Both the position numbers and the translations under genes were made by a program. Below are positions 1-64,000 of a DNA stretch of 64,000 nucleotides, one piece after another. Source of the stretch: Nitrososphaerota archaeon (GTDB lineage: Archaea > Thermoproteota > Nitrososphaeria > Nitrososphaerales > Nitrosopumilaceae); assembly GCA_021325615.1 (NCBI GenBank), contig JAJPGU010000010.1, forward strand, positions 1-64,000, given 5' to 3'. The first letter of the stretch is position 1. Each line of letters begins with the position of its first letter. Under the pieces are notes generated by a model, which had not been told where the DNA came from, did not search any database, and worked only from the letters and a program-made list of their open reading frames with translations.

Positions 1-2
1 AG

Positions 3-60
3 AGCATTGACAATCCAAACGCACTGAGCCCGCCGTTGAGCACGACAATCAACGTACAGT
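3..60 (+). CDS. possible C-terminal end of a gene entering from the left edge
   Basis: Nineteen codons are open from the window edge to a TAG at 58-60 and are followed by T-runs that could terminate a rightward transcript. The peptide (ending in TTINVQ) shows no family. The opposite strand is also open here: a TTG at 68-70 would start a hydrophobic N-terminus running off the left edge. The strand is therefore not certain. The rightward reading is preferred only because of the downstream oligo-T. Confidence 0.3.
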
Positions 61-86
61 AGACTAGCAAACCAACAACTCACTTT

Positions 87-106
87 CCCTTTTTTCCTTT
101 TTTTGT
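87..106 (+). terminator. oligo-T terminator
   Basis: Two T-runs (six and seven T) separated by CC lie about 30 nt after the putative rightward stop at position 60 and before the convergent coaBC gene. U-rich tracts without a hairpin are the usual archaeal intrinsic terminator. Confidence 0.4.
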
Positions 107-161
107 AGAAAACAGTACTAACGGAAGTTAATCTCGTAAATCTCAGAGTTGTCCTAAATGG

Positions 162-1406
162 TTACGTTTGCTTCCTTTTCAGGTTGAATCGGCGCTCGAT
201 CTGTTTGAAGATAAACTTTGCAATCTTGTCCTTTTCCCTCCAGCCGGATTCTGCTTCTTTTTCAGAGTCTATGACTACGACGTTGTTCCGGTCCGGATTC
301 TTCCTGTAGGCCATTCCAATGTCGTTTGCTACCATCATGTCTGCACGGGATTCCTGCATTTTTTTCCTCGTTGACTGTATGAGCCTTTCCCTTGACACAT
401 CGGTCTCGGCCTTGAAACCTACCAGGAATGTTTCCCCCTGAATCCTCTTCACCTCGTTTATGATCTTGGGGGTCTTTTTCATGGTCAGGGTGAGTCTGGA
501 TGAATCACTCTTGATTTTTCGCCTGCTGGGCCTCTCGACGGTATAATCGGAAACGGCAGCAGCAAGGATGGTAATGTCAAACCTTCTCCTCATCTCGCGT
601 TTTACGGCCTCTAGCATCTCCATGCCAGTTTCGACCCTCACGATCTTTGCTCCCTTGGGCACAGGTTCGGTGCCAGGTCCGTAAATAAGGGTAACTTTTG
701 CCCCTGCAGAGACAAATTCCTGCGCAAGCAGAACTCCTGTTTTGCCCGAACTGCGGTTGGTTATCACCCGAACCGGGTCTATATGCTCTGTGGTCGGACC
801 GGCAGTAATAAGCACACTTGTCCCCTTGAGGACCTCGGACACGCCATGCTTGCCTAGTATGAATTCAAGCACTTGTTCGGGCTCGGCCGCCTTGGCCTTG
901 CCCTCCACAAACTGCGGCGAAACGAAACTCACCTTGTCACTTAGAAACTCGATATTCCTAAGCACGGCGGGATTTTCATACATGGCCCTGTGCATGGCAA
1001 GTGAAATTATTATCGGGATTCCTGAACCGAATCCCACGCTTAGAACTGTAGAGATTGGCGTGTCATCAATCCCTTGGGCGAGTTTCCCAAGGGTGTTTGC
1101 CGTGCACGGATATACCACTATCAAGTCAGACTGCCTGTAGTCGGCAACCTTGATGTGTTCAAGGTCTCCGGTAAGTTTGGTTATTACATCGTTTCCGGTG
1201 GCCCACTTGAAGTAACTAGGCTTTATGAGATCTGTCGCAGCCTTGCTTGCGACGCAGGTGACGTCAGCTCCGTGCCGCATGAGCAGCCTTGCAAGTTCGA
1301 TTGACTTGTATGCTGCAACGCTTCCAGTTATGCACAGGACAATTTTCCTCCCCGCAAGTTCCGTGCCGTCGGAGCTGACAATATCGAGGGATGGATGTTT
1401 ACGCAA
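162..1406 (-). CDS. coaBC: bifunctional phosphopantothenoylcysteine decarboxylase / phosphopantothenate-cysteine ligase
   Basis: This enzyme converts 4'-phosphopantothenate and cysteine to phosphopantetheine through 4'-phosphopantothenoylcysteine; it is cytosolic and FMN-dependent. The 414-residue protein has the usual two halves. The N-terminal CoaC flavoprotein (about 18-190) shows the ITGSVAAYK FMN loop, the HIKVADYR histidine segment, the PCTANT motif and AMHRAM. The C-terminal CoaB half (from about 195) shows ITAGPTTEHIDPVR, NRSSGKTG and the AAAVSDY stretch. It is last in a leftward operon with pantoate kinase, phosphopantothenate synthetase and panB, and its start overlaps the end of panB by 8 nt, which suggests translational coupling. 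Confidence 0.95.
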   Translation of the reverse strand: MRKHPSLDIVSSDGTELAGRKIVLCITGSVAAYKSIELARLLMRHGADVTCVASKAATDLIKPSYFKWATGNDVITKLTGDLEHIKVADYRQSDLIVVYPCTANTLGKLAQGIDDTPISTVLSVGFGSGIPIIISLAMHRAMYENPAVLRNIEFLSDKVSFVSPQFVEGKAKAAEPEQVLEFILGKHGVSEVLKGTSVLITAGPTTEHIDPVRVITNRSSGKTGVLLAQEFVSAGAKVTLIYGPGTEPVPKGAKIVRVETGMEMLEAVKREMRRRFDITILAAAVSDYTVERPSRRKIKSDSSRLTLTMKKTPKIINEVKRIQGETFLVGFKAETDVSRERLIQSTRKKMQESRADMMVANDIGMAYRKNPDRNNVVVIDSEKEAESGWREKDKIAKFIFKQIERRFNLKRKQT

Positions 1407-2232
1407 GTTCTTTCTTCAACCTTTCCAGTTCAGATTTTTCCATTGAAAATGAGTGTTCAGGCGATGGAAATTTGCCAGACGTGACATCAGTCCTATATGC
1501 CGTCAAGGCCTTCACTATATCAGTGGCAAGCTCGAGGTATCTCTTTGCAAACTTGGGCTTGATCTTCTCATATAGGCCTAAAACGTCGTGCAAAACAAGC
1601 ACTTGACCATCACAGTCGGGACCCGAGCCGATTCCAATAGTGGGAATCTTCAAAGCATCCGTTATCATCTTGGAAACTTCTCGCGTTACCATTTCAAGTG
1701 CAATGCTGAAGGCACCAGCCTCCTCCAAAGCTTTTGCACTCTCAACAAGGCTGATTGCCGCATCCTTCGTCTTTGCTTGGATCTTGTACCCCTCCTGCAG
1801 GGTGGTGGTCTGGGGTTGGAAGCCAATGTGGCCCATTACCGGTATTCCGATGTCTACTATGGCCCTGACGGTGTCCCGCATCTCGATGCCGCCTTCAAGC
1901 TTGACTGCGTCCGCGCCTGCCTTGACAAGCCTCCCGGCATTCTCAATTGCCTGCGACCTGCTTGCCTGGTAGGACATGAAAGGCATGTCTGCTACTAGCA
2001 TTGCATTCTGCCTCCCCCTGCTGACTGCCTCGGTAAAAAAGCACATCTGCTCCATGGTAACGGGAATGGTGTTTTCATAGCCTAGCATGACCATGCCCCC
2101 GCTGTCTCCCACCAAGAGGACGTCAATCCCCGCCCTGTCGCATAGCTGACTCATGGTAAAATCATACGCGGTTATCACGGTGATCTTCTTGGAACCCTTC
2201 ATGGAAAGTATGTCTCTGACAGACCTAGGCAT
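1399..2232 (-). CDS. panB: 3-methyl-2-oxobutanoate hydroxymethyltransferase
   Basis: PanB transfers a hydroxymethyl group from methylene-tetrahydropterin to 2-oxoisovalerate, giving ketopantoate, the first step toward CoA. The 277-residue TIM-barrel protein has the family hallmarks TAYDFTMS, LLVGDSGGMV (metal-binding Asp), KLEGG and GHIGFQPQT, and the length is typical. It overlaps the phosphopantothenate synthetase gene upstream and coaBC downstream by 8 nt each. Ketopantoate reductase (panE) is not in the window, so the next pathway step is encoded elsewhere. Confidence 0.95.
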   Translation of the reverse strand: MPRSVRDILSMKGSKKITVITAYDFTMSQLCDRAGIDVLLVGDSGGMVMLGYENTIPVTMEQMCFFTEAVSRGRQNAMLVADMPFMSYQASRSQAIENAGRLVKAGADAVKLEGGIEMRDTVRAIVDIGIPVMGHIGFQPQTTTLQEGYKIQAKTKDAAISLVESAKALEEAGAFSIALEMVTREVSKMITDALKIPTIGIGSGPDCDGQVLVLHDVLGLYEKIKPKFAKRYLELATDIVKALTAYRTDVTSGKFPSPEHSFSMEKSELERLKKELA

Positions 2233-2971
2233 GGGAAAGCCTCCCCAAGTTGTTCCTTATTGTGAGGATTGAATGGCTCAGGTTCGCCTTGTTGTCGAAC
2301 CTAACGGTTTTGCCTGAGGATGATTTTTTCACCCTTCTGCAAGCGTCGATAAGAAGGCTCATGCCTCTGGTAACATTATCAACGATAGTAATGTCGGCAG
2401 TGCGTGCTGTACGCGACATGGGGTTGAGGTCAAAAGTTATGACCTTCTTCCCAAACCTCTTCAACGCGACGGTCCTATCGCCGTCTTCAAGCGGAACGAG
2501 GACCACATCTGCGATGAAGATCCCGCGTTCGTCCACTACCCTTCGGGCACTCTCAAGATTGGGAATCCGCCTCGAAAACCTCGGCTCGAGGCCCAGAATC
2601 TTTCCCGAGCCGGATCTTTTTAGGGCCTGTGCTATTGCCTTTTTTCTTCGTTCGCTAGCATAAAACAGGTTGACCTCGATCTCCGCCCCGACCGTTTTTG
2701 CAAGTTGTGCTATCTCATTTGGGCAAAGCGCGGCAAAGTTTCCATTGACCGAAATTACGGGATGCTTGGCTCCAAGGAGCATCCTTGCCGCCGCCTTTAT
2801 CGCCTTGTGCGATGTCATTGAGGTCTTTTCACCTATGAGGTAATCGAACATCTCGCCTCTCCCATGGGCAAGAAGGCCTTCTTCCACCACCAGACCTTTG
2901 TGATAACCGTTGACCAGTTTCTCTCTGATGTGGAGGGATTTGGCCCTGGGATGAGACTTTGGAATTTGCAC
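2225..2971 (-). CDS. 4-phosphopantoate--beta-alanine ligase (archaeal phosphopantothenate synthetase)
   Basis: This archaea-specific ATP-dependent enzyme joins 4-phosphopantoate and beta-alanine, replacing bacterial PanC. The 248-residue sequence matches the family (COG1701) from the N-terminal PKSHPRAKSLHIREKLV segment and GLVVEEGLLAHGRGE through the SVNGNFAAL loop to the TFDLNPMSRTAR segment. The start is GTG, whose first base lies inside the pantoate kinase stop codon (1-nt overlap). Together with pantoate kinase it forms the archaeal two-enzyme bypass to phosphopantothenate. Confidence 0.93.
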   Translation of the reverse strand: MQIPKSHPRAKSLHIREKLVNGYHKGLVVEEGLLAHGRGEMFDYLIGEKTSMTSHKAIKAAARMLLGAKHPVISVNGNFAALCPNEIAQLAKTVGAEIEVNLFYASERRKKAIAQALKRSGSGKILGLEPRFSRRIPNLESARRVVDERGIFIADVVLVPLEDGDRTVALKRFGKKVITFDLNPMSRTARTADITIVDNVTRGMSLLIDACRRVKKSSSGKTVRFDNKANLSHSILTIRNNLGRLSHA

Positions 2972-3855
2972 TAGAATTCCCTTACCCCACTTGTGTCGAT
3001 TTCTGATTTTATTATGATGCCGTCATGATATTTCTCCAAAACCTTGAGTACCGTCCCCTCCTTTGCCTTGGGAATGAGGGTAAACACGGTTTCTCCGAAC
3101 ATTGCCACGCCGCACTTGAAACCGTGCAGCTGCAAGTCGTCAATTACCTGCTGCATCTTTGGAGTTATTACTCCGACATACCTTGCAAACTCGAGGGACA
3201 TGTCTAAAAACTCCAAGTGGCTTCTTGACCTGAGTAGCTTGGTGACCATCTTGGCCCCCAGACCGTTTATCTTAGAAAGTTCTGTTTTGATGAATTCCTT
3301 TGTGGAGATTGGGGAAAAGCAGATAACAATTGGCATGTAATCGGTGTGAATCTTTCTGAGACTCCCTATCCCGGGTGCGCCATACTTTGTTCGGATCTCA
3401 AATCCGCCGTGGTATGACGAAAGAACCGTTCCAAGGCCCGTCTTACAGTGAATTTCTGCGTTGTGTGCTATCTGTCCTACCTGCGTTCGTGAGAGGTTCG
3501 TACCGAGGCCCTTGTTTAGCGCAAAGGCTAGGCTCAATGCGACGGCTCCGCTCGATCCAAGGCCATATCCAACGGGGATGTCTACGTGGTGCTCAATCTC
3601 AAGAAAATGCTTGCCGTTTGCAATCTTGAGAAACTCCTTTGCCACGTATTCTGAGACTTGGGTGTTGTCTGCCTTGTATCCAGTATTTGTGATTCTAAAA
3701 CCAGGCTCACCGGTGGTGACCTTTACCTTTGTTGTGACACCACGCTTTATGCAAAATCCGGCTCCGATTGATCCCTTTAATTCCGGCCTTGAAGGTTCCA
3801 CATGTGCCTTGAAAAAGCCAGTGATGTGTCCAGGGGCGAAAGCCTGTGCTTGCAT
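2971..3855 (-). CDS. pantoate kinase (GHMP family)
   Basis: Pantoate kinase phosphorylates pantoate before beta-alanine is added, the reverse of the bacterial order. The 294-residue GHMP-fold protein carries the ATP-binding loop DIPVGYGLGSSGAVALS at about residues 111-127 and a C-terminal GVAMFGETVF segment corresponding to GHMP motif 3. It is the first gene of the CoA operon, and its promoter lies in the A+T-rich intergenic region shared with the divergent PhoU-like gene. Confidence 0.92.
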   Translation of the reverse strand: MQAQAFAPGHITGFFKAHVEPSRPELKGSIGAGFCIKRGVTTKVKVTTGEPGFRITNTGYKADNTQVSEYVAKEFLKIANGKHFLEIEHHVDIPVGYGLGSSGAVALSLAFALNKGLGTNLSRTQVGQIAHNAEIHCKTGLGTVLSSYHGGFEIRTKYGAPGIGSLRKIHTDYMPIVICFSPISTKEFIKTELSKINGLGAKMVTKLLRSRSHLEFLDMSLEFARYVGVITPKMQQVIDDLQLHGFKCGVAMFGETVFTLIPKAKEGTVLKVLEKYHDGIIIKSEIDTSGVREF

Positions 3856-3861
3856 GTTGAA

Positions 3862-3916
3862 TTTAAACTTAAGAAAAAATATAAAAATAATGATTATATT
3901 ATTTATATTGATATAA
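3862..3916. promoter_or_regulatory. divergent A+T-rich promoter region (CoA operon / PhoU-like gene)
   Basis: The 62-nt gap between two divergent starts is almost pure A/T, with several TATA-like stretches around 3876-3884 and 3893-3908. Both flanking genes probably use short or absent leaders. No clear palindrome was seen. Confidence 0.45.
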
Positions 3917-3917
3917 A

Positions 3918-4895
3918 TTGACTAAATTCGTCCGGCGGCTCCAAAAGGTGGGCAGTAGCATCCTGGTATCCCTACCTATAGAGTGGGTAGAGGCAAACAA
4001 GCTGGAAAAAAGTGATGAGGTCGAACTGGAAACGGCAACCAACAGCATATCGATTACCCCAACGGGTAACAGCAGGCCCCCAAAGGAGGTCATAATAGAA
4101 TATCCAGTGTCAAAACAGGAAAACATCAGCGCCGATGTCACCGGCGCGTATCTTCTTGGGTATGACATCATAAAGATAAAGGGAAGATCCTCCATCTCCG
4201 TCGAGGATAGGGAACGCATCAGGGGCCTTATGCGACGGCTGGTGGGCATGGAGATTGTTGACGAGGATGCGACAAATGTCAATGTACAGTTCCTCCTTGA
4301 TGCCACAACCCTTAGTCCTGACAAAATCCTGAAGAGGATGAGTTCCATAGCTTTGGCCCTTTTCCGTGATACTGTAAACTCGCTTACGTCTGATGACAGG
4401 ACGGTGCTCCAGACGATACCAAGCAGAGACGACGAGATTGACAGGCAGTATTTCCTCCTTGTCAGGCTTATTCGAAGCGCAATGGTAGACAAGAGGCTTG
4501 CAGCTGCATTCAATCTGGGAAACATTGACATTTTGGATTACAGGCTTGCCGCAAACCTCATGGAGACAGCAGGGGACACGATAGTCGAACTCGCAAACTC
4601 CATAACGGACCTTTCCAATTCAAAGTCAGAATCAAAGAGGCTTCACGTGCTTGCAATTGAGATAGAGGATATTCATGAAAAGGCGATCACTTCATTTATT
4701 GAAAACAATAGGCTTCTTGCAATCGAAGCGATCACACTGTTCAGGAATTATCAGAAAAAAATTTCCGACATCAGGTCCTCCCTTGAACCAAAAAAGCAGG
4801 GATCACTACAGTTTCTAGATCTTGTCTACACGCTTGAAAAACTAGCAAGATGCTGGTCCGATATTGCTGATCTCGTGAAACCAGTCTATACGTAG
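3918..4895 (+). CDS. PhoU-like protein with N-terminal AbrB/SpoVT DNA-binding domain
   Basis: Residues 1-50 form a SpoVT/AbrB-type swapped-hairpin domain (RRLQKVGSSILVSLPIEWVE, then the KSDEVELE strand). The rest is an all-helical pair of PhoU repeats from about residue 110. Such fusions are common in this phylum and are thought to link phosphate status to transcription or transport. The start is TTG. No pst transporter genes adjoin. A paralogue lacking its N-terminus because of the window edge lies at 63142-64000. The DNA target is unknown. Confidence 0.85.
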   Translation: MTKFVRRLQKVGSSILVSLPIEWVEANKLEKSDEVELETATNSISITPTGNSRPPKEVIIEYPVSKQENISADVTGAYLLGYDIIKIKGRSSISVEDRERIRGLMRRLVGMEIVDEDATNVNVQFLLDATTLSPDKILKRMSSIALALFRDTVNSLTSDDRTVLQTIPSRDDEIDRQYFLLVRLIRSAMVDKRLAAAFNLGNIDILDYRLAANLMETAGDTIVELANSITDLSNSKSESKRLHVLAIEIEDIHEKAITSFIENNRLLAIEAITLFRNYQKKISDIRSSLEPKKQGSLQFLDLVYTLEKLARCWSDIADLVKPVYT

Positions 4896-5398
4896 ATTTT
4901 GTTTTTCATGGCGTAGGTCAGGACGGCGCATATGGTTTTTGAATCGGCAATCTTTCCTGCCAAGACCATCCTTAATACCTTCTTGAAATCCATTTTTACG
5001 ACAGAAATAATCTCGTCGTCGTCGAGCTCTAGGGCAGAAATCTTTCTTATCTTCGATGCAACAAAGCAGTGTATCACTTCAGTATTGTACCCTATTGATG
5101 GATAGTATTTGACTAGGGCAGTCATTTTGGCAGCCCCATAGCCCGTCTCTTCCTTCAGCTCCCTGAACGCACACCTCCTCGGGCTTTCGCCCTTCATTAG
5201 CGTCCCGGCAGGAATTTCGAGGACAAACCCGTGTGGAAACCTGTGCTGCTTGACCATGAGAAGATTGTTACCCTCTAGGGCAAGAACGGCAGCAGCACCG
5301 GGATGCTCAATTACCTCTCTTGTTACCTTGCGACCTCTGATAGCTACATTGTAAACACTAAGGGAAAGGACTCTACCCTGAAAAATTTTTTTCTTCAT
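4886..5398 (-). CDS. NUDIX hydrolase, ADP-ribose pyrophosphatase-like
   Basis: The 170-residue protein carries a complete Nudix box, G-x5-E-x7-REL-x-EETG, at about residues 65-87 (GTLMKGES...RELKEETGYG), preceded by an EIPAG strand typical of ADP-ribose pyrophosphatases. It probably hydrolyses ADP-ribose or a related nucleoside diphosphate with Mg2+. It converges on the PhoU-like gene with a 10-nt overlap of their 3' ends. The substrate is inferred from family resemblance only. Confidence 0.85.
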   Translation of the reverse strand: MKKKIFQGRVLSLSVYNVAIRGRKVTREVIEHPGAAAVLALEGNNLLMVKQHRFPHGFVLEIPAGTLMKGESPRRCAFRELKEETGYGAAKMTALVKYYPSIGYNTEVIHCFVASKIRKISALELDDDEIISVVKMDFKKVLRMVLAGKIADSKTICAVLTYAMKNKIYV

Positions 5399-5422
5399 AC
5401 ACCAGATATCTGTCCAGTATTG

Positions 5423-6340
5423 TTATGAATGTATCTCGGACATCAGGTGCAGCCTCTTTGATTTTTTAGCCTGCACCATCGTATTCTTTACCCAACCCTG
5501 AGGAAAGTTGATTTCTTTTGGCATGAAAAGATCAACTGTCTGGATTCCTCTTACTTCGTGCACGCTCTGACCCAGCTCGTCAATTTTGTATACATTATCG
5601 CTGTATAGGAAAAGAACTATCTTGTCCAGATGCACGAAAGGCTTTTGCAAAAATGAATTTTGGAATCTTTTTTCAAGTTCACAAAGCGTTTGCTTGATGT
5701 TTCCATCCACCGAAACCAAAATCGCAAACGGGATAAATTCGCCCATTTTCCTTGGGTTGTAAATTGCGGTAAACTGGATTGCCTCATCACTTAGGAGCTT
5801 GTCAAGGGACCTGCCAACGGTCTTGGTTGAAAATCTTGAGATCTTGGCAATCTCCTCTATCTTCATGCGTGGATCCTTAAGGAGGATATCGATTATCTCG
5901 ATATCGGTTTTTGTGAGGTCTGACCTAATCTCTGGGTTTCTAGCCTCGAAGATGCTCAACACCCTGACGTCCCTCAGTATGTTTTTTGCAATTTCCATTG
6001 ATTTTCCAGGATCGCCCTTTACTGCTATACTGCAGACGGTGATTCCGCCCACGCAGGGTACAACAAAGAATGGCTCTCCAACCAGCCGGATCTTGTCAAT
6101 GATGTATTCTATTTCCTTTCCTGTCACAACAAAGTATAGGACACTAAATCCTAGGACGGGGGGCTCTATCTTCAAGGCAAACTCCTTGATGACCTTCTGT
6201 TTTATCATCTTCTGAATCCGCGACTTGATGGCAACTCCGGAAACCCCGAGGTCCTTACCTATCTGGCTATCTGGAGTCCTACAATTGTTCAACAGCCTAG
6301 AAAGTATCTCAATGTCAAGTTTGTCCATTTTTTGTGTCAT
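5423..6340 (-). CDS. Lrp/AsnC-type transcriptional regulator with two HTH modules
   Basis: At 305 residues this is about twice the usual Lrp/AsnC length and looks like two modules in tandem. An HTH at about residues 6-50 (KLDIEILSRLLNNCRTPDSQIGKDLGVS) is followed by an effector-like alpha/beta region. A second HTH at about 140-185 (KTDIEIIDILLKDPRMKIEEIAKI) has its own effector-like region. A perfect inverted repeat lies just upstream of its start (6349-6368), suggesting autoregulation. The divergent neighbour is an ABC exporter operon that it may also control. Confidence 0.8.
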   Translation of the reverse strand: MTQKMDKLDIEILSRLLNNCRTPDSQIGKDLGVSGVAIKSRIQKMIKQKVIKEFALKIEPPVLGFSVLYFVVTGKEIEYIIDKIRLVGEPFFVVPCVGGITVCSIAVKGDPGKSMEIAKNILRDVRVLSIFEARNPEIRSDLTKTDIEIIDILLKDPRMKIEEIAKISRFSTKTVGRSLDKLLSDEAIQFTAIYNPRKMGEFIPFAILVSVDGNIKQTLCELEKRFQNSFLQKPFVHLDKIVLFLYSDNVYKIDELGQSVHEVRGIQTVDLFMPKEINFPQGWVKNTMVQAKKSKRLHLMSEIHS

Positions 6341-6348
6341 TATCCCTA

Positions 6349-6368
6349 TGTTCTTTGTTTTTAGAACA
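6349..6368. promoter_or_regulatory. inverted repeat, putative Lrp operator
   Basis: TGTTCT at 6349-6354 and AGAACA at 6363-6368 form a perfect 6-bp dyad with an 8-bp spacer. It lies 9-28 nt upstream of the regulator's ATG, between that ATG and the TATA-like dyad at 6367-6384. The position fits a repressor site that blocks its own gene. Confidence 0.5.
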
Positions 6369-6384
6369 TTTGTATATATAAATG
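6367..6384. promoter_or_regulatory. TATA-like imperfect palindrome
   Basis: CATTT...AAATG flank a TATATATA core, giving an imperfect 18-nt dyad. It can serve as TATA box for the leftward Lrp gene (about 30-40 nt from its ATG). Confidence 0.4.
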
Positions 6385-6443
6385 TCTTATTATTAAATAA
6401 AAATATGGAGAAATATTAAATATCCGACTAATTCCTGATCACC

Positions 6444-7643
6444 GTGGATTATAGGGCACAGATAGGAATCAGATTCATTACAAGACGCAGGGGGAGCCTC
6501 ATAGCAGCATGCCTTGCCATTGCAATTGCCATCTTGGTGGTTCAGGTAAACTCGGTCATTTTCCAAGGGTTGTATGATGCAATAGTCAGGGATTTGGTAA
6601 ATTACAGGTTCGGTCATGTCTTTATCACGAAGCGAGGCGACTTTATCTCCAGGTCGGACTTTATGCTCGTAAACTGGCTAGACAGAATTCCATACGTCCA
6701 AGGCGCTGCACCGAGACTAGAATACTCCGCACTCTCGATCAACTCTACCGTAAACGGTCAGCTAATCCAGGATATCAATGCGCCAGTCCCCGTAATTGGC
6801 GTAAAACCGGAATGGGACATGCAGGCTTCAACGCTTTACCAAACGGTACAGGGACAGTTTGTGTCCTTCCGGGACTCGATTGTTCTTGGTTCCCTGGTAG
6901 ACAGGGATCTTGGATATCCTCAAATCGGAGACACCGTGAAGTTGAGATTTAAGGACCAATTCGGAAACGACGTCGTAAAGCGGTTTGTAATCGTGGGAAT
7001 ATCAAAAACGGCAGGCAGCCAGGGCAACGATAACGGCGTCTTGGTAAACATAGATACGCTTAGGGAGATAATGGCGAGGCCTGGCCAGAGTTCCGAAATC
7101 ATCGTACGGCTGAACGATCCGACAATGGCACAATATGTAAAGGACTTGTTCCTCAGTGCATTCCCATCCAACTCGGACAAGTTCAAAGCACAGACAATAG
7201 AGGAGGCCGCCGAGGTTCAGCTGGCAGGCTTTAGATCAGGGATTGCGCTGATTAACCTGGTTGGCTTGTTTGGCATGATCTCCTCCGCATTCGGAGTTGT
7301 AACAATACAGATGATGCAGGTGACAAGCAAGACCCGCGATATAGGAGTAATGCGAGCAATAGGGTCTAGGCGAAAAGACATCCTTCTGGTATTTATCTTC
7401 CAAGGCATAGTAATCGGCGCGATAGGGGCTGCCATGGGAACCGCACTAGCTCTTGGATATACTGCATATGCAAAGGAAACCCACATGACATTCAACGGAA
7501 GCCTGGCACTAGAGGTCAAGTATAACTGGACCAGCCTTATCCAGACGGACATAATGGCATTCTTGCTTGCTATTGTTGCATCGATATACCCGGCATTCAA
7601 GGCCACCAAACTACAACCAGTGGAGGCAATGAGGACTGGCTAA
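6444..7643 (+). CDS. ABC transporter permease, MacB/FtsX-LolC type
   Basis: This 399-residue membrane protein has the MacB-type layout. One N-terminal membrane helix (about 20-40) is followed by an extracytoplasmic domain of about 200 residues. Three C-terminal helices (about 265-290, 310-340, 365-390) contain the FtsX-like stretch SKTRDIGVMRAIGSRRKDI. The start is GTG. The family couples ATP hydrolysis in the cytosol to mechanical work on an exported substrate. Its stop codon overlaps the probable start of the ATPase gene. The substrate is unknown. Confidence 0.88.
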   Translation: MDYRAQIGIRFITRRRGSLIAACLAIAIAILVVQVNSVIFQGLYDAIVRDLVNYRFGHVFITKRGDFISRSDFMLVNWLDRIPYVQGAAPRLEYSALSINSTVNGQLIQDINAPVPVIGVKPEWDMQASTLYQTVQGQFVSFRDSIVLGSLVDRDLGYPQIGDTVKLRFKDQFGNDVVKRFVIVGISKTAGSQGNDNGVLVNIDTLREIMARPGQSSEIIVRLNDPTMAQYVKDLFLSAFPSNSDKFKAQTIEEAAEVQLAGFRSGIALINLVGLFGMISSAFGVVTIQMMQVTSKTRDIGVMRAIGSRRKDILLVFIFQGIVIGAIGAAMGTALALGYTAYAKETHMTFNGSLALEVKYNWTSLIQTDIMAFLLAIVASIYPAFKATKLQPVEAMRTG

Positions 7644-8331
7644 TCAAGTCCTAGCCATTCAAAGCCTTGAGAAGGTATACGGGGAGGGTGAAACGGCGGT
7701 ACGCGCCCTTAGGAACATCAACTTCTCCGTTAGAAAGGGCGAGTTTGTACTCATTGTGGGAAGCTCGGGTTCGGGCAAGTCCACCCTGCTCAACATGATA
7801 GGGCTTCTTGACAGACCATCAAGTGGACAGGTATTGATTGACGGGATAGATACGTCCACCCTTGACGACAACCACCTCTCTTCGTTTAGGAATTCAAAGC
7901 TGGGCTTCATCTTCCAGTTTTCAAACCTACTGCCTGACCTGACGGTTCTGGAAAACGTTCTTCTGCCAAGGAAGATTCAGGGCACGATGGAGGGTGCTGA
8001 AGAAGAGGCAAAAAGGCTTCTCAAAACGGTGGGACTTGAGGCGCAGATAAACAAGTTTGCAAACAAGATCTCAGGAGGGCAGGCCCAGAGGGTGGCAATC
8101 ACTAGGGCACTGATAAACAAGCCGGCAATAGTTCTTGCCGACGAGCCCACGGGAAACCTGGACTCTGTCTCGGCTGAGACCACGGTTCAACTCCTGAAGT
8201 CCCTTAACAGGAAACTCAACCAGACATTCATAATAGTAACGCACGACAGGCCTCAGTTCGGGGAGGTAGACAAAATAGTAACTATAAAAGATGGCAAGAT
8301 TGTCGAAGGAGAGTTGGAGGCAAGCGTGTAA
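7636..8331 (+). CDS. ABC transporter ATP-binding protein, MacB/LolD type (probable CTG start)
   Basis: The ATPase partner of the upstream permease. From CTG 7636 the protein is 231 residues, the normal family length. Walker A (GSSGSGKST) is at about residues 42-50, the signature SGGQAQR and Walker B VLADEPTGNLD follow, then the H-loop VTHD. No ATG, GTG or TTG occurs in frame between the stop at 7630-7632 and a GTG at 7756 that falls at the edge of Walker A. A usable ATPase therefore must start at a rare codon, and CTG 7636 overlaps the permease stop by 8 nt. The exact start is inferred. Confidence 0.85.
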   Translation: MANQVLAIQSLEKVYGEGETAVRALRNINFSVRKGEFVLIVGSSGSGKSTLLNMIGLLDRPSSGQVLIDGIDTSTLDDNHLSSFRNSKLGFIFQFSNLLPDLTVLENVLLPRKIQGTMEGAEEEAKRLLKTVGLEAQINKFANKISGGQAQRVAITRALINKPAIVLADEPTGNLDSVSAETTVQLLKSLNRKLNQTFIIVTHDRPQFGEVDKIVTIKDGKIVEGELEASV

Positions 8332-9992
8332 TGAACCGTAGAATAATTTTACTTGTTACTTTATTTGTTGCAGGGCAGCTGGTACTTCCAAGCTATGAGC
8401 AGAGCGCCCCCGAGCAGCTCCAGCCGGGGGAGTCGCCTTTTGAGCACGGCTACACCGATGTCAAGTTTCTAGACGCCTATTTTGGATATCCTAATCAAAA
8501 GATAGAGGTACAGCCCGGGGACCAGAACGTTCCGTTCACCATTCTGTTCTCAAACGTGGGTACGGAGGACATCGCAGGCATACGTGGTCTGCTGAGCCTC
8601 CCCATGGGTTTCTCGGCAGCAACGCCCCTTGTGGAGGGTCTCATAGAAGCGGACAACTCGCAGACGGCCACATCGGGAAACTCGTTTACCCTTACCTTCT
8701 ATGTAAACCTGGACAAGTCCCTCACCATCCATGATTATGCCGGTACGGTCAAGCTGACCTACAGCAGGGTCAGGGAGAATGGAGTAAGGCAGGCCTATTA
8801 CGATTTTAACTTCAAGGTCACCGGAAAAGGTGTCTTGAACATGAATGCAGTCAATCCCTTCATCCAGCCTGCCTCTAACAACGCGATAACTGTAAGGGTG
8901 CTTGACAATGGCACGGCACCTCTCAACAACGTTGACATTGTAATGAGCGCGCTTTCGGGGAACGGATCCCTCGGGGGCATGTCCAATCTCCAAAACGTCG
9001 TGATAGATCAGCACCACTGGAACGTGGGGACAGTAGGGCCGGGGACGTCGCAAACATTCTCATTCAACGCTTTTGTACCGCAGGATCTGGCCGGCCAGAG
9101 CCTGCACCTGCCCCTTGATGTGACCTACTTTGACGGCCAGGGAAATCAGGTCACGACAAGCAGGACGGTAGACCTGATAGTGGGACCTGCGAACTCGAAC
9201 TTTAATGTCAAGCTATCAACACCATCCTACCTCTTGATGGGAGTAATGCAAAACCTCACGCTAGGCCTTGAGAACCTCTCACCGTCAAAGATTTCCAATA
9301 TCGCGATTACGCTCACCCCGAGCTCCAATGATCTGAGGATTCTCGACGATCCGAGATGGTTTGTGGGCGAGGTTGCTCCGCTGACCAGCACGAAACTGAC
9401 CATTCCGGTGTTTGCGGATCAGAACATTGCAAACCAGGCAGTCGATTTTAATGTCAACATCCAGTACACGAAGGATGGATCAACCGTAATTGAAAAGCAG
9501 AGCTTTGCAACGTACATCAGGCCGGTAATAGATATCTCCGTTTATGGCGTCCAGGCATCCGAGATTGCTGGGCAGCAGATGATAATCGGGAACGTCCTCA
9601 ACCAGGGAAACACGAAAGGGCAATTTGCAATGGTAACTCTAACGCCGCTAGAGGGAGCAGGTTTCAAGGAGGCGACCCAGTACATAGGCGACCTCGACAC
9701 TGACGCCCCCACCCCGTTCAACGTGTCCGTCCAGCCACCATCGGGTCTGCTGACGGGCGACCAAAAAGTGCTAGTTACCCTGACATACAAGGACACGCTC
9801 CTTGACTCCCATACGGTAACGCAGGTGGATATGGTTCCGTTCGGAACGCCGGCTCCGCAGACAGGTCAGAACATTTCGCAGCTACAGATTGTAATCCTTG
9901 TTGCAATAGCTGCTGGAATAGGAGGGATTCTGCTGAAAATCAAGAAAAAGGGCAAGCAGCCGGCAGAACCGCAAGTCTTGGAAACAAGCTAA
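8331..9992 (+). CDS. exported, membrane-anchored protein with NEW3/CARDB-like beta repeats
   Basis: The 553-residue protein has an N-terminal signal peptide (hydrophobic stretch in residues 5-20), a long beta-rich exterior resembling S-layer/NEW3-type immunoglobulin-like repeats, and a C-terminal membrane helix (about 520-540) followed by a Lys-rich cytosolic tail. The start codon overlaps the ATPase stop by 1 nt. It is therefore probably the extracytoplasmic partner of the MacB-like exporter, taking the place of a bacterial adaptor. No catalytic motif is visible. Confidence 0.7.
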   Translation: MNRRIILLVTLFVAGQLVLPSYEQSAPEQLQPGESPFEHGYTDVKFLDAYFGYPNQKIEVQPGDQNVPFTILFSNVGTEDIAGIRGLLSLPMGFSAATPLVEGLIEADNSQTATSGNSFTLTFYVNLDKSLTIHDYAGTVKLTYSRVRENGVRQAYYDFNFKVTGKGVLNMNAVNPFIQPASNNAITVRVLDNGTAPLNNVDIVMSALSGNGSLGGMSNLQNVVIDQHHWNVGTVGPGTSQTFSFNAFVPQDLAGQSLHLPLDVTYFDGQGNQVTTSRTVDLIVGPANSNFNVKLSTPSYLLMGVMQNLTLGLENLSPSKISNIAITLTPSSNDLRILDDPRWFVGEVAPLTSTKLTIPVFADQNIANQAVDFNVNIQYTKDGSTVIEKQSFATYIRPVIDISVYGVQASEIAGQQMIIGNVLNQGNTKGQFAMVTLTPLEGAGFKEATQYIGDLDTDAPTPFNVSVQPPSGLLTGDQKVLVTLTYKDTLLDSHTVTQVDMVPFGTPAPQTGQNISQLQIVILVAIAAGIGGILLKIKKKGKQPAEPQVLETS

Positions 9993-10022
9993 AGTTATTA
10001 TTTAGACTTGGGCCAGAATTTG

Positions 10023-10418
10023 ATGATGGCTTCGGATGAGATCGAAGTCCCAAAAGATGTTCGCCCCTTTATGCTAGAAGACGCTGAGGAAACAAACTTG
10101 GGCCAGAAAAATGGAGCGTTGAGGCAGTTCCGTTATGGCAATTTACACATTAGAGAATACGAGGACAGGTATCTTGTTCATATGGATAAGGTTGACCCAA
10201 GAAACGATCCTCTGGGCCACCTCGTCCACGATGCCCCCGAATTCCTGGTGGGGCTTGCTGCAGGATACCTTGGCGGCAAGAAGGTTGCATCCGAGATCTA
10301 CAAACGTCAAAAGAACATGCCATTTGCTGCAATAGGAGCAGCGGTGGCGGGAACGTTTGTCTCCATCGTGGCTGGATATGCCGGATATTCATTGGTAAAG
10401 AAGATAAAAGAGTTCTAG
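10023..10418 (+). CDS. small membrane protein of unknown function
   Basis: About 131 residues from ATG 10023 (a TTG at 10008 would add five). A polar N-terminal domain of about 75 residues is followed by a Gly/Ala-rich helix near residue 80 and a clear membrane helix near residues 105-125 (AAIGAAVAGTFVSIVAGYAGY), ending in Lys residues. I do not recognise the family. It directly precedes the UbiB-like kinase and may be co-transcribed with it. Confidence 0.6.
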   Translation: MMASDEIEVPKDVRPFMLEDAEETNLGQKNGALRQFRYGNLHIREYEDRYLVHMDKVDPRNDPLGHLVHDAPEFLVGLAAGYLGGKKVASEIYKRQKNMPFAAIGAAVAGTFVSIVAGYAGYSLVKKIKEF

Positions 10419-10479
10419 AGGGTGGACTACCGTTTCAAAAATTAGAACAATCAGAACCTTTCTCAAACTCCTGCCGCTG

Positions 10480-11982
10480 GTGCTGGCGCTGAGAAAGGAC
10501 AGGAGAGAATGGGTCCGGAGGGAGGGAAAGAATGTAAACCTCGCAAGATACCAGAAGAATGCCCGGAGGGCGCTTAGGACGTTTGTCTCCATGGGGCCGG
10601 TATACATCAAACTTGGGCAGTGGCTTTCGTCGAGGGCCGACATACTTCCACAGCCATACCTCGAGGAGCTTGCCAAGCTTCAGGACGAGGTTCCAGCAGC
10701 ACCGTTTGACCAAGTGAGGCCTATCATCGAGCACGATCTTGGTCCAATCGACAGGACCTTTGAATACGTTGACAGTAATGCGATCTCTGGAGCCTCGCTA
10801 GGACAGGTTTATCGTGCCAAGTTGCGGGGACGTGACGTCATTGTAAAGGTAAGAAGACCCGGCATTGAAAAGGTTGTAGAGCAGGACATCAAGGTACTCA
10901 AGAAAATAATCCCGTTTGCAATGAAGTTTGTTGACCCCAACCTCCGGTATTCCGCCGAGGCCATGCTCTCGCAATTTGTCGAGACCATCCACGAGGAAAT
11001 GGACTACCAGATAGAGGCACAAAACCTCAAGACGATAAGGGGAGACCTCAGAGACCAACCAAAGGTCATAATCCCGTCTATTTTTGAGGACTATTCAAGC
11101 AAGAACGTGCTTACTATGGAATACATCCCGGGCATCAAGATAACCAACGTAAAGGCCCTTGATGAGGCCGGCATCAACAGGGAACAACTTGTGGTACGCG
11201 CACACAAGATCTTCTTCACGATGCTTCTTCGTCACGAGATGTTCCACGCAGACCCACATCCAGGCAACATCTCCGTCACAAATGACGGATCCCTCATACT
11301 CTATGACTTTGGGATGGTGGGAAAACTTGACGAAAAAACCCGCCTGAAGCTTATCCGCCTCTACCTTGCCCTCATAGAAAGGGATCCTGCAAGGACCGTT
11401 AACGCAATGGACGACCTCGGAATGCTGATGCCCGGATACGATCGCGGGATAATCGAGCAGGGGATAGGACTATCAATTCAGGCCATGTATGGGACCAAGG
11501 TGGACAGGATGGAGGTGCGGGCACTCATGGACCTTGCAAACAAGACCATGAGCAGGTTTCCGTTCAAGCTTCCAAAACACCTAGCACTTTACATGAGGAT
11601 GGCCTCCATACTGGAGGGCATATACCTGACACACAAGGTAAACTTCAGGTTCATCAGTGTGTTGCAGAGCATTCTGGAAGAGGAGAATGTGATAAAGGAT
11701 GCCTATGTTGAGGAGATTAAGCTGGCCTTTAACAGGTTTGTAAAGTCGATCGATGCCACAATTGCAGTAGTGCCTGAAATAAGGAGATTTCTTGAGGACA
11801 CGAAACGGATGCGCGAAAGACCGCCAAGAACCCAAAACACGATGGTTGCAGGCAGCATCCTTGCCTCGGCTGTGTTTGTGGGTTCAACCGTACTATACAC
11901 CGCATATGCGTCCATGGGTGAAATTGGCATGGCCGGGTCTGCTGTGATAATGGGAATTACCGTGGCCTTGAAGGGGCGCTAG
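10480..11982 (+). CDS. ABC1/UbiB-family atypical kinase
   Basis: Family members are membrane-associated ATPase/kinase-like proteins tied to quinone or isoprenoid lipid metabolism. The 500-residue protein shows the family KxGQ motif (YIKLGQWLSSRADILP, about 44-59), the Ala-rich loop SGASLGQVYRA, the VKVRRPG lysine, the HADPHPGN catalytic segment, the YDFGMVG metal-binding motif, and two C-terminal membrane helices. The first usable start is GTG 10480. The frame is open upstream to about 10408 without ATG, GTG or TTG, and those codons (RTIRTFLKLLP) look protein-like, so a rare upstream start is possible. Confidence 0.88.
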   Translation: MLALRKDRREWVRREGKNVNLARYQKNARRALRTFVSMGPVYIKLGQWLSSRADILPQPYLEELAKLQDEVPAAPFDQVRPIIEHDLGPIDRTFEYVDSNAISGASLGQVYRAKLRGRDVIVKVRRPGIEKVVEQDIKVLKKIIPFAMKFVDPNLRYSAEAMLSQFVETIHEEMDYQIEAQNLKTIRGDLRDQPKVIIPSIFEDYSSKNVLTMEYIPGIKITNVKALDEAGINREQLVVRAHKIFFTMLLRHEMFHADPHPGNISVTNDGSLILYDFGMVGKLDEKTRLKLIRLYLALIERDPARTVNAMDDLGMLMPGYDRGIIEQGIGLSIQAMYGTKVDRMEVRALMDLANKTMSRFPFKLPKHLALYMRMASILEGIYLTHKVNFRFISVLQSILEEENVIKDAYVEEIKLAFNRFVKSIDATIAVVPEIRRFLEDTKRMRERPPRTQNTMVAGSILASAVFVGSTVLYTAYASMGEIGMAGSAVIMGITVALKGR

Positions 11983-12366
11983 CTATTCAATCGAGATGCT
12001 TCTTCCGCCCTTGATGGGAATGGTGAGAACAAGTACCCCGTCCTGATACTTGGCAGAGGCATGTAGATCTTCGTCCTCCTTTACCCTCATCGGAAGCCTA
12101 ACTTTCTTGTCCACTATGTTGGGTCTCTGGCGCCATATTATGGTACCTTCCCCAACAGTTTCTCTCTTTGCGTTTATCGATAATATGTGTCCGTGTATCC
12201 TAAGCTTGATTTCCTTCTTGTCAAAACCCGGCATGTCTATGGAAACTATCAGGTTGTCATTTTGAATTACCATGTCAACAGGGGGGAGAATGAATTCGTA
12301 AAACTCCCTTGACTTGTTTCCTATCTCTCTCATTACTTCCTTTACCATGTAATAGCCAAGTCCCAT
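11983..12366 (-). CDS. small heat shock protein, Hsp20/alpha-crystallin family
   Basis: The 127-residue protein has an alpha-crystallin domain from about residue 28 (PPVDMVIQNDNLIVSIDMPG) through VRLPMRVKEDEDLHASAKYQDGVLVLTIP, then a C-terminal I-x-I anchor (SISIE). Such proteins are ATP-independent holdases forming oligomers. It is convergent with the UbiB-like gene and abuts its stop. A short A+T-rich region of about 80 nt separates its start from the divergent thymidylate kinase gene. Confidence 0.9.
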   Translation of the reverse strand: MGLGYYMVKEVMREIGNKSREFYEFILPPVDMVIQNDNLIVSIDMPGFDKKEIKLRIHGHILSINAKRETVGEGTIIWRQRPNIVDKKVRLPMRVKEDEDLHASAKYQDGVLVLTIPIKGGRSISIE

Positions 12367-12448
12367 TTGCTATTTTTAGGGGCAGTTTGTTTATTAAACT
12401 TTGGTCAGATTTACAATTTTTATCTAGATCCCTACCGCATAGCATTTG

Positions 12449-13030
12449 ATGATTATAGTCATAGAAGGATTTGATCAGGCAGGAAAGATGACCCAGTCTA
12501 GGCTTCTTGCCAAATTTCTAAAGGAAAAAAACACGAAATCAAAAATATTCAGCTTTCCAGACTACCGCACCCCGATAGGTAAGGAAATCAGGAGGTACCT
12601 GATGGGCAAGAGGATTTTCCCTCCGCAGGTGATACACTGTCTCCTTGCGGCAAACAGGTGGGAAAAAGTGGACGAGATAAACGAGGCCCTGGCTCAGGGC
12701 AGCGTTGTAATAATGAATAGATACTACCAATCTAACCTGGTTTACGGTACAGTAAACGGCCTAGAGATGGAATGGCTCAGGAATTTAGACAAGGGACTTC
12801 CCAAGGAAGACCTTGTCATCCTGCTTGATGTTCGACCAGATGACTCCTTTTCACGCAAGCGGGAGAACCGCGACAGGTTCGAAAAAAACCTGGAGTTTGC
12901 CCAAAAAATCACCGAGGCATACCGCCGGCTGGCTGGGGAACTTGGCTGGCAGGTAGTAGACGCCTCACTGCACAAGCAGCAGGTTCATCAGGAAATAAGG
13001 CAGTTTGTTTTGAAGCGCATGGCAAGGTAG
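12449..13030 (+). CDS. tmk: thymidylate kinase with atypical P-loop
   Basis: dTMP kinase phosphorylates dTMP to dTDP for DNA synthesis. From ATG 12449 the protein is 193 residues (a TTG one codon upstream is also possible). The P-loop reads EGFDQAGKMTQ: the Ser/Thr after the invariant Lys is Met14. The usual DR(Y) motif is NRYYQSNLVYG, with Asn replacing Asp. The LID region RKRENRDRF is retained. Both changes touch residues that normally bind Mg-ATP or dTMP. It lies in tandem with an HD hydrolase and a UMP kinase, forming a nucleotide cluster. Confidence 0.82.
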   Translation: MIIVIEGFDQAGKMTQSRLLAKFLKEKNTKSKIFSFPDYRTPIGKEIRRYLMGKRIFPPQVIHCLLAANRWEKVDEINEALAQGSVVIMNRYYQSNLVYGTVNGLEMEWLRNLDKGLPKEDLVILLDVRPDDSFSRKRENRDRFEKNLEFAQKITEAYRRLAGELGWQVVDASLHKQQVHQEIRQFVLKRMAR

Positions 13031-13031
13031 T

Positions 13032-14276
13032 ATGGCAAGAAAATATCTGCAGATAGTGGATCCGATTCACGGGTTCATCAACGTCTATGCGAGGGAGGCT
13101 GACATTATTGACAACCGTATATTCCAGAGACTACGCAGGATAAGGCAGCTTGCGGGAGCACACTTGGTGTATCCGGGGGCTCAGCATTCCAGGTTTGAGC
13201 ACTCGCTTGGGACGATGCACGTGGCGGGGCAGGCGTCTTCCATCCTTGCGGAAAAGGGATACTTGGATCACGACAACGTGGCAAACCTGAGGGTTGCGGC
13301 ACTCTTGCACGATATAGGACATGGGCCGTTCTCGCACCTCTTCGAGGAAGTGCTGCAGAAAAAGAAAAAAATCTCGCATGAAAAGGTAGGAGAGCAGATA
13401 ATCCTCAGGTCGGAAATAGGAGATGTTGTTTCAGCTGGCGGATTCGACAAGTCGTTCATAGGCAGGCTTGCATTTGGTAACTCGCGGTATCCCTTCATGA
13501 ATGAGATTATCTCGGGAGGCCTCAGTGCTGATATGATGGACTACCTGCTGAGGGACGGCTACTTTACAGGGGCGGAGCATGCAAAGATAGACTTTAAGAG
13601 AATTATAAATTCCCTTGACGTCCACAAGCAGAAGTTATCCCTTGACAAGTCCGCCCTCAGGTCCTTTGAATCAATGATGATCTCGAGATATCAGATGTTC
13701 AGGGCAGTTTACTTCCACAAGACCGTGAGGGCCGCAGAAGTGATGCTTCTGGAGGCCATGCTGCTTGCGGACGGCGAGCTTGGGCTTGCCACCGACAAGC
13801 TCGAAAACTACGTGCAGTTTACCGACGAGCTCGTAATCTCGAGGCTCGTCTCCCTCCCAAAGGCAAGTCATGATCTGAGAAGGGCAAGCCAGCTTGCACT
13901 AGACTATCAGGAAAGAAGGCTCCTCAAGTGCGTTTATGAAAAAATTTTCATGAAACCACGCATGGGGAGGATGGACGTTCCAGCGCTGCAGAAGGAAATC
14001 GCAAGAAGGGCCAAGGTTGACGAGTCGGAGGTATTCGTAGACATCTCAAAGACACCCTCGATTCCGCTCGCACCTTCAAAGAAGGAATCCAAGTCCATAA
14101 TACTGACTTCTAGGGCAGGCGGCGGTCCAAAGGAGGCATACGAGCTCCCAATATCTGAGATACCACTGGTTGCTGCAATTTCAGGCTTTATGGACATACT
14201 GAGAATTTATGCAAGGCAGCAATTCAGAAAAAAGGTTGAAATGGCAGCACAAATCATCCTTGGTGAAAACAGGTAG
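13032..14276 (+). CDS. HD-domain phosphohydrolase, dGTPase/SAMHD1-like
   Basis: The 414-residue protein has the HD-superfamily metal site. His in HSRFEHSLGTMH (about 53-64), the HD pair in ALLHDIGHGPFSH (about 90-102) and a downstream Asp in LSADMMDYLLRD fit the H...HD...D pattern. The N-terminal segment IVDPIHGFI is typical of the YdhJ/SAMHD1-like branch. Proteins of this type cleave dNTPs to nucleosides and triphosphate. It follows thymidylate kinase by one base, supporting a role in nucleotide pool control. The substrate is inferred. Confidence 0.82.
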   Translation: MARKYLQIVDPIHGFINVYAREADIIDNRIFQRLRRIRQLAGAHLVYPGAQHSRFEHSLGTMHVAGQASSILAEKGYLDHDNVANLRVAALLHDIGHGPFSHLFEEVLQKKKKISHEKVGEQIILRSEIGDVVSAGGFDKSFIGRLAFGNSRYPFMNEIISGGLSADMMDYLLRDGYFTGAEHAKIDFKRIINSLDVHKQKLSLDKSALRSFESMMISRYQMFRAVYFHKTVRAAEVMLLEAMLLADGELGLATDKLENYVQFTDELVISRLVSLPKASHDLRRASQLALDYQERRLLKCVYEKIFMKPRMGRMDVPALQKEIARRAKVDESEVFVDISKTPSIPLAPSKKESKSIILTSRAGGGPKEAYELPISEIPLVAAISGFMDILRIYARQQFRKKVEMAAQIILGENR

Positions 14277-14285
14277 CGACAGAAA

Positions 14286-14984
14286 ATGAAAGCCGACCAA
14301 CCAAGAACCAAGCCCCGAGTTGTAATAAAACTTTCAGGAAGCCTTTTCGGGCTTGAGGATACGAAGACCCTGAAACAGTTCGCGGAGCTCTTTGTGAGGT
14401 CGGCCAAGTTCTGCCAGCCAATTATTATTGCTGGTGGGGGAAAAATAGCAAGGCACTACATCTCCCACGCCAGATCGTCTGGTGCCGACGAGTCCACACT
14501 TGACGAGATCGGTATAGAGGTTTCAAGGTTAAACGCGAAACTGTTAATTTTTGCCCTTCAGGAGAGTGCATACCCCCATCCGCCAACTAACCTCAAGGAG
14601 GTGGCCAACGCTGCGGACAGCGGGCTCATCGTAGTTACGGGAGGCCTGCATCCAGGCCAGAGTACCAACGCCACCGCAGCCCTGATAGCGGAAAAGGTAA
14701 GGGCAAGCACGTTCCTCAATGCAACTGATGTTGACGGCGTATACGACTCCGATCCGCGCAAGAACAGGAATGCCAAAAAGTTCAAAAAAATTCCCCTAAA
14801 AAAACTGAGGGCCATGCTTGTTCAGCAGGACTCGGTTGCGGGAGGCTATGACCTCATGGACATTGTCGCCCTCAAGGTGATCGAAAGATCCAAGATAAAG
14901 ACAAGGATCCTCAAGGCGGACACAAGGATCCTCGAAAAGGCGATGAAGGGAAGCCCTGAAGGGACGGAAATCACACCATCTTGA
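14286..14984 (+). CDS. pyrH: UMP kinase, archaeal type
   Basis: The 232-residue amino-acid-kinase-fold protein phosphorylates UMP to UDP. Diagnostic segments are [11 protein letters not shown] near residue 14, [14 protein letters not shown] (about 51-64), [18 protein letters not shown], and the uridylate-kinase [16 protein letters not shown] stretch (about 145-160). It belongs to a rightward group with tmk and the HD hydrolase and overlaps the convergent hypothetical gene by 14 nt at the 3' end. Confidence 0.92.
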
Positions 14985-15285
14985 CGTTACCGTCAAATTC
15001 CGGTATTCCCGCAGCAACCGCCTTTCTCAAAATTTCCCTTGCCTGATCCTCGGGCAGCACCTTTGACTGGGCCTTTGCGTATCCCTCCTCGTCAACGATC
15101 ACGGCAACCCAGCCATCTGGCTTCTGGGCCAAAGACACGAATTCCTTTTCGCCGACGGGTACGAAGACCCCCTGTGACTTTTTCACGGTAAGCGTAAGCA
15201 TTGCAAAACCCGCGTGCTCAAACAAGGTCATTTGGGATTTTCTGGCCCTGTCCTGCCCTATCCTTACTGCTTGGTGATACTGCAT
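14971..15285 (-). CDS. hypothetical protein, 104 aa
   Basis: A soluble alpha/beta protein without signal peptide or membrane segment. Visible blocks are [41 protein letters not shown] and a C-terminal amphipathic helix [13 protein letters not shown] do not recognise the family. It is read leftward, overlapping the end of pyrH by 14 nt, and is divergent from the LEA-like protein gene. Confidence 0.55.
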
Positions 15286-15359
15286 GAGTCTTGGTCTGCC
15301 AACTTTTACTATAAGGCTTTTCAGCTCAAGGTTTAATTGAAGTTCAAGTTCACCAGTTG

Positions 15360-15923
15360 ATGGATTTGGATAACAGAATTTTGCTCGGCGGAGTCGCCGT
15401 TGTAATCATAGCGGTGATAATGGTGTTTGCCTTCCTTCCCAGTTCAGGCATAATGAAGAGCATTATTCCCCAGAACAAGAATGTACCCTCCTCACTTACC
15501 GCAGTATCCGCGTCCATCAAGCCCATATTGATTTTGTACAACGGGTCCTCGGTAGCAAACTCCACAGATAGGGACGCCATAGTGAATAGCAACTTCTACG
15601 TGGCAAATCCCAACACAACTACGGTCATCCTTGAATCGATTACCTACCAAATTACCGCCAACGGCGTGGTCGTGGGACACGGTCAGATAGGACAGAGGTA
15701 TGAGGGAAGCTGGGAGAGTTCGTACTATTACCCGCTCATTGCCGGAACATCATCCAACATTGGGGGTACCACAGACATCAAAAACACGGGCAATTATCCT
15801 GATGTCTGGGCAGCGCTGCAAAAGGGGACCGCAAAAATTTCAGTATCGGGGACGGCCTATTATGCAACAAAAACTGCCTTTAGCGGCAGCGACTATACTG
15901 AGGACTTTAACTTCACTGGTTGA
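15360..15923 (+). CDS. membrane-anchored LEA-2-like protein
   Basis: About 187 residues from ATG 15360. A single N-terminal membrane helix (about 8-28) is followed by an extracellular beta domain with repeated asparagines (VANPNTTTVILESITYQI, then VSGTAYY), resembling the WHy/LEA-2 fold found in stress-related archaeal proteins. No enzyme motif is visible. The function may be surface or desiccation related, inferred only from the fold resemblance. Confidence 0.55.
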   Translation: MDLDNRILLGGVAVVIIAVIMVFAFLPSSGIMKSIIPQNKNVPSSLTAVSASIKPILILYNGSSVANSTDRDAIVNSNFYVANPNTTTVILESITYQITANGVVVGHGQIGQRYEGSWESSYYYPLIAGTSSNIGGTTDIKNTGNYPDVWAALQKGTAKISVSGTAYYATKTAFSGSDYTEDFNFTG

Positions 15924-15925
15924 GT

Positions 15926-16489
15926 CTAGTGCAATGCAGGATTGTATCTTGACCTCATGAACTTTATGAGGTACACAAAGCCAAGGATTATCCAAGCCAG
16001 CATCATCATTGACCATGTAAATACTATGATGCTGTCATAGCTTACCTGGTACTGAGTCATTAGCACGGTGACTTGTGATGGAAGCATAGTCTTTAGCTGG
16101 AAGAGCGGGAAAAGGTACGGGTTGATGCTCTCGTTGATCTGCAACGTGTCGCCAAGAAGCTTTACGACCGCATGCCACCCAAAGAAGAACGTCACAAAGA
16201 AGAAGACGGCCTTCCTTCCGATTGCCTTCTTGTACCCGCGCTTTTCATACCTCTCTAGCTTCTGCTTCACCCGGGTCAGTTCTGTCTTTATCTCGTCCAC
16301 TGATTGCTGACCCGTCCTCCTTTTCGACGGATCGATATAGGTGGCGATTAGTGAGTCAAGGTATTTTTTGTCTGAAATGTAAAGCTGCCTGCCGTCCTGA
16401 AGCATGCTGAGTATGTAGTTGAGCCTTCCGCTGTCTCCCTTCTTTGCATCGATTAGAAATATCACGTGCTCGATTAGATCCTCGTTCAT
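15926..16489 (-). CDS. membrane protein with coiled-coil segment, unknown function
   Basis: The 187-residue protein has a cytosolic N-terminal helical region of about 90 residues. That region includes a probable coiled coil (IKTELTRVKQKLERYEK) and is followed by a membrane helix near residues 100-120 and one or two more toward the C-terminus (about 145-180). I do not recognise the family. Its start is 104 nt from the end of the next leftward gene. That gap holds A+T-rich sequence and no further ORF. Confidence 0.5.
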   Translation of the reverse strand: MNEDLIEHVIFLIDAKKGDSGRLNYILSMLQDGRQLYISDKKYLDSLIATYIDPSKRRTGQQSVDEIKTELTRVKQKLERYEKRGYKKAIGRKAVFFFVTFFFGWHAVVKLLGDTLQINESINPYLFPLFQLKTMLPSQVTVLMTQYQVSYDSIIVFTWSMMMLAWIILGFVYLIKFMRSRYNPALH

Positions 16490-16593
16490 TGAATTCTCCT
16501 ATCCAATACGTCTGGATCTGCCACGTATGCCTTTAGATAACTTTATCAACATTATCAAGCTCCTTTGGAAAAGGAATTTGATTATATGCCATC

Positions 16594-17274
16594 CTAGCTG
16601 ACTTTCTTTAGGAAGTTCAGGATGGGTTCTTTTTCCGCGTTTGAAAGGGAGGAGAACCCCTCCAAAAGTTCCCTCTGAATTGTCAGGGACTCGTCAAGCG
16701 CCTTTCTCACATGTTCGCTGTCAAAGGGAACAAGCCTGTCTATCTTGCCTTCTCCGTATGACTCGACATATCTGCGCAAAAGAGACGAGACAAAATTCGG
16801 AGCCACACCTAGCAGGGTGAGCATTGAGCTCCTCAAGTCCTTGTCCTTGGAGCTTGTGTTCTTCTCGAAAAAGTCCTTCATTATCCGGACCCGCTCCCTC
16901 CCCATCTCTGAGAGGGAAGCCGCTACAAGCAGTCCTCCCTCGGTGAGCTGATAGTACGGGACTCCTTGCTCCTGCAGGGCCTTGGGCCCGCGCTTTATTG
17001 GAAGCCTGCCTGATTCCTCGACTATGTTCAGGGGAAGCAGTATCTCGTCAAGATCCCTGAAAATTCCCGAATAGATATTTTGCCACGTGGTTCCGTTCTT
17101 TTCCGCTAGGCGGTGCGCGATGGCAGTCCTTGTCTTTTTAGTCGGGAGTGTTTCCATGGCCAGATGCGTTATGATGCCTCGCTGGCGCATTGCCTCCCCA
17201 GTAAACTCCCTGTTCTTTGTCTTGAAAGTCTGGAAAACCGAAAGCTTAGGAGTGCTCTTCTTTGACTTTGTCAT
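16594..17274 (-). CDS. winged-helix-like regulatory protein, unknown function
   Basis: The 226-residue basic protein has a Lys-rich N-terminus, then a region that looks like a winged helix (ITHLAMETLPTKKTRTAIAHRLAEKNGTTWQNIYSGIFRDLDEIL, about 34-78), a PYYQLTEGG wing-like turn, and a helical C-terminal half. This suggests a DNA-binding regulator, but I cannot name a family. It is divergent from the rhodanese gene, and the gap between them contains a perfect 15-nt palindrome (17346-17360). Confidence 0.55.
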   Translation of the reverse strand: MTKSKKSTPKLSVFQTFKTKNREFTGEAMRQRGIITHLAMETLPTKKTRTAIAHRLAEKNGTTWQNIYSGIFRDLDEILLPLNIVEESGRLPIKRGPKALQEQGVPYYQLTEGGLLVAASLSEMGRERVRIMKDFFEKNTSSKDKDLRSSMLTLLGVAPNFVSSLLRRYVESYGEGKIDRLVPFDSEHVRKALDESLTIQRELLEGFSSLSNAEKEPILNFLKKVS

Positions 17275-17345
17275 TCTCTAATCACTTCGCAATTTCAGGA
17301 CTAATTGATGCAGATTAAAACTAGTATATTCCAGAATCTTCATTT

Positions 17346-17360
17346 TATGATATTATCATA
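17346..17360. promoter_or_regulatory. perfect palindrome, putative operator
   Basis: TATGATA and TATCATA flank a single T in the 144-nt gap between the winged-helix-like gene and the rhodanese gene. Dyads this perfect are rare by chance, though the site is A+T-rich. It could be bound by the divergently encoded regulator. Confidence 0.4.
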
Positions 17361-17418
17361 CTTTACATGGATATAAGAATTTAAGATTTTAATTTGATCA
17401 CGCAAATTATGCTGTGCC

Positions 17419-18303
17419 ATGCCGTCCTTGGCAAGCGCCGGTGGCCCTACCCACAACTCTGCCTTATTTCCCGCCCATGAAATGAATTTAGATGGCTTGT
17501 TTCAGATTGTTCCCATGCTCAAGTCTGCTGATGAATTGTACGGGTCTCTCCTGCGGGAAGACCTCGTGCTGGTTGACTGCAGGTCCTTCAAGGAATACGT
17601 TGCAGGCCACATCCCGGGGGCTGTCAACGCAGACCTATTTGCGTATCATTGGCTTGACACCACAAAGGCGGGGCTGAAGGCCTTTGAAAGGCAGGCGCGA
17701 ATCCTCTTTTCCTTCCTAGGAATCACGAAGAAGAGCACGGTGGTGTTTTACGACGAGGTGGCGGGAATGAGCGCCGCCAGGGGCCTGTGGCTTCTCGAAT
17801 TCTTTTCGCACGAGCATGCATACATGTTGGACGGAGGGTTCCGAAAATGGACAGAACGCCGCCTTCCGGTGGAAACTAGGACGAACGGAAACAGGCCTGC
17901 CAGGTTTTCCGGAAAGACCAACGGGAAAATACTGGTGGGTTTTGAATATGTCAGGAAGAACCTAGGGAAGGCGACGATTATCGATGCTCGGACAAAGGAC
18001 GAGTTTGCAGGCAGGGCCGTACGTGCTGCGAGGGCCGGAAGGATCCCACATTCGATAAACATCGACTGGGCAAACAACCTCAACGAGGACGGTACCATGA
18101 AGTCACTGCAGGAACTCGGCAAACTATACGGGTTTTCAAAGGAGGATGATATCATCACATATTGCCAGGGTGCCTATCGTGCAGCCAACACCTATGTGGC
18201 CCTCAAGATGCTCGGGTTCAAAAACGTGAAGGTCTATCTGGGCTCGTGGGGCGAGTGGGGAAACAGGCTTGACCTTCCCGTCGAGGGCGACCAGCACCAG
18301 TAA
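17419..18303 (+). CDS. thiosulfate sulfurtransferase (tandem rhodanese domains)
   Basis: Rhodaneses move sulfane sulfur from thiosulfate or mercaptopyruvate to an acceptor through a cysteine persulfide. The 294-residue protein has an inactive N-terminal rhodanese domain (about 35-155, with LVDCRSFKEYVAGHIPGAVNAD) and an active C-terminal one (about 170-285) with the catalytic loop CQGAYR, fitting C-x-G-x-x-R. The N-terminus before residue 22 is unlike the family, so ATG 17482 is an alternative start. An oligo-T terminator follows. Confidence 0.88.
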   Translation: MPSLASAGGPTHNSALFPAHEMNLDGLFQIVPMLKSADELYGSLLREDLVLVDCRSFKEYVAGHIPGAVNADLFAYHWLDTTKAGLKAFERQARILFSFLGITKKSTVVFYDEVAGMSAARGLWLLEFFSHEHAYMLDGGFRKWTERRLPVETRTNGNRPARFSGKTNGKILVGFEYVRKNLGKATIIDARTKDEFAGRAVRAARAGRIPHSINIDWANNLNEDGTMKSLQELGKLYGFSKEDDIITYCQGAYRAANTYVALKMLGFKNVKVYLGSWGEWGNRLDLPVEGDQHQ

Positions 18304-18352
18304 TTGCAAACAAGGTTCTGCAAGGTACGATGATCGCACAGGGTATTTGTTA

Positions 18353-18359
18353 TTTTTTT
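18353..18359 (+). terminator. oligo-T terminator after rhodanese gene
   Basis: A run of seven T lies about 50 nt after the rhodanese stop and before the ATP synthase promoter. It fits archaeal termination at U-tracts. Confidence 0.4.
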
Positions 18360-18391
18360 GAAAAAATGAATCGCTGCTTTGTGAGAATTAG

Positions 18392-18400
18392 ATTAATATA
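18392..18400 (+). promoter_or_regulatory. TATA-like box for the ATP synthase operon
   Basis: ATTAATATA lies about 29 nt upstream of the atpK ATG, the distance expected for a TATA box of a leaderless or nearly leaderless transcript. Confidence 0.5.
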
Positions 18401-18424
18401 CCGTCGCCAAATGAGCCATACCTG

Positions 18425-18769
18425 ATGGTATTGAACAAGCGTTCTAAATTATCGCTTATCATCATAACTGCGGGGTTGACAATAGGTCTATCAACCTTCT
18501 TTACAACTCACTCCGCATTTGCAGCCGATGCCGGTACGGCAAGCAGCAATCTGACAAAACCATTGCTGGCTATTGCGGCAGCGATTGCAATTGCTGGAGG
18601 TCTGATAGGTACTGGCAACGCACAGCAAGGTATCGGTGCGGCCGGTATGGGCATCATTGCAGAGAAGCCTGAGAAGTTTGGCCAGGTGCTTTTCTTCTTT
18701 GTCATTCCTGAAACGTTATGGATCATCGGATTCGTATTGGGAATAATCCTGCTCCTAGGCATCCTGTAG
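18425..18769 (+). CDS. atpK: A-type ATP synthase proteolipid subunit K (c ring)
   Basis: The 114-residue protein forms the ion-translocating ring. After a leader-like N-terminus come two membrane helices. The first is about 45-75 with the Gly-rich GGLIGTGNAQQGIG. The second is about 85-112 with the ion-binding carboxylate in IPETLWII. Residues 1-34 look like a cleavable signal peptide ending in AFA before ADAG, which would leave a normal 80-residue two-helix proteolipid. It heads the ATP synthase operon. Confidence 0.92.
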   Translation: MVLNKRSKLSLIIITAGLTIGLSTFFTTHSAFAADAGTASSNLTKPLLAIAAAIAIAGGLIGTGNAQQGIGAAGMGIIAEKPEKFGQVLFFFVIPETLWIIGFVLGIILLLGIL

Positions 18770-18782
18770 TGGTTTCAGTAAT

Positions 18783-19337
18783 ATGAGCATCGAGACCTTC
18801 CTCCTTGAGATAGAGAATAGAAAGAAGAGGGAAATCGAGAGTCTCGACAAGGATTATGCTGAAAAAAGATCCAAGCTACAGGCAGAACTTGACATCACCG
18901 TTAGAGAGATCCAAGAAAAGTTTGCTCACGAGGCAAAGGTAAGATCAGACAGGGAGCATGCTAGGATTATCGAGGCGGCAAAGCTTCAAGCAAAGAAAAT
19001 AGTCTTTGATGCCATCAATACAAACATGCAGTCTGCATTTGAGGTCATAAAAAAGGAAATTGAAAGCTATGCCAAGACTCCGCAATACCGCAAGGCCCTT
19101 GAAACGATGGTAAACAGCTCAAAGAAAAAGCTAGGCCAAAACATAGTAGTACACTGCAGGGAGGAGGACAAGCCTGTCATCAAGGAAATTGGCGTGACGG
19201 TAGGCAACGCGATTAAAACATTGGGCGGTATAGTCGCGGAAAACAAGGAAGGAACAAAGGAATTAGATCTCACGTTCGAAGAACTGCTGCGAACCCATGA
19301 GGACCAGATCAAAAGCTTCCTTTCGGAGAGAATGTAG
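18783..19337 (+). CDS. atpE: A-type ATP synthase subunit E (peripheral stalk)
   Basis: The 184-residue protein has a long N-terminal charged helix (IENRKKREIESLDKDYAEKR onward to about residue 100), which pairs with subunit H in the peripheral stalk. Its C-terminal alpha/beta head (GGIVAENKEG, LDLTFEELL) binds the catalytic head. Its stop directly abuts the TTG start of subunit C. Confidence 0.88.
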   Translation: MSIETFLLEIENRKKREIESLDKDYAEKRSKLQAELDITVREIQEKFAHEAKVRSDREHARIIEAAKLQAKKIVFDAINTNMQSAFEVIKKEIESYAKTPQYRKALETMVNSSKKKLGQNIVVHCREEDKPVIKEIGVTVGNAIKTLGGIVAENKEGTKELDLTFEELLRTHEDQIKSFLSERM

Positions 19338-20405
19338 TTGCCGACATCGCAATATGCATCATCCTTTGGCCGTTTACAAGCAATCTCGTTAAACCTTCTT
19401 TCCAAGGACACAATGCAGAACCTGATGAAGGCAAAAGACGAGGCAGAGATGGTAAAGATTCTGGAGACCACTTGGTATGGGCCGGAGATAGAGAAGGCGG
19501 CAACACTATTCAAGAATTCAGACCTGCTTGAGGTCGCCCTAAACAGGCACCTAGTTCAGGTAAACAAGATTGCTCTTGAGGCAACTCCTTTTAACGGCAA
19601 GTCTGCCGTCCGGGCATATCTCTCAAAATGGGACATTTACAACATCGAGCTCATACTGACGTCAAAAAGCATGAACAGGCCTATAACGGAGGTCGAATCG
19701 TTCCTGGTCTCGAGCAGGAATGTCCCCGCAGGAATATCAGCCGGTAACATACCGCACGACGAGATGAAGGTGATACTTTCACAGAACAGCGTAGACGGTG
19801 TTGTAAACCAGCTTGTAAAGTACAACTACGGAACGATACTGATGCAAAACCTAGAGGTTTACCAGAAGACAGGAGATCTTGGGCCTATGATGTCTTCTCT
19901 TCAGGCTCATTATTACCAATACCTGCTGGAATCGCTCAAGTTCTTCCAAGGCGATGAAGGCCTGATAAGGGGACTCGTTAGGGCCGAGATCGACAAGAGG
20001 AACGTGCTGAACCTGCTGAAGGCAAAGGAGTCCAACCTTGACAAGGAAATGCTTGCAAGACACCTCGTCGAGGGAGGGATGGTTTCCAAAAACGAGATGC
20101 TTGACATCTACAGTGCAAAGGATGTCCCTGAAATCATAGGGAGGATAGAAAACAGGTTCATGCTTGTCAACGCGCTAGCCCAGTACAAAAAATCGAAAAG
20201 CCTCATAGACTTTGAGGTTGCGTTGGATAAATTCATAAATTCCGAGTACGTTAACAAGTTGAAAAATATTGCACTCTCAATTGGAACAATCTTCTACTTT
20301 ATCATCAAGACCGAGCAGGAGCGCGAGAACATCAAAAGGATCGCATATGGCAAGCGCTACAACTTGTCAAATGATTATATCTCGTCATTATTGCTAGCGG
20401 AGTAA
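19338..20405 (+). CDS. atpC: A-type ATP synthase subunit C
   Basis: The 355-residue helical protein is the V/A-type C/d subunit that sits on the proteolipid ring and couples it to the central shaft. Family features include the AYLSKWDIYNIELIL segment, RAEIDKRNVLNLLKAK and the C-terminal KTEQERENIKRIAYGK stretch. The start is TTG immediately after the subunit E stop. Confidence 0.88.
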   Translation: MPTSQYASSFGRLQAISLNLLSKDTMQNLMKAKDEAEMVKILETTWYGPEIEKAATLFKNSDLLEVALNRHLVQVNKIALEATPFNGKSAVRAYLSKWDIYNIELILTSKSMNRPITEVESFLVSSRNVPAGISAGNIPHDEMKVILSQNSVDGVVNQLVKYNYGTILMQNLEVYQKTGDLGPMMSSLQAHYYQYLLESLKFFQGDEGLIRGLVRAEIDKRNVLNLLKAKESNLDKEMLARHLVEGGMVSKNEMLDIYSAKDVPEIIGRIENRFMLVNALAQYKKSKSLIDFEVALDKFINSEYVNKLKNIALSIGTIFYFIIKTEQERENIKRIAYGKRYNLSNDYISSLLLAE

Positions 20406-20408
20406 AAA

Positions 20409-20747
20409 ATGTCGACACAATCACAACCAGCAAGTGGCAGGATCGCAGTCGCGGGAGAAAGGGAACTGGTGATAGGATACCGGCTGCTTGGGATAGAGGA
20501 TACCTTTGAGGTCAGCGGTGAGGAAGCCAGCAAGACGATCCAGGAATTGTACTCCTCGGGAAATTTCAGTCTTATTATTGCAAGCGATGCCGTAAGAAGC
20601 TCCCTGCCGGCAGTATTCAGGAAAAAGATCGAGGCGTCAATAGAACCCCTGGTACTTTTTATGCCTGCCATGGAGGGAAACATTCAAGAAGAGTCAATAG
20701 CGGCACTGGCAAAGAGAGTGTTAGGAATAAGTATCCCTACAAGTTGA
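20409..20747 (+). CDS. atpF: A-type ATP synthase subunit F
   Basis: The 112-residue Rossmann-like protein is part of the central stalk with subunit D. The GERELVIGYRLLGIEDTFEV start, the SLIIASDAVRSSLPA middle and the VLFMPAMEG segment match the V/A-type F subunit. It lies between C and A with gaps of 3 and 9 nt. Confidence 0.9.
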   Translation: MSTQSQPASGRIAVAGERELVIGYRLLGIEDTFEVSGEEASKTIQELYSSGNFSLIIASDAVRSSLPAVFRKKIEASIEPLVLFMPAMEGNIQEESIAALAKRVLGISIPTS

Positions 20748-20756
20748 TGATAACAA

Positions 20757-22520
20757 ATGGCTGATGGAATAATCTCAAGAATATCGGGTCCGGTAGTAAT
20801 CGCTAGTGGACTTGAGGGTGCCCAGATGTTTGATGTCGTCCGCATAGGCGAAATGGGGCTTGTCGGAGAGATAATCAGGCTGGAAGGTAACAAGGCGACG
20901 GTTCAGGTCTATGAGGATACCACTGGCCTTCGCCCTGGCGAGAAGGTAACAAACACCAAAAGGCCGCTGTCCATGCAGCTTGGGCCTGGACTTCTTACTT
21001 CGATTTATGACGGAATTCAAAGGCCGCTTGACGTCCTGCGGGAGCAGAGCGGCGACTTTATCAGCAGAGGGAAGGTCATCCCCGCACTTGACCAGACCAA
21101 GAAATGGGACTTTGTGCCGCTAAAGAAGAAGGGAGACAAGGTATCTCCAGGTGAAATTATCGGCGAGGTCCAGGAAACCCCGCTTATCATGCACAAGATT
21201 ATGGTACCCCACAACGTGGAGGGGCAGCTGACCGACATTTCCGAGGGCAAGTTTACAGTTAACGACATCGTTGCAACCGTCCAGAACGGCACCAAGGCCG
21301 ACATCGGCCTTTCAAGCTGGTGGACTGTCAGGACCCCAAGACCGGTCCTCAAAAAACTTCCTCCCGAAGAGCCGCTGCTTACGGGACAGAGGGTTCTTGA
21401 TACGTTCTTCCCGGTTGCAAAGGGAGGCACTGCCGCGATTCCTGGCCCGTTCGGGAGCGGAAAAACCGTTACGCAGCAGCAGCTTGCCAAATGGGCGGAC
21501 AGCAATGTCATTGTATACGTGGGATGCGGGGAACGTGGAAACGAGATGACTGAGGTGCTCTCCACCTTCCCGAAGCTTGAGGACCCCAAGTCCAAGAGAC
21601 CACTCATGGAACGCACAATCCTTGTTGCAAACACCTCCAACATGCCTGTAGCAGCAAGGGAGGCAAGCATTTACACCGGCATCACAATGGGTGAATACTA
21701 CAGGGACATGGGCTACGGCGTGGCTCTGATGGCAGACAGCACCTCAAGGTGGGCAGAGGCACTCAGGGAAATTTCGGGCAGACTTGAGGAAATGCCTGGA
21801 GAAGAGGGATATCCAGCTTATCTAGGAAGAAGGCTTGCAGAATTCTACGAGAGGGGAGGAAAAGCAATCGTTATCTCGCCAGAGGAGAGGGTCGGATCAC
21901 TGACTCTTGTAGGGGCTGTATCGCCGCCGGGTGGAGACTTTTCCGAGCCGGTTTCACAAAACACACTAAGGGTAACCAGGGTTTTCTGGGCGCTTGACGC
22001 AAGCCTTGCTTCAAGGAGGCACTTTCCATCAATTAACTGGCTTACGAGCTACTCTCTTTATGCGGACGGCATGGGAGACTGGTACAAGAAGAATGTAGCT
22101 GCCGAATGGATTGCGCTCAGGAAGGAGGCACTTGAAATCCTCCAGAAGGAATCAGAGCTTCAGGAAATCGTGCAGCTTGTGGGATATGATGCCCTTCCGG
22201 AACCTGAAAAAGGAGTACTGGACACGGCGCGATCCATCAGGGAGGACTATCTGCAGCAAAGCGCATATGACGACGTCGATACCTACACCTCGATACGAAA
22301 ACAGTTCCTCATGCTAGCGGCAATCATCGAGTTTGGAAAGATGGAGGCAGATGCAATCAAAAAAGGAATTTCCTCTACGAAGATAGGGGCATTAGAATCA
22401 AGGAAGATGATTTCAAAGATAAAATGGACAAAGGAGGACCAGGTAGAACAGCTGGTGAAGGACTTTAGAAGCAAGATGCAGCAGGAGTTCAACGGCCTGC
22501 TAGTGGAGGTTGCTCACTAG
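20757..22520 (+). CDS. atpA: A-type ATP synthase catalytic subunit A
   Basis: The 587-residue catalytic subunit hydrolyses or makes ATP at the A/B interface. It shows the N-terminal beta barrel, the nonhomologous insertion characteristic of A/V-type A subunits (about 110-190), Walker A GPFGSGKT at about residues 229-236, the GCGERGNEM loop with the catalytic Glu, and the MADSTSRWAEALREISGRLEEMPGEEGYPAYL signature. The length is typical and no intein is present. Confidence 0.97.
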   Translation: MADGIISRISGPVVIASGLEGAQMFDVVRIGEMGLVGEIIRLEGNKATVQVYEDTTGLRPGEKVTNTKRPLSMQLGPGLLTSIYDGIQRPLDVLREQSGDFISRGKVIPALDQTKKWDFVPLKKKGDKVSPGEIIGEVQETPLIMHKIMVPHNVEGQLTDISEGKFTVNDIVATVQNGTKADIGLSSWWTVRTPRPVLKKLPPEEPLLTGQRVLDTFFPVAKGGTAAIPGPFGSGKTVTQQQLAKWADSNVIVYVGCGERGNEMTEVLSTFPKLEDPKSKRPLMERTILVANTSNMPVAAREASIYTGITMGEYYRDMGYGVALMADSTSRWAEALREISGRLEEMPGEEGYPAYLGRRLAEFYERGGKAIVISPEERVGSLTLVGAVSPPGGDFSEPVSQNTLRVTRVFWALDASLASRRHFPSINWLTSYSLYADGMGDWYKKNVAAEWIALRKEALEILQKESELQEIVQLVGYDALPEPEKGVLDTARSIREDYLQQSAYDDVDTYTSIRKQFLMLAAIIEFGKMEADAIKKGISSTKIGALESRKMISKIKWTKEDQVEQLVKDFRSKMQQEFNGLLVEVAH

Positions 22521-23909
22521 ATGTCCACCATTTCATACAAGACAATAGATAAGATTGCAGGCCCGCTGATGTTTGTACAGGGCGTTGACAACGCAGCATA
22601 TGGGGAAATTGTTGAAATAAAGCTTGTAAACGGTGAGAGGAGGCAAGGCCAAGTACTGGACACGAGGCAGGGACTTGCTGTGGTCCAAGTCTTTGGACCG
22701 ACCCTTGGCCTTAATACCAGCGGGACCTCTGTAAAGTTCCTCGGTGAGACCGCGCAGCTCGCGGTGTCTGATGACATGCTGGGAAGGGTCTTTGATGGCC
22801 TTGGAAACCCGAGGGATAACGGGCCGAAAATCGTCTCCAAGCACAAGGTGGACCTTGTCGGTTCCGGCATCAACCCGTATTCTAGAGAGGAGCCTTCGGA
22901 GTTCATCCAGACGGGCATGTCAAACATAGATGCCATGAACACGCTCGTAAGAGGCCAGAAACTTCCAGTATTCTCAGGTGCGGGGCTTCCGCACAACCTT
23001 CTTGCCGCACAAATTGCAAGACAGGCCAAGGTCCTTTCAGCATCTGAAAACTTCTCAGTGGTGTTTGCCGCAATGGGAATCACAAGCGAGGAAGCGAACT
23101 TTTTCGTCAAGCAGTTTGAGGAAAGCGGCGCCCTTGGAAGGACTGCGCTTTTCCTAAACCTCTCATCTGACCCTTCAATGGAACGTCTGCTCACCCCAAG
23201 ACTAGCCCTGACAACAGCCGAGTATCTTGCATATGAAAGGGAGATGCACGTGCTTGTAATCATGACCGACATGACCAACTACTGCGAAGCGTTAAGGGAA
23301 ATCTCCGCAGCAAGAGAAGAGGTTCCTGGAAGAAGGGGATACCCGGGATACATGTATACCGACCTTGCCTCGCTTTATGAGAGGGCGGGAAAGATAAAGG
23401 GAAGACACGGCTCCGTTACGCAGATCCCAATCCTGACCATGCCGGCAGACGATATTACTCACCCGATTCCAGACCTTACCGGTTATATCACTGAGGGACA
23501 GATTGTCATGAGCAGGGACCTCCACAGGGGAGACATCCACCCTCCAGTCGACGTGCTGACAAGCCTCTCCCGTCTTATGAACCAGGGAATTGGAAAGGGA
23601 AGGACAAGGGAAGATCACCGAAGCCTTGCTGACCAGCTATATTCGACATACGCCCAAGGAAAGGATGCACGGGCGCTTGCCGCGATCGTCGGCGAAGAGG
23701 CACTGAGCGACCTTGACAGGAAGTTCCTCCGCGTTGCAAACAGCTTTGAAAGGAAGTTTGTCAACCAGGGAATGGACGAGAACAGGTCCATCGAGCAGAC
23801 CCTTGACATCGGATGGGAACTTCTAAGCGAACTTTCAGATTCTGAGTTAAACCGCATCAAGCCCGAATTCATCGAGAAATACAGAAAGAGGACTGCAGGT
23901 GGAAAGTAG
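22521..23909 (+). CDS. atpB: A-type ATP synthase regulatory subunit B
   Basis: The 462-residue non-catalytic nucleotide-binding subunit alternates with A in the hexamer. The P-loop position is degenerate ([19 protein letters not shown], near residue 150), as normal for B. The [15 protein letters not shown]-like segment (here [14 protein letters not shown]) and the [20 protein letters not shown] motif are present. The ATG immediately follows the A subunit stop. Confidence 0.96.
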
Positions 23910-23911
23910 GG

Positions 23912-24580
23912 TTGCCGTCAGTAATTAACATACGACCGACAAGACTCGAATACATCCGCACCAAAAAAAGAATAAAGATTGCACAAAAGGGCCTAAAGCT
24001 GCTTAAGCTCAAGAGGCAGGCCCTCATCTTGGAATTTTTCAATACCAGCAAGACGGCAGCCTCCCTGAGGGGAGCCCTCCAAGCAGAACTTATCAAGGGA
24101 TACCAGAGCATAAAAATGGCCGAGATGCTGGCCGGAACTATGAGGCTAGAGAACGAGGCGATGAAGATTCCTCAGCTTAGCAAACTCCAGATATCATCGA
24201 AAAACGTCATGGGCGTAAGGATCCCAAAAATCGGAGGAGGGCAGGGCGGAGGCATGCTAGTAGAACACCTCCTTGAGCTTCCGCCGTCAATTAACGAGGC
24301 GATAAAGGCATACCAGAACGTCCACAAGATGGTGCTTGAGGTGGCTGAGAAGGAGACTGCTTTGAGGAAACTTTTGCTTGAAATTGAGAAGACAAAACGC
24401 AAGTCAAACGCAATAGAAAACGTATTCATCCCGAGGCTTCAGGCCGCGGTCAAGTTTATCACCTTCAGGCTCGACGAGATGGAGCGTGACACATTCATCA
24501 TGCTAAAGACAGTAAAGCGCAAGATGGGCGAGAGGGAGGAGGAGGCCCAGCGTAAGAAGGAGAGGGAGATAGTTGCCTAG
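23912..24580 (+). CDS. atpD: A-type ATP synthase subunit D (central shaft)
   Basis: The 222-residue protein is dominated by two long antiparallel helices, TRLEYIRTKKRIKIAQKGLKLLKLKRQAL at the N-terminus and NVFIPRLQAAVKFITFRLDEMERD toward the C-terminus. It is the rotating shaft. The start is TTG two bases after the B stop. The end overlaps the 41-aa ORF by 8 nt. Confidence 0.92.
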   Translation: MPSVINIRPTRLEYIRTKKRIKIAQKGLKLLKLKRQALILEFFNTSKTAASLRGALQAELIKGYQSIKMAEMLAGTMRLENEAMKIPQLSKLQISSKNVMGVRIPKIGGGQGGGMLVEHLLELPPSINEAIKAYQNVHKMVLEVAEKETALRKLLLEIEKTKRKSNAIENVFIPRLQAAVKFITFRLDEMERDTFIMLKTVKRKMGEREEEAQRKKEREIVA

Positions 24581-24698
24581 CTTCAAGAACGAGCAGCAGA
24601 GGAAACTCTACCTGATAATGAGGGCCTTCAGGTATGGAAACATCTTTGCAACCGTTGCGCTTGCATTGTACGCGGGAAGGCACTTCCTCGGAGCTTGA
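24573..24698 (+). CDS. 41-aa single-helix membrane peptide inside the ATP synthase operon
   Basis: A TTG-started ORF of 41 codons overlaps the D stop by 8 nt and ends one base before the ATG of subunit H. It has a basic, polar N-terminus (NEQQRKLYLIMRAFRYG) and one short membrane helix (NIFATVALALYAG) ending in RHFLGA. The tight packing and the absence of any other role for this gap make it a likely real gene. I cannot assign it to a known subunit. A small accessory or assembly peptide of the membrane sector is one possibility. Confidence 0.6.
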   Translation: MPSFKNEQQRKLYLIMRAFRYGNIFATVALALYAGRHFLGA

Positions 24699-24699
24699 A

Positions 24700-25023
24700 A
24701 TGTCGACCGCGGAAAAATACGTCCACTCGCTAAAGCAGATAAAGGAGGCAGAAGACCGTACCCAGGAGCAAATCGACGGGCACAAGAAGAAGGTAACCGA
24801 GGATTTTAGAATTTTTGAGAGTCAAGTTTCCAATACAATCTCATCTTCCAAAAGCGATGCAGAGAAGATGGTCGAATCAAGCGTGGAGCAGTCTAGAAAA
24901 AAGGCCGAATCTGAAACCGCCAGTATTATCAGCGAGGCCACGGCAAAATCAAAGACAATTTCTGCCAAGATAGACGCCCAGGCAGTACGGGAAATCATCG
25001 ACATTCTGCTAAAAGAGGTGTAG
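24700..25023 (+). CDS. atpH: A-type ATP synthase subunit H/G (peripheral stalk)
   Basis: From ATG 24700 the protein is 107 residues, almost entirely a charged, Ala/Ser-rich coiled-coil helix (KQIKEAEDRTQEQIDGHKKK, then AEKMVESSVEQSRKKAESE). This fits the H (also called G) subunit that pairs with E. An in-frame ATG at 24634 would give an N-terminus overlapping the 41-aa ORF and unlike the family, so it is not used. Subunit I starts 2 nt after the stop. Confidence 0.8.
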   Translation: MSTAEKYVHSLKQIKEAEDRTQEQIDGHKKKVTEDFRIFESQVSNTISSSKSDAEKMVESSVEQSRKKAESETASIISEATAKSKTISAKIDAQAVREIIDILLKEV

Positions 25024-25025
25024 AC

Positions 25026-27041
25026 TTGGTCCTCAAACCCGTGCCGATGGCACGAATCGCAGTGCTCGGGCTAAAAAAAGACAGGCGGACCGTGGTTTCA
25101 ATTCTTCACGACCTAAACGCAGTGCAGATCGAGCCGCTCTCAAAGGAGGTAACTACCATCCTTCGAAACGAACACGAGGACGGCCAGTACAGGCAGGTTT
25201 CAGATCAGCTGCTGAGGATGAAGGCCCTAAGGACGGCCCTCCCGCCAGTCCAAGTGACGCAATGCCAGAGGTTCGGGTCCGTCGAACAGCTACTTGACGT
25301 GGCAAAATCAATAGACATAGACGCCAAGGTGGCATCGCTTGAGAGGGAAAGGGACGGCTTGCTGACCCAGCTAAAGGAGACTGACAACAACATCAGGCTT
25401 GTAGAGGAGTTCGCATTCTTCCCGGAGGATTTTGATATACTGCAGCTTTCAACAGCGCGTTCCTATTTTGGAAGGATGGATCCAAAGAACTTTGCTGGGT
25501 TCAAGCAGGCGCTTGAGGTAAACCGACAGGACTACTTCCTTTACTCCAAGGAGGGAAAGGATGCGACCCAGATAATCCTTGTAACATTCCCAAACTTCCC
25601 GCCACATGCGCTGGCCACAGTGGTTCAGGAATACGGCGTCAAGCTCGAGGCAGTCCCAAAGCTCAAGGGGAAGGCGGCCGAGCTAGCACAGAGCCTGAAG
25701 AACAAGAAGGCGGAGATTAACCAGAAGACGGCGGATATTGACAGGCAGCTTGCCGAGATCTCATCTGGCAATTATGTCAACATAACATGTCTCGAGGAGC
25801 AGCTTGAGATAGAGAACAGGAAGCTCGAGGTCGTAGACAACCTCGGAGTCACCGCAGACACCTTCGCACTGGAGGGCTGGATTCCAAGCTCAAAGGTTGA
25901 ACAGCTCAAGGAGGGGTTTGACAGCCATGCACATGGGACCCTGCTCTTTGTCCTCGAGACTGAGGAGAACCCGCCGACCCTGCTTGACAACCCGAAGCGA
26001 TTCAAGCTTTTCGAGGCATTCATCAGGTTCTACTCGCTGCCCTCAGGCAAGGAATTCGACCCCACGCTGATTTTCGGGACGCTATTCCCAATATTCTACG
26101 GCCTCATGATTGGTGACTTTGGCTACGGGCTTGTCATATTGCTAGTATCAAGATGGGTCATCAGAAGGGTTGAGGGCGGAAAGAGGAACTTTAACATCAT
26201 GCCCACACCGCTCCGCAAGTTTGCACTGACTATTCTCAAGCCCCGGCAGATGGTAAAACTTGCCAAGGCCATGACGCCAGGCGCGATTATAGCAATGGGG
26301 CTTGGGTTCGTGTTCAACCTTTACTTTGGATTCCATCCGAACGTGTACCTGTTCGGGTATCTAAACTCGGCTTTCGGCCTCCACCTTCCCGCCAGCGGGG
26401 CGTTCTTTGACCCAATTACGGGTCTTCGAAAACTCCTCCTCATAGCTGGCTACATAGGCCTTGGAATGGTGTCATTCGGGCTTGTCCTCGGAATTCTGAA
26501 CAGCCTCAGGGAGGGCCAGACAAAGCACGCCGTAGGAAAGGTCGGCTGGCTGCTTTTTGGATGGGGCGTAGTAATTACCGGGCTTGCGCTGCTGCACCAC
26601 CAGCACGTCAACCCAATACACCATGTGCAGGGGATAGGGTACGTGGGCCTCATGGTCGCAGGGATAGGCCTCATGTTTTACGGGGAGGGCGTAAGGGCTA
26701 TCATGGAACTTCCGTCGATCGTAAGCCATATCCTCTCATACACAAGGCTTGTTGGCATCCTGCTTGCATCGGTTATCCTTGCGGACGTGATAGACTTCAT
26801 CTTCATCAGGACACTGCACCACACCATACCCTTCATAATACTTGGGACCATCATCATATTCATCGGACACATATTCAACATCATAATAGGAGTCTTCGAG
26901 CCGGGTATCCAGGGGGCAAGGCTTGTTTATGTGGAGTTTTTCTCCAAGTTTTACCACGGAAACGGGAGGCCGTTCAGGCCCTTTGGATCATCTAGGAGAT
27001 ATACCTACGACCAGTACGAGCTCAAGGCAAAGGAAAAGTAG
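25026..27041 (+). CDS. atpI: A-type ATP synthase membrane subunit I (a)
   Basis: The 671-residue stator subunit forms the ion half-channels. The N-terminal cytosolic half (about 1-330) has long coiled coils and alpha/beta lobes. The C-terminal half has about seven to eight membrane helices, starting at about residue 340 with LIFGTLFPIFYGLMIGDFGYG. The functional Arg-containing helix is ELPSIVSHILSYTRLVGILLAS, where SYTRL carries the essential arginine. The start is TTG. This is the last gene of the operon and converges on pyrI with a one-base gap. Confidence 0.93.
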   Translation: MVLKPVPMARIAVLGLKKDRRTVVSILHDLNAVQIEPLSKEVTTILRNEHEDGQYRQVSDQLLRMKALRTALPPVQVTQCQRFGSVEQLLDVAKSIDIDAKVASLERERDGLLTQLKETDNNIRLVEEFAFFPEDFDILQLSTARSYFGRMDPKNFAGFKQALEVNRQDYFLYSKEGKDATQIILVTFPNFPPHALATVVQEYGVKLEAVPKLKGKAAELAQSLKNKKAEINQKTADIDRQLAEISSGNYVNITCLEEQLEIENRKLEVVDNLGVTADTFALEGWIPSSKVEQLKEGFDSHAHGTLLFVLETEENPPTLLDNPKRFKLFEAFIRFYSLPSGKEFDPTLIFGTLFPIFYGLMIGDFGYGLVILLVSRWVIRRVEGGKRNFNIMPTPLRKFALTILKPRQMVKLAKAMTPGAIIAMGLGFVFNLYFGFHPNVYLFGYLNSAFGLHLPASGAFFDPITGLRKLLLIAGYIGLGMVSFGLVLGILNSLREGQTKHAVGKVGWLLFGWGVVITGLALLHHQHVNPIHHVQGIGYVGLMVAGIGLMFYGEGVRAIMELPSIVSHILSYTRLVGILLASVILADVIDFIFIRTLHHTIPFIILGTIIIFIGHIFNIIIGVFEPGIQGARLVYVEFFSKFYHGNGRPFRPFGSSRRYTYDQYELKAKEK

Positions 27042-27042
27042 C

Positions 27043-27504
27043 CTAGTAGTACTTTAGCTCGTTTACATCAAGTATTCTTGTGCAGAACCTGCATCTTAAC
27101 ACTAGGCCGGTCTTGTCGACCACGTCCATCATGGGTTCTATGTCCTCGTCGCTGTTTGATATGCAGTCAGGGTTCGAGCAGCGGAAAATCCTCTCTATCT
27201 CATTTGGAAGCGTGACCCGCCTCTTCTCCACAAGCTTGTACTCCTTGATTATGTTGACTGTCGCCTTGGGTGAGATGAGGGCAAGCTTGTTGGTGTCGGA
27301 ATCTTGGAGGAACCTGTTCTCGACCTTGATGATGTCCTTCTTTGCCACCTTCGAGCTGGGCACGTTGAGGGCTATGGTGATCACGTTTCCGTCCTTGCCG
27401 TCTATTCCTAGGGCGCTGAGCACCTTGAGCCCCTTGCCGCCTTCGATGTGATCAATAACGGTCCCGTTTTTTATTTTCCGGACAATCAAATCTGATTCCG
27501 ACAT
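27043..27504 (-). CDS. pyrI: aspartate carbamoyltransferase regulatory subunit
   Basis: PyrI binds CTP/ATP and a zinc ion and controls the catalytic trimer of aspartate transcarbamoylase. From ATG 27504 the protein has 153 residues, the usual length. The allosteric domain has VRKIKNGTVIDHI and GLKVLSALGI. The C-terminal zinc domain has its four cysteines in RCSNPDC and CRFC. The upstream in-frame extension would run into the pyrB promoter. It is divergent from pyrB rather than in the usual pyrBI operon. Confidence 0.93.
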   Translation of the reverse strand: MSESDLIVRKIKNGTVIDHIEGGKGLKVLSALGIDGKDGNVITIALNVPSSKVAKKDIIKVENRFLQDSDTNKLALISPKATVNIIKEYKLVEKRRVTLPNEIERIFRCSNPDCISNSDEDIEPMMDVVDKTGLVLRCRFCTRILDVNELKYY

Positions 27505-27527
27505 TGGAATAGTTTTTGTACTACTGG

Positions 27528-27536
27528 TATATAATA
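27528..27536. promoter_or_regulatory. TATA-like box between pyrI and pyrB
   Basis: TATATAATA is centred about 28 nt upstream of the pyrI ATG, fitting a leaderless leftward transcript. It is only 11-19 nt from the pyrB ATG, so pyrB must use another, weaker box within the 42-nt gap or share it with a different spacing. Confidence 0.4.
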
Positions 27537-27546
27537 GTGAACTGCG

Positions 27547-28479
27547 ATGGGCAATACTTTTTTCCAAAAAGATATTGTCTCGGTGCGCGATTTTGACAAG
27601 GAAAGGTTCGAGCAGGTCTTCAAGGCCACAGACAAGATAATCGAGATGAACCCAAACGAGCGGAGGGAGCTCGCACGGGGCAGGACCTTGGGATATATCT
27701 TCTTTGAACCAAGCACAAGGACAAGGCTGAGCTTCGAGGCAGCCATGGCATCGCTTGGAGGCACCTCGATAGGGATAGCCGATGCCTCATCTTCATCTGC
27801 AAAGAAGGGCGAGAGTCTTGCGGATACTGTTAGAATAATGTCGCTTTATTCGGATGTCGTGGTGCTACGGCACCAGCTTGACGGGTCAAGCAGGTTTGCG
27901 GCAGAGGTGTCGGAGAAACCGCTCATAAATGCGGGCAGCGGTACAGAGGAGCACCCGACCCAGGCAATACTTGACCTCTATACCATGAGGAAGGAAAAAA
28001 GGCGGATTGACGGCCTGAAGATAGGGATTGTGGGGGACTTGAAGTACGGAAGGACCGTATACTCGCTGCTATACGCCCTTAGCAACTACAAGGTAGACGT
28101 CCGGCTCATATCACCGCCCTCGCTGAAGGTTCGCGCCGACTCGACATACGAGATTAGGAAAAAGCTTGCGTACACGGAGGCCACAGACCTCGAGGAAAAC
28201 CTCGGGGACCTTGATGTGGTTTATGTGACAAGGATTCAGAAGGAGAGGTTTGCAGACACGGAGGAGTACGTCAAGGTAAAGGGCAGCTACAAGATAGGCC
28301 CCGACCTGCTGAAGAAAATGAAGGAGGATGTCATCATAATGCACCCGCTTCCGCGCCTTGACGAGATATCGCACAAGCTTGACTCTACCCCAAACGCCAA
28401 ATACTTCAACCAGGCCAAGTACGGCAAGGACGCAAGGGCGGCACTCCTAGCGCTTGTCCTTAATGAGAATGGTATATAG
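27547..28479 (+). CDS. pyrB: aspartate carbamoyltransferase catalytic subunit
   Basis: The enzyme condenses carbamoyl phosphate and aspartate in pyrimidine synthesis. The 310-residue protein carries the carbamoyl-phosphate motif EPSTRTRLSFEAAM (about 58-71), the 80s-loop SSSAKKGESLADT with its catalytic Ser and Lys, GSGTEEHPTQAILDLYT, and the aspartate-binding MHPLPRLDEI loop. The length is standard. It is divergent from pyrI. Confidence 0.96.
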   Translation: MGNTFFQKDIVSVRDFDKERFEQVFKATDKIIEMNPNERRELARGRTLGYIFFEPSTRTRLSFEAAMASLGGTSIGIADASSSSAKKGESLADTVRIMSLYSDVVVLRHQLDGSSRFAAEVSEKPLINAGSGTEEHPTQAILDLYTMRKEKRRIDGLKIGIVGDLKYGRTVYSLLYALSNYKVDVRLISPPSLKVRADSTYEIRKKLAYTEATDLEENLGDLDVVYVTRIQKERFADTEEYVKVKGSYKIGPDLLKKMKEDVIIMHPLPRLDEISHKLDSTPNAKYFNQAKYGKDARAALLALVLNENGI

Positions 28480-29655
28480 CTACCTGATAATTCCCTGGGC
28501 CTTTAGGAATTTTATCTCCTGCACGACCGAATCGGCCGGAAGGTCGTCGTATATCATGAAGCTCACGCTAGTCTTTACCCACGGCGGGATGTAGTGTCCT
28601 TTGATTCCAAGAACCTCCAGGAGTTTCGAGTCCGAAATCGGGTTGGTCGAAAAACCCGCCCAAGAGGTCAAGGCGGTTTTTGCGTCAAGATAAAAGTACT
28701 GGTCATTATTTGGCGCATAGGAGGGTTTGAATCCCGAGATTGACACGCTGTGCTGGCCGTAAGGCACGTTGAATGCTACGTGCCAGTTCTTGGTGTCATT
28801 GTCGAAGCTGGTAAGCTCGCTTGTCTTGGCACCGTCTATGAGTACCTCGAAGTTTCCCTCGCTTGAGTCGTGCGGGAACATGAAGTTGGCGTAGTAGGGA
28901 ATCTGCCAGGGGTTTGACGCCTTGAGCGAGAGCGTGGATCCGTCGCTTGTAAACTGCTGGTTGGTGAAATACACGATTGAAAGCACATTGAAGTAGAATG
29001 TCTTGCCATGAAGCGGAAGGGAAATCTGTATCGAATTGTCTGTTCCCGGTATGAAGCAGCTATAGTAGTAAACCTGACTGGCGACAGAGGGATCGGGAAT
29101 CATCACAAACTCTGTCTTGTCGCCGACCCCGAGGCTTGGTATGGGCCACGTGTTCTCTACCTCGTCAAGATAGTCGTTGTTTTTGTTGTGGACAAGGGCA
29201 TAGATGCTGATGTTGTGAACGGTATCATTTCCCTTGTTTGTAATGAACCCCGTCAGGTGGCCGTCGGGATATTTTACCAAGGTCTTGTCATAGTTTATCA
29301 CCACGTTAAGGGCCTTGTCGTTTGTTTTAAGAAATGAAACCATGGGTTTTTCAAGGATAGGGTCACCTCCAGTGATCTGCGGAAACCTGAACTTGAAGGG
29401 CATGTCATCAAGCGAAAATATCACGGGAAGGATGCGAGATTCCGAGAACGTGGAGTTTCCGTCCACTACGGTCACTTGTACCTTTGCAAGTACTGTGTTG
29501 ATGCCGGTGTTTTTTACTGCCCCGTAAACGGTATAGGCTCCGTTGCTGTCAAAATGTCCGGCGTATTCCTTGTCTGCAATGTACACCTCGGCACTGGCAG
29601 AATGAAAGAGGACTGCAAGCAAAACTGCGATGGGGAGAACATAAAGAATTTTCAT
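28480..29655 (-). CDS. secreted protein with C-terminal WVK-type surface module (degenerate)
   Basis: The 391-residue protein has a clear signal peptide (residues 1-22, cleaved after SASA) and a beta-rich exterior of FxxxG/immunoglobulin-like strands. Its C-terminal 36-residue segment (IPPWVKTSVSF...LKAQGIIR) is a diverged form of the module seen in the genes at 33792 and 46016. No catalytic motif is visible. It converges on pyrB with abutting stops. Confidence 0.65.
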   Translation of the reverse strand: MKILYVLPIAVLLAVLFHSASAEVYIADKEYAGHFDSNGAYTVYGAVKNTGINTVLAKVQVTVVDGNSTFSESRILPVIFSLDDMPFKFRFPQITGGDPILEKPMVSFLKTNDKALNVVINYDKTLVKYPDGHLTGFITNKGNDTVHNISIYALVHNKNNDYLDEVENTWPIPSLGVGDKTEFVMIPDPSVASQVYYYSCFIPGTDNSIQISLPLHGKTFYFNVLSIVYFTNQQFTSDGSTLSLKASNPWQIPYYANFMFPHDSSEGNFEVLIDGAKTSELTSFDNDTKNWHVAFNVPYGQHSVSISGFKPSYAPNNDQYFYLDAKTALTSWAGFSTNPISDSKLLEVLGIKGHYIPPWVKTSVSFMIYDDLPADSVVQEIKFLKAQGIIR

Positions 29656-29687
29656 TATTTTTTGTATCCCATTAATCTGAACCCGTG

Positions 29688-30071
29688 CTACATAGAAACA
29701 AGCTTGACATTTTCCATCTTCCTGTTGGTCTTAAAGTCGGTTGTCATCATGCCAATCTTTTGCGCATCGCCATGTAGGAGGAAGAGTTCCATGCACTTGT
29801 TTCCGTCCACCTTGCTGTGGAGATGAGTGCCAATGAGGTCCTCGTGGTTGTGCTTGATTCCGGTGACTACCTGCTCGGACTCTTCGTCATGAATTACCAT
29901 CAGTATTGCGTGGATTTGGCCTGTGAGGTTTGCCCTCTGCTTCTCCTCGGATACCAGGTTCCTAATTCCGGCCCTGATTATCTCAGACCTTCCTGAAAAT
30001 CCCATATTTTTTTGGAGTTTGTCTATCTCTGCGAGGATCTCGTCGTTGAGAGATATTGATACTATTGGCAT
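29688..30071 (-). CDS. NikR-like ribbon-helix-helix metal regulator
   Basis: From ATG 30071 the protein is 127 residues. An N-terminal ribbon-helix-helix (VSISLNDEILAEIDKLQKN, then GRSEIIRAGIR) is followed by the ACT-like NikR metal domain. Candidate ligands are His74/His76, His83, His85 and Cys93. In E. coli NikR the ligands are His76, His87, His89 and Cys95, so the spacing here differs by about two residues on each side of the H-x-H. It is divergent from a ZnuABC-type transporter that it probably controls. The metal (Ni, Zn or other) is not certain. Confidence 0.78.
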   Translation of the reverse strand: MPIVSISLNDEILAEIDKLQKNMGFSGRSEIIRAGIRNLVSEEKQRANLTGQIHAILMVIHDEESEQVVTGIKHNHEDLIGTHLHSKVDGNKCMELFLLHGDAQKIGMMTTDFKTNRKMENVKLVSM

Positions 30072-30125
30072 GTGCTCAATATTATTAAGCATCTTATAAG
30101 TTTAGCAATAAAAATTATTAAGATT

Positions 30126-30148
30126 CTAATATTTATTAATAACATTAG
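30126..30148. promoter_or_regulatory. inverted repeat upstream of the metal transporter
   Basis: CTAAT and ATTAG half-sites are separated by 13 nt, with a 10-nt palindrome TTATTAATAA at 30133-30142 inside. The position, 10 nt before the znuA-like ATG, suits a metal-dependent repressor. The region is very A+T-rich, so chance dyads are likely. Confidence 0.3.
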
Positions 30149-30158
30149 GAACCTGAAG

Positions 30159-31145
30159 ATGGTGAATCCTAGTAAGAAGGCTGCCCTAGGCGGCGCGATC
30201 GCTGCCGCAATAATCGCAGCCATATTTGTGCTCACAAGCTACTCGACCCAGGGAAATACCACCCTTGCGGGACAGAACCAGACGGGTCGGGCAAAGCTCA
30301 AGGTAATCGCGTCCTTTTTCCCGATGTATGAATTTGCAAAAAACATAGGAGGGAAAAGGGCCGATGTCAGCGTCTTTATCCCAATAGGTGACGAGCCGCA
30401 TGGCTGGGAGCCACCCACCCAACAGATAGCCATGGTGCAAAATTCTCAACTTTTCATTTACAACGGTGCGGGCATGGAATCGTTCATACCGTCCTTTCTG
30501 GAGAATGGTTCCTTTCCAAACACCACTTTTGTCAAAGCATCTGAAGGAATCCAGATGATGGATGCCGATGTCCAGCACATGGATCCAAGCGAGGCAAAAC
30601 CGGTAATAGAGCAGGGAGGCAAGGATCCCCATGTCTGGAACGACCCCGTTCTTGCGGAAAAGGAGGTGCGCAATATAGCATCAGCCATGGAAAAGGCGGA
30701 TCCAACAGACGCACAATACTATGAGGCTAACGCCAACTCCTACATTGGCAAGCTTGACAAGTTGGACCATGACATAAGGTCTGGGCTTTCTGACTGCAAG
30801 ACTCGCACATTCGTATCATTCCATAACGCATTCAACTACTTTACCCAGCGGTACAACCTGACCGACTACTGGATATCGGGGATTGCCCCCGAAGCCGAGA
30901 TTTCCCCGCAGGACTTGGCAAAGGTGGAAGATGTTGCAAGGCAAAACCATGCGAAGGTTATATTTTCGGAGGATCTTGCCGACCCCAAACTTGCGGAAAC
31001 CCTGGCTGAGGATGTAAACGCCACCACCGAAATCCTCAGCCCGCTAGAGGGAATAAATGAGACCGAGCAGAAGGAGGGCGCGACCTTCATCGGCATGTGG
31101 TATCAGAATCTTGCCGCCCTGCGAGATGCGATGGGATGCCAATGA
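30159..31145 (+). CDS. znuA: metal ABC transporter substrate-binding protein, ZnuA-like
   Basis: The mature protein binds Zn2+ or Mn2+ outside the membrane. From ATG 30159 it is 328 residues, with a Lys-containing N-region and an N-terminal membrane helix (about 8-28) that serves as signal or anchor. An upstream GTG would add an unlikely 29-residue segment. Cluster A-I ligand positions are visible as GDEPHGWEP, KDPHVWNDP, SFHNAFNYF and a late acidic SEDLADPK. The usual long His-rich loop is replaced by a short VQHMDPSEAK. It heads a three-gene importer. Confidence 0.87.
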   Translation: MVNPSKKAALGGAIAAAIIAAIFVLTSYSTQGNTTLAGQNQTGRAKLKVIASFFPMYEFAKNIGGKRADVSVFIPIGDEPHGWEPPTQQIAMVQNSQLFIYNGAGMESFIPSFLENGSFPNTTFVKASEGIQMMDADVQHMDPSEAKPVIEQGGKDPHVWNDPVLAEKEVRNIASAMEKADPTDAQYYEANANSYIGKLDKLDHDIRSGLSDCKTRTFVSFHNAFNYFTQRYNLTDYWISGIAPEAEISPQDLAKVEDVARQNHAKVIFSEDLADPKLAETLAEDVNATTEILSPLEGINETEQKEGATFIGMWYQNLAALRDAMGCQ

Positions 31146-31945
31146 ACGTACTCGACGTCGAAGACGTTTCCGCAAGTCACAATGGGGTCCTTGCAATTAA
31201 CAAGATTTCATTCCATGTGGCAGAGGGCGACCTGCTGGGCATAGTGGGCCCAAACGGCGCGGGAAAGACTACGCTTTTCAGGGCCATCTTGGGACTCCAG
31301 AACTACCAAGGAAAGATCAAGCTGTTTGGCTACGAGGGAAGCCAGTACACATCACTCCTTCCAATGGTTGGCTACGTCCCGCAAAAGGTGAACTTTGAGC
31401 AGAACTTTCCGGCCACAGTATACGACGTTATTGAGATGGGGCTCTTGCCGAAGAAGAAGCTCCGCAGAGGCGCAGATCTCATCCAACGGTGCGGATGCTC
31501 ATGGAACAGAATTTTTGGAGAGTCAAGCAAGGATAGTGAAAAAATAGAAAGAGTCCTTGAGATTGTGGGCCTTGAGCACCTACGTGACAGGAGGATAAGC
31601 GAGCTTTCAGGAGGGGAACAGCAGCGCACCTTCATAGCAAGCGCCCTTGTAAAAGAACCAGTACTCCTGATACTTGACGAGCCCGTTACCGGGGTAGACA
31701 TGGAGGTTCAAAACAAATTCTATTCCGTACTGAGGAGAATAAACAAGGAAAACAGGATTTCCATTGTCTGGGCCTCCCATGACCTCAACGCCATCTCGGA
31801 CCATGCTACAAAGGTGGCATGCATGAACAGGGATCTCTTCTTCCATGGCGAGAAGGAGGAATTCTTCTCAAACAAGGATCTGCTGAAGACCTACTCGGAA
31901 TCGGCGATGCAGATGCACATGCACAACCACAGCCACGAGGTGTAA
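31142..31945 (+). CDS. znuC: metal ABC transporter ATP-binding protein, ZnuC-like, His-rich tail
   Basis: From ATG 31142 (ATGA overlap with the previous stop) the protein is 267 residues. Walker A GPNGAGKTT is at about residues 34-42, the signature is LSGGEQQR, Walker B LLILDEPVTGVD, and the H-loop WASHD. An insertion of about 25 residues (RRGADLIQRCGCSWNRIFGE) interrupts the helical subdomain. The C-terminus ends in a His/Met-rich tail, QMHMHNHSHEV, which could bind the transported metal and sense cytosolic levels. Confidence 0.88.
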   Translation: MNVLDVEDVSASHNGVLAINKISFHVAEGDLLGIVGPNGAGKTTLFRAILGLQNYQGKIKLFGYEGSQYTSLLPMVGYVPQKVNFEQNFPATVYDVIEMGLLPKKKLRRGADLIQRCGCSWNRIFGESSKDSEKIERVLEIVGLEHLRDRRISELSGGEQQRTFIASALVKEPVLLILDEPVTGVDMEVQNKFYSVLRRINKENRISIVWASHDLNAISDHATKVACMNRDLFFHGEKEEFFSNKDLLKTYSESAMQMHMHNHSHEV

Positions 31946-31948
31946 AAG

Positions 31949-32809
31949 ATGCCAGCAGACTTTCTTGCTTATGGTTTCATGCAGCGCGCCCTGATAACTG
32001 GGATCGCAGCCGCTATCTGCTGTGCGATGGTCGGGCTCTACCTCGTGCTGAAAAGATACTCGCTTTTTGGCGACGCACTTTCACACATGGCCTTTGGAGG
32101 GATTGCACTCGGTTATTTCCTCAATGTCTATCCTATATGGACCGCGACCGCCGTCTCAGTCTCTGCCGCCATGGGAATCACAAAGCTAAGGAAGAGCACA
32201 AGGATCTCAGGCGACGCTGCCATCGCAGTAATGCTGTCAGCAGGACTGGGCATGGGCGTCATCCTTGTCAGCGCCTCGCACGGGTTTACCATAGATCTCT
32301 TCAGCTTCCTCTTCGGGAGCGTCCTTCTCACCAACCTGACCGACACCATCTCATTTTTGGGCATAAGCGGCGGAATCATAGCCGTCCTGCTAGCCCTACG
32401 AAAGCCACTGCTGCATTTTACATTTGACGAGGAGCAGGCGAAGATAAACGGCGTTCCTGTGGAAAAGCTGAATTACCTGTTCATCGGCCTTGCCGCGGTG
32501 ACAGTAATCATAACGATGAGGCTTGTCGGGATTCTCCTCATTTCGGCGCTGATAGTTTTGCCTAACATAACAAGCATCATGATGGGAAAAAGCTTTAGGA
32601 AGACCATGGCAATCTCGGTGTCGCTGTCCGTTGCCGCTACAACAAGCGGCATAATCCTGTCCTATCCGCTCAACCTCGCTCCGTCCGGATGCATAGTCAT
32701 GATACTCGTAGCCATGTACGTCGGAACCCTTCTTGCAAGGCGGGCTGGGATTTTCTCAGGCAAGCCGTTATTGCGGGAAATGCAGGCTGGTGCCAGGGAG
32801 AAAAGTTGA
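31949..32809 (+). CDS. znuB: metal ABC transporter permease, ZnuB-like
   Basis: The 286-residue protein has about eight to nine membrane helices and the ABC-3 family landmarks SLFGDALSHMAFGGIALGY (about 34-52) and the LVGILLISALIVLPNI segment. It forms the channel of the metal importer with the upstream binding protein and ATPase. The gap to the ATPase gene is 3 nt. Confidence 0.92.
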   Translation: MPADFLAYGFMQRALITGIAAAICCAMVGLYLVLKRYSLFGDALSHMAFGGIALGYFLNVYPIWTATAVSVSAAMGITKLRKSTRISGDAAIAVMLSAGLGMGVILVSASHGFTIDLFSFLFGSVLLTNLTDTISFLGISGGIIAVLLALRKPLLHFTFDEEQAKINGVPVEKLNYLFIGLAAVTVIITMRLVGILLISALIVLPNITSIMMGKSFRKTMAISVSLSVAATTSGIILSYPLNLAPSGCIVMILVAMYVGTLLARRAGIFSGKPLLREMQAGAREKS

Positions 32810-32812
32810 GTG

Positions 32813-33706
32813 TCAGGGTACCAGCTGCGGAGGGACGGTACTCAGCGATATCGCATGATCGTCAATTAGCGTGCCCACTCCGACGTTGATGCTGCTTATC
32901 CGCACCACAACTTTTGGCAGGTCGTCACTTGTAAGGTTGTACTCCTTGGCAAGCACGTCCTTCACCCTGTCTTGGGTGTTTGACAGCTGGTCAAGGGCTG
33001 AGGGCAGGGTGACGTCAAGGGTGGTCCTCATCATGTTCTGGGGAATCTTTCCAGTGTAGTCCTGTATGATGTAAAACGCTATCTTGTCCACCACTACCTC
33101 GTGCGGGAGGGTATCCAGCGCATTTGCTGTATAGAATACCTGAACCTGCAATGGGTTGGTGTCATAGTTTGAGTTTGAGACAACGATTCCCTTTGAGGAC
33201 TGCAGGACGGAGTTAAATGGCACGTTCATTATGATGAATCCTTCGAGGAAGTTTTGGTCGTAGTCTTCAAGGACCCTCCTTACGTCCTGGCAAGTAAGCC
33301 CAGTGGAGTTTTCAGACCCGAGGTTTATCATTTCGGCGTTTGAGGTGGGGCCGTTGTTTACTACCACATTCCAAAGGACTGTGGTGTCGGACCTCTCCTT
33401 GTTGAACAGGCTCACATCCGTGTCGTAATGCCCAGGCCTGAGCGGGCCTTCGCCGGCAAAGATGGAACCGCACTCGAACTTTGCAGTATACATCACCCCT
33501 GATGGGGCAGATGAGTTGAGGTTTGTTGAATATGATGGAAAGGACGAGCCATTTGCCTCTGCTGACTTGGAGGACTTGCCCGCTTGCTGTCCAGGGGCGC
33601 TCTGCGCAAAAACCGAATCATGTTCTGTTAGGGGGAAACCTACTGCGACTGCGGCCGCAATTCCTAGAATTGCAACAAGCAGGTAGGGCCTGGACCAAAT
33701 TTTCAC
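32813..33706 (-). CDS. secreted protein of unknown function
   Basis: Starting at GTG 33706 the protein is 297 residues with an ideal signal peptide (KIWSRPYLLVAILGIAAAVA, cleaved after VFAQ). The in-frame ATG far upstream would bury this signal. A TATA-like box sits about 25 nt before the GTG. The mature part begins with a Ser/Asn-rich linker and has two halves built of strands and helices. Two cysteines, in FECGSI and LTCQDV, could form a disulfide. I do not recognise the family. Confidence 0.6.
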   Translation of the reverse strand: MKIWSRPYLLVAILGIAAAVAVGFPLTEHDSVFAQSAPGQQAGKSSKSAEANGSSFPSYSTNLNSSAPSGVMYTAKFECGSIFAGEGPLRPGHYDTDVSLFNKERSDTTVLWNVVVNNGPTSNAEMINLGSENSTGLTCQDVRRVLEDYDQNFLEGFIIMNVPFNSVLQSSKGIVVSNSNYDTNPLQVQVFYTANALDTLPHEVVVDKIAFYIIQDYTGKIPQNMMRTTLDVTLPSALDQLSNTQDRVKDVLAKEYNLTSDDLPKVVVRISSINVGVGTLIDDHAISLSTVPPQLVP

Positions 33707-33726
33707 ACCTAGCGTAGGCCGCGCTA

Positions 33727-33735
33727 ATAATATAA
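33727..33735 (-). promoter_or_regulatory. TATA-like box for the secreted-protein gene
   Basis: On the minus strand ATTATATTA lies about 25 nt upstream of GTG 33706. This supports that GTG as a leaderless start. Confidence 0.45.
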
Positions 33736-33791
33736 TGTTAGTGAGGTCGGTTTGGATTTTTTGAAATCCAAGAAAACAGCTAACATTAAAT

Positions 33792-35576
33792 ATGAACCTG
33801 AACACAATTCGAGACAGGTCACCATATTTGAGGAATGTTCTCAAGTTATCATTTTTCGCATTCTTGCTGGTAACGGTAGTTTTCTCCTCCATCCCGCACA
33901 ACGCATTTGGAGACGGCTTTGCAATGGAAAACCTTCCTCCGGCAACAGTAGGAAACAGGCAGGTTCAGGTCTTCATCAAACTCAACCCCCCGATTCTGTT
34001 TCCAAACTCGGGCGTTCAGCCCACGCTCTTCTTCAGGTGGTTTGACGCCAGCACAAACGAAACGATCCAGCACGTCTCCTTCTTTCTTACAGTAACAAAA
34101 CATAACCAGCTGCTCTTCAGGGAACTTCTCCACACCCACACCGGAATTCTCAACATCAATGTAATGCCGACAAACGGCCCCACCTGGCAGGTCTATGCGG
34201 ATCATGAGCCGATCCTCAATGGGTGGGTTCCTGACAACGACGACGATCCGATAGACATTCAAGGCCCCATTCTAAACGAGGGAGGGCTCTACCACTTTAA
34301 CATCCAGATGTTCTCAATAGACTATGACAATAACATATTTGACACCACGGACAACCCCCAGAGCGTGCCAAGCTTTGACGCGTACCTCAGCGTCGGAGAC
34401 GTGTCAAGCCATGATCTCACCTACAAAGGAAACACTTACAACGCCACAGTCATTTCCTACTACGACAAGATAAACGACGACTTTAGCTTTGACCCGTCCA
34501 AGTTGCAGCTCTCCTACTCGATGCCCTTTGACTGGAACATGACAAGGATGGCAAACCAGCCGGTCTTTGTGCATGAGGAAATCCACATCCCGAAGGCCTT
34601 CAAGGAATTTACAAACACGCCCACATATAGCGCGACAATGAACGGCTACCAGATCACCGGGAGGAGGCTGATTGTCGACCCGTACACCTCAGGTAGTACC
34701 GTAATTGCCCACATCCTGCTAAACAAGATAGACATCCAGAACATGGCAAAGACCATGCCAAACGGAACGGACGCGATGACCTTTACGCTTGCGCCGGCCA
34801 AGCCCAATGTCCAGACCTCTAACAGCGCCCTTACCGACTTTGGGGGATGGGGCGTAAAGCTTGGCTGGAACCCGACCGATATAACCGCAAATTCGCAGAA
34901 CAACCTCAACCTATCGTTCTTTGATGCCTTTACTGAAAAGCCCGTAAATGGCGATGTTCACTACGACTTGAAGTTACTGGACAGCAGCGGAAACACAATA
35001 CTCTCCAAGAACAACCTGGTCGCAAAGAACTCCGTGGACACGCAGAGCCTCAACCTGCCGGGTAACGGGATCTATACGCTGGAGGCCAACATAACATCCG
35101 TGGTTGGACCGACCGGCCTTCCCGACACCTCTAGGGTAGGCATGGCAAGGGGCAACCTTGTGATCCCGTCCACCGTGACCCAAGATTCAGGCGTCATAGC
35201 CCTTGCGGGAGGGTCAGGCAGCGGACAACCTGCGTCTCCAAGCAGCCCATCATCCCCAACCGGGCTAGTCAATACTACCACTACCACACCCGCCAGTACG
35301 GGCCAGATATCAATACCCCAATGGGTCAAGAACAATGCCAAGTGGTGGTCACAAAACTCCATCGACGACTCGACATTTGCATCCGGGATACAGTATCTAA
35401 TCAAGCAGGGAATAATCCAGATACCTCCAACGCAGGCGGGACAGGCATCGCCAGGAGTCCAGATACCACAGTGGGTAAAGACCAATGCCGGGTGGTGGGC
35501 CAACGGGCAGATTGACGACCAGACTTTCGTTGCCGGCATTCAGTACATGATAAAGATTGGAATAATCTCAGTCTAG
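33792..35576 (+). CDS. secreted surface protein with two C-terminal WVK-IDD modules
   Basis: The 594-residue protein has a signal peptide (cleavage about residue 40, after NAFG), a long beta-rich domain with several Asn-x-Ser/Thr sites, a Ser/Pro/Thr-rich linker (about 470-505), and two 37-residue repeats at the C-terminus. Each repeat reads IPQWVK-x-NA-x-WW...IDD-x-TF...GIQY-x-I-x-x-GII. Such modules are common at the ends of exported thaumarchaeal proteins and may bind the cell envelope. No enzyme motif was found. Confidence 0.72.
   Translation: MNLNTIRDRSPYLRNVLKLSFFAFLLVTVVFSSIPHNAFGDGFAMENLPPATVGNRQVQVFIKLNPPILFPNSGVQPTLFFRWFDASTNETIQHVSFFLTVTKHNQLLFRELLHTHTGILNINVMPTNGPTWQVYADHEPILNGWVPDNDDDPIDIQGPILNEGGLYHFNIQMFSIDYDNNIFDTTDNPQSVPSFDAYLSVGDVSSHDLTYKGNTYNATVISYYDKINDDFSFDPSKLQLSYSMPFDWNMTRMANQPVFVHEEIHIPKAFKEFTNTPTYSATMNGYQITGRRLIVDPYTSGSTVIAHILLNKIDIQNMAKTMPNGTDAMTFTLAPAKPNVQTSNSALTDFGGWGVKLGWNPTDITANSQNNLNLSFFDAFTEKPVNGDVHYDLKLLDSSGNTILSKNNLVAKNSVDTQSLNLPGNGIYTLEANITSVVGPTGLPDTSRVGMARGNLVIPSTVTQDSGVIALAGGSGSGQPASPSSPSSPTGLVNTTTTTPASTGQISIPQWVKNNAKWWSQNSIDDSTFASGIQYLIKQGIIQIPPTQAGQASPGVQIPQWVKTNAGWWANGQIDDQTFVAGIQYMIKIGIISV
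35313..35423 (+). repeat. WVK-IDD module, copy 1
   Basis: 37 codons beginning IPQWVKNNAKWW, with SIDDSTF in the middle and ending KQGIIQI. It is in phase with copy 2, 150 nt downstream. Confidence 0.8.
35463..35573 (+). repeat. WVK-IDD module, copy 2
   Basis: 37 codons beginning IPQWVKTNAGWW, with QIDDQTF in the middle and ending just before the stop codon. About 24 of 37 residues match copy 1. Confidence 0.8.
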
Positions 35577-35622
35577 GACCATTGCAGGATATGCCGTCCG
35601 AGGCTCGGAGGGCCGCGGCAGG

Positions 35623-35636
35623 AATTATATTTATAG
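35623..35636 (+). promoter_or_regulatory. TATA-like box for the rhomboid gene
   Basis: An A/T stretch containing TTATATTTATA is centred about 30 nt before the rhomboid ATG and stands out from the G+C-rich sequence just upstream. Confidence 0.5.
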
Positions 35637-35660
35637 AAACCACCTCTTAACCTCTCGTCC

Positions 35661-36392
35661 ATGCTGCCAATACGGGACGAAAACCCCAAGCCTCCAGGTT
35701 ACCGGCCGTACGTTACCTACGGGTTGATTGCCGCCAACGTAGCCGTGTTTTTCTGGGAGGTGGCCGTCACACAGCAGTTTTTTGACCTTACAAACAGGAG
35801 GGCGGAGGCGATGTTCCTAGACTACGGTACAGTGCCTGCAGTGATAAGCAATGGGCTTGAAAACCACCAGTACGGCGTTGTTACCAACATATTCACTTCC
35901 ATGTTTCTCCACGCTGGCCTCATCCATATCGGGGGAAACATGCTCTTCCTCTACATCTTCGGAGACAACGTGGAGCACAGGTTCGGGCGCGGCAAGTACC
36001 TTGGACTGTACATGTTCTGGGGGCTTGTGGCGGGCCTGACCCACGTGCTTTTCAATCCGTCAAGCGACCTTCCGGCAATCGGGGCATCCGGCGCAATTTC
36101 CGGCGTGCTTGGGGCATACCTCATAATTTTCCCAAACGTCAAGGTGGTGACGCTTCTCTTCCTCGGATTTTTTGCGAGGTTCATCAGGATATCTGCCAAG
36201 TGGTACCTGCCGTTCTGGTTCCTGTTACAGAATGTCCTTCCAGCTTTAATCGGGTCGGCCGGGTCAGGCATAGCGTTCTTTGCGCATATCGGAGGATTTC
36301 TGATAGGACTCTTCTGCGGGTTTCTCTACAAGAAGACCCACGGTTCGGAATTCATGTATGGCAAGCGGTACGGATGGAAGGGCTATACCTAG
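35661..36392 (+). CDS. rhomboid-family intramembrane serine protease
   Basis: Rhomboids cleave single-pass membrane proteins inside the bilayer with a Ser-His dyad. The 243-residue protein has six to seven membrane helices, the FLHAGLIHIGGNMLFL segment (H-x-x-x-N), the catalytic GASGAISG (Ser near residue 145) and the histidine in AHIGGFLIG (about 214). All key residues are present. The substrate is unknown; nearby exported proteins with membrane anchors are possible. Confidence 0.92.
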   Translation: MLPIRDENPKPPGYRPYVTYGLIAANVAVFFWEVAVTQQFFDLTNRRAEAMFLDYGTVPAVISNGLENHQYGVVTNIFTSMFLHAGLIHIGGNMLFLYIFGDNVEHRFGRGKYLGLYMFWGLVAGLTHVLFNPSSDLPAIGASGAISGVLGAYLIIFPNVKVVTLLFLGFFARFIRISAKWYLPFWFLLQNVLPALIGSAGSGIAFFAHIGGFLIGLFCGFLYKKTHGSEFMYGKRYGWKGYT

Positions 36393-36447
36393 TAGTGCCT
36401 GGGGAAAATTCCCAAGGAATAAATCCGATAATTCCGGCTGGGAAGAT

Positions 36448-36624
36448 ATGCCGTTGATAACCGTCTCGATGTATCCCGGCAGGACACAGCAGCAAAAGGA
36501 GGAGTTTGCAAGGGCAATAACCAAGTCTGCCGTCGAGATTCTCAAGACCAAGGAAAGCCACGTCATCGTCGTCTTTGAGGACAACCCGAAGGAAAACTGG
36601 TACCTGGCCGGGAATCCCCTCTAA
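36448..36624 (+). CDS. 4-oxalocrotonate tautomerase-family enzyme
   Basis: From ATG 36448 the product is 58 residues, the standard length for a 4-OT monomer, with Pro right after the initiator Met as the catalytic base (PLITVSMYPGRT). FARAITKSAVEIL and VIVVFEDNPKENWYLAG complete the beta-alpha-beta fold. It probably isomerises a keto-enol substrate as an oligomer. Longer upstream in-frame starts would mask the catalytic proline and are rejected. Confidence 0.85.
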   Translation: MPLITVSMYPGRTQQQKEEFARAITKSAVEILKTKESHVIVVFEDNPKENWYLAGNPL

Positions 36625-36658
36625 ACACATTTTTATTTTATAAAATTTTACGCACGGT

Positions 36659-37468
36659 GTGCCAAAGATAGCTGTCGTACAGATGAGGGCAAGCACCATG
36701 AAGGAAGATAACCTGGGAAGGATTTTACGGTACATCCGGCAGGCTGCAAAGGGCGGATCCGAGCTATGTGCCTTCCCGGAATTTATGATGTGTTACTCCC
36801 CCGCAGGCCAGTCTGCATCGGAACTTGCAAGGCTGGCGGAAAAGGAAACGGGAGAGTTTGTCACATCGATATCGGAGGCCGCAAGGGAAAACTCGATACA
36901 GGTTGTCGGCACATTTTATGAAAAAAGTCCGAAGGCAGACCGGGTTTACGACACATCATTCCTGATTAACAAGAGGGGAAGGATTGCATCAAAGTACAGG
37001 AAGCTGCACCTCTACGACGCGCTGGGCTTCAAGGAGTCGCGCAAGCTCTATCCGGGCTCGTCGGTGACGAGGCCTGCAAGATCGACAGTAGGAATGGTGG
37101 GCATGATGATCTGCTATGACCTGAGGTTTCCAGAGATGTCCCGTATACTTGCGTCGTCGGGCTCCGAAATCCTCATCGTGCCGTCCGCATGGGTAAGGGG
37201 CCCCATGAAAGAGGAGCACTGGATTACAATCAACAAGACGAGGGCAATCGAAAACGGATGCTATGTGGTCGCGCCAGACCAGGTGGGAAACATCTACTGC
37301 GGGCGCAGCCTGGTGGTGGATCCGCTTGGCAGGGTTATGCTTGACATGAAGAAGAAGGAGGGGATGGGGACTGTCCAGATCTCGCTTGAAAGCGTACGGG
37401 ACGTTCGCAAGAGGCTGCCGCTCCTGAAAAACCGGAGGACTGACATTTATACGGATCTTAGGATCTGA
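36659..37468 (+). CDS. carbon-nitrogen hydrolase (nitrilase superfamily)
   Basis: The 269-residue protein has the full Glu-Lys-Cys triad. Glu is in CAFPEFMM (about 38-45), Lys in YRKLHLYD (about 110-117) and Cys in MICYDLRFPE (about 144-153). It resembles the Nit1/Nit2 omega-amidase or deaminated-glutathione amidase branch. The start is GTG, preceded by TTTATAAAA at 36637-36645, so the mRNA may be leaderless. The substrate is not determined. Confidence 0.87.
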   Translation: MPKIAVVQMRASTMKEDNLGRILRYIRQAAKGGSELCAFPEFMMCYSPAGQSASELARLAEKETGEFVTSISEAARENSIQVVGTFYEKSPKADRVYDTSFLINKRGRIASKYRKLHLYDALGFKESRKLYPGSSVTRPARSTVGMVGMMICYDLRFPEMSRILASSGSEILIVPSAWVRGPMKEEHWITINKTRAIENGCYVVAPDQVGNIYCGRSLVVDPLGRVMLDMKKKEGMGTVQISLESVRDVRKRLPLLKNRRTDIYTDLRI

Positions 37469-37919
37469 CCGTTCTTGTGGGGCATGAAAAGTTGCCGCAC
37501 TGACGGTTCCATTTCTGCCTCATGGAATACCTGAACAGGATGATTGGCCAGAGGCACGCCTTGCAGGTTGCCTTGGTTGCATACATCATTCCCCTCTGGA
37601 TTAGGGGCGATGAGGCCCTGCACCCGTTTTGGTAGTTTGAACAGCCAAGGAAGCGCTTCCTTGTGCGCCTTGAGCGTATGACCATCAGCATTCCTATCTT
37701 GCACTGTGGGCACGCAACAAGGCCGTTTGCGGGCCTGTTCGTGCCTAAAATGACGTATTTCCTCCTCCTTTCTGACCATGAGAGGTAGCCGTTGGCATCG
37801 TAATACTGGCGGATCTCGTCTCTCATCCTGGAAATTTTCTTATCTGTAATCTGGACGAAATTTCTAGAACTTTTCCTGAGTACATACTCTTGTGCTGCGC
37901 TTACACCCATTGATGTCAT
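37458..37919 (-). CDS. topoisomerase-type zinc-finger protein
   Basis: The 153-residue protein has a helical N-terminus (about 1-60) and two C4-type zinc fingers of the kind found at the C-terminus of type IA topoisomerases. Finger one is CPQCKIG...FLGCSNYQNGC and finger two CKAC...CGNFSC. It lacks a topoisomerase catalytic core, so a nucleic-acid-binding role is likely. It overlaps the end of the nitrilase gene by 11 nt. Confidence 0.7.
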   Translation of the reverse strand: MTSMGVSAAQEYVLRKSSRNFVQITDKKISRMRDEIRQYYDANGYLSWSERRRKYVILGTNRPANGLVACPQCKIGMLMVIRSRRTRKRFLGCSNYQNGCRASSPLIQRGMMYATKATCKACLWPIILFRYSMRQKWNRQCGNFSCPTRTVRS

Positions 37920-37956
37920 AATCTAGCCGGACCGCTTAAAGAATGCTAGTGAAGAA

Positions 37957-37966
37957 TTTTTATATG
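37957..37966 (+). promoter_or_regulatory. TATA-like box for the thiolase gene
   Basis: TTTTATATGG is centred about 26 nt upstream of GTG 37987, matching leaderless spacing and favouring that GTG over the TTG at 37972. Confidence 0.5.
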
Positions 37967-37986
37967 GAATCTTGTCAGCGAGAATT

Positions 37987-39141
37987 GTGGAAAAGGTTTG
38001 TGTTATCGGTGCTGGAAGTACAAAGTACGGAAAACTTCCAGACAGCATTACTGACATTGCACTGCAGGCATCTGTAGATGCAATAGAAAGCGCCGGAATC
38101 GAACCAAAGGACATCAAGGCAGGGTACATTTCCAACGTCTTCGGGATTGCCGACAAGCAGGTCCACCTAGGACCGGTGATAATGAGCAACCTGGGCATAC
38201 CAGAGGTTCCGTCCCTTTCCATCGAGTCTGCATGCGGAAGCGGTTCGATTTCATTCAGGGAAGCATTTGCAAACGTTGCCGCTGGATTTTACGATGTCGT
38301 ACTGGCAACCGGAGTTGAGAAGGTGACTCACACCGGCACGGAATGGACGACGACTTACTTTTCATACTGTTCGGATTTCTTTTACGAGGGAGGGGCAGGA
38401 GCATCGTTCCCGGGCCTTTTTGCGTCTATGGCAAGGGCGTACCTTGCAGAATTCAAGGCGACGGAAGAGGATCTGGCCATGGTGGCGGTAAAAAACCATG
38501 ACAACGGCATGCTCAATCCAAAGGCTCACCTTAGAAAAAAAATTACGGTAGACGACGTTCTCAAGTCTGCCGTGGTTGCAAGCCCGCTCAAGCTTTATGA
38601 CTGCTGCCCATTTTCCGACGGCGCAAGCGCGGTAATACTTTGCAGCGAAAAGTTTGCCAAGGCCCACACCAAAAACTACGTCGAGGTCATAGGGTCAGGG
38701 AGGGGCGGATCCCCTGCAGCACTGCAAGGAAGATCACACATCACCGAGATTCCAAGTACCAAGATAGCGGCACAGGCCGCATACAAGATGGCAGGCATCA
38801 CGCCCAAGGATGTCGACTTTGCAGAGGTGCATGACTGCTTTACGATAGCAGAGCTTGTTGATTCTGAGGACCTAGGGTTCTTTGAGAAGGGGCACGCCGT
38901 CCAGGCAGTACGGGAGGGCAGGACAAGGCTCAACGGCGACGTTCCGATAAACCCATCAGGGGGACTCAAGTCGAAGGGCCACCCGATAGGTGCAACCGGC
39001 ATAGGGCAGGTAGCCGAGGTATTTGACCAACTGACAGGAAAGGCAGGCGAGCGAACAGTCAAGGATGCCAAGATCGGCCTTACCCACAACTTTGGCGCGA
39101 CTGGAGCCAGCTGCGCCGTACATATCTTCAAAAGTGTATAG
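37987..39141 (+). CDS. thiolase, archaeal acetyl-CoA acetyltransferase type
   Basis: Thiolases join or split acetyl-CoA units. In this lineage the reaction serves the mevalonate route and the 3-hydroxypropionate/4-hydroxybutyrate cycle. The 384-residue protein has the nucleophilic Cys in SIESACGSGSISF (about 80-92), the NPSGGLKSKGHPIGATG block with the active-site His, and a final Cys in GASCAVHIF. It is followed after 2 nt by a DUF35 OB-fold protein, the usual scaffold partner of such thiolases. Confidence 0.92.
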   Translation: MEKVCVIGAGSTKYGKLPDSITDIALQASVDAIESAGIEPKDIKAGYISNVFGIADKQVHLGPVIMSNLGIPEVPSLSIESACGSGSISFREAFANVAAGFYDVVLATGVEKVTHTGTEWTTTYFSYCSDFFYEGGAGASFPGLFASMARAYLAEFKATEEDLAMVAVKNHDNGMLNPKAHLRKKITVDDVLKSAVVASPLKLYDCCPFSDGASAVILCSEKFAKAHTKNYVEVIGSGRGGSPAALQGRSHITEIPSTKIAAQAAYKMAGITPKDVDFAEVHDCFTIAELVDSEDLGFFEKGHAVQAVREGRTRLNGDVPINPSGGLKSKGHPIGATGIGQVAEVFDQLTGKAGERTVKDAKIGLTHNFGATGASCAVHIFKSV

Positions 39142-39143
39142 AA

Positions 39144-39509
39144 TTGCTGTCAAAAGAGGAATTTATCAATAATACAAAGCTAGGAAAGATTCTGGCAAGA
39201 AAGTGCACCAAGTGCGGCCATCTCCACCTTGTCACCACCTACTTCTGCCAGAACTGCGGGAACAAGGGCTTTGAGAACGTGACAATCGAGGGTAAGGGCA
39301 CCATAGTCACCTATACCATAATAACGGTGCCTCCAGAAGGCTTTGAAAAGTACGTGCCGTACGCCTGGGTTGTCATGAAGGTGGACAACTCCGAGCTCTC
39401 GATTTCGGGCTTTATGAGCGGAATAGGATCGCCTGCGGACCTGCCTCTTGGCACAAAGGTGAAGATTACCGGCCACGACGAGCGCGGAATTATAATCGAG
39501 AAGCAGTAA
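39144..39509 (+). CDS. DUF35 zinc-ribbon/OB-fold acyl-CoA scaffold protein
   Basis: The 121-residue protein has a rubredoxin-like zinc ribbon (CTKCGHLHLVTTYFCQNCG, about 21-39) and an OB fold (EGKGTIVTYTIITVPPEGF and the closing GTKVKITG). Archaeal DUF35 proteins bridge acetoacetyl-CoA thiolase and HMG-CoA synthase and shield the intermediate. Here only the thiolase gene is adjacent. The start is TTG two bases after the thiolase stop. Confidence 0.88.
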   Translation: MLSKEEFINNTKLGKILARKCTKCGHLHLVTTYFCQNCGNKGFENVTIEGKGTIVTYTIITVPPEGFEKYVPYAWVVMKVDNSELSISGFMSGIGSPADLPLGTKVKITGHDERGIIIEKQ

Positions 39510-39550
39510 ATCAATTTTAGTAAGTTAATTAAAAAAAACTGAAAGATTTC

Positions 39551-39558
39551 TTTTATAG
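39551..39558 (+). promoter_or_regulatory. TATA-like box for the 53-aa zinc ribbon gene
   Basis: TTTTATAG is centred about 27 nt before ATG 39581. It supports a separate leaderless transcript for the small gene. Confidence 0.45.
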
Positions 39559-39580
39559 CATTTGCCGGAAATTTCAATTG

Positions 39581-39742
39581 ATGTCGGTAGATGTCGTATG
39601 CAACAAGTGTGGATCAAAAATAGCTAGCATGAGGATGTTGAAATCGATCAAGGACGTGATGAGGCCCTATAATAACAAATGTCCGTCCTGCGGCCATACA
39701 CTTTCATCGTCGGAATTTAGCGTCGATGTTCAGAAGAACTGA
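39581..39742 (+). CDS. 53-aa zinc-ribbon protein
   Basis: A short ORF encodes two knuckles, CNKCG (residues 7-11) and CPSCGH (34-39), separated by a basic helix-like segment (MRMLKSIKDVMRPYNNK). This fits a single zinc ribbon with nucleic-acid or protein binding. The TATA-like box at the right distance and the conserved-looking cysteine pairs support it. It lies just upstream of the NrdD-like regulator gene. I cannot name the family. Confidence 0.72.
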   Translation: MSVDVVCNKCGSKIASMRMLKSIKDVMRPYNNKCPSCGHTLSSSEFSVDVQKN

Positions 39743-39787
39743 TCTAAAAAGTTTGCGTAGCAAAACTGTCATAAATCTTATTTACTG

Positions 39788-41902
39788 ATGCTCACAAGAG
39801 TTTGTATGGAACTGACGGAGGACTTTGGGGAGCAGAAGCGAGGAGGTATTTTACAATCCGCATCAAAACGGGTAAGGATGATCTTCTCCGTCATGGCAAG
39901 CCCCAATAGGATCGACATCCTTAGAATATTAAACTCAAAGGGGCCTCTTACTTATTCTGAATTAAAGTCGCTTGCAGGATTCAAGTCAAAAAAGGAAAGC
40001 GGAAAGTTTGCCTACCACCTGAGGAAGCTTCTTCGCCAGTCTCTTGTCGCACTCAACAAGTCCGAGAGAAGGTATACGATTACTAACCTAGGGAAGCTGG
40101 TGCTAAGCCTGGCAAGGCAGATTGAGGAGAGGTCAATAATCGAGAGCGGAAAGATGTACGTCCGCACGTCGCACGAGTCGATCGAGGAGTTCAACTCCCA
40201 CAAGATAATCCAGTCACTCGTCAGGGAGGGAAGCCTTCCACTGGAGCTTGCCCAGAAGATAACCGAGGAGGTTGAAAACCGCATCTACAAGTTCCAGACA
40301 TCATATCTTACTTCGTCACTTATACGCGAGATGGTCAACTCCGTGCTTCTGGAGCAGGGCCACGAGGACTACAGGCACAAACTCGCAAGGTTCGGTCTTC
40401 CAGGATACGACATACGCGAGATGCTCACCAATGTGGACAGCATACACAACGGCGTCGAAGGGCTCCTCTTCAAGACGGGGCAGACCGTGTTTGGCGAGTA
40501 CCTGGTACTAAACACGCTTCCAAAGGACGTGGCAGATTCGCACCTTTCCGGGGACATACACATCACAAACGCTGGGCTGTGGTCCCTCCTGCCAGATACC
40601 ATTTTTGTCAACGTCAAGGAACTGATTGAGGACGGCGTAGACCTGCGGGGCAAGTTCCTCGGGGTTACCAGGCTCCCCGTGCCAAGCTCGCTCGAGTCCC
40701 TTGCGGCATCGCTCTCCCTTGCAGTGTCGCTACTCATCAAGGAGGCCTCACAGGAGGTCGTAATGGACGGCTTGGTGGGGTTATTGCAGAAATATTCAAA
40801 AAATATACCGGAAATCGAGGAAAAAATTGCAAATTCCTTTGCCAAGATATCGGTTGCATCAAAATACGGCAAGAGCGAGACGCTTGCCTCATTTAGGATA
40901 CCGCTTGCGACGGAGCCCAAGATAGTAGGGGCGATCCTGTCAGGTTACAGGGACTACGTCAAGGCTACCCCGATGCCCAGCATAGGGCTCATCGTAGACT
41001 ATGACAAGGCAAAGATCTCCGACTATTCGGGGGTGCTTGCCGACGTGATAGCGCTTGGCGGCAGGGTAATATTCTCAAAGGGGCTTGCGTCAAACAAGGG
41101 GCTATCAAAGGGAGACGGGAAGAACGTGTCCACCACCTCCATCAACCTGCAGTCACTTTCAATCAACATGCCAAGGCTTGCATTCGAGTCAAACAAGGAC
41201 GAGACCTACTTCAGGGCAAGACTGGCACTCCTAATGAAACCGGCTCTTGCCGCCATGTCGATACGAAAGAAGGAGATCTCTGATCTGACCCGGCGCGGGC
41301 TCAACCCGATACTTGCGAACAACACCCAGTACATGCAGAAGGGATCTGTCACTCTGGTGGTCAACCTCATCGGCCTAAGGGAGGCAGTCTATGGAATCCT
41401 AGGCTATGAGAACAACAAGGCGGGACAGGAGATTCTTGCAAAGGTCGTCACCACTGCAACCGAGGTTGCCTCGAAGAAGGGGAAGGAGATGGGCGACAAC
41501 GTAACGATTTCAATCACGGAAAGCGACGCGGCCACAAGGTTTTCGTCGCTTGACGGCGAGAAATATGGAAAGATGTCCATCCATCCGCACGTCGAAGGGG
41601 AATCATACTCGGAGGGGGTGACAATTGACGCAGCCGAGGTGGAGGCAATGAGCCCCAAGAGCGAAAAGATTGCAGAGTCAAACCAGCTTTCCAAGATGCT
41701 CAACGGGGGCCTGCTCGTACAGCTGCGAATTCCGGACACGATGGACTCATCCGGGATCAAAAAGGCGCTGGAGAAGGCAGCGGATCTGCTGGGATCTTTC
41801 AGGCCAGTAAGGAAGGTGCCGATCTGCAGCAACTGCGGCCTGAAGGAAGAAAAGATCTCAGAAAAATGTCCTGTATGCAAGTCCCCCTATATCCTGGCCT
41901 AG
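39788..41902 (+). CDS. ArsR-HTH / ATP-cone / NrdD-like fusion, probable RNR regulator
   Basis: The 704-residue protein has three parts. An ArsR-like winged helix spans about 26-112 (ASPNRIDILRILNSKGPLTYSELKS). An ATP-cone spans about 125-215 (RTSHESIEEFNSHKIIQSLV, then LARFGL). A long region resembles class III ribonucleotide reductase NrdD (SHLSGDIHI near 255, VNLIGLREAVYGILGYEN near 530) and ends in a NrdD-like zinc site (CSNCG and CPVC). The protein stops right after the zinc site, and the glycyl-radical motif (RVxGY type) is absent, so it should not be a reductase. It precedes the class II RNR gene by 228 nt, suggesting nucleotide-dependent transcriptional control. Confidence 0.8.
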   Translation: MLTRVCMELTEDFGEQKRGGILQSASKRVRMIFSVMASPNRIDILRILNSKGPLTYSELKSLAGFKSKKESGKFAYHLRKLLRQSLVALNKSERRYTITNLGKLVLSLARQIEERSIIESGKMYVRTSHESIEEFNSHKIIQSLVREGSLPLELAQKITEEVENRIYKFQTSYLTSSLIREMVNSVLLEQGHEDYRHKLARFGLPGYDIREMLTNVDSIHNGVEGLLFKTGQTVFGEYLVLNTLPKDVADSHLSGDIHITNAGLWSLLPDTIFVNVKELIEDGVDLRGKFLGVTRLPVPSSLESLAASLSLAVSLLIKEASQEVVMDGLVGLLQKYSKNIPEIEEKIANSFAKISVASKYGKSETLASFRIPLATEPKIVGAILSGYRDYVKATPMPSIGLIVDYDKAKISDYSGVLADVIALGGRVIFSKGLASNKGLSKGDGKNVSTTSINLQSLSINMPRLAFESNKDETYFRARLALLMKPALAAMSIRKKEISDLTRRGLNPILANNTQYMQKGSVTLVVNLIGLREAVYGILGYENNKAGQEILAKVVTTATEVASKKGKEMGDNVTISITESDAATRFSSLDGEKYGKMSIHPHVEGESYSEGVTIDAAEVEAMSPKSEKIAESNQLSKMLNGGLLVQLRIPDTMDSSGIKKALEKAADLLGSFRPVRKVPICSNCGLKEEKISEKCPVCKSPYILA

Positions 41903-41960
41903 GCGCTTTGCACGATCAAGGGATCGAAAATAGGAAATTTCAAAAATACCATAAAAATCC

Positions 41961-42001
41961 TTCGTAAATTTTTGGCGAAATCTCCCACGATTAATATGGG
42001 A
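41961..42001. promoter_or_regulatory. two inverted repeats in the nrdJ leader
   Basis: TTCG (41961-41964) pairs with CGAA (41976-41979) across 11 nt. TCCCA (41983-41987) pairs with TGGGA (41997-42001) across 9 nt. Both lie in the 228-nt gap before the RNR gene and upstream of a TATA-like ACTTTATTTAAC near 42088. They are candidate operators for the HTH/ATP-cone protein. The rest of the gap holds only a 36-codon ORF that I do not support. Confidence 0.35.
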
Positions 42002-42130
42002 AGAAGGGATCTATTATCATGAAAAATGGAATGGTGTCAACAAAATTGACGCAAAGCTCAGCAATAGGAAAAAAAATTTTGCCGCAGACTTTATTTAACT
42101 CCCGTTTGATATGGTTGCGGGGAGTATGAA

Positions 42131-44788
42131 ATGACAGATTTTTCACAAATAGAGAATTCGATCATTGAGGTAAAGAAGCGCGATGGTCGGGTTTCATCAT
42201 TCCAAAAAGATAAGATTTCAAACGCTATCTATAAAGCACTGGTAGCTTGCGGCAAGCCGGACCACGGGCTGGCAGACAAACTGGCAAACCGGGTTACCGA
42301 GAAACTTGTAAACCGGGGGTTTTCCTCCTCCGAGGCGCCAAGCGTCGAGGACATACAGGACATGGTGGAGTCGACCCTCATAGACGAGGGGCAGGGGGAG
42401 ATAGCCAAGGCTTACATTCTGTACAGGCACGAGCGCCGAAGGCTGAGGGAGGAGAAGATGAAGGTCCTCGAGTCCAGATCCCTTGACGCCGTAGCCAAGA
42501 AGTTCGATCTCAACTGCCTGAGGGTCCTGGCATCCAGGTACCTGCTCAGGAACGGAAAGGGCCAGATCTATGAAAGCCCAGGCCAGATGTTTGAGAGGGT
42601 TGCAACCCTTGTCGGAATTGCAGACGTCCTCAAGGACCCTGCGGTATTCAGCGTCGAGGGGGGAATAGCCCAGAACACCGAGGAGGCAACAAGATACCTT
42701 GACAAGCTTGACGACTTCGACTACAAGTTCAAGATAGGCAAGCACTACCTCAACAAATACCACTTTAGGTCGCTTATCCAGCACTATGTCGACCTTGCAA
42801 AGCGGGGCCAGATGAAGGTGGGAATAAAGGAGTTCCTAACCATGCTGGCAGCCAACAAGTTCGAGCAGTATGCAGAAAGGATTAGCGAGTACCAGGAGAT
42901 GATGGCATCACAGGACTACCTTCCAAACTCGCCGACCATGATGAATGCCGGCGCAAGGCTGGGACAGCTTTCAGCATGCTTTGTCCTTGCAATGCCCGAC
43001 GACATGGAAAAGATCATGAAGTCATCGTCGGATGCAGCACTGATCTTCAAGTCAGGAGGAGGGGTGGGCATCAACTATTCGGAACTCAGGCCGGAAGGCG
43101 ACATGGTCGCATCGACATCAGGAGTAGCATCAGGGCCGGTCTCCTTCATGAACATAATCAATACGGTAACCGAGGTTGTAAAGCAGGGCGGTAAGAGAAG
43201 GGGAGCAAACATGGGAATCATGGAGGCATGGCATCCCGATATAGAGAGGTTCATCACGGCCAAGACAAAGCCCGGAGTCCTTGAAAACTTCAACGTCAGC
43301 GTGGGAGTATGGGAGGACTTTTGGGAGGCACTCGTAAATTCCTCCGACGGCAAGTACACGCTCCGAAGCCCGATTGACAACTCGCCGGTGAGGGAGGTTA
43401 ACGCACACCACATCATAGACCTGATTGCACTCTCCGCGTGGAAGAGCGCAGAGCCGGGGCTGATCTTCTTTGACATTATCAACAAGTACAACGTCTTTGC
43501 AAAGGCAAGGGGAGGCCCTCTCCGCGCGACAAACCCGTGCGGCGAGCAGAGCCTGTACCCGTACGAGTCATGCAACCTCGGATCAATAAACCTGGCAAAC
43601 TTTGTCAAGCGAAAGGCCGACGGGCAGTTCGAGTTCGACTGGCAGAGGTACGAGGAGACCATTAGGAAGGCGACAAGGTTCCTTGACAATGTAATCGACG
43701 TAAACAACTACCCGATATCGGAGATAGACACGGCATCAAAGGAATCAAGAAGGATAGGCCTCGGGGTTATGGGGGTTGCAGATCTGCTGTTCAAGCTGCG
43801 CATCCCGTACAACTCACAGGAGGGGTACGAGTTTCAGGAAAAGCTTGCCGAAGCAATGACATACTATTCCATGGAGGAAAGCATCGCGCTCGCAAAGACG
43901 CGCGGGCCGTTCCCACTATGCTCCAAGACCGAGTACCCGGAGGGCAAGATCCCGATTGCGGGATACTACGAGAAGCCAAAGAACGCCCGTACATATGACT
44001 GGGATGCCCTCATCTCCAAGATCCAAAAGCACGGCATAAGGAACGTCCTTACCACAACGGTCGCGCCGACAGGCACGCTTTCCATGATTGCGGACTGCTC
44101 GAACGGCATGGAGCCGATGTTTGCGCTTGTGTTTGAAAAGAGGGTCACCGTAGGCAGGTTCTTCTACACCAACAAGATTTTCGAATCGGTCCTCAAGGAA
44201 CACGGGCTGTACAACGACCAGATCCTGGAAAAGATTGCAAACAACTACGGATCTGTAAAGGGCATTCCCGAGATTCCGGAATGGATGCAGAAGATTTTCG
44301 TGACTGCCATGGACATCCACTGGTCGGACCACCTTGTGGCGCAGGGAGTATGGCAGAAGTGGATAGGCAACGCCATCGCAAAGACCATCAACATGCCAAA
44401 CGACGTCTCCTCCGATGACGTCAAGGCGGCATACCTGCTTGCCCACGAACTGGGACTGAAGGGAATCACGGTATTCAGGGACGGGTCAAGGCACGAGCAG
44501 GTCCTACACATGACCGGCGACAACGTCCAGAAGAACTTCCAGGTTACACCTAGCATATACGTGACAGACTATATCGCAAAGAACATCACCAACCCATACC
44601 TGAGAAGCCAGGTGGAGAGGGCCCTTGCGATAAAGATGCCGGAGGCCGAGATCGCGCAGCCGCAGCCAAAGCTCACCGCCGAACAGATAGAGGAAAGGCT
44701 CTGCCCGACATGCAAGAACTCGCTTGTCTTCGCCGAGGGATGCAACATCTGCATCGAGTGCGGATACAGCGGCTGCACATCTGGCTAG
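42131..44788 (+). CDS. nrdJ: class II (adenosylcobalamin-dependent) ribonucleotide reductase
   Basis: The enzyme makes deoxyribonucleotides with a B12-derived radical and needs no oxygen. The 885-residue protein has an N-terminal ATP-cone (KRDGRVSSFQKDKISNAIYKAL, about 14-105) and the ten-stranded barrel with cysteines in LSACFVLAMPDDM (about 280), the finger-loop NPCGE (about 468) and SCNLGSINL. The C-terminal tail is Cys-rich (CPTC, CNICIECGYSGC), acting in redox relay or zinc binding. No intein is present. A start ATG at 42131 follows a 228-nt leader. Confidence 0.96.
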   Translation: MTDFSQIENSIIEVKKRDGRVSSFQKDKISNAIYKALVACGKPDHGLADKLANRVTEKLVNRGFSSSEAPSVEDIQDMVESTLIDEGQGEIAKAYILYRHERRRLREEKMKVLESRSLDAVAKKFDLNCLRVLASRYLLRNGKGQIYESPGQMFERVATLVGIADVLKDPAVFSVEGGIAQNTEEATRYLDKLDDFDYKFKIGKHYLNKYHFRSLIQHYVDLAKRGQMKVGIKEFLTMLAANKFEQYAERISEYQEMMASQDYLPNSPTMMNAGARLGQLSACFVLAMPDDMEKIMKSSSDAALIFKSGGGVGINYSELRPEGDMVASTSGVASGPVSFMNIINTVTEVVKQGGKRRGANMGIMEAWHPDIERFITAKTKPGVLENFNVSVGVWEDFWEALVNSSDGKYTLRSPIDNSPVREVNAHHIIDLIALSAWKSAEPGLIFFDIINKYNVFAKARGGPLRATNPCGEQSLYPYESCNLGSINLANFVKRKADGQFEFDWQRYEETIRKATRFLDNVIDVNNYPISEIDTASKESRRIGLGVMGVADLLFKLRIPYNSQEGYEFQEKLAEAMTYYSMEESIALAKTRGPFPLCSKTEYPEGKIPIAGYYEKPKNARTYDWDALISKIQKHGIRNVLTTTVAPTGTLSMIADCSNGMEPMFALVFEKRVTVGRFFYTNKIFESVLKEHGLYNDQILEKIANNYGSVKGIPEIPEWMQKIFVTAMDIHWSDHLVAQGVWQKWIGNAIAKTINMPNDVSSDDVKAAYLLAHELGLKGITVFRDGSRHEQVLHMTGDNVQKNFQVTPSIYVTDYIAKNITNPYLRSQVERALAIKMPEAEIAQPQPKLTAEQIEERLCPTCKNSLVFAEGCNICIECGYSGCTSG

Positions 44789-44834
44789 GGCTGGATCAAA
44801 ACTCTTTTAGTGCCTCCAGTCTCTGGGGATAGCG

Positions 44835-46007
44835 TTGAAGAAAAATGACAAGGGCTCCCCCGAGGCGCAGGCAAGCAAGGCTGCAAAACCTTCAGGCCCA
44901 CGCTCAAGGAAGAAACTTGGCGCGGCAATAGGGGGCGGCGCGGCAGTGGCCGCGGTGGTGATACTTGTCCTTCTCCTGCAGCCGCAGCAGCCAATCGCAC
45001 CCCAGTCTTCACAAAACCCGAAGCTCGGGCTTGTAATAATGCCCCCGACCGAGACGCCGACCTTTGACCAGGTGCATGAGGCCTACATCCAGGCTGCATC
45101 TACCGGCATTGGCAGGAGCAACGTCTACATGATATGGCCCGTGATAGAGCCCCAGCAGGGCACCTTCAACTGGAAGCAGTACGACCTGCTGATGGGCCTC
45201 AACAGGGAGCAGAACCTCCACGTAACACTTTACTTTTCGATAATCAACAACGACCAGCTCGGTCCCTTCCCGGACTGGGTAGGGCAGCAACCCAAGTTTG
45301 ATTCCAAACTTGCAAACGAGACCGTTACCGCCCTTGACGCAGTCCTCTCGCGGTATTACATTGTAGACTATGTGATAATAGGCGGGGACCTGAACATCTA
45401 TTTCAGGGACCACCCGGACCAGATTCCGCAGTATGCCGACTTTTTCAACTCCGTGTACACGCAGCTCAAGGCAAAGCATCCGGGGGTCAAGTTTGGAAAC
45501 TGGTTCTCGCTCAACGACCTGATAAACCACTTTGACGGCAGCATGGTCCAGAAGCTCAACCAGGGAGACTTTGTGGCATATTCCTACTCGCCGGTGGACC
45601 TGCTCTTCTACGAGACAAAGGGCCCAGACCAGTCCGTCCAGAACCTCCAGAAGATGTTCGACTTTTCGGGAGGCAAGAACGTGGGCCTCGTCGAGATTGG
45701 GTGGGCTACTTCCAAGTCAGTCAACGGGACGGAGGAAGACCAGTCCAAGTTCGTCAAGGACGCGTTTGACTTTTTCAGGAAGAACGAGCCCAAGATCGAG
45801 TTCATGACGTGGTACAGGCAGTATGACAGGCCGTTTGATACCTGTTACGGCGGCCTGAACACGAACGTCAAGACGGGCTTTGGGGACAAGATACTCCTCA
45901 ACAACACCGCCGCCTACCTCTGCAGCACGGGCCTCATAGACGCCAACAACAACACCAAGCCTGCCTGGGACGAGTTCAAGGCCCAGGTCCAGTCCACCAC
46001 ACCCTGA
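44835..46007 (+). CDS. exported TIM-barrel protein resembling a glycoside hydrolase
   Basis: The 390-residue protein has a Lys/Arg-rich cytosolic N-terminus, one membrane helix (about 33-55) and an extracellular domain with a clan GH-A look. Visible landmarks are VYMIWPVIEPQQGTFNWKQYD (a substrate-side strand common in GH5/42-like barrels), a beta-4 strand VIIGGDLNIYF, and a beta-7 strand GLVEIGWATS. The beta-4 end normally has Asn-Glu as acid/base; here it is Asp-Leu-Asn. So it may be inactive or use another residue. The start is TTG. Confidence 0.6.
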   Translation: MKKNDKGSPEAQASKAAKPSGPRSRKKLGAAIGGGAAVAAVVILVLLLQPQQPIAPQSSQNPKLGLVIMPPTETPTFDQVHEAYIQAASTGIGRSNVYMIWPVIEPQQGTFNWKQYDLLMGLNREQNLHVTLYFSIINNDQLGPFPDWVGQQPKFDSKLANETVTALDAVLSRYYIVDYVIIGGDLNIYFRDHPDQIPQYADFFNSVYTQLKAKHPGVKFGNWFSLNDLINHFDGSMVQKLNQGDFVAYSYSPVDLLFYETKGPDQSVQNLQKMFDFSGGKNVGLVEIGWATSKSVNGTEEDQSKFVKDAFDFFRKNEPKIEFMTWYRQYDRPFDTCYGGLNTNVKTGFGDKILLNNTAAYLCSTGLIDANNNTKPAWDEFKAQVQSTTP

Positions 46008-46015
46008 GCGGCGGG

Positions 46016-47152
46016 TTGGGCACCTTGAAGAAGACCGTCATTGCAACAAGCGCGCTCCTCCTTGCCGGCTTTCTGCCAGCCCTTGGCATGTACGATCCCC
46101 CGACCGGCCAGGAGCAGGATCTCTTTGACCATCTTCTCTTGCAGTTTGAAAAGGTGGACGTGCCCAAGATGGACGTCTCCGACGTTGTCCAGTCCTTTAC
46201 CAAGCCGATAATCATAGACTTTCCCTGCAGGCCAAATGACACGAACAACTTCGTGGTGGCAGTGATTACCAGCAGGCTTGCAAGGTTTGACTCGGCGGCC
46301 GCCCACGAGGACCAGGTGGTGGGCGGGACCTACACCTGGAACTGCCTTGTCACAACCGAGGCAGAGAAGGTGACCCTCCAGTGCAACAACGAGCTGAGGC
46401 TCAACTCCAACATACTGCTCAACGGCACGGGGGTGGACCCTGGAATCCACAGCGTGGAGGACGAGGTCGTGCTGTACCATGAGTTCCTGCACGGACAGCT
46501 GATGATAAACGCGATCAAGTCCCCCGGCCCCTGGAGGGAGGAAATCTGCAACAAGCAGCCGGGCGCAGGGGTGGACTATTCGTATGCAGACCCCGACCAC
46601 ATCGTAATCAACCCGCTCCAGTCCAAGTTTGCCTCCGAGCTGATGGAAGAGCAGGGCGGTGACGTGATAACAAAGTACGTCTTTCCAAACGAGACGCGGG
46701 CCGGCGCCTTTGAGACCCAGGTCTTCAGGCTTGCAGACTATCCCCAGTTTGTAGGCGGGGGAGAGGTGACACTCCGCGCGGTAAACATAGATGACGCCAA
46801 GTTCACGGCCTCCAACAGCACTGTCTTCCTCAACGGCTCGCTAATCAACAAGACGGCGCCCGCCCTTGCGTGGTTCTACATCTCCGGGCCAAAGGAGGAG
46901 CCCCACGGGGCGGCAAACCCCTTGTTTGAAAAGAGGATGGCGGGCCTCTGGGCAGGCGGCCTTGTGACCGACTCGGACTTTTATGATGCCATGGCAAACA
47001 TGACAGGCAGCGCGACACCTCCCCAGGATGCCGGCGCCTCGCTCCCTCACTGGCTCAAGACCGTGGCCGGCTGGTGGTACCAGGGAAAAATTGATGACGC
47101 GACCTTCCAGAACCTTATCCGGTACCTGGCGTCTGAGAAAATAGTTTCATAG
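46016..47152 (+). CDS. secreted protein with HExxH motif and C-terminal WVK-type module
   Basis: The protein is about 375 residues with a signal peptide (KKTVIATSALLLAGFLPALG), so TTG 46025 is the likelier start of two TTG codons. A YHEFLHGQLMIN segment (about 158-169) fits the HExxH zinc-protease helix, and a later Glu/Asp-rich SELMEEQGGD may supply a third ligand. The last 36 residues (LPHWLKTVAGWW...KIDDATF) are the surface module. It directly follows the glycosidase-like gene with an 8-nt gap, so the two exported proteins may work together. Protease activity is unproven. Confidence 0.6.
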   Translation: MGTLKKTVIATSALLLAGFLPALGMYDPPTGQEQDLFDHLLLQFEKVDVPKMDVSDVVQSFTKPIIIDFPCRPNDTNNFVVAVITSRLARFDSAAAHEDQVVGGTYTWNCLVTTEAEKVTLQCNNELRLNSNILLNGTGVDPGIHSVEDEVVLYHEFLHGQLMINAIKSPGPWREEICNKQPGAGVDYSYADPDHIVINPLQSKFASELMEEQGGDVITKYVFPNETRAGAFETQVFRLADYPQFVGGGEVTLRAVNIDDAKFTASNSTVFLNGSLINKTAPALAWFYISGPKEEPHGAANPLFEKRMAGLWAGGLVTDSDFYDAMANMTGSATPPQDAGASLPHWLKTVAGWWYQGKIDDATFQNLIRYLASEKIVS

Positions 47153-47216
47153 GGCTGGATTGAGGCAGGGACCTATTGATAGATTGGAGTTCTAATGCAG
47201 TGCGAGCTGGCTCCGG

Positions 47217-47312
47217 TTAGATGACGCCATTCATGTCGGCATTTGAGAGGTCTGTACCGTTGAGATCCGCACCAGTAAGGCCAGCATCCGAAAGGTTTTC
47301 CCCAGTGAGGTT
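47217..47312 (-). pseudogene. remnant of a pentapeptide-repeat protein
   Basis: Read leftward, about 31 codons encode consecutive five-residue repeats (NLTGE NLSDA GLTGA DLNGT DLSNA DMNGV) ending at a TAA at 47217-47219. The frame is open upstream only to a stop about 70 nt away inside the AsnC gene and has no ATG, GTG or TTG. It therefore looks like the 3' stub of a pentapeptide-repeat gene whose 5' part was replaced by the AsnC/Kdp segment. The 67-codon ORF in another frame here is a shadow. Confidence 0.6.
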
Positions 47313-47317
47313 GGACT

Positions 47318-47821
47318 CTACCTCTTTTCGTGTGTGAATCTCCTTTGTCTGAGGAACTGCAACAGTGCCAGGTCATCCTGTTGTTTTATCTGCGATGATA
47401 TTATGGAACTTGTAAGCTTTGCCGTAATGGGTTCAAAACGGGTCATCACCTCTTCCCTTAAGCTTTGCAAATCAGTTTCCAGTACTTTGAAAAAGTACTC
47501 CTGATCGCCAATTGTTGAATATGCTTCTATAATGCGCGGCTCTTTTCTGACATAATCATGCATTCTTTTAACATCTGCCTCCCCAAGTCCAGTTTCTGCC
47601 CCTACGTAAGCAGAGATTGATATTCCCAGTCTTTGCCAGTCGATCTCGATCTTGTTTCTGAAAATTCTGTTTTCTTTCATGATGTTAACCCTTTTTGCTA
47701 TAGTACGTTGGTCCACTTTGAGAATCTCTGCTAATTTTTTGAACTGCATGCTTGCATCTTTTGCCATGTATTCCAATATCATTAGATCTAACTCATCAGG
47801 CACAAAGGCTGGATCTCGCAT
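47318..47821 (-). CDS. Lrp/AsnC-family transcriptional regulator, Kdp-linked
   Basis: From ATG 47821 the protein is 167 residues: an N-terminal HTH (DELDLMILEYMAKD, FKKLAEILKVDQRTIAKRVNIM, about 9-50) and an effector domain (ISAYVGAETGLGEADVKRM onward). An upstream ATG (47848) would put a regulator half-site inside the gene and leave only about 10 nt to the TATA box, so 47821 is preferred. It is divergent from kdpA. No KdpDE two-component system is present, so this gene is the likely local control of the pump. Codon use is A+T-richer than the genes to its left. Confidence 0.75.
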   Translation of the reverse strand: MRDPAFVPDELDLMILEYMAKDASMQFKKLAEILKVDQRTIAKRVNIMKENRIFRNKIEIDWQRLGISISAYVGAETGLGEADVKRMHDYVRKEPRIIEAYSTIGDQEYFFKVLETDLQSLREEVMTRFEPITAKLTSSIISSQIKQQDDLALLQFLRQRRFTHEKR

Positions 47822-47840
47822 GGCAAGTCTAATGATATTT

Positions 47841-47879
47841 GATAGCATATCAATGTTTTTATAGTGCTATCAGATAGCA
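47841..47879. promoter_or_regulatory. operator with perfect 15-nt palindrome plus a third half-site
   Basis: TGCTATC (47865-47871) and GATAGCA (47873-47879) flank one A. A third GATAGCA lies at 47841-47847, exactly 32 nt (three helical turns) from the second arm, so all could be bound on one DNA face. The TATA-like box of the leftward regulator gene (CTATAAAA on the minus strand, 47856-47863) sits between them. This is the strongest operator candidate in the window. Confidence 0.6.
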
Positions 47880-48016
47880 TGAAAACCTATATTCATGTAT
47901 CTTGACGTATGTTTGGATTCACATGGTAACAAGTGCAAATTCGGCATGTTTAGCAAAAGCATTAGCAGTGCATGTACGAATCATGTATTCTAAACAAAGG
48001 ACGTAAAGTGACCCAT

Positions 48017-49624
48017 ATGGACAATGTTATACTTTTAACAGTACTGGTAGGTTCGCTTGGACTGGCTGTAATTTTTGGCAGGTACATTGCAAGAATGATT
48101 GTATATGAAAAGAGACCATTAGAAAAAACATTAGGTAGAGTGGAGAACGGCTTTTACAAGATTATTGGCGTAGATAGATACGAACAGATGACTTGGAAGC
48201 AATACTTCCTAGCTCTTACAGTAACCAATGTTATAGCGGCTGGATTTCTTATGGCTGTTCTTTTATATCAGAACACTCTTCCACTTTCTCCAAAGCCGGG
48301 GCTATCACTTGATCTTGCATTTAATACAGCAGCTTCGTTTGTTACAAATACCAATCTTCAACATTATGCTGGAGACCAACAACTTTCGATTTTTTCACAG
48401 ATGGTAGGTCTGATCTTTATGATGTTTGTGGCCCCTGCATCTGGAATAGCTGCAGCATTTGCTTTCATCAGAGGTTTTATTCGAAAAGAGTTCGGGCTGG
48501 GAAATTTCTATGTTGACTTTACTAGAATAGTCATAACGCTGTTACTACCCATCTCATTTTTCGCAGCGTTACTATTGCTTTTCCTTGGAACTCCACAGAC
48601 ATTAGATTCTACAATTACCGTAGGTACGCTACAAGGTGGAAACCAAACAATTACCATTGGTCCTGTTGCTGCCATGGAATCAATAAAAGAGCTTGGTAGC
48701 AACGGAGGGGGATTTTTCGGGGCAAATTCTGCACATCCATTTGAAAACCCCACAGGCGTTTCAAATGTCTTCGAAATTATCCTAATGCTAGTTATCCCCT
48801 TATCGTTTCCAATAGCATACGCTCATTTGATAGGTAGAGGCAGGGGAATCTCCATACTTGTAACCATGCTGATTGGATTTGGGGTAATGCTTGCCCTTGG
48901 CCTATCGGAATCAAGCGGCCCAACAGGCCTTGAGACAAGATTTGGCAGTTTTGGAAGTACGTTATTCCAAGAATCGTCAGTGGCCACGAATACAGGCGCG
49001 GCAAATGCTGCTCTGACTGGCATGTCTCCAAATGCCGTAATAGGCCTCTTTCTAGGCATGTTTGTTCAGGCCATTCCTGGAGCAGACGGCACGGGAATGA
49101 TGATGATGATAGTATTTGTTGTACTTACGCTCTTTTTGGTTGGGTTGATGGTTGGAAAGACTCCGGAGTTTATGAGCATGAAGATAAACCCAAAGGATGT
49201 CAAGCTTGCAGCCTTTGTATTTTTGATACACCCAGCCTTGATTTTGATCCCATCCGTTCTGGCATATACTACAGAGAACGCGCAAGCTATTTTGGGAGAA
49301 CAAACAACCCCTGCAACATTCAACCAAGTATTGTACGAGTACAGTTCAGCTTCTGCTAACAACGGATCGGATTATCTTGGCACGGCTGCAAACACGCCAT
49401 TTTGGAATTGGTCTACTGCGTGGGTCATGATACTTGGCCGTTATGCGCCGATTGGATTGATGCTGGCAATTGCAGGATCATTTACACTAAGGGATAGAAA
49501 AGAGGTCGTTGAACCAATTAAAACTTCGGGCTTTCTTTTTGTTGGGGTATTATCAGTCATGGTTTTTGTTTTAACAGCCCTGACATTCTTTCCGTTCTTG
49601 GCAATGGGGCCATTTTCAATGTAG
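48017..49624 (+). CDS. kdpA: potassium-transporting ATPase potassium-binding subunit
   Basis: KdpA is the K+ channel-like subunit of the high-affinity KdpFABC pump. The protein from ATG 48017 has 535 residues with about ten membrane helices. Selectivity-filter-like segments include FVTNTNLQHYAG, SNGGGFFGANSAHPFENPTG and TNTGAANAALTG. An in-frame ATG at 47972 would add 15 residues before the first membrane helix. Codon use is A+T-richer than in the flanking operons. Confidence 0.95.
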   Translation: MDNVILLTVLVGSLGLAVIFGRYIARMIVYEKRPLEKTLGRVENGFYKIIGVDRYEQMTWKQYFLALTVTNVIAAGFLMAVLLYQNTLPLSPKPGLSLDLAFNTAASFVTNTNLQHYAGDQQLSIFSQMVGLIFMMFVAPASGIAAAFAFIRGFIRKEFGLGNFYVDFTRIVITLLLPISFFAALLLLFLGTPQTLDSTITVGTLQGGNQTITIGPVAAMESIKELGSNGGGFFGANSAHPFENPTGVSNVFEIILMLVIPLSFPIAYAHLIGRGRGISILVTMLIGFGVMLALGLSESSGPTGLETRFGSFGSTLFQESSVATNTGAANAALTGMSPNAVIGLFLGMFVQAIPGADGTGMMMMIVFVVLTLFLVGLMVGKTPEFMSMKINPKDVKLAAFVFLIHPALILIPSVLAYTTENAQAILGEQTTPATFNQVLYEYSSASANNGSDYLGTAANTPFWNWSTAWVMILGRYAPIGLMLAIAGSFTLRDRKEVVEPIKTSGFLFVGVLSVMVFVLTALTFFPFLAMGPFSM

Positions 49625-49636
49625 TGTGATGAAAGT

Positions 49637-51748
49637 ATGAAAGCAAAAATGAAACAATCAATATTTGACGCAAGAATGCTCAAGGACTCGGTAACAAAAC
49701 TGAACCCAATTTATCTTGCCAAAAAAAGTCCTGTGATGTTTACGGTTGAAGTGGGGTTCTTCTTGGTACTCGCAATAGGCTTGCTGCCAAACATGTCACT
49801 GGAATTTGTAAACGAAAATCGTGTCTTCTATATCGAATCAGCAATGATTCTAATTGCTACTGTTTGGTTTGCAACATTCTCCGAGTCGTTGTCAGAATCA
49901 CAAGCAAGAGCAAAGGTTGATTCGTTAAAAAATCTGGAAAAGGAGGTTTTGGCTAAGAAACTTGAACAAGGCAAAGAAGTTCCGGTTGTATCTTCAAGTC
50001 TTGTGGTGGGAGACCGTGTCCGAGTTTATGCCGGGGAGATAATCCCTAGAGACGGTATTGTACACGAGGGAAAAGCATTCGTAGATGAATCCATGATGAC
50101 TGGGGAATCAAATCCAGTATTCAAGGAAAAGGACAATCCAGTACTTGGAGGGACCAAGGTTGCAAATGATAGCATTGTAGTTGAGATAACTTCGGAGGCT
50201 GGAAAAAGCTTCCTTGACGAGATGGTAGGATTAATTGAAAGTGCAAAAAGACCAAAGACAAAAAACGAAATTGCTCTAACCATCTTGCTTTCTGGCCTTT
50301 CAATAATTTTCGTAACCGTGATTGGAACCATGTTATTTTTTGGATATTATCTTGGGTACCACATGGACATTTCAGTACTTGTAGCCCTACTGGTAGCACT
50401 AATGCCAACCACTATTGGTGGATTATTGCCTGCCATAGGAGTTGCTGGAATTAACAGGCTTGCAAGAGATAACATTGTAGTGAAATCAGGAAAGGGAATT
50501 GAGGCTGCAGGGGATTGCGATGTGCTAATCTTAGATAAAACTGGAACCATTACCGAAGGCGCTAGAAGGGCAATTGGATTTGTTCCGATGGAAAAATTTA
50601 CTGAGCAAGATATTGCTGAAGCCTCCTATGCCGCATCCTTTAATGATCACACCCATGAAGGAACGTCTATCATCGAGCTTGCAAATGAACGAAAGGTCGA
50701 ACCGCCTTTTATGATGGAAATTATGACTGCAAAACCGGTTGAGTTTAGCTCAGAAACAAGATTCAGCGGCGTAGAGTTTTCACCAAAGAAGAGACCATCC
50801 ATGCAAGCACATACCTCGAAATCATTGCCACGTACCAAGGTTTCTTCAAAAATTGAAGAATTGGAAGAAGCCAACGCCCCAGTGAAGATTCTGAAAGGAT
50901 CAATTGATGCAATTCTGCAAATTGCTACCAAAGTAAATGAACCCGAGTTACGGTGGAAAGCTCAGGAAATATCCAAGGATGGTGGGACACCGCTTGCAGT
51001 GGCGGTAAATGATGAAATAATTGGGCTGATTTCGCTCAAGGACACGCTCAAAAAAGACATTCGAACAAAGCTGGATGAGGTCCGTGTTTCAGGCATAACA
51101 ACCGTCATGATTACAGGTGACAATCAGCTAACGGCTCAGGTAATTGCAAAAGAGGCAAACATTGATCAAATCATGGCCGAGGCAAGACCGACCGATAAGC
51201 TAAACAGGGTAGTAGAGGAACAGCAAAAAGGTCATGTTGTAGGCATGATAGGAGATGGGACCAACGATGCTCCGGCACTTGCCAAGGCGGATGTGGGCCT
51301 TGCAATGAACAGGGGTACTGCAGCTGCAAGAGAAGCCGCAAACATGGTAGATCTTGATTCTGACCCTTCGAAGATCCTCAGGGTTGTAAAGCTTGGAAAA
51401 CAACTGCTTATGACACGTGGTGCAATTACCACATTTTCAATTGCAAATGACGTTGCAAAATACTTTGCAATCCTTCCCGCCATGTTTATGAAAGACAATC
51501 CGAAAATGGAAATACTAAATGTAATGCAGCTTCACAGCCCTGAAAGTGCAGTATTATCCACATTGATCTTTAATGCCATAGTAATTCCTATGTTAATTCC
51601 GTTATCGCTCAAGGGTGTAAAGTACAAGCCGGAACTGCCAGAGAAGACGTTTATCAAAAACATGATGATATATGGACTCGGTGGGGTCGTGTTCCCATTT
51701 GCTGGCATTAAAGCAATCGACCTTCTTCTGTCTGCCTTTATGAGATGA
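49637..51748 (+). CDS. kdpB: potassium-transporting ATPase ATP-binding subunit
   Basis: The 703-residue P-type ATPase energises K+ uptake. The phosphorylation site DKTGT is at about residues 300-304. The A-domain TGES (MMTGESNPVF, about 155), the KGSI/P-domain GDGTNDAPAL (about 538-547) and the FSIANDVAKYFAILPA segment are all conserved. The N-domain contains a short basic insertion (FSPKKRPSMQAHTSKSLPRTK, near residues 378-398) that is longer than in typical bacterial KdpB. It follows kdpA by 12 nt. Confidence 0.96.
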   Translation: MKAKMKQSIFDARMLKDSVTKLNPIYLAKKSPVMFTVEVGFFLVLAIGLLPNMSLEFVNENRVFYIESAMILIATVWFATFSESLSESQARAKVDSLKNLEKEVLAKKLEQGKEVPVVSSSLVVGDRVRVYAGEIIPRDGIVHEGKAFVDESMMTGESNPVFKEKDNPVLGGTKVANDSIVVEITSEAGKSFLDEMVGLIESAKRPKTKNEIALTILLSGLSIIFVTVIGTMLFFGYYLGYHMDISVLVALLVALMPTTIGGLLPAIGVAGINRLARDNIVVKSGKGIEAAGDCDVLILDKTGTITEGARRAIGFVPMEKFTEQDIAEASYAASFNDHTHEGTSIIELANERKVEPPFMMEIMTAKPVEFSSETRFSGVEFSPKKRPSMQAHTSKSLPRTKVSSKIEELEEANAPVKILKGSIDAILQIATKVNEPELRWKAQEISKDGGTPLAVAVNDEIIGLISLKDTLKKDIRTKLDEVRVSGITTVMITGDNQLTAQVIAKEANIDQIMAEARPTDKLNRVVEEQQKGHVVGMIGDGTNDAPALAKADVGLAMNRGTAAAREAANMVDLDSDPSKILRVVKLGKQLLMTRGAITTFSIANDVAKYFAILPAMFMKDNPKMEILNVMQLHSPESAVLSTLIFNAIVIPMLIPLSLKGVKYKPELPEKTFIKNMMIYGLGGVVFPFAGIKAIDLLLSAFMR

Positions 51749-51756
51749 TATAAAAT

Positions 51757-52239
51757 ATGAGAACATTAAAGAGCAAAGTCTTTTCGCCTGCCATCCGGAT
51801 TGTAATTCTTATGATCGTTACCACAGGTGTTGCTTACCCGTTACTTGTTACAACAATAGGTCAGACCATGATGCCATACCAGTCTAACGGCAGTCAGGTA
51901 GTTCTAAACGGTAAAGTTGTAGGATCAGATCTTATAGCACAAAACTTCAACTCTACCAAATTCTTCCAACCTAGAAATTCGACTGATTCTGGTTCAGGCG
52001 TAGACCCTGACATTACTCCAGCCAGCGCTATTTCGCAGATACCTGCGATAAGCAGTGCAACCGGAATCCCCGCTAATGCGTTAAAGACATTAGTTGATCT
52101 CGACGTCGCAAGAAACAGAGAAACCAACGCTCTAGTCCTTGCACCAGATTACGTCAACGTATTGAATATCAATGTGGAACTGGTGAAACAATACCCAGGT
52201 GTCTATGCACAAGAGGCTTCAATGATGGGAGGATCCTAA
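51757..52239 (+). CDS. kdpC: potassium-transporting ATPase subunit C
   Basis: KdpC stabilises the pump. The 160-residue protein has one N-terminal membrane helix (about 10-32, IVILMIVTTGVAYPLLVTTIGQ) and an extracellular domain with the family stretches LIAQNFNSTKFFQPRNS, SGSGVDPDITPASA and VNVLNINVEL. It is about 30 residues shorter than common bacterial KdpC. It lies 8 nt after kdpB. Confidence 0.94.
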   Translation: MRTLKSKVFSPAIRIVILMIVTTGVAYPLLVTTIGQTMMPYQSNGSQVVLNGKVVGSDLIAQNFNSTKFFQPRNSTDSGSGVDPDITPASAISQIPAISSATGIPANALKTLVDLDVARNRETNALVLAPDYVNVLNINVELVKQYPGVYAQEASMMGGS

Positions 52240-52241
52240 CC

Positions 52242-52328
52242 ATGGATGGAATATTGGCTGCATTTGTCGCCGCCTTGGTCATCTCAACTGGAGTTTTGAT
52301 GTATTCCTTGTTAAGGGCGGAGAAATAG
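52242..52328 (+). CDS. KdpF-like 28-aa membrane peptide
   Basis: The ORF starts 2 nt after the kdpC stop and encodes 28 residues that are almost all one membrane helix (ILAAFVAALVISTGVLMYSLL) ending RAEK. Bacterial KdpF is about 29 residues with the same layout and stabilises KdpFABC, but it normally precedes kdpA. Its tight coupling to kdpC makes it likely to be the functional equivalent here, placed at the end of the operon. Confidence 0.65.
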   Translation: MDGILAAFVAALVISTGVLMYSLLRAEK

Positions 52329-52555
52329 TGTGCATTGATGGTTATGAATCCATAATAATACCTGTCGGAACGATACCACTGTTAGTTTGGCATACCAGGT
52401 TGCCATATGATGATATCATCTCAATACCCCGCATGCGAAAACAGCCCAATCTCCAAACAGTCACTGATCTTCAAACATTTCCGAGTACAACTAGACCAAT
52501 AACAGAAAATGACCGTCCGTTCACTCTATATCGGGAGAAATCTCTAAAATTGTGA
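52328..52555 (+). CDS. uncertain 75-aa ORF after the KdpF-like gene
   Basis: A GTG start overlaps the last base of the preceding stop, giving 75 codons (CIDGYESIIIPVGTIPLLVW...). No family is recognised, and the C-terminal half is polar and low in helical signal. The overlap suggests coupling, but the sequence could be non-coding. The remaining 130 nt to the tRNA hold nothing I can assign. Confidence 0.25.
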   Translation: MCIDGYESIIIPVGTIPLLVWHTRLPYDDIISIPRMRKQPNLQTVTDLQTFPSTTRPITENDRPFTLYREKSLKL

Positions 52556-52688
52556 TGTATCTTGTGATTCCCTCTGTAATTATTTACAAGATTATGTCTG
52601 TAAAGGACTTCGGTAAAATACACAGAAAATCGCTATAACTTTACTCGCAAGTTAAAATCTGCAAAGAGAACTGTGCCATGGATGTAGA

Positions 52689-52762
52689 TGCGGTCGCCGG
52701 GATTTGAACCCGGGTAACGGGCTTGGAAGGCCAGTGTACTAACCAAACTATACTACGACCGC
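52689..52762 (-). tRNA. tRNA-Gly (anticodon TCC)
   Basis: Read leftward the 74-nt sequence folds as a cloverleaf. A 7-bp acceptor stem (GCGGTCG with CGACCGC), a 4-bp D stem (GTAT/GTAC, one G-T), an anticodon loop CTTCCAA giving TCC for glycine, and a T arm CCGGG-TTCAAAT-CCCGG are all present. The 3' CCA is not encoded. The anticodon stem has one apparent T-C mismatch (position 28-42) and the variable loop is four bases. No intron is visible. Confidence 0.88.
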
Positions 52763-52782
52763 TTACTGTGCGAAGCTTGTGA

Positions 52783-53451
52783 CTATGTAATAATCCTTTT
52801 TTCCAGCTCGTACAACATCCGGCAAATAATTACGTGAGCTTCAAGAGGGACCTTCTCGACCGAGACCGTCCTGTCAAAATGTTTGGAGATGCTGCCGGAG
52901 AAATGTCCCTTTGGAAAACCTCCCACCACGATGCACGAATCCTCCGCCACCTCGCCTGCAAGCTTCTGGTATGTGGAGGCAGCCCCCGTGCTTGAGAGGC
53001 CTACCACCTGTTTTGGTTTTATTTTTTCGAGAAGTTCGCCAAAACCCATCTCCGCAATTTCAAGTAGTCTCTGCCCTCCTTCCTCTATCCTTCCATCCGC
53101 GTACATCTTCTCGACGAGCCCCGCAAACCTGTGGTATGACTTGGGCAGCCTGACGGATCTTCCAAGCGTTATCACCCTGTCGTCTATGGTATGGACGTAG
53201 ACGGAAAGCTTGTTCTCAAAGTAAAGGGGTATGCTCGAGGCCTCAAGGAGGCATATGTGCACAAGGTCGGGCCTGCCTCGCTTGATCTCGTTCTCAATCC
53301 CCTTCATCGCGGCAAAGTGCCACGATACGTCAAGGAGTATCTCGGAAGGTTTCTTCCCGAGGCGCCTTGCCGAGGCACGGACGGAACTGTGACCCTGAAG
53401 ATTCCCTGGCACAAGCTCAAGGGCGGATTCTGCAATCACAAGAGAGAGCAA
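52783..53451 (-). CDS. nep1: rRNA pseudouridine N1-methyltransferase, Nep1/Emg1 family
   Basis: Nep1 methylates a hypermodified pseudouridine in helix 35 of small-subunit rRNA using SAM, as a SPOUT-fold dimer. The 222-residue protein has the N-terminal LVIAESALELVP, the DVSWHFAAM segment, RPDLVHICLLEA, the ENKLSVYVHTIDDRVI stretch and the SPOUT knot region GGFPKGHFSG near residue 185. It is divergent from the Rpp21 gene across 35 nt. Confidence 0.92.
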   Translation of the reverse strand: MLSLVIAESALELVPGNLQGHSSVRASARRLGKKPSEILLDVSWHFAAMKGIENEIKRGRPDLVHICLLEASSIPLYFENKLSVYVHTIDDRVITLGRSVRLPKSYHRFAGLVEKMYADGRIEEGGQRLLEIAEMGFGELLEKIKPKQVVGLSSTGAASTYQKLAGEVAEDSCIVVGGFPKGHFSGSISKHFDRTVSVEKVPLEAHVIICRMLYELEKRIIT

Positions 53452-53486
53452 GATTGTATTTTAAGGGCAGTCATTATTTAATTGAC

Positions 53487-53807
53487 ATGAAAGCCGGAGT
53501 CCGGGAGCTTGTGCTTGAGAGGATGCAGATACTCGTACGGAACGCCGTATCCAACGCGAGAAAAAATCCTGAACTTGCCCAGAGGCAGGCCAGCCTTGCA
53601 AAGAAGCTCAGCATGAAGTACAGGGTGCGGATGCCATACGAGCTGAGGATGAATTTTTGCAAAAAGTGCAAGAAGTTCATCGTGCCAGGATTCACCGCAA
53701 GGATACGGCTTGGGAGATCCGACGTCAAGTCCATCCGGATTACGTGCAGTTTCTGCAACCATACATACAGAAAAATTATAAGAAAACAGGCCGCTCAAAG
53801 TCTATGA
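53487..53807 (+). CDS. rnp4: RNase P protein component 4 (Rpp21/Rpr2)
   Basis: A zinc protein subunit of archaeal RNase P, which trims 5' ends of pre-tRNAs. From ATG 53487 the product has 106 residues: two N-terminal helices (ELVLERMQILVRNAVSNARKN, YRVRMPYELRMNFCKKC) and a zinc ribbon with cysteines CKKC and CSFC. Earlier in-frame codons overlap the divergent Nep1 gene and are not used. The S19e gene follows by 31 nt. Confidence 0.9.
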   Translation: MKAGVRELVLERMQILVRNAVSNARKNPELAQRQASLAKKLSMKYRVRMPYELRMNFCKKCKKFIVPGFTARIRLGRSDVKSIRITCSFCNHTYRKIIRKQAAQSL

Positions 53808-53838
53808 TTTATAAGACGAGTTTTGATTTTTGGTCTTC

Positions 53839-54291
53839 ATGGCCAAGGCCTACGACGTACCAGCAGACTTGCTGATTAACAAGTTATCGGAGATTCTAAA
53901 GGGGGAAGACATCACCACCCCAAGCTGGGTCCCGTTTGTCAAGACCGGCTCGCACGCAACAAGGCCCCCGCACCAGACCGACTGGTACTACACGAGGTGC
54001 GCATCACTGCTGAGGAAGATCTACCTTCACGGCCCAATCGGGGTGCAGGACCTCAGGACAATGTACGGGGGCACAAAGGCCGTAGGATATGGCGGGGAGC
54101 ACCACAGGGACGCCGGAGGCGCAATTATCAGGACTGCCATTCACAACCTCGAAAAACTGGGATACCTTGACAAGGTGGAAGGCAAGGGAAGGACAATCTC
54201 ACACGAGGGTATGAAAAAGATTGACCGCGTATCGACCGAGATTCTAAACGAGCTTGTCGCAAAAAACCCAAACCTGAAGAAGTACTCCTAG
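53839..54291 (+). CDS. rps19e: 30S ribosomal protein S19e
   Basis: From ATG 53839 the protein has 150 residues and matches archaeal/eukaryotic S19e: AKAYDVPADLLINKLSEIL at the start, WVPFVKTGSHATRPPHQTDWYYTRCASLLRKIYL in the middle, then GGTKAVGYGGEHHRDAGGAIIRTAIHNLEKLGYL. A TTG three codons upstream is less likely. It is followed by PDCD5, the common archaeal order. Confidence 0.95.
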   Translation: MAKAYDVPADLLINKLSEILKGEDITTPSWVPFVKTGSHATRPPHQTDWYYTRCASLLRKIYLHGPIGVQDLRTMYGGTKAVGYGGEHHRDAGGAIIRTAIHNLEKLGYLDKVEGKGRTISHEGMKKIDRVSTEILNELVAKNPNLKKYS

Positions 54292-54300
54292 TGATCCGGT

Positions 54301-54579
54301 ATGAGCCAGAGAGATCCGAGCGACGAGAGAACTCCTAACGACGCAGAAGTAAAGGCCCTAAAGGATCAAGCACTCAGGAGCCTGCTCTCACCGGAGGCGC
54401 GACTCCGGCTCAACAACGTAAGGATGGTCAAGCCTGAGCTTGCCGCGATGGTGGAGAACTATCTCCTTGGAATGGCTTCGCAGGGAAGGCTCCACAACCA
54501 GCTGTCCGACGACCAGTTGAAACAGATCCTCCTTTCCATCCAGCAGCCAAAGCGCGACTTCAAGATAAACAGGAAGTAG
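54301..54579 (+). CDS. DNA-binding PDCD5-family protein
   Basis: The 92-residue protein has the archaeal PDCD5/TFAR19 three-helix core (LRSLLSPEARLRLNNVRMVKPELAAMVENYLL) and a basic, flexible C-terminal tail. The family binds DNA and often sits next to S19e, as here (9-nt gap). Its precise role in archaea is not settled. Confidence 0.88.
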   Translation: MSQRDPSDERTPNDAEVKALKDQALRSLLSPEARLRLNNVRMVKPELAAMVENYLLGMASQGRLHNQLSDDQLKQILLSIQQPKRDFKINRK

Positions 54580-54588
54580 ACCTCTGGG

Positions 54589-54599
54589 AAAATATATTA
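54589..54599 (+). promoter_or_regulatory. TATA-like box for the MDR reductase gene
   Basis: AAAATATATTA is centred about 30 nt upstream of ATG 54624, separating this transcript from the ribosomal group. Confidence 0.45.
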
Positions 54600-54623
54600 G
54601 GGGTAAATCAGGCGAATTAACTC

Positions 54624-55673
54624 ATGAAAGCAGTTGTCTATGAAAAATATGCTCCAAACGATGATTACAAGTCAATTTTGCAGGTAAAAGAAATTCCAGA
54701 ACCCAAGCCAAAACCAAACGAGGTTGTCTTCAAGGTCAAGGCATCGGCCCTGAACTACAACGACATTTGGGGAATGCGAGGCCAGCCTGTACCGGTACCA
54801 CTGCCCCACGTATCTGGGTCTGATGCAGCAGGCGAGGTAATCGCAGTAGGCGAGGACGTTACAAGCTTCAAGGTAGGCGACAGGGTTGTTTCACACTCTA
54901 ACATGTCATGCAGGGTTTGTCAGGCATGCACGGACGGGCGCGAATATGACTGCCAGAAAAGGACCATCTGGGGATTCCAGACTGGCCCGACATGGGGGGC
55001 ATTTTCCGAGATTACCCACCTTCCAGAGGTAAACGTCGCAAAGATACCTGATGGCGTAAGCTTCGACGAGGCAGCAGCTGCTTCCATGACGCTTCTAACG
55101 GCATGGCACATGCTGGTAGGCCGGGCAAGAATAACTCCTGGGCAGACGGTCCTCATAATGGGAGGAGGTTCCGGCGTCGGATCCTTTGGCATCCAGATAG
55201 CAAAACTTTACAATTGTACCGTAATTTCCACCGCAAGCGGAGACAAGCTTGACAAACTAAAGCAGCTGGGAGCCGACTACGCGGTGGACCACAGGAAGGA
55301 GGACTGGAGCAAGCAAGTAAGGGAGATTGCCAAGCCACACGGCGGAATAGACATCTCGTTTGATCACATAGGCCAGACTCACTGGAACGCGCAGCTCACA
55401 CTCCTCAAGTATGGGGGAACCCTCGTCACATGCGGTGCTACCACTGGGTATGACGCAAAGACCGACCTGAGGCACATCTTCTTCAAGGGTACAAACATCC
55501 TTGGGTCCACACAGGGAACCAAGGCCGAGCTGGAACAGGGCCTCTACTGGATGGGCAAGAAGAAGATAAAGTCAGTCATAGACTCGACATACAGCTTCGA
55601 GCAGGCCGCAGAGGCACACACAAAGATGCTGACCGGCAAGGGACTCTTTGGCAAAATCTTAATGAAGCCATAG
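54624..55673 (+). CDS. MDR-family reductase, candidate acryloyl/crotonyl-CoA reductase
   Basis: The 349-residue protein is a medium-chain dehydrogenase/reductase. The structural zinc lobe is intact (CRVCQACTDGREYDC, about 93-107). The catalytic-zinc Cys is missing: the equivalent segment reads ALNYNDIWG, as in quinone or enoyl-CoA reductases. The NAD(P)H motif is GGGSGVGSFGIQIAKL (about 179-194). This suggests an enoyl-thioester reductase rather than an alcohol dehydrogenase. Acryloyl-CoA reduction is a step of the 3-HP/4-HB carbon cycle of this phylum, so it is a candidate. A CitE-like lyase follows by 13 nt. Confidence 0.75.
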   Translation: MKAVVYEKYAPNDDYKSILQVKEIPEPKPKPNEVVFKVKASALNYNDIWGMRGQPVPVPLPHVSGSDAAGEVIAVGEDVTSFKVGDRVVSHSNMSCRVCQACTDGREYDCQKRTIWGFQTGPTWGAFSEITHLPEVNVAKIPDGVSFDEAAAASMTLLTAWHMLVGRARITPGQTVLIMGGGSGVGSFGIQIAKLYNCTVISTASGDKLDKLKQLGADYAVDHRKEDWSKQVREIAKPHGGIDISFDHIGQTHWNAQLTLLKYGGTLVTCGATTGYDAKTDLRHIFFKGTNILGSTQGTKAELEQGLYWMGKKKIKSVIDSTYSFEQAAEAHTKMLTGKGLFGKILMKP

Positions 55674-55686
55674 CCCAACCAACCTT

Positions 55687-56544
55687 ATGTCAAGGCTCCT
55701 GCGCAGTCTTCTGTTCGTGCCGGGCAACAACCCTCGCTTTTTGGAAAAGGCCAAAACCCTCCAGGCAGACATTGTTTGCTTTGACCTCGAGGACTCGGTT
55801 CTGCCCGCCGAAAAAAAGTCGGCAAGGGATCTCATCCGCGAGGCAATCGGACATCGCGGGGAATACCGGGCGGAAATTTACGTCAGGACCAACTCACCGG
55901 CATCGGGACTCGTCGGCGACGACCTCTCGGCAATCGTGCAGAAGGGGATAGACGGCATTGTCATTCCTAAGGTGAACAACCTCGGAGAGATTAGGAAGAT
56001 AGAAAGATCACTGGCCGTCCTTGAAAGGAAGAGGAAGCTCAAGCCGGTAGAACTTATGGCCTCGATCGAGTCAGCAGAGGGGGTGGTAAATGCCCATCAA
56101 ATCGCCACATCAAAGCGCGTCTCTGCTCTGGTCTTTGGCGTCTTTGATCTCCTCAACGATCTCGGCGTGGAGTATACAAAGCAGGCGGAGGGTGCAAGAT
56201 ATGCGAGGGCCAAGATACCTGTGGATGCAAGGGCGACTGGAAAGTACGCACTTGATGCAATCTGGCAGGATCTGAGCGATTCCCAAGGCCTGGAACGGGA
56301 CTGCGCTGAGGCAAGGAGCCTGGGATATGCGGGAAAGACGATAATCCACCCGGACCAGATCCGGTCCGTGCACGCTACATTCCATCCGTCGGAGGCTGAG
56401 GTGGGGTGGGCAAAAAAGGTCATCGAGGCATACGAGTCGGCAAGGGCGAAGAAGAAGGGCGCCACCAAGGTGGAAGGAAAGATGATAGACGAGGTACACT
56501 TCAAGAGGGCAAGGGCCCTCCTCGCGTCCGTGGACCTGCCGTAA
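55687..56544 (+). CDS. HpcH/HpaI-type lyase (CitE / malyl-CoA lyase-like)
   Basis: The 285-residue TIM-barrel protein shows the family pattern RSLLFVPGNNPRFLEKA at the start, CFDLEDSV (about 37-44), the Mg-binding acidic residue in MASIESAEGVVNA (about 121-133) and FGVFDLLNDLG near residue 150. The C-terminal GYAGKTIIHPDQI block is also present. Such enzymes cleave or form C-C bonds of acyl-CoA esters such as malyl-CoA or citramalyl-CoA. The pairing with the MDR reductase hints at acyl-CoA metabolism, but the substrate is not set. Confidence 0.85.
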   Translation: MSRLLRSLLFVPGNNPRFLEKAKTLQADIVCFDLEDSVLPAEKKSARDLIREAIGHRGEYRAEIYVRTNSPASGLVGDDLSAIVQKGIDGIVIPKVNNLGEIRKIERSLAVLERKRKLKPVELMASIESAEGVVNAHQIATSKRVSALVFGVFDLLNDLGVEYTKQAEGARYARAKIPVDARATGKYALDAIWQDLSDSQGLERDCAEARSLGYAGKTIIHPDQIRSVHATFHPSEAEVGWAKKVIEAYESARAKKKGATKVEGKMIDEVHFKRARALLASVDLP

Positions 56545-56604
56545 TTTTCAACAGGACTATCGATGAACATAAATCAAGTCCGGACCATACGACCGTGGCG
56601 TTTG

Positions 56605-57198
56605 ATGTTTACGGGGATTATCGGTGGTCTTGGAAGGGTGGAAAAATTTGAGAAAAACACCAACACAAGGAGCGAAGCGAGAATGAGGGTATCGTTTGGC
56701 AAGATTGCGCGCGGCCTCAAGGTGGGGGACAGTGTTGCAATTAATGGCGTCTGTCTCACAGCAGTGAGCGTGGCAGGCGGGGCTGCAGAATTTGAGATGG
56801 TAGGCGAGACAATTACCAGGACAAACCTTGGATCGCTTGGGCCCGGAGACATGGTGAACATAGAGCGCAGCCTGAGGGCTGGTGACAGGCTTGAGGGGCA
56901 TTTTGTCTTGGGCCACGTGGACGGGTCCGGCACAATTTCAAAGATAGAAAAGCAGCGCAACCAGGTAAAGATCTGGATCAGCCTGCCCAAGAACCTTGCA
57001 AGGTATGTCGCGACCAAGGGATCCATTACGGTCGACGGCATAAGCCTGACAGTTGTCGACAAGAAAGCGAGCATTTTTTCAGTATCGATAATCCCGCACA
57101 CAATGAAGGTCACAAATCTTGGAAAGAAAAAAGCGGGTGACAAAGTTAATATTGAAACCGACGTCCTTGCCAAGTACGTCCTTTCTGAAAAGAGTTAG
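56605..57198 (+). CDS. ribE: riboflavin synthase, bacterial-type alpha subunit
   Basis: It dismutates two 6,7-dimethyl-8-ribityllumazines to riboflavin. From ATG 56605 the protein has 197 residues with the N-terminal MFTGIIGGLG hallmark and two tandem lumazine-binding repeats, each with SVAINGVCLTA- or SITVDGISLTV-like strands (about 45 and 143). Many archaea instead use an unrelated synthase, so this is a bacterial-type enzyme in an otherwise archaeal-type pathway. It begins the riboflavin cluster. Confidence 0.93.
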   Translation: MFTGIIGGLGRVEKFEKNTNTRSEARMRVSFGKIARGLKVGDSVAINGVCLTAVSVAGGAAEFEMVGETITRTNLGSLGPGDMVNIERSLRAGDRLEGHFVLGHVDGSGTISKIEKQRNQVKIWISLPKNLARYVATKGSITVDGISLTVVDKKASIFSVSIIPHTMKVTNLGKKKAGDKVNIETDVLAKYVLSEKS

Positions 57199-57201
57199 AT
57201 A

Positions 57202-57247
57202 ACTACTGTTTTGGTAGCAACCACTTTTGTAGTAAAGTTTATAATAA
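57202..57247 (+). promoter_or_regulatory. dyads and TATA-like box upstream of ribB
   Basis: ACTAC (57202-57206) and GTAGT (57229-57233) form an inverted repeat with inner TAG/CAC-type half-copies, just upstream of TTTATAATAATAA (57238-57250), which is about 25 nt before the ribB ATG. This suggests a regulated second promoter inside the riboflavin cluster. Confidence 0.35.
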
Positions 57248-57267
57248 TAATTTCAAGCTGATCCTCT

Positions 57268-57948
57268 ATGTCCTTGGAAGAAGCCCTCAACTCGCTGAGA
57301 AGGGGGGAGTTTGTCCTTTTGCACGACGGGGACTCGAGGGAGAACGAGGTGGACATGGTGGTCGCGGCCGACTTTATCACGCCCGAACACATCGCAAGGA
57401 TGAGGCGTGATGCAGGAGGCCTCATCTGCCTTTCGGTAGACCACGCGTTTGCAAAGGAAATAGGACTGCGGTACATGCACGACATCCTTTCGTCATCACA
57501 GGGCATTGACGCCGGATCCAAGGAAATGATTATCGGCAAGGCCCCATACGGGGACAGGCCGTCCTTTTCAATATCAATTAACCACAAAAATACCTACACA
57601 GGTGTCACCGACAGGGACAGGGCACTTACCATGTCGGAGATGGCAACCATCTACAAGAGCCCATTGGCAGACAAGAAGGGCTCCTTCAATTCCAGTTTCA
57701 GGACTCCGGGACACGTGCCGGTCCTCATAGCTTCCGAGGGCCTCCTGGCAAGCAGGCTGGGACACACCGAGATGTCGGTCTACCTTGCAACACTGGCGGG
57801 ACTTTCGCCCATCACAGTAATCTGCGAGATGCTTGATGCCGAGACATATGGCGCGCTCTCGGCAGAAAAGGCAAAACAGTACGCAAGCAGGAACGCCATC
57901 CCGTATTTTGACGGCAGCACTCTTGTAGAATACGCAAAGGGGCATTGA
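57268..57948 (+). CDS. ribB: 3,4-dihydroxy-2-butanone-4-phosphate synthase
   Basis: RibB turns ribulose 5-phosphate into the four-carbon donor used by lumazine synthase. The 226-residue protein has the acidic metal-binding loop LLHDGDSRENEVDMVVAA (about 17-34), the VDHAFA segment, and the TGVTDRDRALT loop, then GHVPVLIASEGLL with the catalytic His region and HTEMSVYLATLAGL. It is not fused to a GTP cyclohydrolase II. Confidence 0.95.
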   Translation: MSLEEALNSLRRGEFVLLHDGDSRENEVDMVVAADFITPEHIARMRRDAGGLICLSVDHAFAKEIGLRYMHDILSSSQGIDAGSKEMIIGKAPYGDRPSFSISINHKNTYTGVTDRDRALTMSEMATIYKSPLADKKGSFNSSFRTPGHVPVLIASEGLLASRLGHTEMSVYLATLAGLSPITVICEMLDAETYGALSAEKAKQYASRNAIPYFDGSTLVEYAKGH

Positions 57949-58361
57949 ACTTGAACATAGCAATCGTAGTGTCAGAATTCAACGGTGAGGTAACCTCCAA
58001 GATGCTGGAGGTTGCGGTGGAAAAAGCACGGTCGCTTAAGATGGGCGTCTTCCGCACCTGCAAGGTGCCTGGAGTGTTTGACATGCCAATTGTCATCGAC
58101 TCGCTCCTTAGGAGGAAGGAGGTAGACGCGGTGGTGACACTTGGGGCCGTCATAAGGGGGGAGACAAAGCATGACGAGCTTATCGCGGGAGTCGCGGCAA
58201 AGGCCATGACGGAGCTAGCCCTCAAGTACCAAAAGCCCGTATCGCTTGGGATTACGGGTCCGGGCATGAGCGAGAGGCAGGCTCACCAGAGGATAAGGCC
58301 GGTTGCGGAAAGGGCGGTAGAGGCTGCCCAGAAACTTCATGATGAACTGCGGAAGATCTAA
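57945..58361 (+). CDS. ribH: 6,7-dimethyl-8-ribityllumazine synthase
   Basis: The enzyme condenses the RibB product with the ribityl-diaminopyrimidine. The 138-residue protein has NIAIVVSEFNGEVTSKML, the VPGVFDMPIVI strand-loop, VVTLGAVIRGETKHDELIAG with the catalytic His, and PVSLGITGPGMSERQAHQR. The TTG start overlaps the ribB stop by 4 nt; a second TTG at 57951 is possible. Confidence 0.94.
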   Translation: MNLNIAIVVSEFNGEVTSKMLEVAVEKARSLKMGVFRTCKVPGVFDMPIVIDSLLRRKEVDAVVTLGAVIRGETKHDELIAGVAAKAMTELALKYQKPVSLGITGPGMSERQAHQRIRPVAERAVEAAQKLHDELRKI

Positions 58362-58363
58362 AG

Positions 58364-59116
58364 ATGATCCAGCTAACATTGATAAAAATAACGGGATATG
58401 GGCCGTGGACCCTGACTCTGGGAAGCGACAGGGAACACCGGCTGCAGATGCTCCAGGCATCGCTTTACCGCGAGATCCAAAACCTTTTTTCCGAGAAGGG
58501 ATGCCTTGCTTTTCCCAACAGGTTTGACGAGATTTTTGTGATAACAAACGGCCTCTCGGTACCGGACCATGTCAAGATTCAGGAGGGCCTGGCAAGGGCC
58601 TTTGACCTTGGGTTTTCGATGACAATAGGGAGGGGAGAGACGCCCTTTGAGGCTAACCTAGACGCAGACGCTGCAAGGAGGGAGAAGGCGTTTCTGGACG
58701 AAAAGCACAACATACTTGGCCGCCAGCCCAAGGAGGAGGCGGAGCGGGTGCAGATAATCCACATGGACGTGGACGGCTCCACCTCCATTTCCGGAAAAAA
58801 ATCGCCCTATGAAGTGTCGTCCCTCATTGTAAGGCTTTATGCATCCATGTCCGAGTATTTCCTGGCAAGGGGCTCGCTTGCCTTCTTCATGGGGGGCGAC
58901 AACTTTATGGTAGTAAGCTCCGGGGTCGCAAGGGACGAGATTGAGAAGTTTCTTGCCCATGTGCGGGAGCAGTATGGCATCTCGTTCAACTGCGGGATAG
59001 GGAACGCCAGCACGGGACGTGCCGCGGCAATGATGGCCACCCAGTCGCTTGACAAGATAAGGGAGCTCCGCGATTCCGGAAAGGGGACGGAGCGGATTCT
59101 GGAATCCACATGTTAA
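58364..59116 (+). CDS. arfA: GTP cyclohydrolase III (archaeal, ArfA)
   Basis: ArfA opens GTP to the formylaminopyrimidine FAPy, the first step in archaeal riboflavin/F420 synthesis. The formyl group is retained, so a separate deformylase is needed. The 250-residue protein has two GGDEF-like halves, with MTIGRGETPFEANLDAD, IIHMDVDGSTSISG (metal-binding Asp pair) and FFMGGDNFMV. It follows ribH by 2 nt and overlaps the amidohydrolase gene by 7 nt. Confidence 0.93.
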   Translation: MIQLTLIKITGYGPWTLTLGSDREHRLQMLQASLYREIQNLFSEKGCLAFPNRFDEIFVITNGLSVPDHVKIQEGLARAFDLGFSMTIGRGETPFEANLDADAARREKAFLDEKHNILGRQPKEEAERVQIIHMDVDGSTSISGKKSPYEVSSLIVRLYASMSEYFLARGSLAFFMGGDNFMVVSSGVARDEIEKFLAHVREQYGISFNCGIGNASTGRAAAMMATQSLDKIRELRDSGKGTERILESTC

Positions 59117-60300
59117 TACGGAATGCGACCCTCCTTCATGGGCGGGACCTTGATCTGCTGCCTTCTGCCGACGTGAGAATAAGCGGGAGGCTCATTGAAA
59201 AAATCGGGAAAGGCATTGCACCAAGAAGGGGGGAAAGGGTGATTGATTGCGAGGGGCTGCTGATGATGCCGGGACTTGTAAACTCGCATACCCACATAGG
59301 CGACTCGATAGGAAAAGACGTGGGTATAGACTCCGGCGTGGAGGAAAAGATCCATCCAGTAAGCGGCTTCAAGCAGCGAATCCTCAAGACCTCCCACCCG
59401 TCGCATCTCAAGCAATTTATCAGAAACTCGTGCGTTTCCATGGTAAAGAGGGGCATTACCACCTTCATCGACTTTAGGGAGGGGGGGCTTGCGGGGGTGG
59501 ATCTTCTAAAAAGTGCCGCCGCTGGGATTCCAATAAGGCCTGTCATAATGGGCAGGATAAACTACTATCAGGACATGGAACTTGTGCGGAAAAACTCCCC
59601 GCTGCCCAGGGAGAGACGGGCGGAACTTGGGGCCCTTGTGGCGCACTGCAGCGGGATTGGGATAAGCGGTCCGAACGAGTTCAGCGACTCGGTACTCGGG
59701 TATTTCGCAAGGCAGAAAACCCTCCGGGCTATACACTCGGCTGAAACCATAGAAGGCAACAATGCGTCAAAGAGGATGACAAAACGGTCTGAGACCAAGA
59801 GGGCACTGCTTTCAAGGCCCGACCTCCTGGTTCACATGACACATGCCTCAATGGAAGACCTGCTCTTGGCCTCAAGGAAGGGTGCGACCATCGCCGTCTG
59901 CCCGAGGGCAAACGGGGCCCTTGCCGAGGGCATACCCAATGTGGAATTAATGATGAGATCTGGATGCAATGTTACCATCGGGACCGACAATGTCATGGTA
60001 AACTCTCCCGACATGTTCAGGGAGATGGACTATATCTGGAAGGCCACAATGGGAATGAACAGGGAACGCCTCCCACCGAAATCCATCCTGAAGATGGCAA
60101 CGGTAAACGCCTCGCAGGTCCTCGGGGGAAAGATAGGCGTAATCCAAAAAAATTGCTTTGCAGACTGCATATTTGTGGAAAAGCACTCGATCGACCTTGA
60201 GCCGATGCACAATCCGCATGCTGCAATAGTTCACCGCGTCTCGGAAAATGCCATACGTGCGGTAATGTTTGAGGGGGAGTTTGCCCACGGCAAGATCTAG
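59110..60300 (+). CDS. amidohydrolase of the ATZ/TRZ deaminase-like type in the riboflavin operon
   Basis: The 396-residue metal-dependent hydrolase has the small beta domain (MLIRNATLLHGRD, then LIEKIGKG) and a TIM barrel. Expected ligands of the family are all visible: HTH in GLVNSHTHIGDSIG (about 57-70), His in RAIHSAET, His in VHMTHASMED and Asp in TIGTDNVMVNSPD (about 297). This resembles guanine/SAH deaminase-type members. It overlaps arfA by 7 nt and arfC by 20 nt. Position and chemistry suggest it supplies the missing FAPy deformylase (ArfB) or the still unidentified archaeal deaminase of the pathway. The exact step is inferred. Confidence 0.85.
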   Translation: MLIRNATLLHGRDLDLLPSADVRISGRLIEKIGKGIAPRRGERVIDCEGLLMMPGLVNSHTHIGDSIGKDVGIDSGVEEKIHPVSGFKQRILKTSHPSHLKQFIRNSCVSMVKRGITTFIDFREGGLAGVDLLKSAAAGIPIRPVIMGRINYYQDMELVRKNSPLPRERRAELGALVAHCSGIGISGPNEFSDSVLGYFARQKTLRAIHSAETIEGNNASKRMTKRSETKRALLSRPDLLVHMTHASMEDLLLASRKGATIAVCPRANGALAEGIPNVELMMRSGCNVTIGTDNVMVNSPDMFREMDYIWKATMGMNRERLPPKSILKMATVNASQVLGGKIGVIQKNCFADCIFVEKHSIDLEPMHNPHAAIVHRVSENAIRAVMFEGEFAHGKI

Positions 60301-60934
60301 GCCCTACGTGATACTAAGCGCGGCAATGAGCATAGACGGTAAGATTGCGACGCGCACCGGAGCTTCAAGGCTTTCCTCCAAGAGGGATCTTGCAAGGGTA
60401 CACAGGCTTCGAGGGTCGGCAGATGCAATCCTGGTTGGCAGAAATACCGTGGCCCAGGACGACCCGATGCTTACGGTAAGGCTTGCAAGGGGGAAAAACC
60501 CCACAAGGATAGTGCTGGATCCGAGGGCCGCGATGCCTCCAAGCTCAAGGATTGGAGCCACTGCAAATAGTATACCAACCATCGTGGCGGTGACGGAGAC
60601 TGCCCCCAAATCAAGGGCGGAAAGGCTTGCAAAAAGGGGCCTTGAGGTTATTGTGTGCGGCAGGTCCCGGATTGACCTCGGGAAACTGCTGTCCATACTT
60701 GCCCGGAAAGGAATAAGGAAGCTCGTGGTCGAGGGGGGAGGCACGACCAACTGGCACTTTCTGGCGGAGGACCTTGCCGATGAGATTCTTGTAACCATAG
60801 CTCCGTTTGTGGTGGGGGGAACAGATGCTGTTTCGCTTGTGGGTGGCCGCGGTTTTGGGAAAATCAGCCATTCATTCAAACTGAAGCAGGTCGAAAGATT
60901 GGGTAACGAGATTGTACTTAGGTACGTGCGCTAG
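60281..60934 (+). CDS. arfC: 2,5-diamino-6-ribosylamino-pyrimidinone 5'-phosphate reductase (ArfC/RIB7 type)
   Basis: The enzyme reduces the ribosyl side chain with NADPH before deamination, the archaeal and fungal order. From TTG 60281, preceded by a strong GAGGGGGAG ribosome site, the protein has 217 residues. RPYVILSAAMSIDGKIATRTG at the N-terminus, ADAILVGRNTVAQDDPMLTVR (about 48-68) and LVVEGGGTTNWHFL (about 151-164) match the RibD C-terminal reductase domain. The RibD-type deaminase domain is absent. The start lies inside the end of the amidohydrolase gene. Confidence 0.9.
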   Translation: MPTARSRPYVILSAAMSIDGKIATRTGASRLSSKRDLARVHRLRGSADAILVGRNTVAQDDPMLTVRLARGKNPTRIVLDPRAAMPPSSRIGATANSIPTIVAVTETAPKSRAERLAKRGLEVIVCGRSRIDLGKLLSILARKGIRKLVVEGGGTTNWHFLAEDLADEILVTIAPFVVGGTDAVSLVGGRGFGKISHSFKLKQVERLGNEIVLRYVR

Positions 60935-61440
60935 TGCTTTAGATCCCCGCGAAGCTCGTCTATCTTTGCCTGAAGGGATTTTTTCAGCTTGTCGTTCTTT
61001 GACAGGTTTACGAGCTTGCCGCAGGTAGGGCACTTGAAGGAGAGGTCAAGCGCCTTCTCAAACGTGAGCTTCTGGCAGTCCATGTTGCCGCAGTGGTAAA
61101 AGTCTGCCGAGTTCTCATAATCCAGCCTCTGCTGCAGCCTTTCCACGATCTTCTTTTTCTGGTTCTCGATGAAGTTGTCAACCTCGTCCTTTCTTGCCCT
61201 CCATCGGTAGACAAACCATCCCTTCTTCTCGTCCTTTACCCTGATGCCCGTGATCAAGGCCTTTCCAAAAAGATCGTAGAGGACCTTTCTTACGATGTTT
61301 ATCCTAAGGCCGGTGGAGCTTGCAATCTCTTCGTCTGTGGCATCCTCCGTGTTTAGCAGGGACCTTGCCACCTTGAGATATTCATCGCCGCCAATCAGTG
61401 CGGCAATCTTGACAAAAGGATCCTCGTGCTCTACGTTCAT
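60931..61440 (-). CDS. tfe: transcription initiation factor TFE (TFIIE alpha)
   Basis: TFE assists promoter opening by archaeal RNA polymerase. The 169-residue protein has an N-terminal winged helix (IAALIGGDEYLKVARSLLNTEDATDEEIASSTG, about 11-45), a charged helix (VDNFIENQKKKIVERLQQRLD), a zinc ribbon (CGNMDC and CPTCG) and a Lys-rich tail. It converges on arfC with a 4-nt overlap and lies just downstream of the trm56/hflX genes. Confidence 0.92.
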   Translation of the reverse strand: MNVEHEDPFVKIAALIGGDEYLKVARSLLNTEDATDEEIASSTGLRINIVRKVLYDLFGKALITGIRVKDEKKGWFVYRWRARKDEVDNFIENQKKKIVERLQQRLDYENSADFYHCGNMDCQKLTFEKALDLSFKCPTCGKLVNLSKNDKLKKSLQAKIDELRGDLKH

Positions 61441-61467
61441 TCAAAATCATCCTTCCATTCTCCATAT

Positions 61468-61998
61468 TTAAGGACTGGTTTTGTCAATCACACGTTTTCC
61501 CTTTTTTGTAGGGACGATCTCGCGCCGGCCGCCGGAAACCTTCCTCTGGAACTGGACCCCATCCTGTATCCTGTCAAGAAGGATTGCAAGGGCTGCTATC
61601 TCGGAATGCGGCTGACTTCCAACGGCCACGTTGTAGTCTGCCTCGTCATAGACCTCCCTTGGAACTTTCTCGGCACCGACGACCACCAGTATCTTGTCCT
61701 CTTTCCTGAGCAGTTCCTGTACGGCGTTGATATCCTCACCATACATGGTAAGGTGGACCACCTTGTACGAGTCTGACTTTTTCGCCCTGAGCACTTTCCG
61801 CCATTCCTCTATTATCTCGACTTCAAACCTTCCGCCCCACATCTTGTTCACCTTGGCCACAGTGTCCTTGATTTCCGGGTTTGCGTCATACATCAGGATC
61901 TTTGAGGCGCCAAATGCCCTTGAGACCAGGGCCACATGGGTTGTCACCCTGTCATCCCTCACCAGCCTCTGGCCTATGCGCAGTACCTCAATCTTCAT
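61468..61998 (-). CDS. trm56: tRNA (cytidine56-2'-O)-methyltransferase aTrm56
   Basis: This archaeal SPOUT enzyme methylates C56 in the T loop of tRNA with SAM. The 176-residue protein matches the family from [29 protein letters not shown] through HLTMYGE to the knot region [41 protein letters not shown]. It overlaps the hflX gene by 11 nt. Confidence 0.93.
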
Positions 61999-63115
61999 GG
62001 TTTACTTCGATTTCCCGTATTTCTGACCCGGCCTTCTCGCTTGGAACAGGATTATTTTCAAGGATCTGGTGGATGAGGTCTTCCAGGGATGGAACGTTCT
62101 TGCCTGTCGCCGCTGAGACGGCAAGCCACTTCCTGTTCCCGGTGAGGCCTATTTGGACAGCCTTCTCCGAGATGTCTTCCTCGGTTACAAGGTCGGACTT
62201 GTTGAGCACAAAGACAATCTTGTCATGGTTTACCCCGATCTCGTCAAGCGTGGAGACGCAGCTGCGGAACTTCTTTTTCAGCTCCGGTACGGGATCGCTG
62301 GCATCTATTACCACTAGAACGATGTCCGTGTAGACAAGTTCCTCAAGGGTTGACTTGAAGGCCTCGATCATGTAGGCCGGCAGCCTGCTTATGAAGCCCA
62401 CAGTGTCGGAAACAAGAATCTCCATGCCGCGCAGGACAATTTTTCTTGTGGTGGTGGAAAGAGTCGTAAAGAGGTTCGGGCTTTCCTCCCTCTGTTCTCC
62501 TGTAAGCGTGTTAAAGAGAGTGGTCTTTCCCGCAGACGTGTATCCTGCAAGGGAAATCGTCTTAAAACCGATCCTTTTTCTTGCCTGCCTGTGCAGCTCG
62601 CGCTGTCTTGACGACTTGACAAGCTTTGCCTTGGTACTATTCATCCTGTTCCGGATGTCGTTGTGGTAAACATCAACCTCGAATTTCCCGATGCCCATGA
62701 ATCCTGGCTGCTCCCCCATTTTTGCCAGCCTTACACGCTCCTTGGCCCTTGACATCTCGTATCTCAACTGGGCCATCTTTACCTGAAGCATAGATTCCGA
62801 GCTCCTCGCCCTGCGCTCAAAAATTTCTAAAATCAGCATCTCTCTGTCCAGAATTTTTGTCTTGAGCGTCGAGGCCAGGTTGTAGTTCTGGCTTGGCCTT
62901 AGTATTTCATCGTAAATTATGACATCCGGCTTGAGGGACTTGACGAGCTCCTTGAGTTCCTCGACCTTTCCCTCCCCAAGGCCGAACTTGGACCTGTTCA
63001 AAAACTTTTGCCGGATGGTCTTCTTCAATTCGTATCCTGCGGCGTCGCAAAGAGCAAAGGCCTCCTTTACAACGTCCTCCTTGTCATAGGTAATCAGTAT
63101 GGCAGAATCTCTCAA
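61988..63115 (-). CDS. hflX: HflX-family GTPase
   Basis: HflX binds ribosomes and can split or rescue stalled ones. The 375-residue protein has the HflX N-terminal domain (to about 165), a long coiled coil ([22 protein letters not shown]) and a GTPase domain. G1 is [10 protein letters not shown] (about 200), G3 is DTVGFI, G4 NKSDL and G5 near VSAATG. The Gly-Phe-Met-Gly GPGE-like segment ([14 protein letters not shown]) precedes the GTPase part. It is in an operon-like run with trm56 and tfe. Confidence 0.92.
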
Positions 63116-63141
63116 TGAATACGGTTCCTCGCGATTCGTAT

Positions 63142-64000
63142 CTATTGCTTTCGCAGGGTCTTTTCTATGGTCATGTTTATGACTATCTCGGCAATATCGC
63201 TAGCATACTCGGCGATCCTCCGTATGTTCTCGTTCATGCGCCTGACGCGGTAAATCTCCTCATCGTCCCTCACGGACTTGAGGCTGTCTAGTATTTTCTT
63301 CTCATACTTGGCAATGTCGGCGCTCTTTTCCACCGTTATCTCCGCCTGGTTGAAATCCTTCTTAAAGAGTGAGAGGCATGCCTCGTCAAGGACCGACAGG
63401 GCAAACGTGCTCAGTTCATCGATCGGCTCAAGGACGGACTTTCTAATGGGCTTTTTGAAGTCAAGCAGGTCTTTTGCAAGCTGCGTGGCGTGGTCGCCTA
63501 CCCGCTCGATGTTCTTTACAATAAGCCTGTAGCCCAGGCAATGGTGTGGAAACTCTATGCCCATCTCCTTGAGCATGTGCTCGTTTTGGATGGCGATTTT
63601 TAGCTGCCTTATGATGTAAAAGCTAAACCTGTCAACCTCGTCGTCGCTTGCGATGACCTCCTTTGCAAGGTCAAAGTTGGCCTCGCCTAGGGCAAGAAGC
63701 GCGTCGTTCTGCATGGACTTGGCAATAATCAGCATCCTTTTCAGGGCCCCGTCAACGGACAACTCGAAGAGGTTTATCAGAACCTGGATTGTTATGCCCT
63801 CAGTAGAATCTGCAATTATCTCGGTGCCCATGAGGATTCCCTTGACCGCCTCCTTTACCGCGTTCCTCTGGCTTGGCTTCAGCCTGCCGACCTTTGGTTT
63901 TACGTTGATAATGTTAAAGCCTAACAGATAGAGCGAAATGAGCTTCCTTGTGATCTGCGGCCCCTCATCTTCGGGTTTGATTTCCACAGTGGCATCCTCA
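63142..64000 (-). CDS. PhoU-like protein, N-terminus cut by the window edge
   Basis: The reading frame is open to position 64000, so the start lies outside the window. The visible part (about 286 residues) covers two PhoU repeats ([28 protein letters not shown] onward, with a C-terminal helical bundle). It is similar in layout to the protein at 3918-4895, which suggests an AbrB-like DNA-binding domain upstream. The role is presumably in phosphate-related regulation. Confidence 0.8.

Follow-up and report, generated by a model that had tools for sequence, protein, structure and literature searches.

An amidohydrolase encoded between arfA and arfC as a probable deaminase of riboflavin and F420 precursor synthesis in archaea

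The gene at 59110-60300 of the window (the whole stretch analysed, 64,000 nucleotides from contig 16 of a 1.83-Mb archaeal draft genome, 96% complete) encodes an amidohydrolase, here called AHD, which is probably the deaminase of the ArfC product and not a deformylase (probability roughly 0.8). The assignment is based on co-occurrence with creatininase-family genes, the lack of a RibD deaminase domain, an HxxE active-site signature, and the superfamily precedent for isocytosine-type deamination.

Operon layout and enzyme family

Six co-directional genes were found in the order ribE-ribB-ribH-arfA-AHD-arfC:

56605..57198, + strand: ribE, bacterial-type riboflavin synthase (NF006767, 232 bits, cut-off 155; the model begins at residue 15 and the ORF is open from 56563)
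57268..57948, + strand: ribB, DHBP synthase (TIGR00506, 212 bits, cut-off 177)
57945..58361, + strand: ribH, lumazine synthase (TIGR00114, 133 bits, cut-off 84.6)
58364..59116, + strand: arfA, GTP cyclohydrolase III, yielding a formylamino-pyrimidine (PF05165, 4.3e-55)
59110..60300, + strand: AHD, amidohydrolase of 396 aa, PRK07213/NF005552 family, proposed 2,5-diamino-6-ribitylamino-4(3H)-pyrimidinone 5'-phosphate deaminase (NF005552, PF01979; AlphaFold2 model)
60269..60934, + strand: arfC, archaeal diaminopyrimidine reductase (TIGR01508, 211 bits, cut-off 186; start at TTG 60269 or TTG 60281)

The original prediction had placed an amidohydrolase gene between arfA and arfC in a ribE-ribB-ribH operon, and both the gene and its setting proved real: the ORF starts with ATG, its first 7 nt lie inside the end of arfA exactly as predicted, and the RibE, RibB, and RibH models were all matched clearly. 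The predicted 20-nt overlap with arfC was obtained with the internal TTG at 60281, but the frame is open from the TTG at 60269, which gives 32 nt. The commonest AHD/arfC overlap in relatives was 14 nt, so with two TTG candidates here the true start of arfC is uncertain. The arfA-AHD junction overlapped by 4-31 nt in 54 of 57 loci (some of them from one genome). The riboflavin synthase (56563-57198) is of the bacterial type (Lum_binding) inside an archaeal operon; in Sulfolobales-like relatives a different gene, presumably of the archaeal RibC type, stands between ribB and ribH.

AHD was assigned to Amidohydro_1 (PF01979, 1e-37) and matched the NCBIfam equivalog NF005552/PRK07213, "chlorohydrolase", over its whole length (307.6 bits, cut-off 294). 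All other NCBIfam amidohydrolase models gave at most 114 bits, and those for SAH, 5'-deoxyadenosine, guanine, and 8-oxoguanine deaminases at most 87 bits (cut-offs 351-779). Neither the ArfB/creatininase models (PF02633, NF033501) nor the cytidine-deaminase-fold zinc domain of RibD and Rib2 were matched by the AHD protein in Pfam and NCBIfam searches.

AHD was aligned with 40 relatives (41 sequences, 22-63% identity). Residues H60, H62, D65, E124, H209, E212, H242, C264, R266, N268, D293, and N294 were invariant, and K88, R149, and R376 were kept in 40 of the 41. The active-site features are as follows:

59287..59295, + strand: HxH metal motif (H60, H62), 41/41
59734..59745, + strand: HxxE motif, H209-S-A-E212, a deaminase-type signature with H209 as predicted metal ligand and E212 as predicted proton shuttle, 41/41; it aligns with the HxxE of TM0936 and other deaminases
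59833..59835, + strand: H242, active-site His of the metal set, 41/41
59899..59913, + strand: C-P-R-x-N (C264, R266, N268) with a family-specific R; C, R, and N 41/41
59986..59991, + strand: D293, metal ligand, and N294 (GTDN versus GTDG), both 41/41

The full metal set proposed originally (HxH, H, H, D) was thus recovered, and the protein belongs to the ATZ/TRZ-type amidohydrolase superfamily with its beta/alpha barrel. The HxxE motif, which in amidohydrolase-type aromatic deaminases carries a catalytic Glu after strand 5, is present as H209-S-A-E212. The C-P-R-x-N segment is a likely substrate contact.

The AlphaFold2 model (pLDDT 96) was closest to triazine hydrolases, SAH/MTA deaminases, the isocytosine deaminase Vcz, and guanine deaminases (17-21% identity, TM up to 0.86). 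Where the AHD family reads CPRxN and GTDN, the best-matching solved structures among those listed read CPxSN or NPASN and GTDG. The isocytosine/8-oxoguanine deaminase Vcz (7WW2, 8IS4) resembles the AHD model in fold (TM 0.83-0.85) and, according to PMC6186785, carries out the ring chemistry proposed for AHD, in which a 2-amino-4-oxopyrimidine loses its 2-amino group. The two proteins are 19% identical; the residue after the metal Asp is Gly in Vcz and Asn in the AHD family, and Vcz acts on a free base, whereas the proposed AHD substrate is a ribityl phosphate. In the SAH/MTA deaminase TM0936 (1P1M, 2PLM; TM 0.81, 20% identity), the metal site and HxxE align with those of AHD, but the flanking motifs are NPASN and GTDG.

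Association with the pathway and place of the step

Strong AHD matches, ArfA, and ArfC were present together in the same 26 of 41 genomes of the class, and none of the three was detected in the other 15. A strong AHD match was obtained in 82/82 genomes of the same family and 97/99 of the order. Among the 151 genomes of the phylum scanned, ArfC was also present in every genome with a family-sized AHD (48/48), and the only AHD-model matches without ArfC were four low-scoring frames of 432-457 aa, which are evidently paralogues. The association of AHD with arfA and arfC is far beyond chance; the Fisher p-values for it are illustrative, as they take no account of relatedness among the genomes. ArfC without AHD (at E<=1e-30) was found in 26 genomes of the phylum set, so AHD does not serve as the deaminase in all archaea. 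These genomes include one family with creatininase-arfA-arfC-ribB operons, where either another deaminase is used or AHD is too divergent to be detected.

AHD was also found in 13 of 14 genomes of a small archaeal phylum (including a MAG titled "Euryarchaeota archaeon"), but away from these pathway genes. One single-contig genome (G116, 99% complete; L087) lacked ArfA, AHD, ArfC, and RibH and kept CofH and a creatininase, a pattern due to recent loss or an assembly defect. One AHD-family gene (L083) came from a contig assigned to Candidatus Shapirobacteria, probably through mis-binning of archaeal DNA or gene transfer.

In the synteny check suggested with the original prediction, almost all of the class had the order arfA-AHD-arfC, which was conserved in part in the rest of the phylum: Sulfolobales-like genomes (named from gene content) had ribB-x-ribH-arfA-AHD, and others arfC-AHD or AHD-arfC. 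Among the class loci read, the contact of AHD with arfC was clearly broken at one only (L070, G056), where about 1.1 kb separates the two genes. In G027 (contig 9, L065), a second, diverged arfA adjoined a second ribB outside the main operon.

In three genomes (G008, which is complete, G016, and G028), ArfA, AHD, and ArfC were present and RibH absent; G012 had AHD and ArfC without RibH, with ArfA detected only in part. The genes ran arfA-AHD-arfC-creatininase-cofG-cofH in G008 (L052) and cofG-cofH-arfA-AHD-arfC in G028 (L053) and G016 (L054), suggesting that these three organisms are riboflavin auxotrophs still making the precursor for F420. AHD was also near cofG/cofH in G201, G134, G012, loci L041 and L042, and two named Bathyarchaeota contigs (L079, L080). 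Since 5-amino-6-ribitylaminouracil is both the FO synthase substrate and the riboflavin precursor (PMC8498797), these RibH-less operons place AHD before this compound. That part of the pathway comprises GTP opening (ArfA), deformylation, reduction (ArfC), deamination, and dephosphorylation, and for an enzyme of amidohydrolase type only deformylation or deamination fits. The claim that AHD performs one of these two hydrolytic steps is thus supported by co-occurrence, operon order, and the F420-only operons.

Deformylation or deamination

ArfB belongs to the creatininase family. A replacement of ArfB by AHD as a non-homologous deformylase of the ArfA product, with the deaminase encoded elsewhere, is unlikely. 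AHD lies directly 3' of arfA, and gene order had originally been taken to favour deformylation, but 80 of the 82 same-family genomes carried a creatininase-family gene along with AHD, the two genes share one operon in G008, and in other archaea a creatininase lies beside arfA. M. jannaschii, from which archaeal ArfB was characterised (Grochowski 2009, as cited in PMC9478397), was used as a control genome and matched both the AHD and the creatininase models. The HxxE site and the nearest structures point to aromatic deaminases and not formamidases, and with AHD as the deformylase the deamination step would be left without any candidate.

Deformylation by AHD has points in its favour. No creatininase was found in this draft, as predicted, nor in G102, G012, G016, and G028, all of which bear AHD, so a deformylase role is conceivable in those five genomes; in G102 the contig starts just past the expected place of the creatininase. 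The creatininases here scored 57 bits to the NCBIfam ArfB model (cut-off 180), and across the order the gene stands outside the rib operon, as in the congener G033, where it adjoins purU. In congeners, rpiA, purU, and the creatininase flank ttuA; all three were absent from the contiguous ttuA region here (contig 16, ~145,000-147,000; L085), and a search of the remaining assembly gave no rpiA and only a distant purU-like match. The missing purU-creatininase-rpiA block reflects a gap, a move, or a loss. A single-protein scan of genome contigs yielded only 6 loci. In the creatininase tree, the copies of this order grouped together (fork 91/96) and the G008 operon copy formed a long branch, so the tree is no proof of ArfB function. 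In another Thermoproteota family, a creatininase adjoins arfA and AHD is not detectable, which could be read as mutual replacement of the two proteins. At five loci (L103-L107; G126, G133, G153, G163, G193), a creatininase stood beside an arfA-arfC-ribB operon with AHD absent from the flanks; the deaminase that these archaea would require seems to be of a kind other than RibD or a recognisable AHD.

The predicted absence of a RibD deaminase domain held throughout the draft genome, where TIGR00326 matched only the reductase part (138-341). The domain was likewise not found in the 41 class genomes, save one weak partial match in G054. ArfC here has no N-terminal deaminase domain. The pair named as refuting the original prediction was an ArfB homologue together with a separate deaminase; an ArfB candidate is present in relatives, and a separate deaminase was not found. 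Deamination, suggested by the ATZ/TRZ appearance of the protein, was the better of the two options offered.

Deamination of the deformylated ArfA product by AHD ahead of ArfC, the bacterial order, is very improbable. The gene order arfA-AHD-arfC agrees with it and does not decide, but the archaeal reductase is reported to work first and the deaminase second, which is also the fungal order (Graupner 2002, cited in PMC13028884 and PMC8305020), and ArfC passes the archaeal reductase model; the role of AHD would be unchanged and the order alone would differ. It is hardly credible that AHD is a deaminase of general salvage or housekeeping (SAH, 5'-deoxyadenosine, guanine) that stands in the operon by chance: AHD is of the same superfamily branch and scores weakly to those models, but far below their cut-offs, and it is present or absent jointly with ArfA and ArfC and kept in F420-only operons.

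With AHD as the deaminase, ArfA would open GTP, a creatininase-type enzyme would take off the formyl group, and ArfC would reduce the ribose to a ribityl chain. AHD would act next, on 2,5-diamino-6-ribitylamino-4(3H)-pyrimidinone 5'-phosphate, which has a 2-amino-pyrimidin-4-one (isocytosine) ring; hydrolysis at the C2 amino group of this ring would release ammonia and leave 5-amino-6-ribitylaminouracil 5'-phosphate. From this, a phosphatase would yield 5-amino-6-ribitylaminouracil for RibH (riboflavin) or CofG/CofH (F420). By analogy with the superfamily, members of which deaminate isocytosine (PMC6186785), a metal held by H60, H62, H209, and D293, with H242, would activate water, and E212 would shuttle protons. 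The family-specific K88, E124, R149, R266, N268, N294, and R376 may bind the pyrimidine and the ribityl phosphate.

Earlier assignments and implications

That the archaeal deaminase is unassigned, as stated originally, was too strong. In Table 6 of PMC8305020, which cites Rodionova et al. 2017 (NAR 45:3785), HVO_1235 is the arfB candidate, and HVO_2483 (34% to MJ0699, "also predicted for MJ0699") stands after arfC and before the gap for the phosphatase; from its position, this row would be the deaminase step. MJ0699 and HVO_2483 are, like AHD, candidates for the gap in the archaeal riboflavin pathway. The M. jannaschii and H. volcanii genomes matched NF005552 at E<=1e-30 (a match at genome level), and AHD may be orthologous to these two proteins. 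AHD is not the first candidate of its kind and probably belongs to a family predicted earlier. What is added here is the argument from the F420-only operons, a clean genetic one. The available part of a 2026 review (PMC13028884) regards the later steps as conserved between archaea and bacteria and does not name the archaeal deaminase. An experimental test of this deaminase was not found in the literature search, and biochemistry seems to be absent.

The reaction type proposed for AHD is that of the RibD deaminase domain and fungal Rib2, the latter acting after reduction, but these have the cytidine-deaminase fold and are unrelated to AHD. ArfB and BrbF, a formamidase of the creatininase family (PMC9478397), serve the same pathway segment and differ from AHD in fold and family. 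"Chlorohydrolase" is a sequence-based label, whereas the gene context of AHD points to a biosynthetic deaminase.

The odds are about even for a broader reading, in which the PRK07213 amidohydrolase is the deaminase of the 5-amino-6-ribitylaminouracil pathway across much of the Archaea, also in those that do not make riboflavin and whose arfA-AHD-arfC(-creatininase)-cofG-cofH operon serves F420 only, and a second deaminase serves the AHD-less Thermoproteota family with creatininase-arfA-arfC-ribB. The F420-only operons offer ready-made test loci. If AHD is the deaminase of the ArfC product, one enzyme family would close the deaminase gap for this class, Sulfolobales-like archaea, Bathyarchaeota, and probably methanogens, the misleading "chlorohydrolase" label would be corrected, and archaea would have solved the deamination with an amidohydrolase and not with the RibD/Rib2 fold.
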